Part shown: positions 1 through 33,537 of the stretch, one piece after another
How positions within the stretch are numbered: the stretch's first letter is position 1
Layout of the letters: every line of letters starts with the position of its first letter
From: Methanolobus sp. UBA32
GTDB taxonomy: Archaea > Halobacteriota > Methanosarcinia > Methanosarcinales > Methanosarcinaceae
Direction: 5' to 3'
Assembly (NCBI GenBank): GCA_002507205.1
Contig: DAZF01000058.1
Coordinates: forward strand, 1-33,537
DNA length: 33,537 nt
The notes under the pieces: generated by a model
Databases searched by the model: none
Told to the model about the DNA's origin: nothing
What the model saw: the letters and a program-made list of their open reading frames with translations, nothing else
Made by a program: the position numbers and the translations under genes

Positions 1-118
1 AAAAAAAAAAGCCACTCTATTCATAGGGTGGTAGTTGACGTGCCTGCATTCATATCTTATGAAAGTTGGCAACCATCTTCTGTTTAGAAAACTTTTTATT
101 TGTAACAATACATTAATC

Positions 119-168
119 TGGTTATATATTATATGTCACTTACTTTCAAAAATCACTTTCATAGAGGT
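119..168 (+). promoter_or_regulatory. Promoter and ribosome binding site of ino1
   Basis: An archaeal TATA-like stretch (TTATATATTATAT, 122-134) lies about 45 bases before the ino1 start codon. A Shine-Dalgarno core GAGGT (164-168) is 6 bases before the ATG at 175. Transcription probably starts near 150. Bases 1-118 hold a run of ten A at the very start and no gene that I can support. Confidence 0.55.
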
Positions 169-174
169 AGTTGA

Positions 175-1278
175 ATGGACAAAATCAAGATTGCAATTGC
201 AGGTATTGGCAATTGTGCAAGCTCTCTGATACAAGGCATTGAGTATTACAAAAACAAAGAAGAAAACGATGCTATAGGCCTTATGCACTGGGAAATTGGT
301 GGCTACAGGCCATTTGATATCGAGGTAGTTGCTGCATTTGATATTGACAAAAGGAAAGTTGGTAAGGATATATCAGAGGCTGTTTTTGCGTTACCCAACT
401 GTACGGCCGTATTCTGCCCTGACCTTCCAAAAACGGATGTAATTGTACAAATGGGCCGTATTCTTGACGGTGTTTCCGAACATATGGTAAATTACAGTGA
501 CAGCAGAAGATTCATTCCTTCTTCTGAAAAAGAAGCTGACAAAGAATCGGTGGTTCAAAAATTAAAAGAATCCGGGGCAGAGATATTACTTAACTATCTT
601 CCAGTAGGCTCAGAGGAAGCCACCAGTTTCTATGCTGAATGTGCTCTTGAGGCAGGAGTTGCATACATTAATAACATGCCTGTTTTCATCGTCAGCAATC
701 CTGAATGGGCTGCAAAATTCGAGGAGAAAGGTATTCCGATCATCGGTGATGACATAAAGGCCCAGCTTGGAGCGACTATCACTCACAGGACACTTGCAGA
801 CCTTTTCCGTAAACGTGGTGTGAAACTGGAGAGGACCTACCAGCTCAATACGGGGGGTAACACTGACTTCCTTAACATGCTTAACAGAAACAGACTTGCT
901 TCCAAGAAGGAATCTAAAACAGAAGCTGTCCAGTCTGTAGTTGGCCAGAGGATGGACGATGATAATATCCATGTGGGTCCAAGTGATTACGTACCATGGC
1001 AGAATGATAACAAGGTCTGCTTCCTGAGGATGGAAGGTAAGCTCTTTGGTGATGTTCCAATGAATATCGAGCTTCGTCTTTCGGTAGAGGACTCTCCTAA
1101 TTCCGCTGGTGTTGTCATTGACGCTATAAGGTGCTGTAAAATTGCTCTTGACAGGGGAATCGGTGGAATCCTGTATTCGCCTTCATCCTATTTCATGAAA
1201 CATCCTCCAAAGCAGTTCACTGATGATGAAGCCTATGTGATGACAGGTGAGTTCATCAGAGGCCTGCGCGATAACTGA
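175..1278 (+). CDS. ino1: Inositol-3-phosphate synthase
   Basis: Converts glucose 6-phosphate to 1D-myo-inositol 3-phosphate with bound NAD. In methanogens this feeds phosphoinositol head groups of ether lipids. The 367-aa length matches the short archaeal/actinobacterial class. An N-terminal Rossmann motif GIGNCASSLIQG (residues 11-22) binds NAD, and the family motifs NTGGNTDFLNM and DYVPWQND are present in the catalytic half. The start is supported by GAGGT 6 bases upstream. The gene is monocistronic or joined with the DUF429 gene that begins 13 bases after its stop. Family assignment is firm; the exact lipid product is inferred. Confidence 0.95.
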   Translation: MDKIKIAIAGIGNCASSLIQGIEYYKNKEENDAIGLMHWEIGGYRPFDIEVVAAFDIDKRKVGKDISEAVFALPNCTAVFCPDLPKTDVIVQMGRILDGVSEHMVNYSDSRRFIPSSEKEADKESVVQKLKESGAEILLNYLPVGSEEATSFYAECALEAGVAYINNMPVFIVSNPEWAAKFEEKGIPIIGDDIKAQLGATITHRTLADLFRKRGVKLERTYQLNTGGNTDFLNMLNRNRLASKKESKTEAVQSVVGQRMDDDNIHVGPSDYVPWQNDNKVCFLRMEGKLFGDVPMNIELRLSVEDSPNSAGVVIDAIRCCKIALDRGIGGILYSPSSYFMKHPPKQFTDDEAYVMTGEFIRGLRDN

Positions 1279-1291
1279 ACCGGAATCATAC

Positions 1292-2119
1292 ATGACATTT
1301 GCTGCCACTGGAATACAGCGCAGGATATATGGCGTTGATTTCAGTGGTGCAAAGGATGCAGGTCGCAAGATATGGGTAAGCGAAGGCTTTGTGGAAACAG
1401 GAGAACTGGTAATTGTTAAATGTTATCCGGTATCAGAGCTTGTTCCCGGAAAAGTAAAAGACCGGGATGTTTGTCTTTCTGCTTTGTGCGACCTGATAGT
1501 ATCAGACAAAAAGTCTGTTTTCGGGATGGATTTCCCTTTCAGTCTTCCCCGACAATTGATGTCCGGGAAGGACTGGTATTCTTTTATATCTGATTTTCCT
1601 CACGAATATCCCTCTGCAGACCAATTTCGCAAGGCTATGCAGGTTGCCGGAGGGAGGAGTGAATTGAAGCGTCTTACTGATGTTGAGGTCAAAGCCCCAT
1701 TTAGCATTTATAATCTCTGGGTATTCAAACAGACATATCATGGAATTCGTGATGTTGTGCATCCTCTTGTAATGGCTGACAAAGTATGTGCTATTCCGAT
1801 GCAGAGTCCACATGAAAGTAAGCCCTGGATTATGGAGGTATGTCCGGCATCAACGCTGAAGAGCGAGGGTCTTTACATAAGCTATAAAGGCAGATCTGAA
1901 AAAGAGAAAAGAACAAGGGAATACATTCTGGATGAGTTGCTCCACAAAGGAATAACTATCCGGGAAGCTCTCCGGGAAACAATAATAAATAATAAAGATG
2001 GAGATGCCCTTGACAGCTTAATTGCAGCCTATGCCACGTTCAGGTCTGTCAGGAAACTGGATGATGTCATTGGCAATCTGCCTGACATCTATCTCCGGGA
2101 AGGCTATACTTTTTTCTAA
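1292..2119 (+). CDS. DUF429 family protein (predicted RNase H-fold nuclease)
   Basis: A 275-aa protein of the DUF429 family, whose members are predicted to have an RNase H-like fold; the substrate is unknown. The N-terminal YGVDFSGAKDAG segment carries the acidic beta-1 strand typical of the fold. A second acidic motif, FGMDFPFSLP, follows about 70 residues later, and DGDALDSLIAAYA near the C-terminus supplies a third acidic cluster. The reading frame is open from 1247, inside ino1, but the ATG at 1292 just after the ino1 stop gives a natural N-terminus. The 3' end overlaps the convergent AfpA gene by 4 bases. A role beside ino1 is not evident. Confidence 0.75.
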   Translation: MTFAATGIQRRIYGVDFSGAKDAGRKIWVSEGFVETGELVIVKCYPVSELVPGKVKDRDVCLSALCDLIVSDKKSVFGMDFPFSLPRQLMSGKDWYSFISDFPHEYPSADQFRKAMQVAGGRSELKRLTDVEVKAPFSIYNLWVFKQTYHGIRDVVHPLVMADKVCAIPMQSPHESKPWIMEVCPASTLKSEGLYISYKGRSEKEKRTREYILDELLHKGITIREALRETIINNKDGDALDSLIAAYATFRSVRKLDDVIGNLPDIYLREGYTFF

Positions 2120-2661
2120 TCCTTACTGATGCCCAGGATGTCGTAAAGATCATCTGGTCTTTCCAGTACCGTTATATTCTCCATCTGCGCAAGTTTTTCA
2201 GTGTTCGTTACATCGATCTCACGCATTTTCAGTTCCATTACACGTCCTTCCGGAGATACTGTTTTCACAGTTCCTCTTTTCTGGTCCACCGGAAGAATGT
2301 AGATCGGAGTTTTTCCCTTTGCTGTCTGCGCAACAACGTTCGTGACAAGGGTATCGGCAATACCGTATACTATCTTGGCTACAGTGTTTGAGGTTGTAGG
2401 GGCGACGATAAGGGCATCATAATATCCCACCTGCAAAGGACCTGCTATGAAGGGTGAGTTCGGTCCCGCATCGGTCTTGAAATTAGGAAAATCCTTCTGT
2501 ATATCATTCCACATCCGATACCATTTCATGACCGTTTCACCTTCTTTTGACAGGAAGACCATTATTTCGATATCGCTTTTCTTCTTGATATCGACCATTG
2601 TGTCATATGTCTCTTTGATCAGGTCGCCTGATCCGGTAATTCCCCATGCTATTCTCTTCAT
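2116..2661 (-). CDS. afpA: Archaeoflavoprotein AfpA-type FMN protein
   Basis: A 181-aa flavoprotein of the UbiX/Dfp-like fold, related to archaeal AfpA and DmrB-type dihydromethanopterin reductases. AfpA was described in Archaeoglobus as an FMN protein that takes electrons from ferredoxin. The N-terminal AWGITGSGDLIKET is the phosphate-binding loop, and APTTSNTVAKI (about residues 106-116) is the second flavin-contacting loop. PVDQKRGTVKT in the C-terminal third is typical of the archaeal subgroup. It is the last gene of the minus-strand redox operon, downstream of ferredoxin, Isf and the FNR-like reductase, which supports an electron-acceptor role. Whether it reduces a pterin or only carries electrons cannot be told. 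Confidence 0.82.
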   Translation of the reverse strand: MKRIAWGITGSGDLIKETYDTMVDIKKKSDIEIMVFLSKEGETVMKWYRMWNDIQKDFPNFKTDAGPNSPFIAGPLQVGYYDALIVAPTTSNTVAKIVYGIADTLVTNVVAQTAKGKTPIYILPVDQKRGTVKTVSPEGRVMELKMREIDVTNTEKLAQMENITVLERPDDLYDILGISKD

Positions 2662-2703
2662 GATTCTTGCTGCCTCCTCTCCTCTTTATTCCTGAAATTT
2701 GCT

Positions 2704-3402
2704 TCAATATCCTATCAATGATTCTTTGTGTATCATGCTGTCAGGTATTTTCATATTGTGGAGCATTTCCATCATAGAGTCCACCATCGGCGGCGGTCCG
2801 CATACATAGAAAGCCCGTTCAGCGTAATCGGGTAGTTCTCTTATGATCATACTCTCGCATATGCGTTCCCTGCATCCTGTCCAGCTTTCTGAAGCTCTCG
2901 TGAGTGTATTGAATACGGTAAGGTTCGGATTTTGCTTTTTCATTTCTTCAAGTTCTTCCGTAAATATCATGTCCTGCTCAGTCTTATCGCTGCATATTAA
3001 CATGATATCCGTACTCAGCTTCATATCAGTGGAATACTTACAGATACTGATCATCGGGGTAATTCCTATTCCACCACTCAGGAGTGCTATTTTCTCGTAC
3101 TCTCCTTCAAAGGTCATTTTTCCGAATGGACCACTTATAAGTGCTGTATCTCCGACTTCCATGGCATCCAGCATATTGGAATACTCATGTCCTGTGAGTT
3201 TCTTTGTAAATTCAATATGGTCTTTTTCCGTAGGGCTGCTTGAAAGGGTGAAAGCCTTACTCATCTTCTTCCCATGGGAATCAAGTGTCACTGTGATGTA
3301 TTGTCCGGCTTTGTAATCAAAAGCCTCCGGTTTTTTGAACCTGAAACTTTTCACATTGTATGTCCGTTTGATTATCTCGTTCACAGGCTCTTCGAATTTC
3401 AA
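2704..3402 (-). CDS. FNR-like FAD/NAD(P)-binding oxidoreductase
   Basis: A 232-aa single-chain flavin reductase of the ferredoxin-NADP+ reductase superfamily. An FAD-binding beta barrel comes first, with KAFTLSSSP at 49-57 in place of the usual RxYS motif. The nucleotide-binding domain has GGIGITP (110-116) and CGPPPMV (201-207), which are hallmark motifs. No Fe-S domain is fused to it, so an external ferredoxin such as the one encoded upstream is the likely partner. The start is a TTG preceded by a strong AGAGGTGAG Shine-Dalgarno 3 bases away. The preceding isf stop codon is 10 bases upstream. Preference for NADH or NADPH cannot be read reliably. Confidence 0.85.
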   Translation of the reverse strand: MKFEEPVNEIIKRTYNVKSFRFKKPEAFDYKAGQYITVTLDSHGKKMSKAFTLSSSPTEKDHIEFTKKLTGHEYSNMLDAMEVGDTALISGPFGKMTFEGEYEKIALLSGGIGITPMISICKYSTDMKLSTDIMLICSDKTEQDMIFTEELEEMKKQNPNLTVFNTLTRASESWTGCRERICESMIIRELPDYAERAFYVCGPPPMVDSMMEMLHNMKIPDSMIHKESLIGY

Positions 3403-3412
3403 CGTCTCACCT

Positions 3413-4033
3413 CTATTTGAGAGTCTTCATCGCAATGGCTGTCTTGATCATCTTGTTGACGGTTCTGTGAAGACTTCGAATTCCTTCCGAATCCTCGGCA
3501 ACTCCTTCTGCACCTTTGTCCTGGGACCAGAAAGTCCCTCCAAGATTGGATCCAAAGGATCCGCCTCCAACAGGTATCATCTCACTGATTATATAGAAAT
3601 TAAGAATATTCTGTATGGCCGGTTCCTGTCCGCCTATCCTGTCTCCGCCAACAGCAGCTGCAGCGCCGACCTTGTTCATAAAGGCCTTAGGGTCACGGGC
3701 AACGACTGCACGACACCTGTCCATTATTGTCTTTGTCTGGGCACTTAAAGTACCCTGGTATACGGGAGTGCCAATTATCCATGCATCAGCCCATAGCATT
3801 TTATCGTAGAGTTCCACGAGGTCATCCTTGTGTATGCATCCCTCTTTTTTACGTACACAGTAATCGCAATGGATGCAGAATTTCATATTTTTGCCACTGG
3901 CAGAAAAATACTCTACTTCTACGTCATATTTCTCCTGTGCGAATCTGAGGGCTTCATTCACAACATAGTCTGTGGATTTCTTCCTGGGACTGCCTGAAAT
4001 TCCCAGTAGCCGAATGCTGGTGTCATCTGACAT
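3413..4033 (-). CDS. isf: Iron-sulfur flavoprotein (Isf family)
   Basis: A 206-aa flavodoxin-like NADPH-dependent FMN reductase family protein. The FMN loop GISGSPRKKSTD lies at 11-22. A compact cysteine motif follows (C53, C56, C59, C66; spacing CX2CX2CX6C), matching the Isf signature that binds a [4Fe-4S] cluster between the flavodoxin strands. GTPVYQGTLSAQTK is the second FMN-contacting loop. Methanosarcina Isf is reduced by ferredoxin and has been proposed to reduce O2 and H2O2; which role applies here is inference. It lies between the ferredoxin and the FNR-like reductase. A GGAGTG Shine-Dalgarno precedes the ATG. Confidence 0.87.
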   Translation of the reverse strand: MSDDTSIRLLGISGSPRKKSTDYVVNEALRFAQEKYDVEVEYFSASGKNMKFCIHCDYCVRKKEGCIHKDDLVELYDKMLWADAWIIGTPVYQGTLSAQTKTIMDRCRAVVARDPKAFMNKVGAAAAVGGDRIGGQEPAIQNILNFYIISEMIPVGGGSFGSNLGGTFWSQDKGAEGVAEDSEGIRSLHRTVNKMIKTAIAMKTLK

Positions 4034-4053
4034 TATGGCACTCCGTATTGTTT

Positions 4054-4245
4054 TCAGTCTAATGTTATTGCTTCTGTAGGACAGGCGTCAACACAGTTCC
4101 CACATTCCACACAGTCATCCGGGCGTGCGATTACGGCTTTCAGATTTCCGCTCTCGTCTGATTCAATGTCTATAACATCTGTTGGACATGATTCTGCGCA
4201 TGCGCCAATTCCTTCACATTTATTCCTGTCTACTTTTGGTGGCAT
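4054..4245 (-). CDS. Small ferredoxin, probable [3Fe-4S][4Fe-4S] type
   Basis: A 63-aa bacterial-type ferredoxin. The second motif is complete (C45, C48, C51, C55 followed by P56). The first has C10, C16 and C20-P21, but isoleucine 13 replaces the expected second cysteine. With normal ligand swapping (first-motif Cys 1-3 plus fourth Cys of motif two), one cluster has only three cysteines, so a [3Fe-4S] or labile [4Fe-4S] centre is expected beside a normal [4Fe-4S]. Its Shine-Dalgarno AGGAGG is formed by the last arginine codons of the cytochrome gene just upstream, so translation may be coupled. It is the likely electron hub of the operon. Confidence 0.9.
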   Translation of the reverse strand: MPPKVDRNKCEGIGACAESCPTDVIDIESDESGNLKAVIARPDDCVECGNCVDACPTEAITLD

Positions 4246-4248
4246 TTT

Positions 4249-5670
4249 TTATTTCCTCCTTTTATTTTCTGTAAAAATATGCATAATCAGGACAAAGGCC
4301 ATGGAAGCAGCAAAGATGCTGAATCCTGGTGTTGATTCCGTTCTCTCCTCAGGTGGGGTGGAAGGGTCGTATATAGTACTGGACGCCTTATTCATGCTTA
4401 TTACAGGGACCTCATACATTTCCTTACCAAACAGGTGGTCAATGATATACTGAGGCGCTGACCTGTAATTCAGGCTTGTCTCTACCTTTAGTGGATAAAC
4501 AATATCTTCTGGCAGAATGAATGTGTGTTCTTCTGTCACGGTTTCTTTAGGTCCGATCCTGTTATCTTCCAGAACCCTGTCGGCAAGCCAGAAACTATCG
4601 GTTGCATTACCGTCACTATCGGCCAGTATATTATTATAAATAATTTTTGCTGATTCTATGTTCCCTTCGCCATCAAGGGTACCTGCACTGTATATCTCTT
4701 TACCTTCGCTGTCAGTGACAATCACTTCAAGCCATATCTGTCTTATCTCTGAAACACCGGTTGGGATGTTATGTCCTGCTCCTGAATTTGTGATGGCTGC
4801 CTGAATATTGACCTTTTCACCTGTGGCTACTGTCTCAGGTGTCGTCACTTCCAGTGTTGCAGCATTTTGAAGCCTTTCAATTGCCATGTCTGCAACGTTT
4901 CCAGCACCGAACATTACGGGAATGAATGCGTTTCCACCCACGATATCATGTGATGAAATATGGTCTCTCTTAGGTGCACCGGATCCTGCACGGCCGGGGT
5001 TTGCCTCGAATCCTGTGATGCCTTCAGTCATATGGCAATCCTGGCATTCCACATTGTCCTCAGCGTACTGGCTGTCCTTCCATGTTGGGTACGTGTCATC
5101 TATGACAAGTCCGTTAACCGGATGTATCACTTCATGGCACATGCCACAATATTCGGATTGGGTATAGAGTTCAAGGTATTCTGAGTCATGATAGGCAGAC
5201 TTTGAGTCGTCAAAAGGTCCCCATTTTGTATCTCCCGGGGTTACTGTGAATGGTGCATTGCCTGTTCCGTTACTTCCTGATACGACATGACAGAAGTCAC
5301 ATTGTACTCCGAGCTTTGAGATGTCACTCATTCCGGAGCCATCTAAAGGGGGTATCTCACCGGACACAACACCTATGGGGGTGTGGCATCGGGAGCAGAA
5401 TTCGTCCACCAGTCCGTCGGTGTCAGCACTTGCAACTTTTACCTCTTCCAGATAGAAAGGATCCAGATATGCATTGAAGTGCATTGTACCTTCCCATTCC
5501 CCATAAATGATGGCATGGCATTGTCTGCATCTGCTTTCGTATGTAAAATCATCGGCAGAATATTCTCCGAATTTTGTAGCTTCTGTTGCAGCTGCAAAGC
5601 CGCTGAACAAAGATACTAAAATGATGGCTGCCATGAAAATCAGGCTGCCTTTCCCAACCCTTCCCCACAT
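4249..5670 (-). CDS. Pentahaem c-type cytochrome with archaeosortase-type C-terminal anchor
   Basis: A 473-aa exported multihaem cytochrome. The Sec signal peptide occupies about residues 1-28 (basic start, hydrophobic core, cleavage near FAAA-TE). Five CxxCH haem sites are visible: CRQCH 48-52, CSRCH 92-96, CDFCH 124-128, CGMCH 175-179 and CQDCH 209-213, with extra His residues that could be distal ligands. Residues from about 270 to 430 look like a beta-sandwich domain without haem motifs. The tail has P448-G449-F450, a hydrophobic stretch (451-466) and a basic end (KRRK), the layout of PGF-CTERM signals processed by archaeosortase. It therefore probably sits on the outer membrane face. A GAGAGGAT Shine-Dalgarno supports the ATG. 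Confidence 0.92.
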   Translation of the reverse strand: MWGRVGKGSLIFMAAIILVSLFSGFAAATEATKFGEYSADDFTYESRCRQCHAIIYGEWEGTMHFNAYLDPFYLEEVKVASADTDGLVDEFCSRCHTPIGVVSGEIPPLDGSGMSDISKLGVQCDFCHVVSGSNGTGNAPFTVTPGDTKWGPFDDSKSAYHDSEYLELYTQSEYCGMCHEVIHPVNGLVIDDTYPTWKDSQYAEDNVECQDCHMTEGITGFEANPGRAGSGAPKRDHISSHDIVGGNAFIPVMFGAGNVADMAIERLQNAATLEVTTPETVATGEKVNIQAAITNSGAGHNIPTGVSEIRQIWLEVIVTDSEGKEIYSAGTLDGEGNIESAKIIYNNILADSDGNATDSFWLADRVLEDNRIGPKETVTEEHTFILPEDIVYPLKVETSLNYRSAPQYIIDHLFGKEMYEVPVISMNKASSTIYDPSTPPEERTESTPGFSIFAASMAFVLIMHIFTENKRRK

Positions 5671-5716
5671 ATCCTATCCTCTCAATAGTATATCACGAAT
5701 TAATTGAATTTGTTCA

Positions 5717-5736
5717 AAGGAGCCTTGTGGCTCCTT
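5717..5736 (-). promoter_or_regulatory. Intercistronic hairpin upstream of the cytochrome gene
   Basis: A perfect 8-bp inverted repeat (AAGGAGCC / GGCTCCTT) with a 4-base loop lies in the gap between the AhpD-like gene and the cytochrome gene. The outer flanks pair imperfectly and extend it by about 2 more pairs. In the minus-strand transcript it is not followed by a U tract, so a processing or mRNA-stability element fits better than a terminator. Confidence 0.5.
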
Positions 5737-5747
5737 CAAAGAATATC

Positions 5748-6122
5748 TTATTTGAGCAGCTTCAGTGCATCTCTGCATGCAGCAACTGCAGGAGCGCCGG
5801 ATGTGATGAAAATGACATCCATTGTCTCCATTATCTCTTCTTTTGTTGCTCCGTTCTTCAGAGCACTCTTCATTTGTGATGCAACACAACGTTCACACTG
5901 CTTTGATGCAACGACTGCAAGAGCCATCAGTATCTTTGTTTTAGCAGGCAGTGCTCCGTCACTGAGTATCTTGTTGTTGCACATGTTGTACTTGTGGAGG
6001 AACTCAGGTTCAAGCTCTCCAAGTGTTTCCAGAATCTGTGGTGTGAATCCTAATTTCCCGGACATATCGTCAATGATCTCTTTGTGTCCGCCACATCCTT
6101 TTCCTTTATTTTCTCCGCACAT
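5748..6122 (-). CDS. Carboxymuconolactone decarboxylase / AhpD-like protein
   Basis: A 124-aa all-helical protein of the AhpD-like family. AhpD enzymes use a CxxC pair as a thiol peroxidase or disulfide reductase. Here the pair is C76-E-R-C79, in the context [17 protein letters not shown]. The histidine that normally lies four residues after the second Cys is replaced by Q83, so the proton relay differs from classical AhpD. The N-terminus is also Cys-rich (C2, C10). A strong GGGAGG Shine-Dalgarno precedes the ATG. Its place among redox proteins argues for thiol/disulfide chemistry rather than carboxymuconolactone decarboxylation, which needs an aromatic pathway not seen here. Confidence 0.82.
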
Positions 6123-6155
6123 AATTTATCCTCCCTGTTATTAAAGCAAATATAA

Positions 6156-6374
6156 TCAGTCAAATCCGTCTTCAATGGTCTGGCCAAAACAGTAGTGGCA
6201 CAGAATCCTTGGCAATCCGTTTGGAAGCCTTTGAACATGAGGTGGCTGACCTACTGATACCGGAAGTTCAAGTTCCTTCGTGTGGTCAGTGCAAAGTCCT
6301 TTTCCGCAAGCGATACAGACACATGTTGCTTCTGCGTCTTTTCCTTCTTCCATGCAGTCATAGCATTTCATCAT
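6156..6374 (-). CDS. DUF2180 family Cys-rich small protein (copy 2)
   Basis: A 72-aa protein of the archaeal DUF2180 type. Its Cys/His pattern CYDC ... CVCIACGKGLCTDH ... CHYC resembles a treble-clef or B-box zinc-binding module (about two metal sites). Function is unknown. It starts MMKCYDC; either Met could be used, and a TAGGTGAT Shine-Dalgarno overlaps the stop of the preceding paralogue, so the two are translationally linked. It is a tandem paralogue of the gene at 6383-6622 and precedes the AhpD-like gene by about 33 bases. A DNA/RNA-binding, adaptor or metal-sensing role are all possible. Confidence 0.75.
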   Translation of the reverse strand: MMKCYDCMEEGKDAEATCVCIACGKGLCTDHTKELELPVSVGQPPHVQRLPNGLPRILCHYCFGQTIEDGFD

Positions 6375-6382
6375 GATATCAC

Positions 6383-6622
6383 CTAATAGTTCTCCACCAG
6401 TGCTTTATGGCAAGGCATGCAGAGCACTTTCTTCCAGTGCTGGACATCCTTATAATCGCAGGCTATCCCCATTCCACACTTCAGTTTTATGCTGTATTCA
6501 CCTTCCCATACAGGTGTTTCTTCCCTGACCAGGTGTTCCTTACAGACACCTCTCCCACAGATTATGCAGATAGCCAGTGTATCGCTATCTTTACCATTTT
6601 TTGAACATTCATAGCATTTCAT
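6383..6622 (-). CDS. DUF2180 family Cys-rich small protein (copy 1)
   Basis: A 79-aa DUF2180-type protein starting MKCYECSKNGKD. It carries CYEC, CIICGRGVCKEH, a single Cys in the LKCGMG segment, a further Cys in GIACDY, and CMPCH near the C-terminus, suggesting two zinc sites. An in-frame TTG at 6640 would add six residues (MNRVII), but the ATG at 6622 is preceded by GAGTGAT and matches the start of its paralogue. It shares the fold pattern with the next gene, pointing to tandem duplication followed by divergence. Function is unknown. It begins 14 bases after the 33-aa leader ORF and forms the first substantial gene of the redox operon. Confidence 0.73.
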   Translation of the reverse strand: MKCYECSKNGKDSDTLAICIICGRGVCKEHLVREETPVWEGEYSIKLKCGMGIACDYKDVQHWKKVLCMPCHKALVENY

Positions 6623-6636
6623 GATGATCACTCTAT

Positions 6637-6738
6637 TCAAAATTTAGTTTGTTCGCAAGCTGTTCCCGTATATATCTCATATTCTTGCAGATAGGCAAAT
6701 GCTTGTTTGAGGCAATGACTAAATAACTCCCTCGACAT
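6637..6738 (-). CDS. Putative 33-aa leader ORF of the redox operon
   Basis: A short ORF encoding 33 residues, beginning MSRELFSHCL and ending ACEQTKF, with two cysteines (C9, C28). It is preceded by one of the best Shine-Dalgarno sequences in the window (AGGAGGTGA, 2-3 bases before the ATG). The stop lies 14 bases before the ATG of the first DUF2180 gene, overlapping its possible TTG start. I recognise no family. It may be a real small protein, a regulatory leader peptide, or a coupling ORF. The reading is directly visible; expression is inference. Confidence 0.5.
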   Translation of the reverse strand: MSRELFSHCLKQAFAYLQEYEIYTGTACEQTKF

Positions 6739-6778
6739 TGTCACCTCCTACAAATATGAACAATATTTCTTCTGACAT

Positions 6779-6803
6779 TTACCGGATATATCTGTAACGG
6801 TAA
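6779..6803 (-). promoter_or_regulatory. Inverted repeat enclosing the probable TATA box of the redox operon
   Basis: TTACCG (6779-6784) and CGGTAA (6798-6803) form a perfect 6-bp inverted repeat with 13 bases between. The spacer begins with GATATATC (6785-6792), the best TATA-like element for minus-strand transcription, about 50 bases upstream of the leader ORF. A regulator bound here would cover the TBP site. The remaining intergenic DNA to 6950 holds two TGATCA hexamers (6867-6872, 6885-6890) and no gene. Confidence 0.45.
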
Positions 6804-6950
6804 GTACATGTTTATTTTTCACAGAGTGTTAATGTTCTGCAGTTCTATTATATGATGACTCTGTTTTGATCATTCGTACTTCTCTGATCACTTTTGGCTT
6901 GTTCTTTGCTCATCATTTTCGCGTGTTTTGCCAAAATCAAACCAACAAAG

Positions 6951-7987
<1,037 letters not shown>

Positions 7988-8010
7988 GAAAAGAACGTCG
8001 GAGGCAATTA

Positions 8011-9039
8011 ATGGCCCATCCAAAAATATTAGAGGTCATTGAGCACGACGTCTGTACCGCTTGTGGGGCATGTGTTTCAGCATGCCCTGCTGGTGCTATT
8101 GTTATGAACAAGCGTGCAGAAGTCCGTGACCCTGATAATTTAGAATTATATATCCAAGGAGCAGCACCTAATGTATGTGAAGGATGTCTCACATGCGGAA
8201 GATTGTGTCCTGTGATCGATGGATATGCAGAAGACGAATTTGCAAATGTAAAAGAGTTCTTCGGAGCAAAGAGCACTATCCAAGGTCAGGATGGTGGTGT
8301 CACATCCATATTAGCAAAGGCTTTGCTGGAAACCGGTACTGTAGATTGTATTGTTGGTATCACCAAGGATGATAAATGGGGTACTGAGCTCATAGTTATG
8401 ACCAAACCGGAAGATGTTGACAGGACAACAGGTACTAAGTATACCTACGATTCCGTACTTTCAGCACTCAGGGAACCTTTTGAGAAATACGATAAGATAG
8501 GCGTAATTGGCGTACCCTGTCAGGCACACGGCGCACGTCTCCTTGTTGAGAATAACAACGACAAGATCGTTGTGATCCTTGGTCTGCTGTGCATGGAAAG
8601 TTTCCATCATGATGTTATGACCGAGAAGATCGTTCCTGAAGTAATGGGACTTAACCTTGACGATGTCGTAAAGATGGACTTCGGTAAGGGTAAATTCTGG
8701 AACTACACAAAAGATGGTGAAGCCCACAGTGTGAAGATCCCTGAAGTTGCTCACTATGCAAGGAACCCATGTCATCACTGTTGTGACTATACTTCAGTGT
8801 CCGCTGATATCTCACTCGGTTCAGTCGGTACTCCGGATGGCTGGAACTGTGTGCTCATACGCACAGACGTAGGCAAGAAGATGTTTGAACTTGTCAAAGA
8901 CAAGGTCGAGCTCATGGAAGATCCAAAACCAGGAATGGACCTGATCCAGAAACTTGCTAAAATGAAACACGATAACAACTCAGGACACTATCTAGAAGTG
9001 TGTGAGAAGTTCACATTCGATGAATGTGGCATTCACTGA
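8011..9039 (+). CDS. fpoF: F420H2 dehydrogenase subunit FpoF (FrhB/FpoF family)
   Basis: The F420H2-oxidising input module of the Fpo complex; it also acts as a soluble F420H2:ferredoxin oxidoreductase. Two [4Fe-4S] motifs lie at the N-terminus, CTACGACVSACP (about 14-25) and CEGCLTCGRLCP (about 55-66). They are followed by the FrhB-type F420/flavin domain, including SIQGQDGGVT-like and GVPCQAHGARLL motifs. The 342-aa length fits FpoF. In Methanosarcina fpoF lies apart from the main fpo operon, next to mer, which is the arrangement here. CGGAGGC precedes the ATG. Confidence 0.93.
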   Translation: MAHPKILEVIEHDVCTACGACVSACPAGAIVMNKRAEVRDPDNLELYIQGAAPNVCEGCLTCGRLCPVIDGYAEDEFANVKEFFGAKSTIQGQDGGVTSILAKALLETGTVDCIVGITKDDKWGTELIVMTKPEDVDRTTGTKYTYDSVLSALREPFEKYDKIGVIGVPCQAHGARLLVENNNDKIVVILGLLCMESFHHDVMTEKIVPEVMGLNLDDVVKMDFGKGKFWNYTKDGEAHSVKIPEVAHYARNPCHHCCDYTSVSADISLGSVGTPDGWNCVLIRTDVGKKMFELVKDKVELMEDPKPGMDLIQKLAKMKHDNNSGHYLEVCEKFTFDECGIH

Positions 9040-9051
9040 TGGTTATCACAT

Positions 9052-9570
9052 ATGTACATGAGAAGAGCGTTCTATATCGGACGCTTTCAACCATTTCATC
9101 TCGGACATTATTCCATTATAAATGATATTGCCCGGGATGTTGATGAGGTCGTAATTGGTATAGGCAGTGCGCAGAAAAGCCACGAGCCTAAGAATCCATT
9201 TACTGCAGGTGAACGCGTAATGATGATCAGGCATTCTCTCGAAGATGCTAATGTGAAACATTACGCCATACCTCTGGAAGACCTGCAAAGAAATGCCGTG
9301 TGGGTTTCCCATATTATTTCTATGACGCCACCTTTTGATGTAGTCTACTCCAATAATCCGTTAGTTGTACGTCTTTTCAAGGAAGCAGGTATCGATGTCA
9401 GGCAACCTCCAATGTATAAGAGGGAAGGTTATTCTGGCAGTGAAATACGAAGGCGTATGTTGAATGATGAGGACTGGAGGTCGCTTGTTCCTGAAGCGGT
9501 TGCTGATGTAATTGATGAAATAGATGGTGTTAACCGGCTCAAAAGCGTTTCCAAATCAGATGCTGACTAG
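9052..9570 (+). CDS. nadM: Nicotinamide-nucleotide adenylyltransferase
   Basis: NadM joins NMN and ATP to make NAD+. This is the archaeal-type NMNAT with the nucleotidyltransferase motif GRFQPFHLGH (residues 10-19) near the start and the closing motif YSGSEIRRRM (variant of ISTxxR) about 35 residues from the end. The middle segment IGSAQKSHEPKNPFTAGER is also family-typical. The 172-aa length is normal. The ATG at 9052 and a second ATG at 9058 are both possible; neither has a strong ribosome binding site. It follows fpoF by 12 bases and is probably co-transcribed. Confidence 0.93.
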   Translation: MYMRRAFYIGRFQPFHLGHYSIINDIARDVDEVVIGIGSAQKSHEPKNPFTAGERVMMIRHSLEDANVKHYAIPLEDLQRNAVWVSHIISMTPPFDVVYSNNPLVVRLFKEAGIDVRQPPMYKREGYSGSEIRRRMLNDEDWRSLVPEAVADVIDEIDGVNRLKSVSKSDAD

Positions 9571-9572
9571 TA

Positions 9573-10115
9573 TCAGTAAATGTTTTTACTTTTTAATTCG
9601 AGACCTTTGTGGATAGCTGCATTGAATACCTTTGAGCAGCAGTTCCCCGTTGGATTTCTCACCTTGCACTGGCATTTGGCACCTTTATCATAGAATTCCC
9701 TTATGGTTCCCATATCCTGCATTCCCTGTTCCATAACTGCTTTAATCACATCATTTTCAGTTATACGGCTGCAGTAGCAGGCATATTTTGGATTTGCATC
9801 TTTTTTGAACCATAAAGGCACTCGGATGTTGTCCTTATCAAAGATGGCACCATTCTCGTCGTAGTAAGCAACATCACATTCAGGGTCCATGCACAGGTGA
9901 TAGTCCCCTTTCCCGACTCTTTCCATTTGCTCTTTTTTGACAATATGCCTGACTGTGACATTTTTGACAGGCATCCCAGCTTTCTTGCAGACAGGACATA
10001 AAATATTAGATATAGGACTTAGAGTTGTATCAATTATGTTCTTTCCAATTACATGAATTGGATTGAAACGATTTGGTATTTCACTTTCATTGTTGCGCAA
10101 GAATCTCACCTTCAA
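9573..10115 (-). CDS. CopZ N-terminal-domain-like [2Fe-2S]/zinc protein
   Basis: Resembles the N-terminal domain of Archaeoglobus CopZ, which binds a zinc ion and a [2Fe-2S] cluster, but lacks the C-terminal HMA copper-binding domain. Cysteines are arranged as C40-x2-C43 and C75-x4-C80 (first half), then C113-x-C115, C148-x-C150 and C159-C160 (BFD-like second half). No ATG start exists before the first Cys pair. The frame opens with TTG (10115), GTG (10109) and TTG (10100); the last has a GGTGAG Shine-Dalgarno 4 bases away. It overlaps the end of the PhzF gene by up to 29 bases. Copper handling is only a possibility; electron transfer or Fe-S delivery is equally open. Confidence 0.72.
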   Translation of the reverse strand: MKVRFLRNNESEIPNRFNPIHVIGKNIIDTTLSPISNILCPVCKKAGMPVKNVTVRHIVKKEQMERVGKGDYHLCMDPECDVAYYDENGAIFDKDNIRVPLWFKKDANPKYACYCSRITENDVIKAVMEQGMQDMGTIREFYDKGAKCQCKVRNPTGNCCSKVFNAAIHKGLELKSKNIY

Positions 10116-10881
10116 GAACAGTTACTGCTTTTCCGGAAAGGAGTACTCTTTCTCCTTTGACCTGAACTTTCAAAAATCCACCTCTTTCAGATGCCTGGTA
10201 TGCATTTAAGCTGCTTTTCCCCAGCTTCTTCATCCAGTAAGGTCCAAGGCAGCAATGAGCAGACCCGGTAACCGGATCTTCAGGTATGCCGATTGAAGGA
10301 GCAAAGAGTCTGGATATGAAATCATAAGCTTCTGAGTCTGCAAGGGCAGTTACAATGACGCCCCGGGTAGTTACATTTGAAAGTTTGGCTAAATCAGGCA
10401 CAATCGATCTGACTTCTTCTTCTGACACTACTTCCACGATGTAGTCAAAAGCATTCCTGCCAACATATTGTGGCTCAGTCCCAAGAGCCTCGATAAGTCC
10501 TGTGGGTGCTTCAGATACTTCTTCATGCAATGTAGGAAAGTCCAGCTCTATCCACTTTTCCTTTATTTTTGCCGTGAGCAATCCGCTTTTTGTAAAGAAC
10601 TTTAAAATCTCATCTTTCCCTGTATATTCTTTCTCCCATAGCACGTGGGCGCTTGCCAGTGTTGCATGTCCGCACAGGTCAACTTCAGAATCCGGTGCGA
10701 ACCAGCGCAGGTTATAGCCATCATTTTCAGGATAAAGGAATGCAGTCTCTGAAAGGTTCATCTCCTTTGCCACGTTCTGCATCCATTTTTCATCTGCCGG
10801 CTCTTCAAGTATGCACACTCCTGCCGGGTTGCCGTGGAATGGTTTATCGGTGAAAGCGTCTACCTGGTAAATTCGGGTCAT
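10087..10881 (-). CDS. PhzF family isomerase/epimerase
   Basis: A 264-aa member of the PhzF family (diaminopimelate-epimerase fold, two pseudo-symmetric halves). Visible motifs are VDAFTDKPFHGNPAGVC (about 7-23), LSETAFLYP with the conserved catalytic-type Glu, DLCGHATLASAHVL, and DPVTGSAHCCLGPYW in the second half. Characterised relatives isomerise phenazine precursors, but most members are of unknown substrate and no phenazine genes are nearby. An AT-rich box (10903-10911) about 26 bases before the ATG and the lack of a good Shine-Dalgarno suggest a near-leaderless transcript. Confidence 0.85.
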   Translation of the reverse strand: MTRIYQVDAFTDKPFHGNPAGVCILEEPADEKWMQNVAKEMNLSETAFLYPENDGYNLRWFAPDSEVDLCGHATLASAHVLWEKEYTGKDEILKFFTKSGLLTAKIKEKWIELDFPTLHEEVSEAPTGLIEALGTEPQYVGRNAFDYIVEVVSEEEVRSIVPDLAKLSNVTTRGVIVTALADSEAYDFISRLFAPSIGIPEDPVTGSAHCCLGPYWMKKLGKSSLNAYQASERGGFLKVQVKGERVLLSGKAVTVLEGEILAQQ

Positions 10882-11342
10882 GTTCTTCTTTAGAATGTAG
10901 AAATAAATAATAGTTCCTGTTTGTTATTGTTGAGGACTCTGAAAGTATTATTTTTGAAACAAAGGTTTTGAGATGCCTTTGTAATAAGTAAAAAATGTAT
11001 TTTACCTATCAGGGCTTTTCATCTGAGCTGCAAAGTCCTGCATAATCAAATTTGCTGTTTAGATTGAAGAATGTATTGCCATTTCTTCATCAGAAATGAC
11101 CAAAACGCAATATGTCTAATGACCCGTTTTTGTAAGATGCTCAGAATTTAACTGTTATATTGCAAGCACGCTGTAATATTGCAAGCATGATTGTATCTTA
11201 CTTTACCTTCTCTTAATTAATATTCAATAGACATGTTGCATTCGGTTTATTCTATATAACTTCTCTTTGTAGTAATTTTATTGATTGGTTTCACGTTCCA
11301 TTTTCATAAGAAGGCTGAGACTAGAGTAAAAAGGAAGTTCCA
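10882..11342. other. 461-bp intergenic region with repeats and two promoters
   Basis: No ORF with coding character was found. The region holds the minus-strand promoter of the PhzF gene (AT-rich box 10903-10911), a 6-bp inverted repeat CAAAGG/CCTTTG (10960-10981), a perfect 7-bp inverted repeat CATTTCT/AGAAATG (11080-11098), a 19-bp tandem repeat (11153-11190) and the TATA box TATATAA (11253-11259) of the corrinoid-protein gene. The amount of dyad and repeat sequence upstream of the corrinoid-protein gene suggests substrate-controlled transcription. Confidence 0.5.
11153..11190 (+). repeat. Two-copy 19-bp tandem repeat upstream of the corrinoid-protein gene
   Basis: Positions 11153-11171 and 11172-11190 are direct repeats differing at 3 of 19 bases, with the invariant core ATATTGCAAGCA. 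The repeat ends about 63 bases upstream of the TATA box at 11253. A period of 19 bp (just under two helical turns) is compatible with tandem binding of a transcription activator. Confidence 0.6.
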
Positions 11343-11993
11343 ATGCTCAACAAGCAAGAGATTATTGCGAAGGCAAAAGAAGCTATCATGGAATTTGATG
11401 ATAAGGCAGCAAAAAACATTGCTAACGAAGCCCTTGCTGCAGGTATTCATCCCGCGGAGCTCATTGAGGAAGGTTTCAAAGTGGCAATGACATCTCTGGG
11501 TGAACAGTTTGAAGCAGGCACATTATACCTTCCTCATATCATTGCAGCAGTTGATGCAATGCAGGCAGCAATTGACATACTTTTACCTGAAATGGAAAAG
11601 ATGGGTGCTGAAACCAAATCAAGAGGCACAGTTGTTATAGGTACAATTGAAGGTGATATCCATTCTATAGGAAAGGATATTGTTGCAACAGCGCTCAGGA
11701 TTGCAGGATATAATGTGGTGGATCTTGGCAGTGATGTGCCCATTGAGAGTTATGTAGAAAAAGCCAGGGAAGTTAAAGCAGATGTAGTAGCCTCGTCAGC
11801 ACTTATGACCATCACGATGATCAATCAGATGCGTATAGAGGAGCAGCTCAATGAAGCAGGTTTCAGGCACAACGTCAAAACAATGGTTGGTGGTGCACCT
11901 GTAACTCAGGAGTGGGCTGACAGAATCGGCGCCGACATCTATGCAGAGAATTCTGGAGATGCTGTGAATAAAATTAACGCGTTATTCGAATGA
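11343..11993 (+). CDS. mttC: Trimethylamine-type methyltransferase corrinoid protein (MttC-like)
   Basis: A 216-aa corrinoid carrier that accepts a methyl group from a substrate methyltransferase and passes it to a MtbA/MtaA-type coenzyme M methylase. The N-terminal helical cap (about 1-90) contains the AAGIHPAELIEEGF and LPHIIAAVDAM stretches. The cobalamin domain follows with the lower-ligand motif GDIHSIGKD (D105, H107, G110), S152-A-L and G183-G184. Wording such as GTVVIGTIEGDIHSIGKDIV and TMVGGAPVTQ is closest to MttC rather than MtbC or MtmC, from memory of those families. No methyltransferase gene is adjacent, so the substrate partner is unknown. GGAAG precedes the ATG. Confidence 0.85.
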   Translation: MLNKQEIIAKAKEAIMEFDDKAAKNIANEALAAGIHPAELIEEGFKVAMTSLGEQFEAGTLYLPHIIAAVDAMQAAIDILLPEMEKMGAETKSRGTVVIGTIEGDIHSIGKDIVATALRIAGYNVVDLGSDVPIESYVEKAREVKADVVASSALMTITMINQMRIEEQLNEAGFRHNVKTMVGGAPVTQEWADRIGADIYAENSGDAVNKINALFE

Positions 11994-12109
11994 AGGCTGC
12001 GTTCTAAGTACAGAGTGGATTTTTTGGAGAGATACTAAAGTACTTCCCTTTATGTTAATTTAAGATTGAAACAAATTAAAATAAAATTATCTCACGGAGT
12101 ATTGAATAA

Positions 12110-12313
12110 ATGGTTCTGATAGAATCGACTGAACTGCTTGAAAACCTGTCACTGTTATTAAAAATATCAAGGGAGTTCAAGATGCATGAAACATCCCAGG
12201 CGTATAAGGACATGATCCGCCACATCAAATTTATGGAAAATGAGATTCTCCTGGAAAAAGGGCGGTTAAATCACTACAGTTCATGTAAAAAGTCCAAATG
12301 TATGGCTGATTAG
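12110..12313 (+). CDS. Small hypothetical protein
   Basis: A 67-aa protein that I do not recognise. It appears mainly helical (ELLENLSLLLKISREFKMHE), contains mixed Lys/Glu residues and ends in a CxxxxC pair (SSCKKSKCMAD) that could bind metal. A CGGAGT Shine-Dalgarno lies 9 bases before the ATG, and an A/T-rich stretch (12060-12090) could be its promoter. It sits between the MttC-like gene and the end of cysS. Coding status is supported by the ribosome binding site and composition only. Confidence 0.5.
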   Translation: MVLIESTELLENLSLLLKISREFKMHETSQAYKDMIRHIKFMENEILLEKGRLNHYSSCKKSKCMAD

Positions 12314-12356
12314 TGTTTGTGATATGGTCCTTGGGCAAATGGGTTTCTTTTAAGCC

Positions 12357-13793
12357 TTACATTCGTCCCCATCTGACTCCATCTTTCCCATCTTCAATTA
12401 CAATCCCTTTCTCTTTAAGCTCATCCCGAATGGCATCGGATCTTGCCCAGTCCTTCTCTGTACGTGCTTTTTCCCGAAGTTCTATCATTTCCGTGATATC
12501 CTCATCCGACAGGCCATCCGGTATATCTTCTGAGGCAGGGCCTTCATCCTCAGTGAATATTCCAAGCACTTCGTTGATCTCTGAATAGAATTTCAGTACA
12601 TCCTCGAGTGCTACACTACCGGGCTTTTCACTGGAAACTATGGAATTTACCTTGCGGGAGAACACAAAAAGATTCCCAATAGCTTCTCTTGTATTGAAAT
12701 CATCATCCATTGAATTGATAAATGCCTCTCTGGCCCCGGTTATTAATTCAATAAGTCCGCAATCAATTCCATCTCCATGAGCTTCTTTCAAGGCATGTTT
12801 CACGTTCGATATCGTATTCAACAGTCTTTTTCTTGCCCTGCCCGCCTCTTCCAGAGTCTCCTCGCTGAAATCGATAGTACTCCTGTAGTGTGTATAGACT
12901 ATGAAGAACCTGATAGTTCCGGGGGAGAATTTGCTGAGCACCTCTTTAATGGTGAAGAAATTACCAAGGGACTTTGACATTTTCTCCTGGTCGATGGTCA
13001 GGAAACCGTTGTGCATCCAGTACTTGCTGAAAGGATGCTTTCCACTGCAACTTTCAGACTGGTGTATTTCAGCCTCATGGTGCGGGAAGATCAGGTCCAT
13101 GCCGCCGCCGTGGATGTCAAGTTGTCCTGAACCGTACTTCATTGACATTACAGAACATTCTATATGCCAGCCCGGGCGGCCCCAGCCCCATGGACTATTC
13201 CATCCGGGTTCACCTTCTGGGGCAGATTTCCAGAGAACGAAATCAAGCTGGTATCTTTTATCATCCTCTACTTCTACCCTGTTTCCAGAGCCTTCAAGAA
13301 GTCCTTCTGCGGTCTGGTGGCTCAGTATTCCTATCTTGTCCTCTGATGTTGTGAGGTCGTAATACACGTTTCCTTTAGGAGTTACGTAGGCAGTGCCGTT
13401 TTCTATAAGTGCTCCCACGGTCTCGGTGATATCAAGAATGTGTTCCGTGACCTTTGGCTGAGTATCCGGGGGCAGCACAGCGAGAGTTTCCATATCCTCT
13501 ATGAATGACTCTGTGAACTTGCGGGAAAGGACAAAAGGATCTTCTCCTGTTTCTTTTGCTCTGTTGATTACCTTGTCATCTACATCAGTTATGTTGGAAG
13601 TGTAGTTGACATCATATCCTCTGTAAATAAGATATCGTCTTATTACATCAAAAGAAACATAGCTCCTTGCATGTCCAAGGTGGCAGTGGTCATATACTGT
13701 GGGGCCGCAAACATACATGTTTACTTTTTTCCCCTGGATGGGGGCAAAATCTTCCAGCTCTCTTGTTAAGGTATTGTATACTTTGAGTGCCAC
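12357..13793 (-). CDS. cysS: Cysteinyl-tRNA synthetase
   Basis: A class I aminoacyl-tRNA synthetase charging tRNA-Cys. Length 478 aa is typical. The zinc Cys C29 in MYVCGPTVYD is followed by the HIGH-type motif HLGH (38-41). The other zinc ligands lie in HIECSVMS and HHEAE, and the KMSKS motif appears as EKMSKSLGN. It starts with GTG, preceded by AAAGGAG 6 bases away. The gene begins 53 bases downstream of tRNA-Cys on the same strand. Methanogens may alternatively use SepRS/SepCysS for Cys-tRNA; this genome has at least the direct route. Confidence 0.96.
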   Translation of the reverse strand: MALKVYNTLTRELEDFAPIQGKKVNMYVCGPTVYDHCHLGHARSYVSFDVIRRYLIYRGYDVNYTSNITDVDDKVINRAKETGEDPFVLSRKFTESFIEDMETLAVLPPDTQPKVTEHILDITETVGALIENGTAYVTPKGNVYYDLTTSEDKIGILSHQTAEGLLEGSGNRVEVEDDKRYQLDFVLWKSAPEGEPGWNSPWGWGRPGWHIECSVMSMKYGSGQLDIHGGGMDLIFPHHEAEIHQSESCSGKHPFSKYWMHNGFLTIDQEKMSKSLGNFFTIKEVLSKFSPGTIRFFIVYTHYRSTIDFSEETLEEAGRARKRLLNTISNVKHALKEAHGDGIDCGLIELITGAREAFINSMDDDFNTREAIGNLFVFSRKVNSIVSSEKPGSVALEDVLKFYSEINEVLGIFTEDEGPASEDIPDGLSDEDITEMIELREKARTEKDWARSDAIRDELKEKGIVIEDGKDGVRWGRM

Positions 13794-13846
13794 AGTTTAA
13801 CTCCTTTATAAATATGGGTCAAATATGAACAGTATGTAAATGCAAA

Positions 13847-13919
13847 TGCCGAGGGGAAGATTCGAACTCCCGAAAAACCGCTCTGCAGGCGGTCACATTA
13901 GCCACTCTGTCACCTCGGC
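13847..13919 (-). tRNA. tRNA-Cys (anticodon GCA)
   Basis: A complete 73-base cloverleaf can be drawn: acceptor GCCGAGG/CCTCGGC with discriminator A, a 3-bp D stem ACA/TGT, anticodon stem ACCGC/GCGGT with loop CTGCAGA (anticodon GCA), a 5-base variable loop and T stem GGGAG/CTTCC around TTCGAAT. CCA is not encoded. An upstream TATA-like element (13931-13944) fits its promoter. It lies directly upstream of cysS. Confidence 0.96.
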
Positions 13920-13930
13920 ACAAGGACAGT

Positions 13931-13944
13931 AAAAATTATTATAA
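13931..13944 (-). promoter_or_regulatory. TATA-like promoter element of tRNA-Cys (and probably cysS)
   Basis: The minus strand reads TTATAATAATTTTT here, 12-25 bases upstream of the tRNA 5' end. No other clear TATA box lies in the 53 bases between the tRNA and cysS except an AT-rich stretch around 13803-13812, so the synthetase mRNA may be a read-through product. The rest of 13945-14066 holds no gene that I can support. Confidence 0.45.
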
Positions 13945-14066
13945 TTAACTATTGTCAATTATCCATATTTATCTGTTATTATTAATAGTAGCGTTATGTG
14001 GCAAAATTTGACAAGAATGTCGAAAAGTAGCCTGTAATTTCTAATCGAAAAAATAAAAGTAAAAGG

Positions 14067-14618
14067 TCAATCGAAGAAATAGTCGCTCCAGTCCACAGAT
14101 CCGGGTCTGAATTCCTGTTCGAGTTCTTCAGTGTCCCCTCTTCGAAGTCCCTTTATTATTCTCCCGATATGCTTGAAGGTTCTATCCACAGTTCCTTCTG
14201 TCGTATCGAGTTCAAAGACCTTCTCGCACCAGTCCACCGCTTCCGCCAGGATGATGTCCAGGGCTTCTGCTTCGAGGTTTTCCCGTACTTTTTCAACTGA
14301 ATACTTCCTTTTTTCCAGTCTTTCTTTCAGTTTTGCAGGCGATGTCCTCAGCACAATAACTATATCGGCAATATGGTGGGAAAGGTGGCTGTCAACTATG
14401 GTCACAGGATATGATTTGTCCTGTAGCTCCAGAACCCTGTCATATACAAGGTCCATGTCAGCAACGACACAATCCCTCTCAGTATCCACCTCTGAATAGA
14501 GCTTCTCTTCCTTGATGAGCTCGTTGAGGTGGATCACCTGGCAGAGCGGGTCATTTTCCAGTAGTTTCGTTACCGAGGTTTTTCCAGTTCCCGGTGTCCC
14601 GGTGATGCCGATAATCAT
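14067..14618 (-). CDS. Fap7/AK6-type adenylate kinase family NTPase
   Basis: A 183-aa P-loop NMP kinase-like protein of the archaeal/eukaryotic Fap7 (AK6) group, which in characterised cases combines adenylate kinase activity with an ATPase role in small-ribosomal-subunit maturation. The Walker A motif GTPGTGKTS lies at about 7-15. DSHLSHH around the middle matches the Fap7 signature near the Walker B region, and LRTSPAKLKERLEKRKY is the lid-type segment. The ATG at 14618 starts cleanly at beta-1; a TTG three codons upstream is possible. It follows trpG by 24 bases and may share the trp transcript. Confidence 0.86.
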   Translation of the reverse strand: MIIGITGTPGTGKTSVTKLLENDPLCQVIHLNELIKEEKLYSEVDTERDCVVADMDLVYDRVLELQDKSYPVTIVDSHLSHHIADIVIVLRTSPAKLKERLEKRKYSVEKVRENLEAEALDIILAEAVDWCEKVFELDTTEGTVDRTFKHIGRIIKGLRRGDTEELEQEFRPGSVDWSDYFFD

Positions 14619-14642
14619 AGTCAACAATAAACCTGCAAACGC

Positions 14643-15233
14643 TTAATCCTTATGCACGCCTTCGACTATCCTGAGGAAATTCCTGATGATCTTCACTCCT
14701 TCATCTGTAAGGATAGATTCCGGATGGAACTGCACGCCGTACACCGGATATTCCTTGTGTTCGACGGCCATGATTATGCCATCGTTTGTCTTTGCGGTGA
14801 CTTTCAGGTCATCGGCCAGTTCCTTTATGGCAAGGGAGTGGTATCTTCCGCCCTTGAAATCACCTTTAAGGTTAGCAAAGAGTGTTGTATTTTCGTGAGT
14901 TATGTCAGATGTTTTGCCATGTATGGGTCCTCCATCTGCATGGCCGATGGTCCCGCCATATGCGGTATTTATGGCCTGGTGTCCAAGGCAGACTCCAAGT
15001 ACGGGAATCTTTGGTCCAAACTCCCTGATGATGTCAAGACATGTTCCAATATCTGCTGGGTTGTGAGGTGTGCCGGGTCCGGGTGAAATAATAATTCCGT
15101 CCGGTTTCATAGCCTTAACCTCTTCAATGGTAATTGTGTTGGGGACGACCACAGTGTCCGGCTCGAATATGGATACAAAATCCACGAGGTTCCAAACGAA
15201 TGAATCTTTGTTGTCAATGAACAATATCTTCAT
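14643..15233 (-). CDS. trpG: Anthranilate synthase component II (glutamine amidotransferase)
   Basis: TrpG releases ammonia from glutamine for anthranilate synthesis. A 196-aa class I amidotransferase with ISPGPGTPHNPADIG, the nucleophile motif GVCLGHQA and the histidine-glutamate motif FHPES. The start ATG shares one base with the trpE stop (TAATG) and has a GGAGGC Shine-Dalgarno, so the two subunits are translated in step. A PabA role in folate synthesis is less likely because it forms a trpE-trpG pair. Confidence 0.96.
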   Translation of the reverse strand: MKILFIDNKDSFVWNLVDFVSIFEPDTVVVPNTITIEEVKAMKPDGIIISPGPGTPHNPADIGTCLDIIREFGPKIPVLGVCLGHQAINTAYGGTIGHADGGPIHGKTSDITHENTTLFANLKGDFKGGRYHSLAIKELADDLKVTAKTNDGIIMAVEHKEYPVYGVQFHPESILTDEGVKIIRNFLRIVEGVHKD

Positions 15234-16801
15234 TATTTGCCTCCTATTGCCTTTATCATCGCAGCCATTTTTCTTTCCGTTTCATTGTATTCGTATGTCG
15301 GGTCTGAGTCAGCCACGATGCCAGCTCCTGCCTGCACATAGGCTGTGTTATTCTTAATAAGCACTGTCCTTATGACGATTGCAAAGTCAGCGTCGCCGTT
15401 CCATGAATAATAACCAACTCCGCCGCCGTATATTCCTCTTGATTCAGGTTCAAGGTCATCTATTATTTCCATTGCCCTGATCTTTGGAGCACCTGATAGC
15501 GTTCCTGCGGGGAATATGGCGCGTGTGGCATCAAACTGGTCGCATTCATCCCTGAGCTCTCCGCTTACAGTACTTTCGATGTGCTGGAGGTGTGAATATT
15601 TTACAACGCTCATGAGGTCGTCGACCTTGACAGTTCCGCCTTTTGAGACCATCCTGACGTCATTGCGCCCGAGGTCGACAAGCATTACATGCTCAGCACG
15701 TTCCTTCTCATCACTGAGCATTTTTTCTGCAAGCACTTTGTCCTCTTCATCATCCTTACCACGGGGGCAGGTTCCTGCTATTGGGTTTGAGATGACTTTC
15801 CTGTCAAAGACTGTCATGAGGGTCTCAGGGCTTGCACCCACTATGCCAATGTCCTTGAAGTTGAAGATATACATGTAAGGGCTTGGATTGATACTCCTCA
15901 GTCTGATGTAGAGTTGCAGGGGTGTCTGTTTCATTTTAACGGTGTACCTGCGGGAGATAACAACCTGGAATATGTCACCGTCAATGATGTGCTGTTTTGA
16001 CTTCCTGACCGCTTCCTCATAAGCTTCCTGATTGACGTTGGCAACAGGGTCTTCTGAGTCTGCAGCAGGGATGTCCTCACTGATACTGATGACCGATGCC
16101 ATCTGCAATGATCTCTCCATCAGCAGTGCCTCTGAGTATGCATGCTCATAAACAGCATCCATCTCACTGGTTTCTGTGACAAATGGGGTGATCACAATAT
16201 ATGTCTCGTTGGTTATATGGTCAAAGACAAAGGTCTTTGTCATAATTGCAAAATGCATGTCCGGTGTGTCAGCATCGGGCTTTTTATCAATATCTAACCA
16301 GGAATCGTATACAAGGTCATAACTGTTGTACCCGATGGCACCACCAAGGAAGGTCTGCCTGTCAAAACGCTTCTGGTTAAGGAGTGTTGTGTCGGTACTT
16401 GTGGGGTATATCTTGCGGAATGCTGCAAGAGCATCATCTCCTTCACTGACCTTTACCCTGAACTTCCCGCCAACAAGGGATTCAATATTTCCGATGGACT
16501 TGAGCCTGTTATAGATATGTTTTGTAAGCTCGGAGTTCATCTGGCACTCGATGGTCAGGTATCTGTCCTTAATGGATACTACCATCTCCGGTTCGTAACC
16601 TACAAATGAATATCTTGCATGTCTTTTTTCCTTCTCTACGGACTCCAGCAGATATGAATGTCCTGCATTCTGCAGGGTTGCGTACAACTGCAGGGGTGTG
16701 CATATGCTATCCACTTTTGTCATAAGCTGCACGATTGCAGGCTTTTGTGAATTTTCAACAAGGGATATGAAATCCTCTTTACTAAGATCAAAATCAACCA
16801 T
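15233..16801 (-). CDS. trpE: Anthranilate synthase component I
   Basis: TrpE makes anthranilate from chorismate. The 522-aa chain has the N-terminal LLESVEKEKRHARYSFVG segment, whose LLES element is part of the tryptophan feedback site. The chorismate-binding core has IVGASPETLMTV, PIAGTCPRGKD, DLGRNDVRMV, and FPAGTLSGAPKIRAMEII near the C-terminus. All catalytic blocks are intact. It overlaps the end of trpF by 8 bases and abuts trpG, consistent with a polycistronic trpDFEG unit under end-product inhibition. Confidence 0.97.
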   Translation of the reverse strand: MVDFDLSKEDFISLVENSQKPAIVQLMTKVDSICTPLQLYATLQNAGHSYLLESVEKEKRHARYSFVGYEPEMVVSIKDRYLTIECQMNSELTKHIYNRLKSIGNIESLVGGKFRVKVSEGDDALAAFRKIYPTSTDTTLLNQKRFDRQTFLGGAIGYNSYDLVYDSWLDIDKKPDADTPDMHFAIMTKTFVFDHITNETYIVITPFVTETSEMDAVYEHAYSEALLMERSLQMASVISISEDIPAADSEDPVANVNQEAYEEAVRKSKQHIIDGDIFQVVISRRYTVKMKQTPLQLYIRLRSINPSPYMYIFNFKDIGIVGASPETLMTVFDRKVISNPIAGTCPRGKDDEEDKVLAEKMLSDEKERAEHVMLVDLGRNDVRMVSKGGTVKVDDLMSVVKYSHLQHIESTVSGELRDECDQFDATRAIFPAGTLSGAPKIRAMEIIDDLEPESRGIYGGGVGYYSWNGDADFAIVIRTVLIKNNTAYVQAGAGIVADSDPTYEYNETERKMAAMIKAIGGK

Positions 16802-17471
16802 TGATACACCTGGCTTCTTCTATAAACCTGCATACTTTTGCAGGGTCTTTTTTTCCATTGCTCTCTACACCTGAGGCAGTATCCACAGCAAATGGTCTGA
16901 CCTCTTTAACGGCATCTCTCACATTATCGGGCTTGAGCCCGCCGGCAAGTATGACTGGGGCCTTCGTATTCTCCACGACCTGCCTGCTTATTGACCAGTC
17001 ATGCACCATTCCAGTACCACCGGTGGCTCCTGCTTTGCCAGAGTCCAGAAGTATGCCGTCTATCAGGTCATTATCAAGCAGTGCATCCACCTGTTTCATC
17101 AGGTCTGAAGGTAGTTCCCTGCTTTCAACGGGTATGGTAAATGTCCTTATGATCTTCTGGTGTGTGCCGTCACGTATGATTTCTATTTCTTCTGCACTGA
17201 GCTCATTGTGAAGCTGTACGACATCCGGGTTTACCTTTCCTATAAGGTCCAGTGCATCCTGTCCGCTTGCTGGCATTATCACAAGCACTGAGTCCACAAA
17301 GAAGGGGATGGTCTTTACGAGTTCTGCTGCGGTCTGCGCATTCAGTTTCCTGGGCGTGTTCACCGGAACCTCGGTGATAAAACCAACAGCATCAGCTCCG
17401 AAGCTCACTGCCAGTTCTATGTCTTCAGCAGACTTCATTCCGCATATCTTCACTCTTGAAAGCTGCTTCAT
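16794..17471 (-). CDS. trpF: Phosphoribosylanthranilate isomerase
   Basis: TrpF catalyses the Amadori rearrangement of N-(5-phosphoribosyl)anthranilate. A TIM-barrel protein of about 225 aa starting MKQLSRVKICGMK, with the catalytic Cys in KICGM, general-acid Asp in LLDSGKAGATGGTG, LAGGLKPDNV and VDTASGVES phosphate-binding motifs. The frame is open further upstream, but the ATG at 17471 has GAGGTT 6 bases before it and fits the family start. It overlaps the 3' end of trpD by 47 bases. Confidence 0.95.
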   Translation of the reverse strand: MKQLSRVKICGMKSAEDIELAVSFGADAVGFITEVPVNTPRKLNAQTAAELVKTIPFFVDSVLVIMPASGQDALDLIGKVNPDVVQLHNELSAEEIEIIRDGTHQKIIRTFTIPVESRELPSDLMKQVDALLDNDLIDGILLDSGKAGATGGTGMVHDWSISRQVVENTKAPVILAGGLKPDNVRDAVKEVRPFAVDTASGVESNGKKDPAKVCRFIEEARCING

Positions 17472-18486
17472 ATATAACCTCGTGAATGTTGTCGTTGTCA
17501 CTGAACTCCATCAGTTTCTGCATGGCCTTACCGCTGTCAATTATCTCTTCTACCATTGGTATTGCTTCTTTCACGGAGCCGGCCTTGCCTGCAACATAAA
17601 GTGCTGCAGCGGAATTCATTACTATGATATCCCTCTTAGGTCCTTTTTCACCTTTGAGGATGTATATTATGTCAAGTGCGTTCTCTTTAGGTGTGCCACC
17701 TACAATGTCAGTTGCTGTTGCTCTCTTTATTCCAAACTCTTCAGGTGTCAGTGTATAAGTGCTGATCTTTCCGTCCCTGAGTTCGGCAACGTATGTTTCG
17801 GATATATTGGATATCTCATCCATGCCGTCCCCGTGGACGACCATTGCTCTTTCAACTCCCAGTTTCTTCATTACCTGAGCAAACGGTTCGCAAAGTTTCT
17901 TTTCAAAAACACCAACAAGTTGCACCTTTGCATTTGCAGGATTTGTAAGTGGGCCAAGTATGTTGAAAACCGTCCGAACTCCCATTTCCTGTCTGATGGG
18001 TCCGACCCTTTTCATTGCAGGGTGAAAGATGGGTGCGAACATGAAACCGATGCCGTCCTTTTCAATTGAAGCAGTCACATCTTCGGGTGCCTTGTCTACC
18101 TTTATTCCCAGTTCTCTCAGGACGTCTGCACTTCCTGAAAGTGAAGTAATGGAGCGGTTGCCATGTTTTGCAACGGCCACACCGGCTGCTGCAGTTACAA
18201 TGGCAGATGCAGTTGAAACATTGATGGTATTGTGCCTGTCACCGCCGGTGCCTACCACGTCAACAAGCACCCCTTCTACTTTCGGAGCAATTGTGTTGGC
18301 GGCCTTTTTCATCCCGATGGCAAAGCCTGCAATTTCTTCAGTAGTCTCTCCCTTCATTTTCAGGGCAATGAGGAGACCGGCTATCTGTGCGTCAGTGGCC
18401 TCTGTGAATATCTTTGTGATAGCATCCTCTGCTTCCTTTATTGTGAGGTTCTGCTTTTCACTTACTTTCTTTATGTATCCTTTCAT
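17425..18486 (-). CDS. trpD: Anthranilate phosphoribosyltransferase
   Basis: TrpD transfers the phosphoribosyl group of PRPP to anthranilate. A class III phosphoribosyltransferase with an N-terminal helical domain, the PRPP loop DVVGTGGDRHNTINVST, KHGNRSITSLSGSADVL and GPLTNPANA. Two starts compete: ATG at 18498 and ATG at 18486. The TATA box at 18512-18519 would place transcription start near 18489, and GGGTG lies 6 bases before the second ATG, so 18486 is preferred (353 aa). It is first in the trpD-F-E-G unit; trpC, trpB and trpA are not in this window. Confidence 0.95.
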   Translation of the reverse strand: MKGYIKKVSEKQNLTIKEAEDAITKIFTEATDAQIAGLLIALKMKGETTEEIAGFAIGMKKAANTIAPKVEGVLVDVVGTGGDRHNTINVSTASAIVTAAAGVAVAKHGNRSITSLSGSADVLRELGIKVDKAPEDVTASIEKDGIGFMFAPIFHPAMKRVGPIRQEMGVRTVFNILGPLTNPANAKVQLVGVFEKKLCEPFAQVMKKLGVERAMVVHGDGMDEISNISETYVAELRDGKISTYTLTPEEFGIKRATATDIVGGTPKENALDIIYILKGEKGPKRDIIVMNSAAALYVAGKAGSVKEAIPMVEEIIDSGKAMQKLMEFSDNDNIHEVIYEAAFKSEDMRNEVC

Positions 18487-18510
18487 GTTAGCACCCATCT
18501 ACGCATTAAT

Positions 18511-18523
18511 GTATATAATTGTA
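18511..18523 (-). promoter_or_regulatory. TATA box of the trpDFEG operon
   Basis: The minus strand reads AATTATATAC (18511-18520), the only clear TATA-like element upstream of trpD. Its distance to the start codon implies an almost leaderless mRNA, leaving no room for a classical tryptophan leader peptide attenuator; control would have to act at initiation. Confidence 0.5.
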
Positions 18524-18666
18524 CAGTAATGGGCAATAATGAGATGATAGTATTTATTCTTTATGGAATTAGAAGTCTGCATTATTCTTTGCTATTTGCA
18601 GAATCTGCATTTCTATTATTTCTTGTATCGCTATGGAACTCTTGTTCTGTTACCGTGGCTAAAAGT

Positions 18667-18730
18667 GTTAGGCATGCAAACATTTATATCATAATGTTTA
18701 CTATGACTTCTATTATTAGGGATGCCTATA
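18667..18730 (+). promoter_or_regulatory. feoB promoter with two DtxR-box-like elements
   Basis: TTTATATC (18683-18690) is the probable TATA box. GTTAGGCATGC (18667-18677) sits immediately upstream at the BRE position. TTAGGGATGCCTA (18716-18728), containing TAGG and CCTA arms, sits at the predicted start of transcription. Both resemble halves of the TTAGG...CCTAA operators of iron-dependent DtxR-family repressors. A DtxR-type gene is encoded in the same operon, so autoregulation by iron is a sensible inference. Confidence 0.5.
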
Positions 18731-18749
18731 TTCGCGAGGTTTGTAAATA

Positions 18750-20780
18750 ATGTTAAACATTCTTAAAAAAAAGAGTTGCTGTAATGTTGAAGGCGACACC
18801 CAAAACGGTCTTGAAAAGATCATCCTTGTGGGGAACCCGAACGTCGGGAAAAGTGTTATCTTCAACTATTTTTCAGACAGCTATGCAGTGGTTTCCAATT
18901 ATCCGGGAACCACGGTGGCTGTAAGTAAGGGAAAGGGGCAGATCAAGGGGAAAGAGTATGAGATTATAGACACTCCTGGCATGTATTCCCTGCAACCGAT
19001 CACAGAGGAAGAACGTGTTTCACAAAAATATGTTTTCAACAGTAAGCCTTTTGTGTACCTGCATGTGGTCGATGCCAAAAATCTTCAGCGTATGCTTCCA
19101 CTCACAATTCAGTTGATCGAAGCCGATGTCCCTCTCATACTTGTTCTGAATATGATGGATGAAGCATCTGCCAGAGGTATCAGTATCAATGAATCCGAAC
19201 TTGAAAAGAAACTGGGGATTCCGGTCATCTGCACGACCTCTATTAAAGGAGAGGGGATGGACCGTCTTGAAGAAGCCATATCTTCTTACAGCTTTCAATC
19301 TGCTGGAAGCAAGATCGTAGAGCACAGCAGAGGAATAACGTATGCCATTGATGGGATCTCGTCACTTCTCAGGTCTGAATATTCAATCTCAAAAAAAACA
19401 GTTGCACAATTGCTCCTCCTGAATGATGCGATTGCACTTGAGGAAGTGAAACAGAAGCATGAGGACATTGAAGCTATCAATAAGATCGTCGAAGGGACTG
19501 AGAAAGAGTATTCTGATCCCCTTAATTATGTAATGACAATAGAAAGGCAGGAATATGTCAATGATATCGTTGACTCTGCTATGATAATGAACAATATGGT
19601 TGGGATAAACAGTGAGAATTCAAGAAATAAATCCTCTCCATCTTTCAGTGAGCGCATAGACAAACTTCTCATACAACCGATAACCGGTATTCCTATATTA
19701 CTACTGGTGCTATACTTTGGCTTGTACAAGTTTGTAGGCGGTTTTGCAGCAGGTACTGTTGTGGACTATCTTGAGAGCACACTTTTCGGTGAGCTGATCA
19801 ATCCCTGGGTCATAGGGGCATTCAATTCCTTTGTGCCGTATCCTGTCGTACAGGACCTCTTTGTAGGTGAATACGGAGTATTCACTCAGGCGGTAACATA
19901 TGCAATAGCGCTTATTATGCCTCTTGTTGGTGCATTCTTCATTGTGTTTTCTATTGTCGAGGATACAGGATACCTGCCTCGTCTTGCAATGCTGATTGAT
20001 CGTGTTTTCAAAAAAATGGGTATGAGCGGCAGAGCTGTTATACCTATGGTACTTGGTTTTGGATGTGCTACCATGGCGACCATGGTAACCCGTACTCTTG
20101 AAACAAAGAGGGAGAAGGTTATTGCAAGTATGCTGCTGGCACTGGCAATTCCCTGTTCTGCTCAACTTGGGGTCATACTGGGTGTGCTCTCATTCAGTGG
20201 AAAGGCACTGGCAATATGGGCAATTGTGATTGGCTTTGAACTTTTGTTGATAGGTTATCTCTCCTCTTTCGTCATGCCTGGGGAAAAGCCAAGTTTCTTT
20301 ATCGAAATGCCTCCACTCAGACTTCCGAAACTATCAAATGTGCTTGTAAAAACATATTCCAGAATGCAATGGTATTTCTTTGAAGTACTTCCGCTCTTCG
20401 TTATTGCAAGTGTGCTTATTTGGGTAGGAAGACTTACCGGCCTGTTTGACATAGCTGTTAACCTTATGGGCTATCCTTCACAGTGGATCGGTCTTCCGGC
20501 TGAAGCGGGACTTATGTTCTTCTATGGTTTCTTCAGGAGGGATTTTGGTGCAGCCGGTCTGTTTGATATGTACAATGCCGGTATGCTGACCGGAGTGAAC
20601 ATTGTGGTTGCAGCCATCACACTGACCTTGTTCATGCCATGTATTGCCCAGTTCCTGGTGACGGTAAAAGAAAGAGGAGTCAAAACCGCTGTTGCAATGG
20701 CAGCTTTCATTTTCCCGGGTGCTTTTGCAGTAGGATTCATTGTTAACTACCTTCTCACAACATTCGGGGTAGTACTATGA
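18750..20780 (+). CDS. feoB: Ferrous iron transporter FeoB
   Basis: FeoB imports Fe2+ across the cytoplasmic membrane. The N-terminal GTPase domain has G1 GNPNVGKS (about 28-35), the G2 region YPGTTV, G3 DTPGMYSL and G4-type NMMDEA. A linker (about 190-310) precedes the membrane part, which has two gate modules with the motifs FGCATMATMVTRTLETKREK and FRRDFGAAGLFDMYNAG. The 676-aa length fits archaeal FeoB. The CC pair in the first 12 residues (KKSCCN) is unusual. No separate feoA follows; a FeoA-like domain is fused to the regulator two genes downstream. Confidence 0.96.
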   Translation: MLNILKKKSCCNVEGDTQNGLEKIILVGNPNVGKSVIFNYFSDSYAVVSNYPGTTVAVSKGKGQIKGKEYEIIDTPGMYSLQPITEEERVSQKYVFNSKPFVYLHVVDAKNLQRMLPLTIQLIEADVPLILVLNMMDEASARGISINESELEKKLGIPVICTTSIKGEGMDRLEEAISSYSFQSAGSKIVEHSRGITYAIDGISSLLRSEYSISKKTVAQLLLLNDAIALEEVKQKHEDIEAINKIVEGTEKEYSDPLNYVMTIERQEYVNDIVDSAMIMNNMVGINSENSRNKSSPSFSERIDKLLIQPITGIPILLLVLYFGLYKFVGGFAAGTVVDYLESTLFGELINPWVIGAFNSFVPYPVVQDLFVGEYGVFTQAVTYAIALIMPLVGAFFIVFSIVEDTGYLPRLAMLIDRVFKKMGMSGRAVIPMVLGFGCATMATMVTRTLETKREKVIASMLLALAIPCSAQLGVILGVLSFSGKALAIWAIVIGFELLLIGYLSSFVMPGEKPSFFIEMPPLRLPKLSNVLVKTYSRMQWYFFEVLPLFVIASVLIWVGRLTGLFDIAVNLMGYPSQWIGLPAEAGLMFFYGFFRRDFGAAGLFDMYNAGMLTGVNIVVAAITLTLFMPCIAQFLVTVKERGVKTAVAMAAFIFPGAFAVGFIVNYLLTTFGVVL

Positions 20781-20941
20781 AATGTCCTCTTTGTGGCAAA
20801 GAGTTCGATGAACCTGACAGGTCAAAATGTTCGGGTTGCGGGAGGTTTAGTTCTTGTAACATGCAGCGTTGTCCGGCTTGCGGATATGAAATAGCACCGG
20901 AAACAAAACTGGAAAAATTCATAAGAGGGATATTCAAATGA
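20777..20941 (+). CDS. Eight-cysteine zinc-ribbon small protein in the feo operon
   Basis: A 54-aa protein with eight cysteines in the order C3-x2-C6, C18-x2-C21, C27, C32-x2-C35 (counting C27 between the pairs), starting MKCPLCGKEFD and containing QRCPACGYE near residue 38. The pattern suggests one or two zinc-ribbon knuckles. The ATG overlaps the feoB stop (ATGA) and its own stop overlaps the next ATG in the same way, so all three genes are translationally coupled. It could be a metal sensor or a FeoC-like accessory factor; that is inference from position. Confidence 0.72.
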   Translation: MKCPLCGKEFDEPDRSKCSGCGRFSSCNMQRCPACGYEIAPETKLEKFIRGIFK

Positions 20942-21591
20942 AAATAAGTGAAGATGCAGAGAACATCCTTGAACAGATGTGGGTATGCATCAATGAAGAA
21001 ATGAATGATTCGGTGAATCTCTCATCACTTGGTCTGGATGAGGCTTCACCTGAGCTCAGTGAACTGCTTGAGACGGGCAACATCCTGCTGTCCGATTCTC
21101 TGGCAACGCTTTCGGAAGAAGGGGATGCCAACGGAAGGACAGTTGTCAGAAGACGCAGATTAGCAGAAAGGCTTCTTGTGGATGTGCTGAACACAAAGGA
21201 GAAACATGTTCGTAGTTCTGCCTGCGAGTTCGAACACATACTTCACAGGGGTATTGATGAGAATGTATGTATATTGCTGGGTCATCCGCGTACCTGCCCA
21301 CATGGGAAACAAATTCCTGAGGGTGAATGCTGTAAAAAAGCAAGGGAAGAAATCGAACATGTAGTTGCTCCTCTCTCTGCACTGAAGAATGGTCAAAGTG
21401 GCAAGATAGCTTATTTTGACATGAGGGAGGAACAGAAGATGCAAAAGATGCTTTCGATGGGTGTACTACCTGGCATCTCGATCGGTCTTGTTCAGTCGTA
21501 TCCTTCGTATGTTTTTGATTTGAATCATACAAGATATGCCGTTGATTCAGAAATGGCCGACAGTATTTATGTGAGGGTAGAAAGAGGATGA
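20938..21591 (+). CDS. DtxR-family iron regulator with fused FeoA-like domain
   Basis: A 217-aa protein. Residues 1-65 should hold the winged helix but contain an acidic VNLSSLGLDEASPELSEL segment rather than a clear recognition helix. Residues 68-145 match the DtxR dimerisation/metal domain: RRRRLAERLLVDVL then CEFEH (C96, E99, H100), equivalent to primary-site ligands C102, E105, H106 of DtxR. The ancillary-site histidines are replaced by R73 and R92. CPHGKQIPEGECC is family-typical. Residues 146-217 form an SH3-like FeoA domain (MLSMGVLPGISI). It is last in the feo operon. It may sense Fe2+ and control feoB, or act on FeoB directly through the FeoA part. Confidence 0.83.
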   Translation: MKISEDAENILEQMWVCINEEMNDSVNLSSLGLDEASPELSELLETGNILLSDSLATLSEEGDANGRTVVRRRRLAERLLVDVLNTKEKHVRSSACEFEHILHRGIDENVCILLGHPRTCPHGKQIPEGECCKKAREEIEHVVAPLSALKNGQSGKIAYFDMREEQKMQKMLSMGVLPGISIGLVQSYPSYVFDLNHTRYAVDSEMADSIYVRVERG

Positions 21592-21618
21592 AAAAGGTGA
21601 AAGGGGAAATCCCTTCAC

Positions 21619-23103
21619 TCATTCCTGCTCTTCGATGAGCTGGTATATCTTCTTCATGTCGAGACAGCTTTCAACAACTTCTGCAAGCTCTTCATAAGCT
21701 TCGTCTTCTGTTGTGACCGTTTCTGGATGGTACTCTATACCCTTCTTTTCAGTCAGGTATATCATGAGTGCATGCCTGATGTTCTCATTCTCGAAAAGCC
21801 CGTGAAGGTATGTGCCCACCACAGTGCCGCTTTCGTCAATGCTGCCGTCATCTCCAAAAACGGTTCTTGGTGTCTTTGTTGCGCCCATGTGTATCTCGTA
21901 GCCCCAAATTTTGTCCCCTTTGATATTCCTGAAGATGGGACCATCGGCAACTATATCCTTCTGTACCTGGACTGTCCTCTTTTTGTATTCGCCAAAAGTA
22001 GTTTCGGTATCAAGGAGTCCAAGACCTTCATAGTCTGCCTCAACTCCGTTCTCTACGCCGGAATCGTGGATAACTTTTCCAAGCATCTGGTAACCGCCGC
22101 AAATGCCGAAGATGGCTGCTTTTCCTTTTAGGTTGCGTATCTGGATATCCATGCCGCTTTCCTGAAGGTCAAGCAGGTCACTGACGGTATTTTTCGTGCC
22201 CGGGATTATGACACAATCAGGATTTCCGAGATTCTCGTCAAGGTCGACATACCTGACGTTCGCAATCCTCTCAAGTGGCTCGAAATCTGTGAAATTGGAA
22301 ATCCTTGGAAGGCGGATAACTGCAATGTCAATATCGTTGATATCCTCTTTTTCAGCCCTGCCTTTCTTCTTCCTGATGGCCATGGAATCTTCGGATGGTA
22401 TATTGAGCTTGTAATATGGCAGAACTCCAAGAACAGGTACGTCTGTCAGGTCTTCAAGCTGCTTTAATCCGGGCTCGAGTATGGCAGGGTCGCCCCTGAA
22501 TTTGTTGATGACGAACCCTTTCAGGTTCTTGCTGACATCATCGGGCAACAATTCCTTTGTTCCGTAAAGGCTCGCAAATACTCCTCCTGATTCGATATCT
22601 CCTACCAGTATGATGGGTGCGCCTGTTATGCGTGCAGTTCCTATGTTGACGATATCGCGGTCATAGAGGTTTATCTCGGCGGCTCCGCCTGCGCCTTCCA
22701 TGACTATGAGGTCGTATTCGGACTCAAGCCTTTCAAGGGCTCCCCTGAGCACGTCATGCATTTCCTCTATGGAATCGTAATAGTTACCTGCGGTCTTATC
22801 GGCATACGGTTCACCAAGGACGATGACCTGTGATGTCCTGTCTCCTTTGGGTTTGAGGAGCACCGGGTTCATATCTGCTGTGGGTTCGACCCCGGCAGCT
22901 TTGGCCTGTATCGCCTGGGCAATTCCGATTTCCTTTCCATCTTTTGTGATCCATGAGTTCAGGCTCATGTTCTGGGCCTTAAATGGTGCAACCTTGTATT
23001 TTCTGGAAAGGATCTTGCACAGGCCTGTGACCATTATGCTCTTGCCTACGTCTGATGCAGTACCCAATACCAGTAGTTTCTTAGCTTTTTTCTTATTCTC
23101 CAT
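21619..23103 (-). CDS. cobQ: Cobyric acid synthase
   Basis: CobQ/CbiP performs four glutamine-dependent amidations of adenosylcobyrinic a,c-diamide. The N-terminal dethiobiotin-synthetase-like ATPase domain has GTASDVGKSIMVTGL (about 14-28), KAQNMSLNSW and MEGAGGAAEINL. The C-terminal class I amidotransferase domain has IPGTKNTVSDLL and the nucleophile region GICGGYQMLG, with YLHGLFEN near the end carrying the catalytic His. The 494-aa length is standard. It diverges from the cbiTLFGHC operon across a 113-bp shared promoter region and converges with the feo operon. Confidence 0.95.
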   Translation of the reverse strand: MENKKKAKKLLVLGTASDVGKSIMVTGLCKILSRKYKVAPFKAQNMSLNSWITKDGKEIGIAQAIQAKAAGVEPTADMNPVLLKPKGDRTSQVIVLGEPYADKTAGNYYDSIEEMHDVLRGALERLESEYDLIVMEGAGGAAEINLYDRDIVNIGTARITGAPIILVGDIESGGVFASLYGTKELLPDDVSKNLKGFVINKFRGDPAILEPGLKQLEDLTDVPVLGVLPYYKLNIPSEDSMAIRKKKGRAEKEDINDIDIAVIRLPRISNFTDFEPLERIANVRYVDLDENLGNPDCVIIPGTKNTVSDLLDLQESGMDIQIRNLKGKAAIFGICGGYQMLGKVIHDSGVENGVEADYEGLGLLDTETTFGEYKKRTVQVQKDIVADGPIFRNIKGDKIWGYEIHMGATKTPRTVFGDDGSIDESGTVVGTYLHGLFENENIRHALMIYLTEKKGIEYHPETVTTEDEAYEELAEVVESCLDMKKIYQLIEEQE

Positions 23104-23171
23104 TGCAACCGCCCTAAATATTTTTGAATTGCTATACTATTTCGTAATAATGCAACAGTTTTATGAAGGAC

Positions 23172-23209
23172 AACTTATATCTACTTAACTCCAGTTTATC
23201 TTAGTTAAG
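23172..23209 (+). promoter_or_regulatory. cbi operon promoter with a 7-bp inverted repeat
   Basis: CTTATATC (23174-23181) is the probable TATA box of cbiT. CTTAACT (23184-23190) and AGTTAAG (23203-23209) form a perfect inverted repeat with a 12-base spacer, ending at the AAGGTGG Shine-Dalgarno. The dyad spans the predicted transcription start, suitable for a repressor. No bacterial-style cobalamin riboswitch was recognised. Confidence 0.45.
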
Positions 23210-23216
23210 GTGGAAC

Positions 23217-23771
23217 ATGACAGAACTTATGCACGTAAGTGGCGGTCCGACAAAACCGGAGATAATTGCAGTTGCCCTATCAAAACTTGATTTAACGGAT
23301 AACTGTAGATTTTTCGACATTGGTTGTGGTACGGGAGCCGTGTCTATAGAAGCTTCAAAAATGGTACGTAATATTAGCATATGTGCCATTGATGCAAGGG
23401 AAGAGGCAATAAATGTAACGAAGAAAAATTTCGAAGCATTTAAGATTACCAATGCCCAAGTTTTTTCCGGTGAATCTTCAGAGATCCTGGAAAAGCAGGA
23501 TGTTGGGTCTATCGATTGTGCATTTATTGGTGGCACAAAAAACATTTCCCGTGTGCTTGAAGTGCTTGCCGAGAAAAAGGCAAAGAGTATTGTGGTGAAT
23601 GCAGTCAGGATCGAAACGGTCGTAAACGTAATAAATAAGATGAAAGAACTTGACTTATTCGATGAGGTACTGCATTTAATTGTTTCACGTGGCGCACCGA
23701 TTACCGGTGAAACCATGTTCAAACCTGAAAATCCGGTATATATTGTTGTCGGAAGATCAGGTAAGAATTGA
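23217..23771 (+). CDS. cbiT: Cobalt-precorrin-6B C15-methyltransferase / C12 decarboxylase
   Basis: CbiT methylates C15 and decarboxylates the C12 acetate of the corrin ring in the anaerobic cobalamin pathway. The 184-aa Rossmann methyltransferase starts MTELMHVSGGPTKPEI, a typical CbiT opening. The SAM loop FDIGCGTGAVSIEAS (about 38-52) and CAIDAREEAI follow. It is the first gene of the cbi operon, with Shine-Dalgarno AAGGTGG. The decarboxylase/C5-methyltransferase partner CbiE is not encoded in this window. Confidence 0.93.
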   Translation: MTELMHVSGGPTKPEIIAVALSKLDLTDNCRFFDIGCGTGAVSIEASKMVRNISICAIDAREEAINVTKKNFEAFKITNAQVFSGESSEILEKQDVGSIDCAFIGGTKNISRVLEVLAEKKAKSIVVNAVRIETVVNVINKMKELDLFDEVLHLIVSRGAPITGETMFKPENPVYIVVGRSGKN

Positions 23772-23797
23772 TCTTTAATCTTGATGGTGATAAAAAA

Positions 23798-24409
23798 ATG
23801 CTTGTTGGAGTTGGACTTGGTCCGGGAGATCCGGAGCTTCTTACATTGAAAGCTGTTGAAAACCTGAAAAATGCATACAAGGTATACGTTCCTGGTCCCA
23901 TGGCTGCGGATCTGGTGGCACCTTATGCAGAATCAGAAATCCTGGAATTCCCCATGTTGACAGACTATGATGTGCTAAATGCCGTCTGGAAGAAGAATGC
24001 TGACATGCTTGCTGAAGAATCAAAGGACAACCTTGTTGTTTTTGGTCTCATCGGTGATCCTAACTTTTTCTCAACATTCACTCATTTAAAACGTGTGATG
24101 AAGAAGTTCTATCCTGATGTTGAAACAGCAACAATTCCGGGAATCAGCTCTATCACATCATTCGCTGCACAGACCGGGGCAGAGGTTGACTCTTCCTTTG
24201 AGGTCAGCGATGGCTCAGAGAGCCAGTATAAGATCAGGCTGAAGGCAAGTAAGCCGCTTGAGATCATCGATTCATTTGAAAAGGAAGGTTTTAACAAATT
24301 CACTTTCTGTGAACGCCTTTTCAGTGACAGGGAAGTCATAATCACAGAAAGAGAGAAGATTCCTGAAAAAGGTAATTATTTCAGTATTATCTTTGCAGAA
24401 AAGGAATAA
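23798..24409 (+). CDS. cbiL: Cobalt-factor II C20-methyltransferase
   Basis: CbiL adds the C20 methyl group to cobalt-factor II. A 203-aa tetrapyrrole methylase starting [19 protein letters not shown], with [18 protein letters not shown] in the middle and [11 protein letters not shown] near the end. The frame extends upstream to 23768, but the ATG at 23798 has GGTGAT before it and matches the family N-terminus. It lies 26 bases after cbiT. The second domain is slightly short compared with bacterial CbiL (about 230 aa) but the SAM motifs are intact. Confidence 0.92.
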
Positions 24410-24426
24410 TCGCAGGGAGAATCAAG

Positions 24427-25170
24427 ATGACAGACAAGAAAGTCTATTTTGTAGGTTCCGGTCCGGGAAACGCTAAGTATATCACTGTAATGGGAAAAGA
24501 GCTTCTTGAAGAGGCTGACCTTGTAATATACGCCGGTTCCCTTGTGAATCCTGAAGTACTCAATTACTCCAAAGGGGAAAAGATCGATAGTTACGGACTT
24601 ACCCTTGATGAAACTAACAAACTGATAGTTGACAATCTCAATGCAGGCAAGAAAGTTGTGAGATTACACAGCGGTGACCCATCACTGTATGGTTCCATCG
24701 TTGAGCAGATAGAGGAACTGAAGAAATTCGACGTAGTGGTCGAGATAATACCTGGTGTTTCCTCTGTATTTGCAACAGCAGCCGCATTGCAGACCCAGCT
24801 CACTCTGAACGATGTTTCAGAAACCCTTATTATAACACGTCCTGCTGGCAAGACCCTTGAGAAGGACCAGATAAAGGAACTTTCAAGACACAACGCAACC
24901 ATGGCTGTTTTCCTGGGAACCCAGAAAATAGAGCAGATCATGGAAAAGGTTGAATATGCACCTGACACTCCGGTTGCAGTGGTCTTCCATGCATCCTGGC
25001 CAGACCAGAAGATCATAAAGGGTACAGTGGCAGATATCGCCGGAAAGGTAAAGGAAGCAGGAATCAAACGTTCCGCAATGATCCTTATCGGCGGAGTTGT
25101 CGACCCTGTTGACTATGGCAATTACGGGAGGTCTTACTTATACGGAGTGGCACAAGAACCGCTGTCATAA
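24427..25170 (+). CDS. cbiF: Cobalt-precorrin-4 C11-methyltransferase
   Basis: CbiF methylates C11 of the corrin precursor. The 247-aa protein opens [20 protein letters not shown] followed by [14 protein letters not shown], which is diagnostic for Cbi[13 protein letters not shown] and [32 protein letters not shown] continue the family pattern. GGGAG precedes the ATG. The stop overlaps the beginning of the cbiG N-terminal gene if the latter starts at 25140. Confidence 0.95.
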
Positions 25171-25679
25171 CCTTTGAGAGAAATCTTGAGGTTGCAGAGC
25201 GTCTGGCAGGACATCTGAATGCTGATGTCCTGATGTACGATAAAAGCGTCTTCAAAAAGGCCTTCGAGCAGTATGATGCTATTGTGGCAGTCTTTGCCAC
25301 AGGCATTGTAGTGCGTGAGATCGCACCGCTTATTGAGGACAAATGGAAGGATCCTGCAGTCATTGTAGTGGATTCGAATATGAATTTCGCAATCCCGCTG
25401 CTTGGCGGTCATCATGGGGGCAATGAGGTCGTCAGGAAGATAGCTGAAATAGGTCCTGTTCCTGTTGTCACAACGGCTACGGAAGTCCATAACAGGAATT
25501 CTGTAGAGGGTATTGCCAAGGCACTTGGTTGTGATATTGTCAACAAACCTTCCACTGTACAGGTTAACTGCGCTTTGCTTGACGAGGATGTTGAGGTCCT
25601 TGAGATAAAGGGTCCTAAGATAGTCATTGTCGGGGACGATGTTTCGGTCCTGAAAAAAGAAAAGGCAGAAAACGCATGA
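25140..25679 (+). CDS. cbiG: Cobalt-precorrin-5A hydrolase, N-terminal part (split CbiG)
   Basis: CbiG opens the lactone ring of cobalt-precorrin-5A. Encoded here is the N-terminal plus middle domain: [52 protein letters not shown] and [21 protein letters not shown]. No ATG, GTG or TTG exists in frame before 25233, yet homology-like sequence runs back to about 25140, where an ATA codon follows GGGAGGTC (25126-25133) by 6 bases. Start at ATA is therefore proposed (179 aa); start at ATG 25233 would remove the first strand and helix. The C-terminal domain is a separate gene overlapping by 4 bases. Confidence 0.85.
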
Positions 25680-26029
25680 TCATAGGTATCGGGGCCCGAA
25701 AGGGCATCAAAAGCCAGGAAGCAATCGATGCGATCAATAATGCACTTGCTGAGGCAGGCAGGAGCATCGATGAAGTGCATGCGCTGGCGTCTGCAAAATT
25801 AAAAGAGAACGAAGCAGGTCTCCATGAGGCTGCAGAAATTCTTGGAATTGGAATAACTTTCATTGATCACGATGAATTGAATACATATGATGCGCCGTCA
25901 GCTTCGCAGGCAAAACGCTTCGGGCTTACAGGTGTTGCAGAGCCTGCTGCACTGGCGTTGTCGGAAAAAAAAGAATTGATACTAAGGAAGAAGGCATATG
26001 GTAGGGTCACAATCGCAATCGCAGAGTGA
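25676..26029 (+). CDS. CbiG C-terminal / CobE-like domain protein
   Basis: A 117-aa protein matching the C-terminal domain of CbiG (CobE fold): [19 protein letters not shown] at the start, VHALASAKLKENEAGLHEAAEILGI, and GLTGVAEPAALALS toward the end. It probably works with the adjacent N-terminal protein in hydrolysing cobalt-precorrin-5A. Its ATG overlaps the previous stop (ATGA), so production is coupled. A frameshift origin is unlikely because the overlap is clean and both parts are complete domains. It overlaps cbiH by 32 bases. Confidence 0.88.
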   Translation: MIIGIGARKGIKSQEAIDAINNALAEAGRSIDEVHALASAKLKENEAGLHEAAEILGIGITFIDHDELNTYDAPSASQAKRFGLTGVAEPAALALSEKKELILRKKAYGRVTIAIAE

Positions 26030-26795
26030 AGCAAAAGGAAAGCTTTACATTATTGGTATAGGTCCGGGTTCTGTCGAACAGCTAACGGTAAAGGCAAGAG
26101 ACGTCATCCTGAATTCAGACTACATCGTTGGAAACGGTACCTATCTCGACCAGATGGCAAGCCTGCTGGACAAACAGGAGATCGTCCGCAGTGCCATGGG
26201 TAAGGAAGTTGACCGTTCACGTAAGGCAGTTGAGCTTGCACAGGAAAACATTGTATCCATGATAAGCGGTGGAGATGCAAACATTTACGGAATGGCAGGT
26301 CTTGTCCTTGAAGTGGCAGAGCACACAGGTCTGGATGTTGAGATCGAAGTCCTCCCTGGTGTCACAGCTATCACAGCAGCGGCAAGTGTGCTTGGTGCAC
26401 CTATCGTTAATGACATGTGTACTGTCAGTCTCAGTGACCTCCTGACTCCGTGGGAAGTCATTGAGAAAAGACTTGATGCAGCAGCATCTGCAGACTTTGT
26501 GATGTCACTGTACAATCCTAAGAGCCGCCAGCGCAAATCCAATTTCTCAAAGGCTATTGAGATAATCAGGCGTCATAAGGATGATTCGGTACCAGTTGGT
26601 CTTGTGAAGAATGCCCTCAGGGACAAGGATCAGGATTACATAGTTACCACCCTTGGCGAGGTCATGGACCACAACGACTGGGTGGACATGAGCACAACTA
26701 TTCTTATCACGACCAATGATTCCCGTATATGGGAGTCAGCATACGGGAAGAGAATAATCACTCCTAGGGGGTATCATAGGAAATATGACTACTGA
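25998..26795 (+). CDS. cbiH: Cobalt-factor III C17-methyltransferase
   Basis: CbiH methylates C17 with ring contraction. A 265-aa tetrapyrrole methylase: after a low-complexity QSQSQSEAKGK leader comes LYIIGIGPGSVEQLTVKARD, then IVGNGTYLDQM, ISGGDANIYGMAGLVLEVAE, LPGVTAITAAASVLGAPIVND and SLYNPKSRQRKSN, all characteristic. The leader is encoded in the overlap with the preceding gene, which explains its odd composition. AAGGAAGAAGG serves as the ribosome binding site. Confidence 0.94.
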   Translation: MVGSQSQSQSEAKGKLYIIGIGPGSVEQLTVKARDVILNSDYIVGNGTYLDQMASLLDKQEIVRSAMGKEVDRSRKAVELAQENIVSMISGGDANIYGMAGLVLEVAEHTGLDVEIEVLPGVTAITAAASVLGAPIVNDMCTVSLSDLLTPWEVIEKRLDAAASADFVMSLYNPKSRQRKSNFSKAIEIIRRHKDDSVPVGLVKNALRDKDQDYIVTTLGEVMDHNDWVDMSTTILITTNDSRIWESAYGKRIITPRGYHRKYDY

Positions 26796-27504
26796 ATCCA
26801 AAAAGGCAGACACAAGTATCGAAGAACTTGTGGAAATGACCACTGAGATCGACCCTGAACTTGTTGGTATATGTACCGACCTTGGGTCACAAACCGATGA
26901 GGCAAAGGCGATTTACATGACCAGTCGTAATATTGCTAAAAAACTCGTTGGTGATGAGACAATTGAGGACAAGGTCAGACAGCGCTGTGTAACCTCAACC
27001 GGTGACCCGGCAGTTGCAGATCTTATGCGCTTTGTCAACAATCCTATGAAAGCAGGCGTAGAAGCTATCAAAAAGGGTGCTCCTATTCTTGTTGATATTA
27101 ACATGGTCAAAGCAGGGATTACCAAGAGAGGTCACAACTGTGAGGTCATCTGTGTGCTTGACAAGGATGAGGATGCAGAACTTGCCCGCAAGTACGGTAT
27201 TACCAGAACTGCTGCAGGTTTCCTGAAATGCAAAGACATACTTGAAGGTTCAATTGTGGCAATTGGTAATGCACCATCAGCTGCTTTTGCAGTCTGCAGG
27301 ATGATAGAGCATGGCATTAAACCGGCAATCATTGTAGGTACACCTGTGGGCTTCGTCAATGCCGCAGAATCAAAAGAAGTTGTCAGGAATGCACCTGTTC
27401 CTTCAATAACATGTGTGGGTACACGTGGTGGAACTCCAATGGCTGTTGCCTGTGTTAATGAACTTGTTGCAATAGCAAATGATGATGAATGTGTAATTGA
27501 TTAA
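26785..27504 (+). CDS. cbiC: Cobalt-precorrin-8 methylmutase
   Basis: CbiC moves the C11 methyl group to C12, giving cobyrinate. The 239-aa protein has RCVTSTGDPAVADLMRF, DINMVKAGITKRGHNCEVICVLD (region with the conserved His), and PAIIVGTPVGFVNAAESKE followed by TCVGTRGGTPMAVACVN. It overlaps cbiH by 11 bases and closes the cbiTLFGHC run. An N-terminal extension of about 30 residues, acidic and hydrophilic, precedes the conserved core. Confidence 0.94.
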   Translation: MTTESKKADTSIEELVEMTTEIDPELVGICTDLGSQTDEAKAIYMTSRNIAKKLVGDETIEDKVRQRCVTSTGDPAVADLMRFVNNPMKAGVEAIKKGAPILVDINMVKAGITKRGHNCEVICVLDKDEDAELARKYGITRTAAGFLKCKDILEGSIVAIGNAPSAAFAVCRMIEHGIKPAIIVGTPVGFVNAAESKEVVRNAPVPSITCVGTRGGTPMAVACVNELVAIANDDECVID

Positions 27505-27557
27505 GCACATTCACCTTTTCTAATTTTGATCTTTAATTTTAATCATCTGGTTCTTAT

Positions 27558-28211
27558 TCATAAATAGGCAACAATATGGTTAGTGTAGACCATCCACAGT
27601 CCCACAACTACGAGTATAATTCCTGCTGCTTTTTTGAGTTCAATATCTAATTCCGATAACCTGCTAAGCCTGTCGCCGGACAGTTTTGCAGAATAGGCAA
27701 TAAGCATCATCGGGATTGCAAAACCCAGGGAGTATATCAGGAGAAGTTCTGCGCCGTAGATAATATTACTTTCCAGTGCCACCAATGTGAGGATGGATGC
27801 AAGTATGGGTCCTACACATGGGATCCACACTATTCCCAGTGAGGCACCAACGACAAGTCCGCCAAGGAGTCCTTTTCCTTCAGTGTGTATCTTTCCTGTG
27901 TACTGTAAAAAGAAAGCAAATATCTCTTTTTCCATCAGCATTGAAAGGCCAATGAGAATTATCATGATCTCAGCAATGATTCTTAGCTTGCTGATATAGG
28001 GCAGGAACAATGTTCCAAAGGCAGAAGCAGCAACGCCCATAATCGTGAATGATATGGCAAGCCCGATTATTATTGCAAGGGGACGGAATTTACTGTTGCC
28101 TGTGGAATAGGCGAGTATAATTGGCAGAAGTGGAAGTACGCATGGGGAAAGTACACTCACGATCCCTGCAAAAAAAGCGGCGATGGGTGTGAGTGATGTC
28201 GCTTCCAGCAT
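27558..28211 (-). CDS. ccdA: CcdA-type thiol-disulfide transmembrane protein
   Basis: A 217-aa integral membrane protein with six predicted helices, of the CcdA/DsbD-beta family that carries electrons from cytoplasmic thioredoxin to the outside for cytochrome c maturation. The two redox cysteines sit in VLSPCVLPLLP (C24) and VWIPCVGPILAS (C132), the expected pseudo-symmetric positions. TAGGTG lies 6 bases before the ATG at 28211; a GTG three codons upstream is less likely. It follows the thioredoxin-like gene by 16 bases. A link to the cytochrome in this window is inference. Confidence 0.9.
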   Translation of the reverse strand: MLEATSLTPIAAFFAGIVSVLSPCVLPLLPIILAYSTGNSKFRPLAIIIGLAISFTIMGVAASAFGTLFLPYISKLRIIAEIMIILIGLSMLMEKEIFAFFLQYTGKIHTEGKGLLGGLVVGASLGIVWIPCVGPILASILTLVALESNIIYGAELLLIYSLGFAIPMMLIAYSAKLSGDRLSRLSELDIELKKAAGIILVVVGLWMVYTNHIVAYL

Positions 28212-28227
28212 ATTGTACACCTATTGG

Positions 28228-28698
28228 TCATTGTCTGTATTCAATTGCTGCATCAAGGATATCTGTCAGTGTTTTCCTGGCGGTGATACCTATGTATCTG
28301 GCTTTGTTCCTGTCCATTGTTGCCTGTCCGTCTGCCCCCATGTAGATGTAGCCTTCATCACTATTTTCTGCGATGACAAATATGTCCGGGATAGTGTATA
28401 CATTAAAACTTGCAGCAATGGCTCTGGTCTTCTCTGTATTTATAAACATGACAGTGGCTTTATCTTCATAATCATTTGCTATATCAGCCATGATGGGTTT
28501 TTGGGCAATGCATGCAGGACAGCTATCTGTTCCGATCTCTATCAGAACCGGACCTTCTGCAAGTGCATCGTTCAATTGCTGCATGTTGGCAGCGGTGATG
28601 ATTGCACTGTCATCTACAGCTTTATTGTCGCCTATCAGGCCTACAACCATAAAGAGTACGGCTATGATGGCTACTACGGGCAGGATTATTTTGTTCAT
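28228..28698 (-). CDS. Membrane-anchored thioredoxin-like protein
   Basis: A 156-aa protein with an N-terminal hydrophobic helix (about 3-22) that acts as signal anchor or uncleaved signal, followed by a thioredoxin fold. The active site is C60-P-A-C63 in IGTDSCPACIAQKP, and the conserved cis-proline is in VYTIPDIFVIAE. Placed on the outer membrane face it would receive electrons from the CcdA protein encoded directly downstream and reduce apocytochrome CxxCH thiols or other disulfides. The pair forms a small two-gene unit. CGTATCACTC spacing before the ATG gives only a modest ribosome binding site (GAGTGATACC). Confidence 0.87.
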   Translation of the reverse strand: MNKIILPVVAIIAVLFMVVGLIGDNKAVDDSAIITAANMQQLNDALAEGPVLIEIGTDSCPACIAQKPIMADIANDYEDKATVMFINTEKTRAIAASFNVYTIPDIFVIAENSDEGYIYMGADGQATMDRNKARYIGITARKTLTDILDAAIEYRQ

Positions 28699-28806
28699 GG
28701 TATCACTCTTGTTCGTCTTCTATAAAACTATTTTGATTTATAGTTTGTGTACTGTATTGGGACATACGTACAAAACCGAATGTCAAAAAAAAGAATAATA
28801 TATCAG

Positions 28807-29487
28807 TTACTTTTCAAGGACTTTCCATTTCAATAAAATGCCGTCTTCTATTTTTTCAGCATCCATTAAGTCAAGCTTCAAAAGCTCTTTTTCCGGGAAA
28901 CCTTCTCCATCAACAAAGGTAGGGGAACTCTTCCCTCCGATTATCAGGTTTCCTACAAAGGTGTATATCTCATCAACAAGGCCATTGGAAAGCATTCCCC
29001 AGTTAAGCGTTGCTCCGCCTTCTATCATTAATCGCTTAATTCCACGTTTCTTAAGCTCATGCATGGCTTCCGGAAGATCTACTTTATCCTTTCCGCACAC
29101 AACAATGTCTGCTTTTTCCTGAAGCTTGGCCACTTTTTCCAGAGGGGCAGATTCCGAAACGATTATGATCCGCTTTCCTTCTCCCTTCCTGAAAATATCC
29201 GAATCACAGGGAGTTCGTGCTTTGCTGTCGACAATGATCCTCAAAGGATTTGCATTAAGACCTGCCTTTATCCTGTTATACTGAAGTTCAGGGGATTTCA
29301 CGGTCAGGCTCGGGTCATCTGCAAGAACCGTGCCAATACCAACCATTATAGCATCAGACTCTGCCCTGAGTTGATCCATACGGTTAAAATCGATCTTGCC
29401 GGATATTTTTACCTGTTTTCTTTCCTTTGTGGATATCTTGCCGTCAGCAGACATTGCTGAATTTATGAATATGAATGGACGTTCCAT
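28807..29487 (-). CDS. Archaeal riboflavin-pathway reductase (diaminoribosylaminopyrimidinone phosphate reductase)
   Basis: Reduces the ribosyl side chain of 2,5-diamino-6-ribosylamino-4(3H)-pyrimidinone 5'-phosphate in the archaeal/fungal order of riboflavin and F420 precursor synthesis. A 226-aa RibD C-terminal-type (dihydrofolate-reductase-like) protein: INSAMSADGKIST near the start, AESDAIMVGIGTVLADDPSL, PLRIIVDSKARTP and LMIEGGATLNWGML. The ATG at 29487 is favoured over the GTG at 29496. Its product pathway serves the many flavin and F420 enzymes nearby. Confidence 0.92.
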   Translation of the reverse strand: MERPFIFINSAMSADGKISTKERKQVKISGKIDFNRMDQLRAESDAIMVGIGTVLADDPSLTVKSPELQYNRIKAGLNANPLRIIVDSKARTPCDSDIFRKGEGKRIIIVSESAPLEKVAKLQEKADIVVCGKDKVDLPEAMHELKKRGIKRLMIEGGATLNWGMLSNGLVDEIYTFVGNLIIGGKSSPTFVDGEGFPEKELLKLDLMDAEKIEDGILLKWKVLEK

Positions 29488-29548
29488 CAGAATCACTTAA
29501 TTAAAAAAAGAATTTAGGGCAATGAGTGCCCTGAAATGATGGTCTTTT

Positions 29549-30403
29549 TTATTCCTGGTCTATAATAGCCTTCATGAGATTACGGTCACGTAGAAGTCCA
29601 AGGAATTTCTGATTTGCATTGACGACTGGTATCTGGTCGATCTTATTCCTTTTCATCTTCAATGCACATTCACTCACACCTGAGATGTATGCAGCTTTTA
29701 CGAGATCTGCAACCATTACATCCTTTACAGGTATGTCAGGAACCTTTACTCTTGAAACACTGTAGTAAATGCTCATGGTATCTCTCATGGATTCCCATGT
29801 CCATTCATCATCATCTGAACCATTGGACATGTCAGACATTTCCACTGTATCTTCAATGATACTGGCGTTAATGATGTCACGATCTGTAATTATGCCAACT
29901 ACTTCGAGGCTGCTATCAATAACGGGGGCTGCTTTTGATTTTGCAAGTTCCATGATTCTGGCGGCGACGTTCAACGGAGTGTCTGTCCATACAGGCACAA
30001 CTGTCGGATTAACGTATTGTCCTACGTGGTCGATAATGTCCATTTCGGCAATAGATGCAACGATATCTGCAACAGAAATGATTCCCAGCAGTTTATCGTC
30101 CTTTACGACAGGTAATCTTCTGATATTGTTATCCAGAAGGATCTTTGCTGCAATTGTTATATCTACATCAGGGTCTATGACTATGGGATTGCGTGTCATT
30201 AAAAGAGCTAATTGCTCTTCCTCAGGGTTTCTCAGAAGGTTTGCCCTGCTGACAATTCCCACAAGTTTCCCGTCTTTTAATACGGGTACTCCTGATACCT
30301 TTTTACTTTTTAGGAGAGTGTGGACTTCGTCCCTTGAGCCCGGGAGAGTTGCAAAGGCAACGTCTGTCCTCATTATGTCAGAGACTTTCGTGTTTTTTGG
30401 CAT
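29549..30403 (-). CDS. Quadruple CBS-domain protein
   Basis: A 284-aa protein made of four CBS motifs (about 8-58, 66-118, 132-185 and 225-282), forming two Bateman modules that usually bind adenosine nucleotides or SAM. Repeated hallmarks are GVPVLKDGKLVGIVSRANLL, RLPVVKDDKLLGIISVADIV, EVVGIITDRDII and QIPVVNANQKFLGLLRDRNL. An acidic linker (SNGSDDDEWTWESM, about 193-206) separates modules three and four. No effector domain is fused. It is 11 bases downstream of the UspA gene, so both may respond to energy status. Confidence 0.9.
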   Translation of the reverse strand: MPKNTKVSDIMRTDVAFATLPGSRDEVHTLLKSKKVSGVPVLKDGKLVGIVSRANLLRNPEEEQLALLMTRNPIVIDPDVDITIAAKILLDNNIRRLPVVKDDKLLGIISVADIVASIAEMDIIDHVGQYVNPTVVPVWTDTPLNVAARIMELAKSKAAPVIDSSLEVVGIITDRDIINASIIEDTVEMSDMSNGSDDDEWTWESMRDTMSIYYSVSRVKVPDIPVKDVMVADLVKAAYISGVSECALKMKRNKIDQIPVVNANQKFLGLLRDRNLMKAIIDQE

Positions 30404-30414
30404 TGTTTAACTCC

Positions 30415-30873
30415 CTACTCTTCTTTCTCAGAGTCTCCCTGTACTACAAGCACAGGTACTTTTGAGTTTCTTGTGACCTTTTCTGCTACACTGCCAAGCA
30501 GGAATCTGTCTAATCCGGTCTTTCCAAGAGTTCCCAGTACTATCAGGTCAATGTCATTATTGTCCGCAAATTCAATTATCTCGTGGCTTGGATTCCCTTC
30601 AAGGGTCACCATTTCAAAAGGAATACCTGCATCCTTAGCCATTTCTCCGACGGACTCGGTTGCAACATTTGCTTCCTGTTCAAGGAGTTCATACATCATT
30701 TCCCAGCCGGAATCCATGGGGATAGAAGCAAAAGCTGCAGTATCAACAACATATCCTGCATATAATTTAGCCCCACTCAGTTTTGCAAGTTCAATACTGT
30801 GCTGAATTGCTTTCCTGTTTTGTGTGGATCCATCGGTTGCAATAAAAATCTTTTTATACAGAGCACTTGTCAT
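30415..30873 (-). CDS. Universal stress protein (UspA family)
   Basis: A 152-aa Usp with the Rossmann-like fold: KIFIATDGSTQNRKAIQHSIELAK at the N-terminus and the ATP-binding motif VLGTLGKTGLDRFLLGSVAEKVTRNSKVPVLVV (G-x2-G-x9-G-S/T type; shown here in parts) at the C-terminus, so it is of the ATP-binding class. AGGAGAGG precedes the ATG. It is followed by the CBS protein and preceded by the amidohydrolase with only 29 bases between, so the three may form one transcript. Confidence 0.92.
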   Translation of the reverse strand: MTSALYKKIFIATDGSTQNRKAIQHSIELAKLSGAKLYAGYVVDTAAFASIPMDSGWEMMYELLEQEANVATESVGEMAKDAGIPFEMVTLEGNPSHEIIEFADNNDIDLIVLGTLGKTGLDRFLLGSVAEKVTRNSKVPVLVVQGDSEKEE

Positions 30874-30902
30874 TGTCCCTCTCCTTTGTAAATATGTCCC
30901 TA

Positions 30903-32003
30903 TTATATCATCACAGATAGTATGTCATCAGGTCGCCCTCTCCTTACAATTCCACTGATCGGGTCTCTTATACCTGTGAGGTTATTTGAATTACCGTTAA
31001 TGATCATTATTTTTGCTATATTTCCTTCCAGAATATAGCCGGGCGCATCAAGTCCCAATATTGTTGCACCCATAAGCGTACACATCATAAATACTTGTCT
31101 GTCCTCTATACCAAATATTTTTGACAATACCTCCATTTCAGAGAACATATTGGCCGAATTCAGCATTACATTATCGGTTCCAATTGCCACTTTTACCCCC
31201 TGATCCAGCATATCTACAATAGGTGCCATCCCTACTCCGGTTATAAAGTTCGATCTTGGACAAACCACTATCGGTATGTCCATATCAGCAACTTTTTTGA
31301 GATCATGCTGAGTTGCCTGGGTCATATGTATGAGGATATCCGGGTCAAGGGATAATGCTTTTCCGATGTCACTCCGACTGTGTTCACCTGCATGTATTGC
31401 AAAGGTCTTGCCTGTTTTTAACGAGTGCTGCCTTGCGTTTTCCAGTATTTCCATGTCCATGTCATTCGCACCGCTCATTCCAAGCCCGTCTGCATAGTCA
31501 AGCAGTGTTTCCAGCTCTTCTGAAATGTCATTTTTCCCTGCATCACTCGCTGGTCGTCCGAAGATCCTGGCATCAAGGTCTGATGATTCAAGTGCTTCTT
31601 TTAGTGCAACTATGCCTTTTGTCCCTCCCTCCCTGAAATCTGCAAATGCATATGTGCCGGTGTTGTTCATATCCTCAAGTGAGTTTCTCATCGCTTCTAC
31701 CATCTTCTTATGTGGTGTCCTGTTCAATATCCGGTGCTTCAGCCCGTGTGGTGGTTGAACTAACTGACTAAGGTCTCTCTCTACAAAATGACCATGCACA
31801 TTTCCAAGCACAGGGTCTTTGCATACTGAATCTCCGATGTGGGTATGGGCGTTAACAAAACAGGGTGCAATGATTATTCCGGAATCATTCTTTTTTTCGT
31901 GAACTTCCTTAATGATGCCATCCTCTATTACAATATAACCTTCAATGACCTCTGCTTCAGGTCCGTATATTATTTTACCCAGAATCGTCTGTTCGCATGG
32001 CAT
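30903..32003 (-). CDS. Amidohydrolase family protein
   Basis: A 366-aa metal-dependent hydrolase of the amidohydrolase superfamily (deaminase/chlorohydrolase-like branch). Metal ligands are visible in VNAHTHIGDS (HxH), FAIHAGEHS, HMTQAT and IGTDNVML (Asp). N- and C-terminal strands form the small beta-sandwich typical of the group. The substrate cannot be inferred; relatives deaminate nucleosides or pterin-like rings. A TATA box GTTTATAAAC (32028-32037) lies about 28 bases before the ATG and there is no Shine-Dalgarno, so the mRNA is probably leaderless. Confidence 0.85.
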   Translation of the reverse strand: MPCEQTILGKIIYGPEAEVIEGYIVIEDGIIKEVHEKKNDSGIIIAPCFVNAHTHIGDSVCKDPVLGNVHGHFVERDLSQLVQPPHGLKHRILNRTPHKKMVEAMRNSLEDMNNTGTYAFADFREGGTKGIVALKEALESSDLDARIFGRPASDAGKNDISEELETLLDYADGLGMSGANDMDMEILENARQHSLKTGKTFAIHAGEHSRSDIGKALSLDPDILIHMTQATQHDLKKVADMDIPIVVCPRSNFITGVGMAPIVDMLDQGVKVAIGTDNVMLNSANMFSEMEVLSKIFGIEDRQVFMMCTLMGATILGLDAPGYILEGNIAKIMIINGNSNNLTGIRDPISGIVRRGRPDDILSVMI

Positions 32004-32027
32004 AGCAACTTATTTATGGACTTTATT

Positions 32028-32037
32028 GTTTATAAAC
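32028..32037 (-). promoter_or_regulatory. TATA box of the amidohydrolase gene
   Basis: GTTTATAAAC is a perfect palindromic TATA-like element, with its centre about 29 bases upstream of the ATG at 32003. Transcription would begin at or next to the start codon. Confidence 0.5.
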
Positions 32038-32063
32038 TTTTTAAAAGTGCATGGACTTTTCTT

Positions 32064-32654
32064 CTACAGGCGGACATAAGTCGTGAGTATCAAAAGCAAT
32101 TCTGCAACAAAACCTGAGAACACAGGGATGGTAAGATTGTCATCTATTTTTTCAAAGCTTGTTTCTACAAACGTGGCAACAAGCGCCATGGCAAATGCAA
32201 TGCTCCAGTTTGAAAGGAAAGCATAGCCAATGATCAGGTCTACGATGAACTCGGCAGTACATCCTTCCAGGGATTTTCCTCCCCTGAATATTCTTGTCCT
32301 GCCAATGCTTTTACCAATAAGTGCTGCACTCATGTCACCGAAGGTGGCCATCAGGATTGCGGCATAGGCAACGTTCTGGCTGAATACGGAGACTGCAACT
32401 ATGGCGCCAAGCGTGAAATAGACATGTCCTCCGATTGATGTTTCCTCCTTCCGGCGCAGCAGGTAATGTAGTACAGGCAACCTGAAGCCACGGTCAAGTC
32501 TCATGTGTTCGATGAGGAGTATGAGGACAAGGTAGACGGTCATGAAATACAGGACTATCTGTTTTCCGAAAAAGGCATAGACAAGCACGATGGCAACAGA
32601 TGCCAGATGAAGACCCTTGCGCAATATCTCATCAAGGAATGAACTGGGTGCCAT
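32064..32654 (-). CDS. Polyprenol/diacylglycerol kinase-like membrane protein (SEC59/DGK1/VTE5 family)
   Basis: A 196-aa integral membrane protein with about six hydrophobic helices. The motif FGDMSAALIGKSIGRTR followed by GGKSLEGCTAEFIV resembles the CTP-dependent lipid kinase family (yeast Dgk1, dolichol kinase Sec59, phytol kinase). The likely job is phosphorylating an isoprenoid alcohol such as dolichol or a geranylgeranyl group, or CDP-archaeol-related lipid chemistry; the substrate is unproven. TATATAAAAG-like box at 32676-32687 lies 28 bases before the ATG with no Shine-Dalgarno, suggesting leaderless mRNA. Confidence 0.85.
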   Translation of the reverse strand: MAPSSFLDEILRKGLHLASVAIVLVYAFFGKQIVLYFMTVYLVLILLIEHMRLDRGFRLPVLHYLLRRKEETSIGGHVYFTLGAIVAVSVFSQNVAYAAILMATFGDMSAALIGKSIGRTRIFRGGKSLEGCTAEFIVDLIIGYAFLSNWSIAFAMALVATFVETSFEKIDDNLTIPVFSGFVAELLLILTTYVRL

Positions 32655-32675
32655 GAGTTCTTATTTCATTTTTTT

Positions 32676-32687
32676 CATATATAAAAG
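32676..32687 (-). promoter_or_regulatory. TATA box of the polyprenol-kinase-like gene
   Basis: The minus strand reads CTTTTATATATG across this site, a near-consensus archaeal TATA box about 28 bases upstream of the start codon at 32654. The rest of 32688-32880 contains no feature that I can support. Confidence 0.55.
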
Positions 32688-32888
32688 AGTTCAATGTTAC
32701 ATGGGGAGTGGCAGGTGTGTCATAAAGTTCAAAATCAAATCGTATACTTATGATTCCACAATATTTTGAGATGTTTATCCGATTATACATGATTCGCTGT
32801 TTGTACATTTAAGTGCCGCTTACTACGCTTTTTTGATGTACGGCTGTCGGTCCGTGGATATTTGCGGGAGAAAATCTATTCCGGAAAA

Positions 32889-32903
32889 TGCATGGATATA
32901 TAA
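32889..32903 (+). promoter_or_regulatory. TATA box of the J-domain gene
   Basis: GGATATATAAAGG is a near-consensus TATA box. It predicts transcription start near 32922 and a short leader of about 30 bases before the ATG at 32952. Confidence 0.55.
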
Positions 32904-32951
32904 AGGAGCATGGACTAGTGGAGACTCCAAACACGAAAAAGAGTGAATAAA

Positions 32952-33485
32952 ATGCTTAAAATAAAAGGACATGAAATTGGTTCAGTAGTTGTTAAGGGTG
33001 CCAGTAACAGAAGGGCCATACAATTTCAGAATAATATTATTACGATTCTAAGAAAGATCGGTGTTAACGAAAATGACATTGATATCCCTCTTGAGCGCCT
33101 TGCAATGAAAAAGGTTAAAGCTTCTGCAACCTGGTGGCTAGGGGACGATAGGATGCATTACAGCCATAATATGCAAAAGAATTACGTAGAAAACCTCTAT
33201 GTCCTGTCCAGGGTAATTGATATCGAAGCAAACAGGGTTCTTTCAGGGGACATTACAATAGCTGATTTCATTTCAGAGTTCAAAGAGGATAAAGACGTTC
33301 ATCAGAAACGTCAGGAAGCAAGAGAATTCTTTGGCTGTGACCACGATGAGACCGATTTTACAGTAATCAATGAAAAGTACAAGATGCTGTCAAAAGAGTT
33401 GCATCCGGACAAGCCAACCGGAGACCTTGAAAAATTCAAAGAGCTAAACGTTGCACACAAGATACTGAAGAGAGAATTGACATAA
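32952..33485 (+). CDS. J-domain (DnaJ-like) protein with novel N-terminal region
   Basis: A 177-aa protein. The C-terminal 55 residues form a J domain: AREFFGCDHDETDFTVINEKY, then KELHPDKPTGDLEKFKELN, with the HPD tripeptide (151-153) needed to stimulate Hsp70 ATPase. No Gly/Phe region, zinc fingers or DnaJ C-terminal domain are present, so it is a class C co-chaperone. The first 110 residues, with ASATWWLGDDRMHYSHN and NYVENLYVLSRVI, belong to no family that I recognise and may bind a client. The ATG at 32952 has GAGTGA 5 bases upstream; a GTG at 32943 is an alternative. No dnaK gene is in the window. Confidence 0.8.
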   Translation: MLKIKGHEIGSVVVKGASNRRAIQFQNNIITILRKIGVNENDIDIPLERLAMKKVKASATWWLGDDRMHYSHNMQKNYVENLYVLSRVIDIEANRVLSGDITIADFISEFKEDKDVHQKRQEAREFFGCDHDETDFTVINEKYKMLSKELHPDKPTGDLEKFKELNVAHKILKRELT

Positions 33486-33537
33486 TCTCACTTCAATCTA
33501 ATATATTAAAATCCAGATGTGATAGTTTCAATAATTT

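Follow-up and report, generated by a model that had tools for sequence, protein, structure and literature searches.

Genes of the locus

The window analysed here, a stretch of 33,537 nucleotides from Methanolobus sp. UBA32, contains eight minus-strand genes spanning 6622 to 2116. Each matches one or more Pfam families above the gathering score, and from the first DUF2180 gene down to that of AfpA the gaps are 8, 33, 77, 3, 20, 10 and 42 nt. The series starts with two cysteine-rich DUF2180 proteins of 79 aa (6383..6622; PF09947, E 1e-22) and 72 aa (6156..6374; PF09947, E 5.5e-21), followed by an AhpD/carboxymuconolactone-decarboxylase family protein with a CxxC pair formed by C76 and C79 (5748..6122; PF02627, E 3.5e-19), which also matches the AhpD core model TIGR00778 (31.1 bits against a cut-off of 27.8). 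A pentahaem cytochrome (4249..5670) comes next and then a small ferredoxin (4054..4245), identified by PF00037 and its cysteine positions, which has seven cysteines arranged as CX5CX3C in the first site and CX2CX2CX3C in the other and thus departs from the 2[4Fe-4S] pattern of eight cysteines in two CX2CX2CX3C sites.

Members of the Isf family combine the FMN_red fold with a compact CX2CX2CX4-7C motif, and both are present in the next product (3413..4033; PF03358, E 9.5e-33), whose CX2CX2CX6C motif is made up of C53, C56, C59 and C66. The last two genes encode an FNR-like FAD/NAD(P) reductase (2704..3402; PF00970 and PF00175), in which a family profile search found no 2Fe-2S domain, and the archaeoflavoprotein AfpA (2116..2661; NCBIfam TIGR02699, 271.1 bits against a cut-off of 192.45). 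The Pfam and NCBIfam matches therefore bear out the names that the initial annotation had given to all eight genes; no SOR, rubrerythrin or FprA was found in the window.

Hydrophobic segments occur in the cytochrome alone among the products of the operon, one at each end: a signal-like N-terminus and a segment at the C-terminus, where an Ig-like domain is also found. The protein is therefore probably held on the cell surface, against which counts the listing of its likely orthologue in M. acetivorans, the five-haem cytochrome MA3739, as lacking a transmembrane helix and being of unknown location (PMC6703419). Its five CXXCH motifs (residues 48, 92, 124, 175 and 209) and the Ig-like domain form one fold, as in the PHC family (ExtKL, Gsu2801 and the cable-bacterium sPHC/lPHC) and its relative of known structure, Thermochromatium tepidum penta-haem cytochrome c552 (PDB 5ze8). 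Identity over the aligned part is 20%, with the archaeal members also set apart by the C-terminal hydrophobic segment and by a gene context of O2 defence. All 37 sampled members of the family match Cytochrome_C554 of Pfam. Across 102 five-haem homologues only four histidines outside the CXXCH motifs, one fewer than the haems, are universal or nearly so (H64 in 101; H161, H241 and H300 in 102), while H183 (88/102), H237 (89/102), M214 (102/102), M426 (100/102) and K149 (100/102) are other conserved residues that might act as haem ligands. A haem with an open site is possible on the basis of these sequences, and a passage of one paper places the penta-haem/Ig-like family among potentially catalytic cytochromes with a penta-coordinated haem (PMC11976967).

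Upstream region and conservation of gene order

The operon is preceded by a promoter/leader block (6745..6805, minus strand) with a core around TTACCGTTACAGATATATCCGGTAAATGTCAG and then a ribosome-site-like GGAGGTG, which is strongly conserved across eight aligned Methanolobus-type loci (the window and L001-L007). When up to two mismatches are allowed, the only site of the 17-base core in four of five Methanolobus-like genomes is the one at the operon, the fifth (G624) having one further site with two mismatches, which argues against a regulon sharing this promoter core. Between the block and the first DUF2180 gene, 14 nt from the latter, lies a 35-aa open frame (6637..6744, minus strand) without any family match, which had been counted as a leader ORF and ninth gene. 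It is not a conserved gene: a like peptide of 34-35 aa occurs only in the window and L001 among the eight aligned regions, L002-L005 carry short unrelated peptides at this position, and in L006 and L007 no start is found there. A further locus, L207, shares its start region with the window.

Control by the redox regulator MsvR was considered and rejected: the lone match to TTCGN7-9CGAA in the window (0.91 expected) lies at 3475-3491 inside isf, none was found upstream of the operon in the window scan, and part of PMC3729527 reports no binding of MsvR to the M. acetivorans operon in EMSA. No RNA family exceeded its gathering score in positions 1-10000 of the window. Scans for sigma-type promoters (14, against 10.4 in shuffles, sd 3.5) and terminators (6, against 3.5, sd 2.2) are not apt for archaea.

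All eight genes recur in the same order in 14 loci (L001-L008, L010-L012, L025, L038 and L042), and nine Methanosarcina-type loci (L022, L024, L027, L028, L031-L034 and L064) share a six-gene core (DUF2180, DUF2180, AhpD, cytochrome, Isf and AfpA), so that the grouping cannot be attributed to chance; the divergent mer-fpoF stays with the operon in the Methanosarcinaceae loci. The clustering of the cytochrome with ferredoxin, Isf and AfpA that the initial annotation had made a condition of its view is conserved in related genomes, and the gene order kept among relatives agrees with its view of the genes as one unit.

Sister operons contain additional genes, named by Pfam. SOR is located between AhpD and the cytochrome in all nine Methanosarcina-type loci and FprA after AfpA in eight of these nine, while rubrerythrin lies between FNR and AfpA in Methanococcoides (L017-L019) and Methanohalobium (L021). 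SOR is absent from the operon in the window and in the Methanolobus loci, and is found elsewhere in the genome in five Methanolobus-like genomes; in G450 the single SOR found lies within the operon. Among 20 genomes searched, 18 have one to four SOR matches overall and six have one within reach of the cytochrome.

The closest known system is MA4664/MA3734-3743 of M. acetivorans, termed a 'putative oxidative stress operon' in a portion of PMC3729527, of which we infer the window set to be the Methanolobus form, the likeness (the order DUF2180-DUF2180-AhpD-cytochrome-Isf-AfpA, divergent from mer) being drawn through the Methanosarcina loci L022, L024, L027 and L028. The Methanolobus form differs in having the ferredoxin and FNR genes and no SOR, and in the position of a rubrerythrin-family gene and FprA, which lie beyond DUF429 and Ino1 (as in L001-L003) rather than directly after AfpA; FprA is so placed in 13 Methanolobus-type loci, the equivalent position falling off the left end of the window.

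Oxygen-defence genes near cytochrome homologues

Neighbourhoods of cytochrome homologues were searched for eight O2/ROS families with profiles built from the loci of this study. At least two families were found near the cytochrome in 39 of 50 Methanosarcinaceae-like loci (55 before four duplicate pairs were merged and one locus without a cytochrome match over threshold was removed), 7/8 ANME-1-like, 8/26 Spirochaetota and 3/15 other bacterial loci, and in none of 14 from the Actinobacterial phylum, these group labels being partly assigned from gene context, with L213, counted as Methanosarcinaceae-like, placed by the tree with the ANME-1-like group. Comparison regions, set at round, hand-chosen coordinates in Methanosarcinaceae-like, Spirochaetota and Actinobacterial-phylum genomes and not in ANME-1-like or 'other' bacterial ones, had two or more families in 0/20 archaeal cases (from 11 genomes) and 0/20 bacterial cases (from 12 Spirochaetota and 4 Actinobacterial-phylum genomes), and a single family in 2/20 and 0/20, respectively. 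For the other bacteria the contrast with the bacterial comparison regions is not clear (Fisher 0.07), and since loci inside a group are related the P values overstate significance. These are the stricter counts, preferred to an earlier, looser one (ANME-1-like 8/8; archaeal comparison regions 1/20 positive) since the looser FprA profile had caught flavodoxins.

Wide flanks were read for 26 of 27 Spirochaetota, 12 of 13 Actinobacterial-phylum and 24 of 63 ANME-1-phylum genomes with matches, the last in addition to the loci already named. Outside the groups stand L030 (in which the cytochrome is followed by FprA), L044, L051, L059 and L063, the distant homologues L065-L080 and L221, and the short loci L081-L161.

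Recurrent neighbours of the cytochrome include SOR, rubrerythrin, peroxiredoxin and cytochrome bd. In three Spirochaetota loci (L052, L055 and L056) a FprA-Rd-CydA-CydB-SOR-Ftn-Rbr cluster runs divergently from the cytochrome gene, which resembles the archaeal arrangement in that a homologous cytochrome adjoins O2-defence genes, but these loci are bacterial and no relative of DUF2180, AhpD, Isf or AfpA was found there. In a quick tree of 110 homologues, whose backbone is weak (24% SH-aLRT at the root forks), such contexts turn up on several branches, namely those of the archaea, of two Spirochaetota groups, of L054 and of L057/L053.

Possible functions of the operon

The initial annotation had proposed that electrons pass from NAD(P)H or ferredoxin by way of the flavoproteins to an acceptor outside the cell, or in the reverse direction, or else that the genes detoxify oxidants. 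A linear outward chain is not supported, and a single electron chain through all parts is rejected: only the cytochrome has a membrane segment, so nothing in the operon moves electrons outward from the cytosolic flavoproteins. Detoxification gains from the SOR, rubrerythrin and FprA genes added in sister operons and from the distant cytochrome homologues, part of which have O2-defence genes nearby at a higher rate than the comparison regions. As relatives keep the set with known oxygen-defence genes, protection from oxygen rather than outward electron export is the most likely function, and we consider it reasonably probable that the window set represents, in Methanolobus, an operon by which Methanosarcinaceae defend themselves against oxidants, one arm being cytosolic and the other, with the haems, outside. 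Counting against this reading are the lack of SOR, rubrerythrin and FprA in the window itself, the low share of Spirochaetota loci (8/26) and the absence of Actinobacterial-phylum loci (0/14) with such neighbours, the failure of MsvR to bind the M. acetivorans operon, the high expression of the M. mazei gene in normal growth and the changes in MA3739 transcripts given below.

In an EET module the cytochrome would act at the surface as a reductase or as a port for electron uptake, supplied either by methanophenazine or by the cytosolic ferredoxin and flavoproteins. This would be compatible with five haems and a likely surface location, and with membership of Geobacter ExtKL in the same family, the ext cluster reportedly having several cytochromes and an outer-membrane porin. 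MA3739 transcripts rise 4.1-fold with AQDS (PMC6703419), are higher under DIET than on acetate and increase by 80% without mmcA (published M. acetivorans work), as might be expected for a redox or EET function. Against this, deletion of MA3739 leaves AQDS reduction (PMC6703419) and Fe(0)-dependent methane (published M. acetivorans work) unchanged, the operon has no membrane-crossing partner, relatives have O2 enzymes as neighbours, and the M. mazei five-haem gene, which we infer to be an orthologue, is expressed less with ferrihydrite (PMC11921357). The EET cytochrome of M. acetivorans, MmcA (MA0658), is likewise a multihaem protein from a methanogen, but it has seven haems, as opposed to the five CXXCH motifs of the window cytochrome and its family, is related to octahaem tetrathionate reductases and, unlike MA3739, is needed for AQDS reduction (PMC6703419). 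We therefore regard an EET function as unlikely.

Flavodiiron proteins act on NO as well as O2, and a role in nitrosative stress can be envisaged in which the cytochrome acts as a reductase of NO or hydroxylamine, a flavodiiron protein and Isf being its partners, a view consistent with the Cytochrome_C554 match in all sampled members and the possible open haem; it is rather improbable, as the recurrent neighbours (SOR, rubrerythrin, peroxiredoxin and cytochrome bd) speak for O2 and ROS. Genes for TusA, DsrE, a class-V aminotransferase (NifS-like) and a NifU_N/disulfide-reductase fusion (named by Pfam in L016) follow the cytochrome in L015, L016, L020 and L029, and a sulfur-metabolism role has been proposed for the T. 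tepidum relative in a section of PMC11976967, which would suit an operon for sulfur-compound turnover or Fe-S repair instead of oxidant removal itself; the insert turned up in few loci and Fe-S repair already belongs to oxidant defence, which makes this a poor candidate. Least probable, and by our estimate very much so, is an operon of general energy metabolism linked to mer and fpoF, whose O2-defence neighbours would be retained by co-location only: the divergent mer-fpoF is indeed kept beside it and the M. mazei five-haem gene shows high expression during ordinary growth (PMC11921357), yet the O2/ROS association extends to ANME-1-like and Spirochaetota loci, in whose searched regions no mer was found.

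In the cytosolic arm of an oxidant-defence operon, Isf and AfpA would receive electrons from the ferredoxin, itself recharged either through metabolism or by the FNR-like protein. Together with the AhpD-like protein these two flavoproteins would remove O2 and peroxide and maintain thiols and Fe-S centres in the reduced state; an accessory role in binding metals or in redox binding is probable for the DUF2180 proteins. Outside, electrons would pass from the methanophenazine pool to the anchored pentahaem cytochrome, which might reduce incoming O2, superoxide, peroxide or NO at an open-site haem or hand electrons to a partner doing so, the two arms being coupled through regulation and physiology with no direct wire. 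More tentatively, and with the odds against it, the cytochrome may represent a type of extracytoplasmic haem reductase for O2/ROS fed by methanophenazine and common to methanogens, ANME-1 and some Spirochaetota, an outer oxidant shield complementing cytosolic SOR, rubrerythrin and FprA.

No O2 phenotype was found in the literature for any gene of the operon, and the open PMC literature yielded no report of a link, in archaea and bacteria alike, between this family of cytochromes and clusters for oxygen defence. In PMC8097209 the matching passages lie in the reference list only, with nothing on the Isf of the operon; passages of PMC9539880 and PMC12369344 contain nothing about the pentahaem cytochrome, and those of PMC3017947 list the O2-defence genes of Mhp. 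mahii with no mention of the operon. PMC9012536 mentions neither superoxide nor oxidative stress nor rubrerythrin, and PMC4338226 names no MA37xx locus.

Surface multihaem cytochromes of methanogens are usually taken to be wires to minerals or syntrophic partners, whereas the gene context described here, in archaea and also in certain bacteria, points towards oxygen defence. Such a role may explain the missing EET phenotype of the MA3739 deletion, and since that strain has already been published the idea can be tested at once; it would bear on how strict anaerobes survive oxygen.

Gene content and order of the operon

The operon in the window consists of eight genes on the minus strand, running from 6622 to 2116 with intergenic gaps of 3 to 77 nt, and encoding, according to Pfam and NCBIfam, two DUF2180 proteins, a CMD/AhpD protein, a c554-like pentahaem cytochrome, a ferredoxin, an FMN_red protein resembling iron-sulfur flavoprotein (Isf), an FNR-like reductase and the archaeoflavoprotein AfpA. 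The family names given to these eight in the initial annotation are therefore correct. A ninth gene proposed there, a leader of 35 aa, did not hold up: it has no family, and a similar peptide is found in only two of eight aligned loci, the window and L001 (Methanolobus sp. Soudan_27, the cytochrome of which is 88% identical to the window's). Unlike this peptide, the DNA directly upstream of its reading frame is strongly conserved across the eight loci. A promoter-like block on the minus strand (6745-6805), strongly conserved across Methanolobus-type loci, carries two inverted copies of a short repeat, TTACCG ... CGGTAA for the window and imperfect in the other loci of this type.

The cytochrome identity with L001 places the source of the window among Methanolobus-like archaea, as does one genome (G455) that aligns with the window at 90.6% identity over 8,779 bases. 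Relatives of the cytochrome were taken as the best 80 of 128 from one scan of genome contigs. Where enough sequence is available, Methanosarcinaceae loci show mer and fpoF placed divergently and then DUF2180a, DUF2180b, AhpD, cytochrome, (ferredoxin), Isf, (FNR) and AfpA, the bracketed genes being variable. The complete set of eight was found in 14 loci. A further 9 loci, of Methanosarcina type, share a core of six, and a relative of the ferredoxin or of FNR was looked for between their operon genes and not found; the Methanococcoides loci L017-L019 have the operon without the ferredoxin.

The window's ferredoxin (4054-4245) has only seven cysteines, and one of its sites may therefore hold a 3Fe cluster; among the relatives compared, the same first-site cysteine pattern occurs in L001, L002 and L020. 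At the afpA end of the operon, a DUF429-like gene (1247-2119) converges on afpA, and the two share four bases at their stops (2116-2119).

Oxygen-defence genes and a possible division of labour

The sister operons bring oxygen-defence genes into the same arrangement. In all nine Methanosarcina-type loci, a superoxide reductase (SOR) gene lies between AhpD and the cytochrome (PF01880, E 4e-31 in L028), and AfpA is followed by a rubrerythrin-family gene (9/9) and the flavodiiron protein FprA (8/9). Rubrerythrin sits between FNR and AfpA in L017-L019 and L021 (PF02915, E 9.8e-34 in L017), and L034 opens with a desulforedoxin-like domain (PF06397). In 13 Methanolobus-type loci, a rubrerythrin-family gene and FprA are placed beyond DUF429 and Ino1, a position which for the window would fall just past its left end. 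SOR is located elsewhere in five Methanolobus-like genomes, and the single SOR found in G450 is inside the operon. Insertions of a different kind, consisting of TusA-, DsrE-, NifS- and NifU-like genes 3' of the cytochrome gene, were observed in four Methanosarcinales MAG loci (L015, L016, L020 and L029), the NifU-like gene of L016 being fused to a disulfide-reductase domain.

Topology prediction gives one exported haem protein and seven operon products without membrane segments, and because of this we divide the operon in two, as two putative arms under one promoter. In the cytosolic arm, the ferredoxin, Isf, AfpA, FNR and AhpD-like proteins would remove O2 and peroxide; Isf reacts with both O2 and H2O2. 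In the outside arm, the cytochrome would face the incoming oxidant, and may draw its electrons from methanophenazine.

Distribution of the cytochrome across domains

Profile searches with a cut-off of E<=1e-40 recovered homologues in 27 of 296 Spirochaetota genomes, in 63 of 344 genomes of the phylum containing the ANME-1 genome G008 (10 of these 63 being distant, with E above 1e-75), in 13/198 genomes of the phylum of G011 and in 7/12 of that of G016. A second and distant cytochrome set, encoded by open frames 533-577 aa long and matching at E about 1e-42 to 4e-54, was noted in six genomes of the G008 phylum (G345, G354, G386, G443, G480 and G504). Two bacterial homologues (L053 and L057) have an additional N-terminal mono-haem segment, giving six CXXCH motifs, and several from the Actinobacterial phylum (those of G801, G779, G758 and G822) contain one or two in-frame stops inside the match.

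Sixty homologue regions from the profile searches and 40 comparison regions were retrieved. In a strict count, a locus was scored positive if it contained two or more of eight families: SOR, rubrerythrin, rubrerythrin-family, FprA, peroxiredoxin, rubredoxin, CydA and ferritin. Positive loci made up 39/50 of the Methanosarcinaceae-like and 7/8 of the ANME-1-like group in archaea, and 8/26 of the Spirochaetota, 3/15 of the other bacterial and 0/14 of the Actinobacterial-phylum group; none was found among the 20 archaeal and 20 bacterial comparison regions. Six related Spirochaetota loci (L170 and L174-L178) have in common cytochrome c maturation genes instead, identified by Pfam on examples as CcmB, CcmE, CcmF and another assembly protein. 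In a quick tree of 110 homologues, the oxygen-defence contexts are scattered over several branches. From the strict counts and this scatter it therefore follows that the association of the cytochrome with oxygen defence is strong in archaea and present in some bacteria, and does not hold for the family as a whole.

Published data and standing of the finding

The five-haem cytochrome MA3739 of Methanosarcina acetivorans is likely to be the orthologue of the window's cytochrome. In published work, MA3739 is 4.1-fold up with AQDS and its deletion leaves AQDS reduction unaffected (PMC6703419); it is higher in DIET cells than in acetate cells, the protein not being verified (PMC8546582), and 80% up in a dmmcA deletion strain (PMC11024163), and Fe(0)-dependent methane is unaffected by its deletion (PMC10989991). 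The M. mazei five-haem gene is described as highly expressed, yet down with ferrihydrite (PMC11921357). Section 11 of PMC3729527 names the M. acetivorans operon a 'putative oxidative stress operon' and states that MsvR does not bind it.

For the most part, the window's operon is one already known, with its genes arranged differently. What is new and testable is that its cytochrome is one of a set of homologues extending across domains, which in archaea and some bacteria is kept near oxygen-defence genes.
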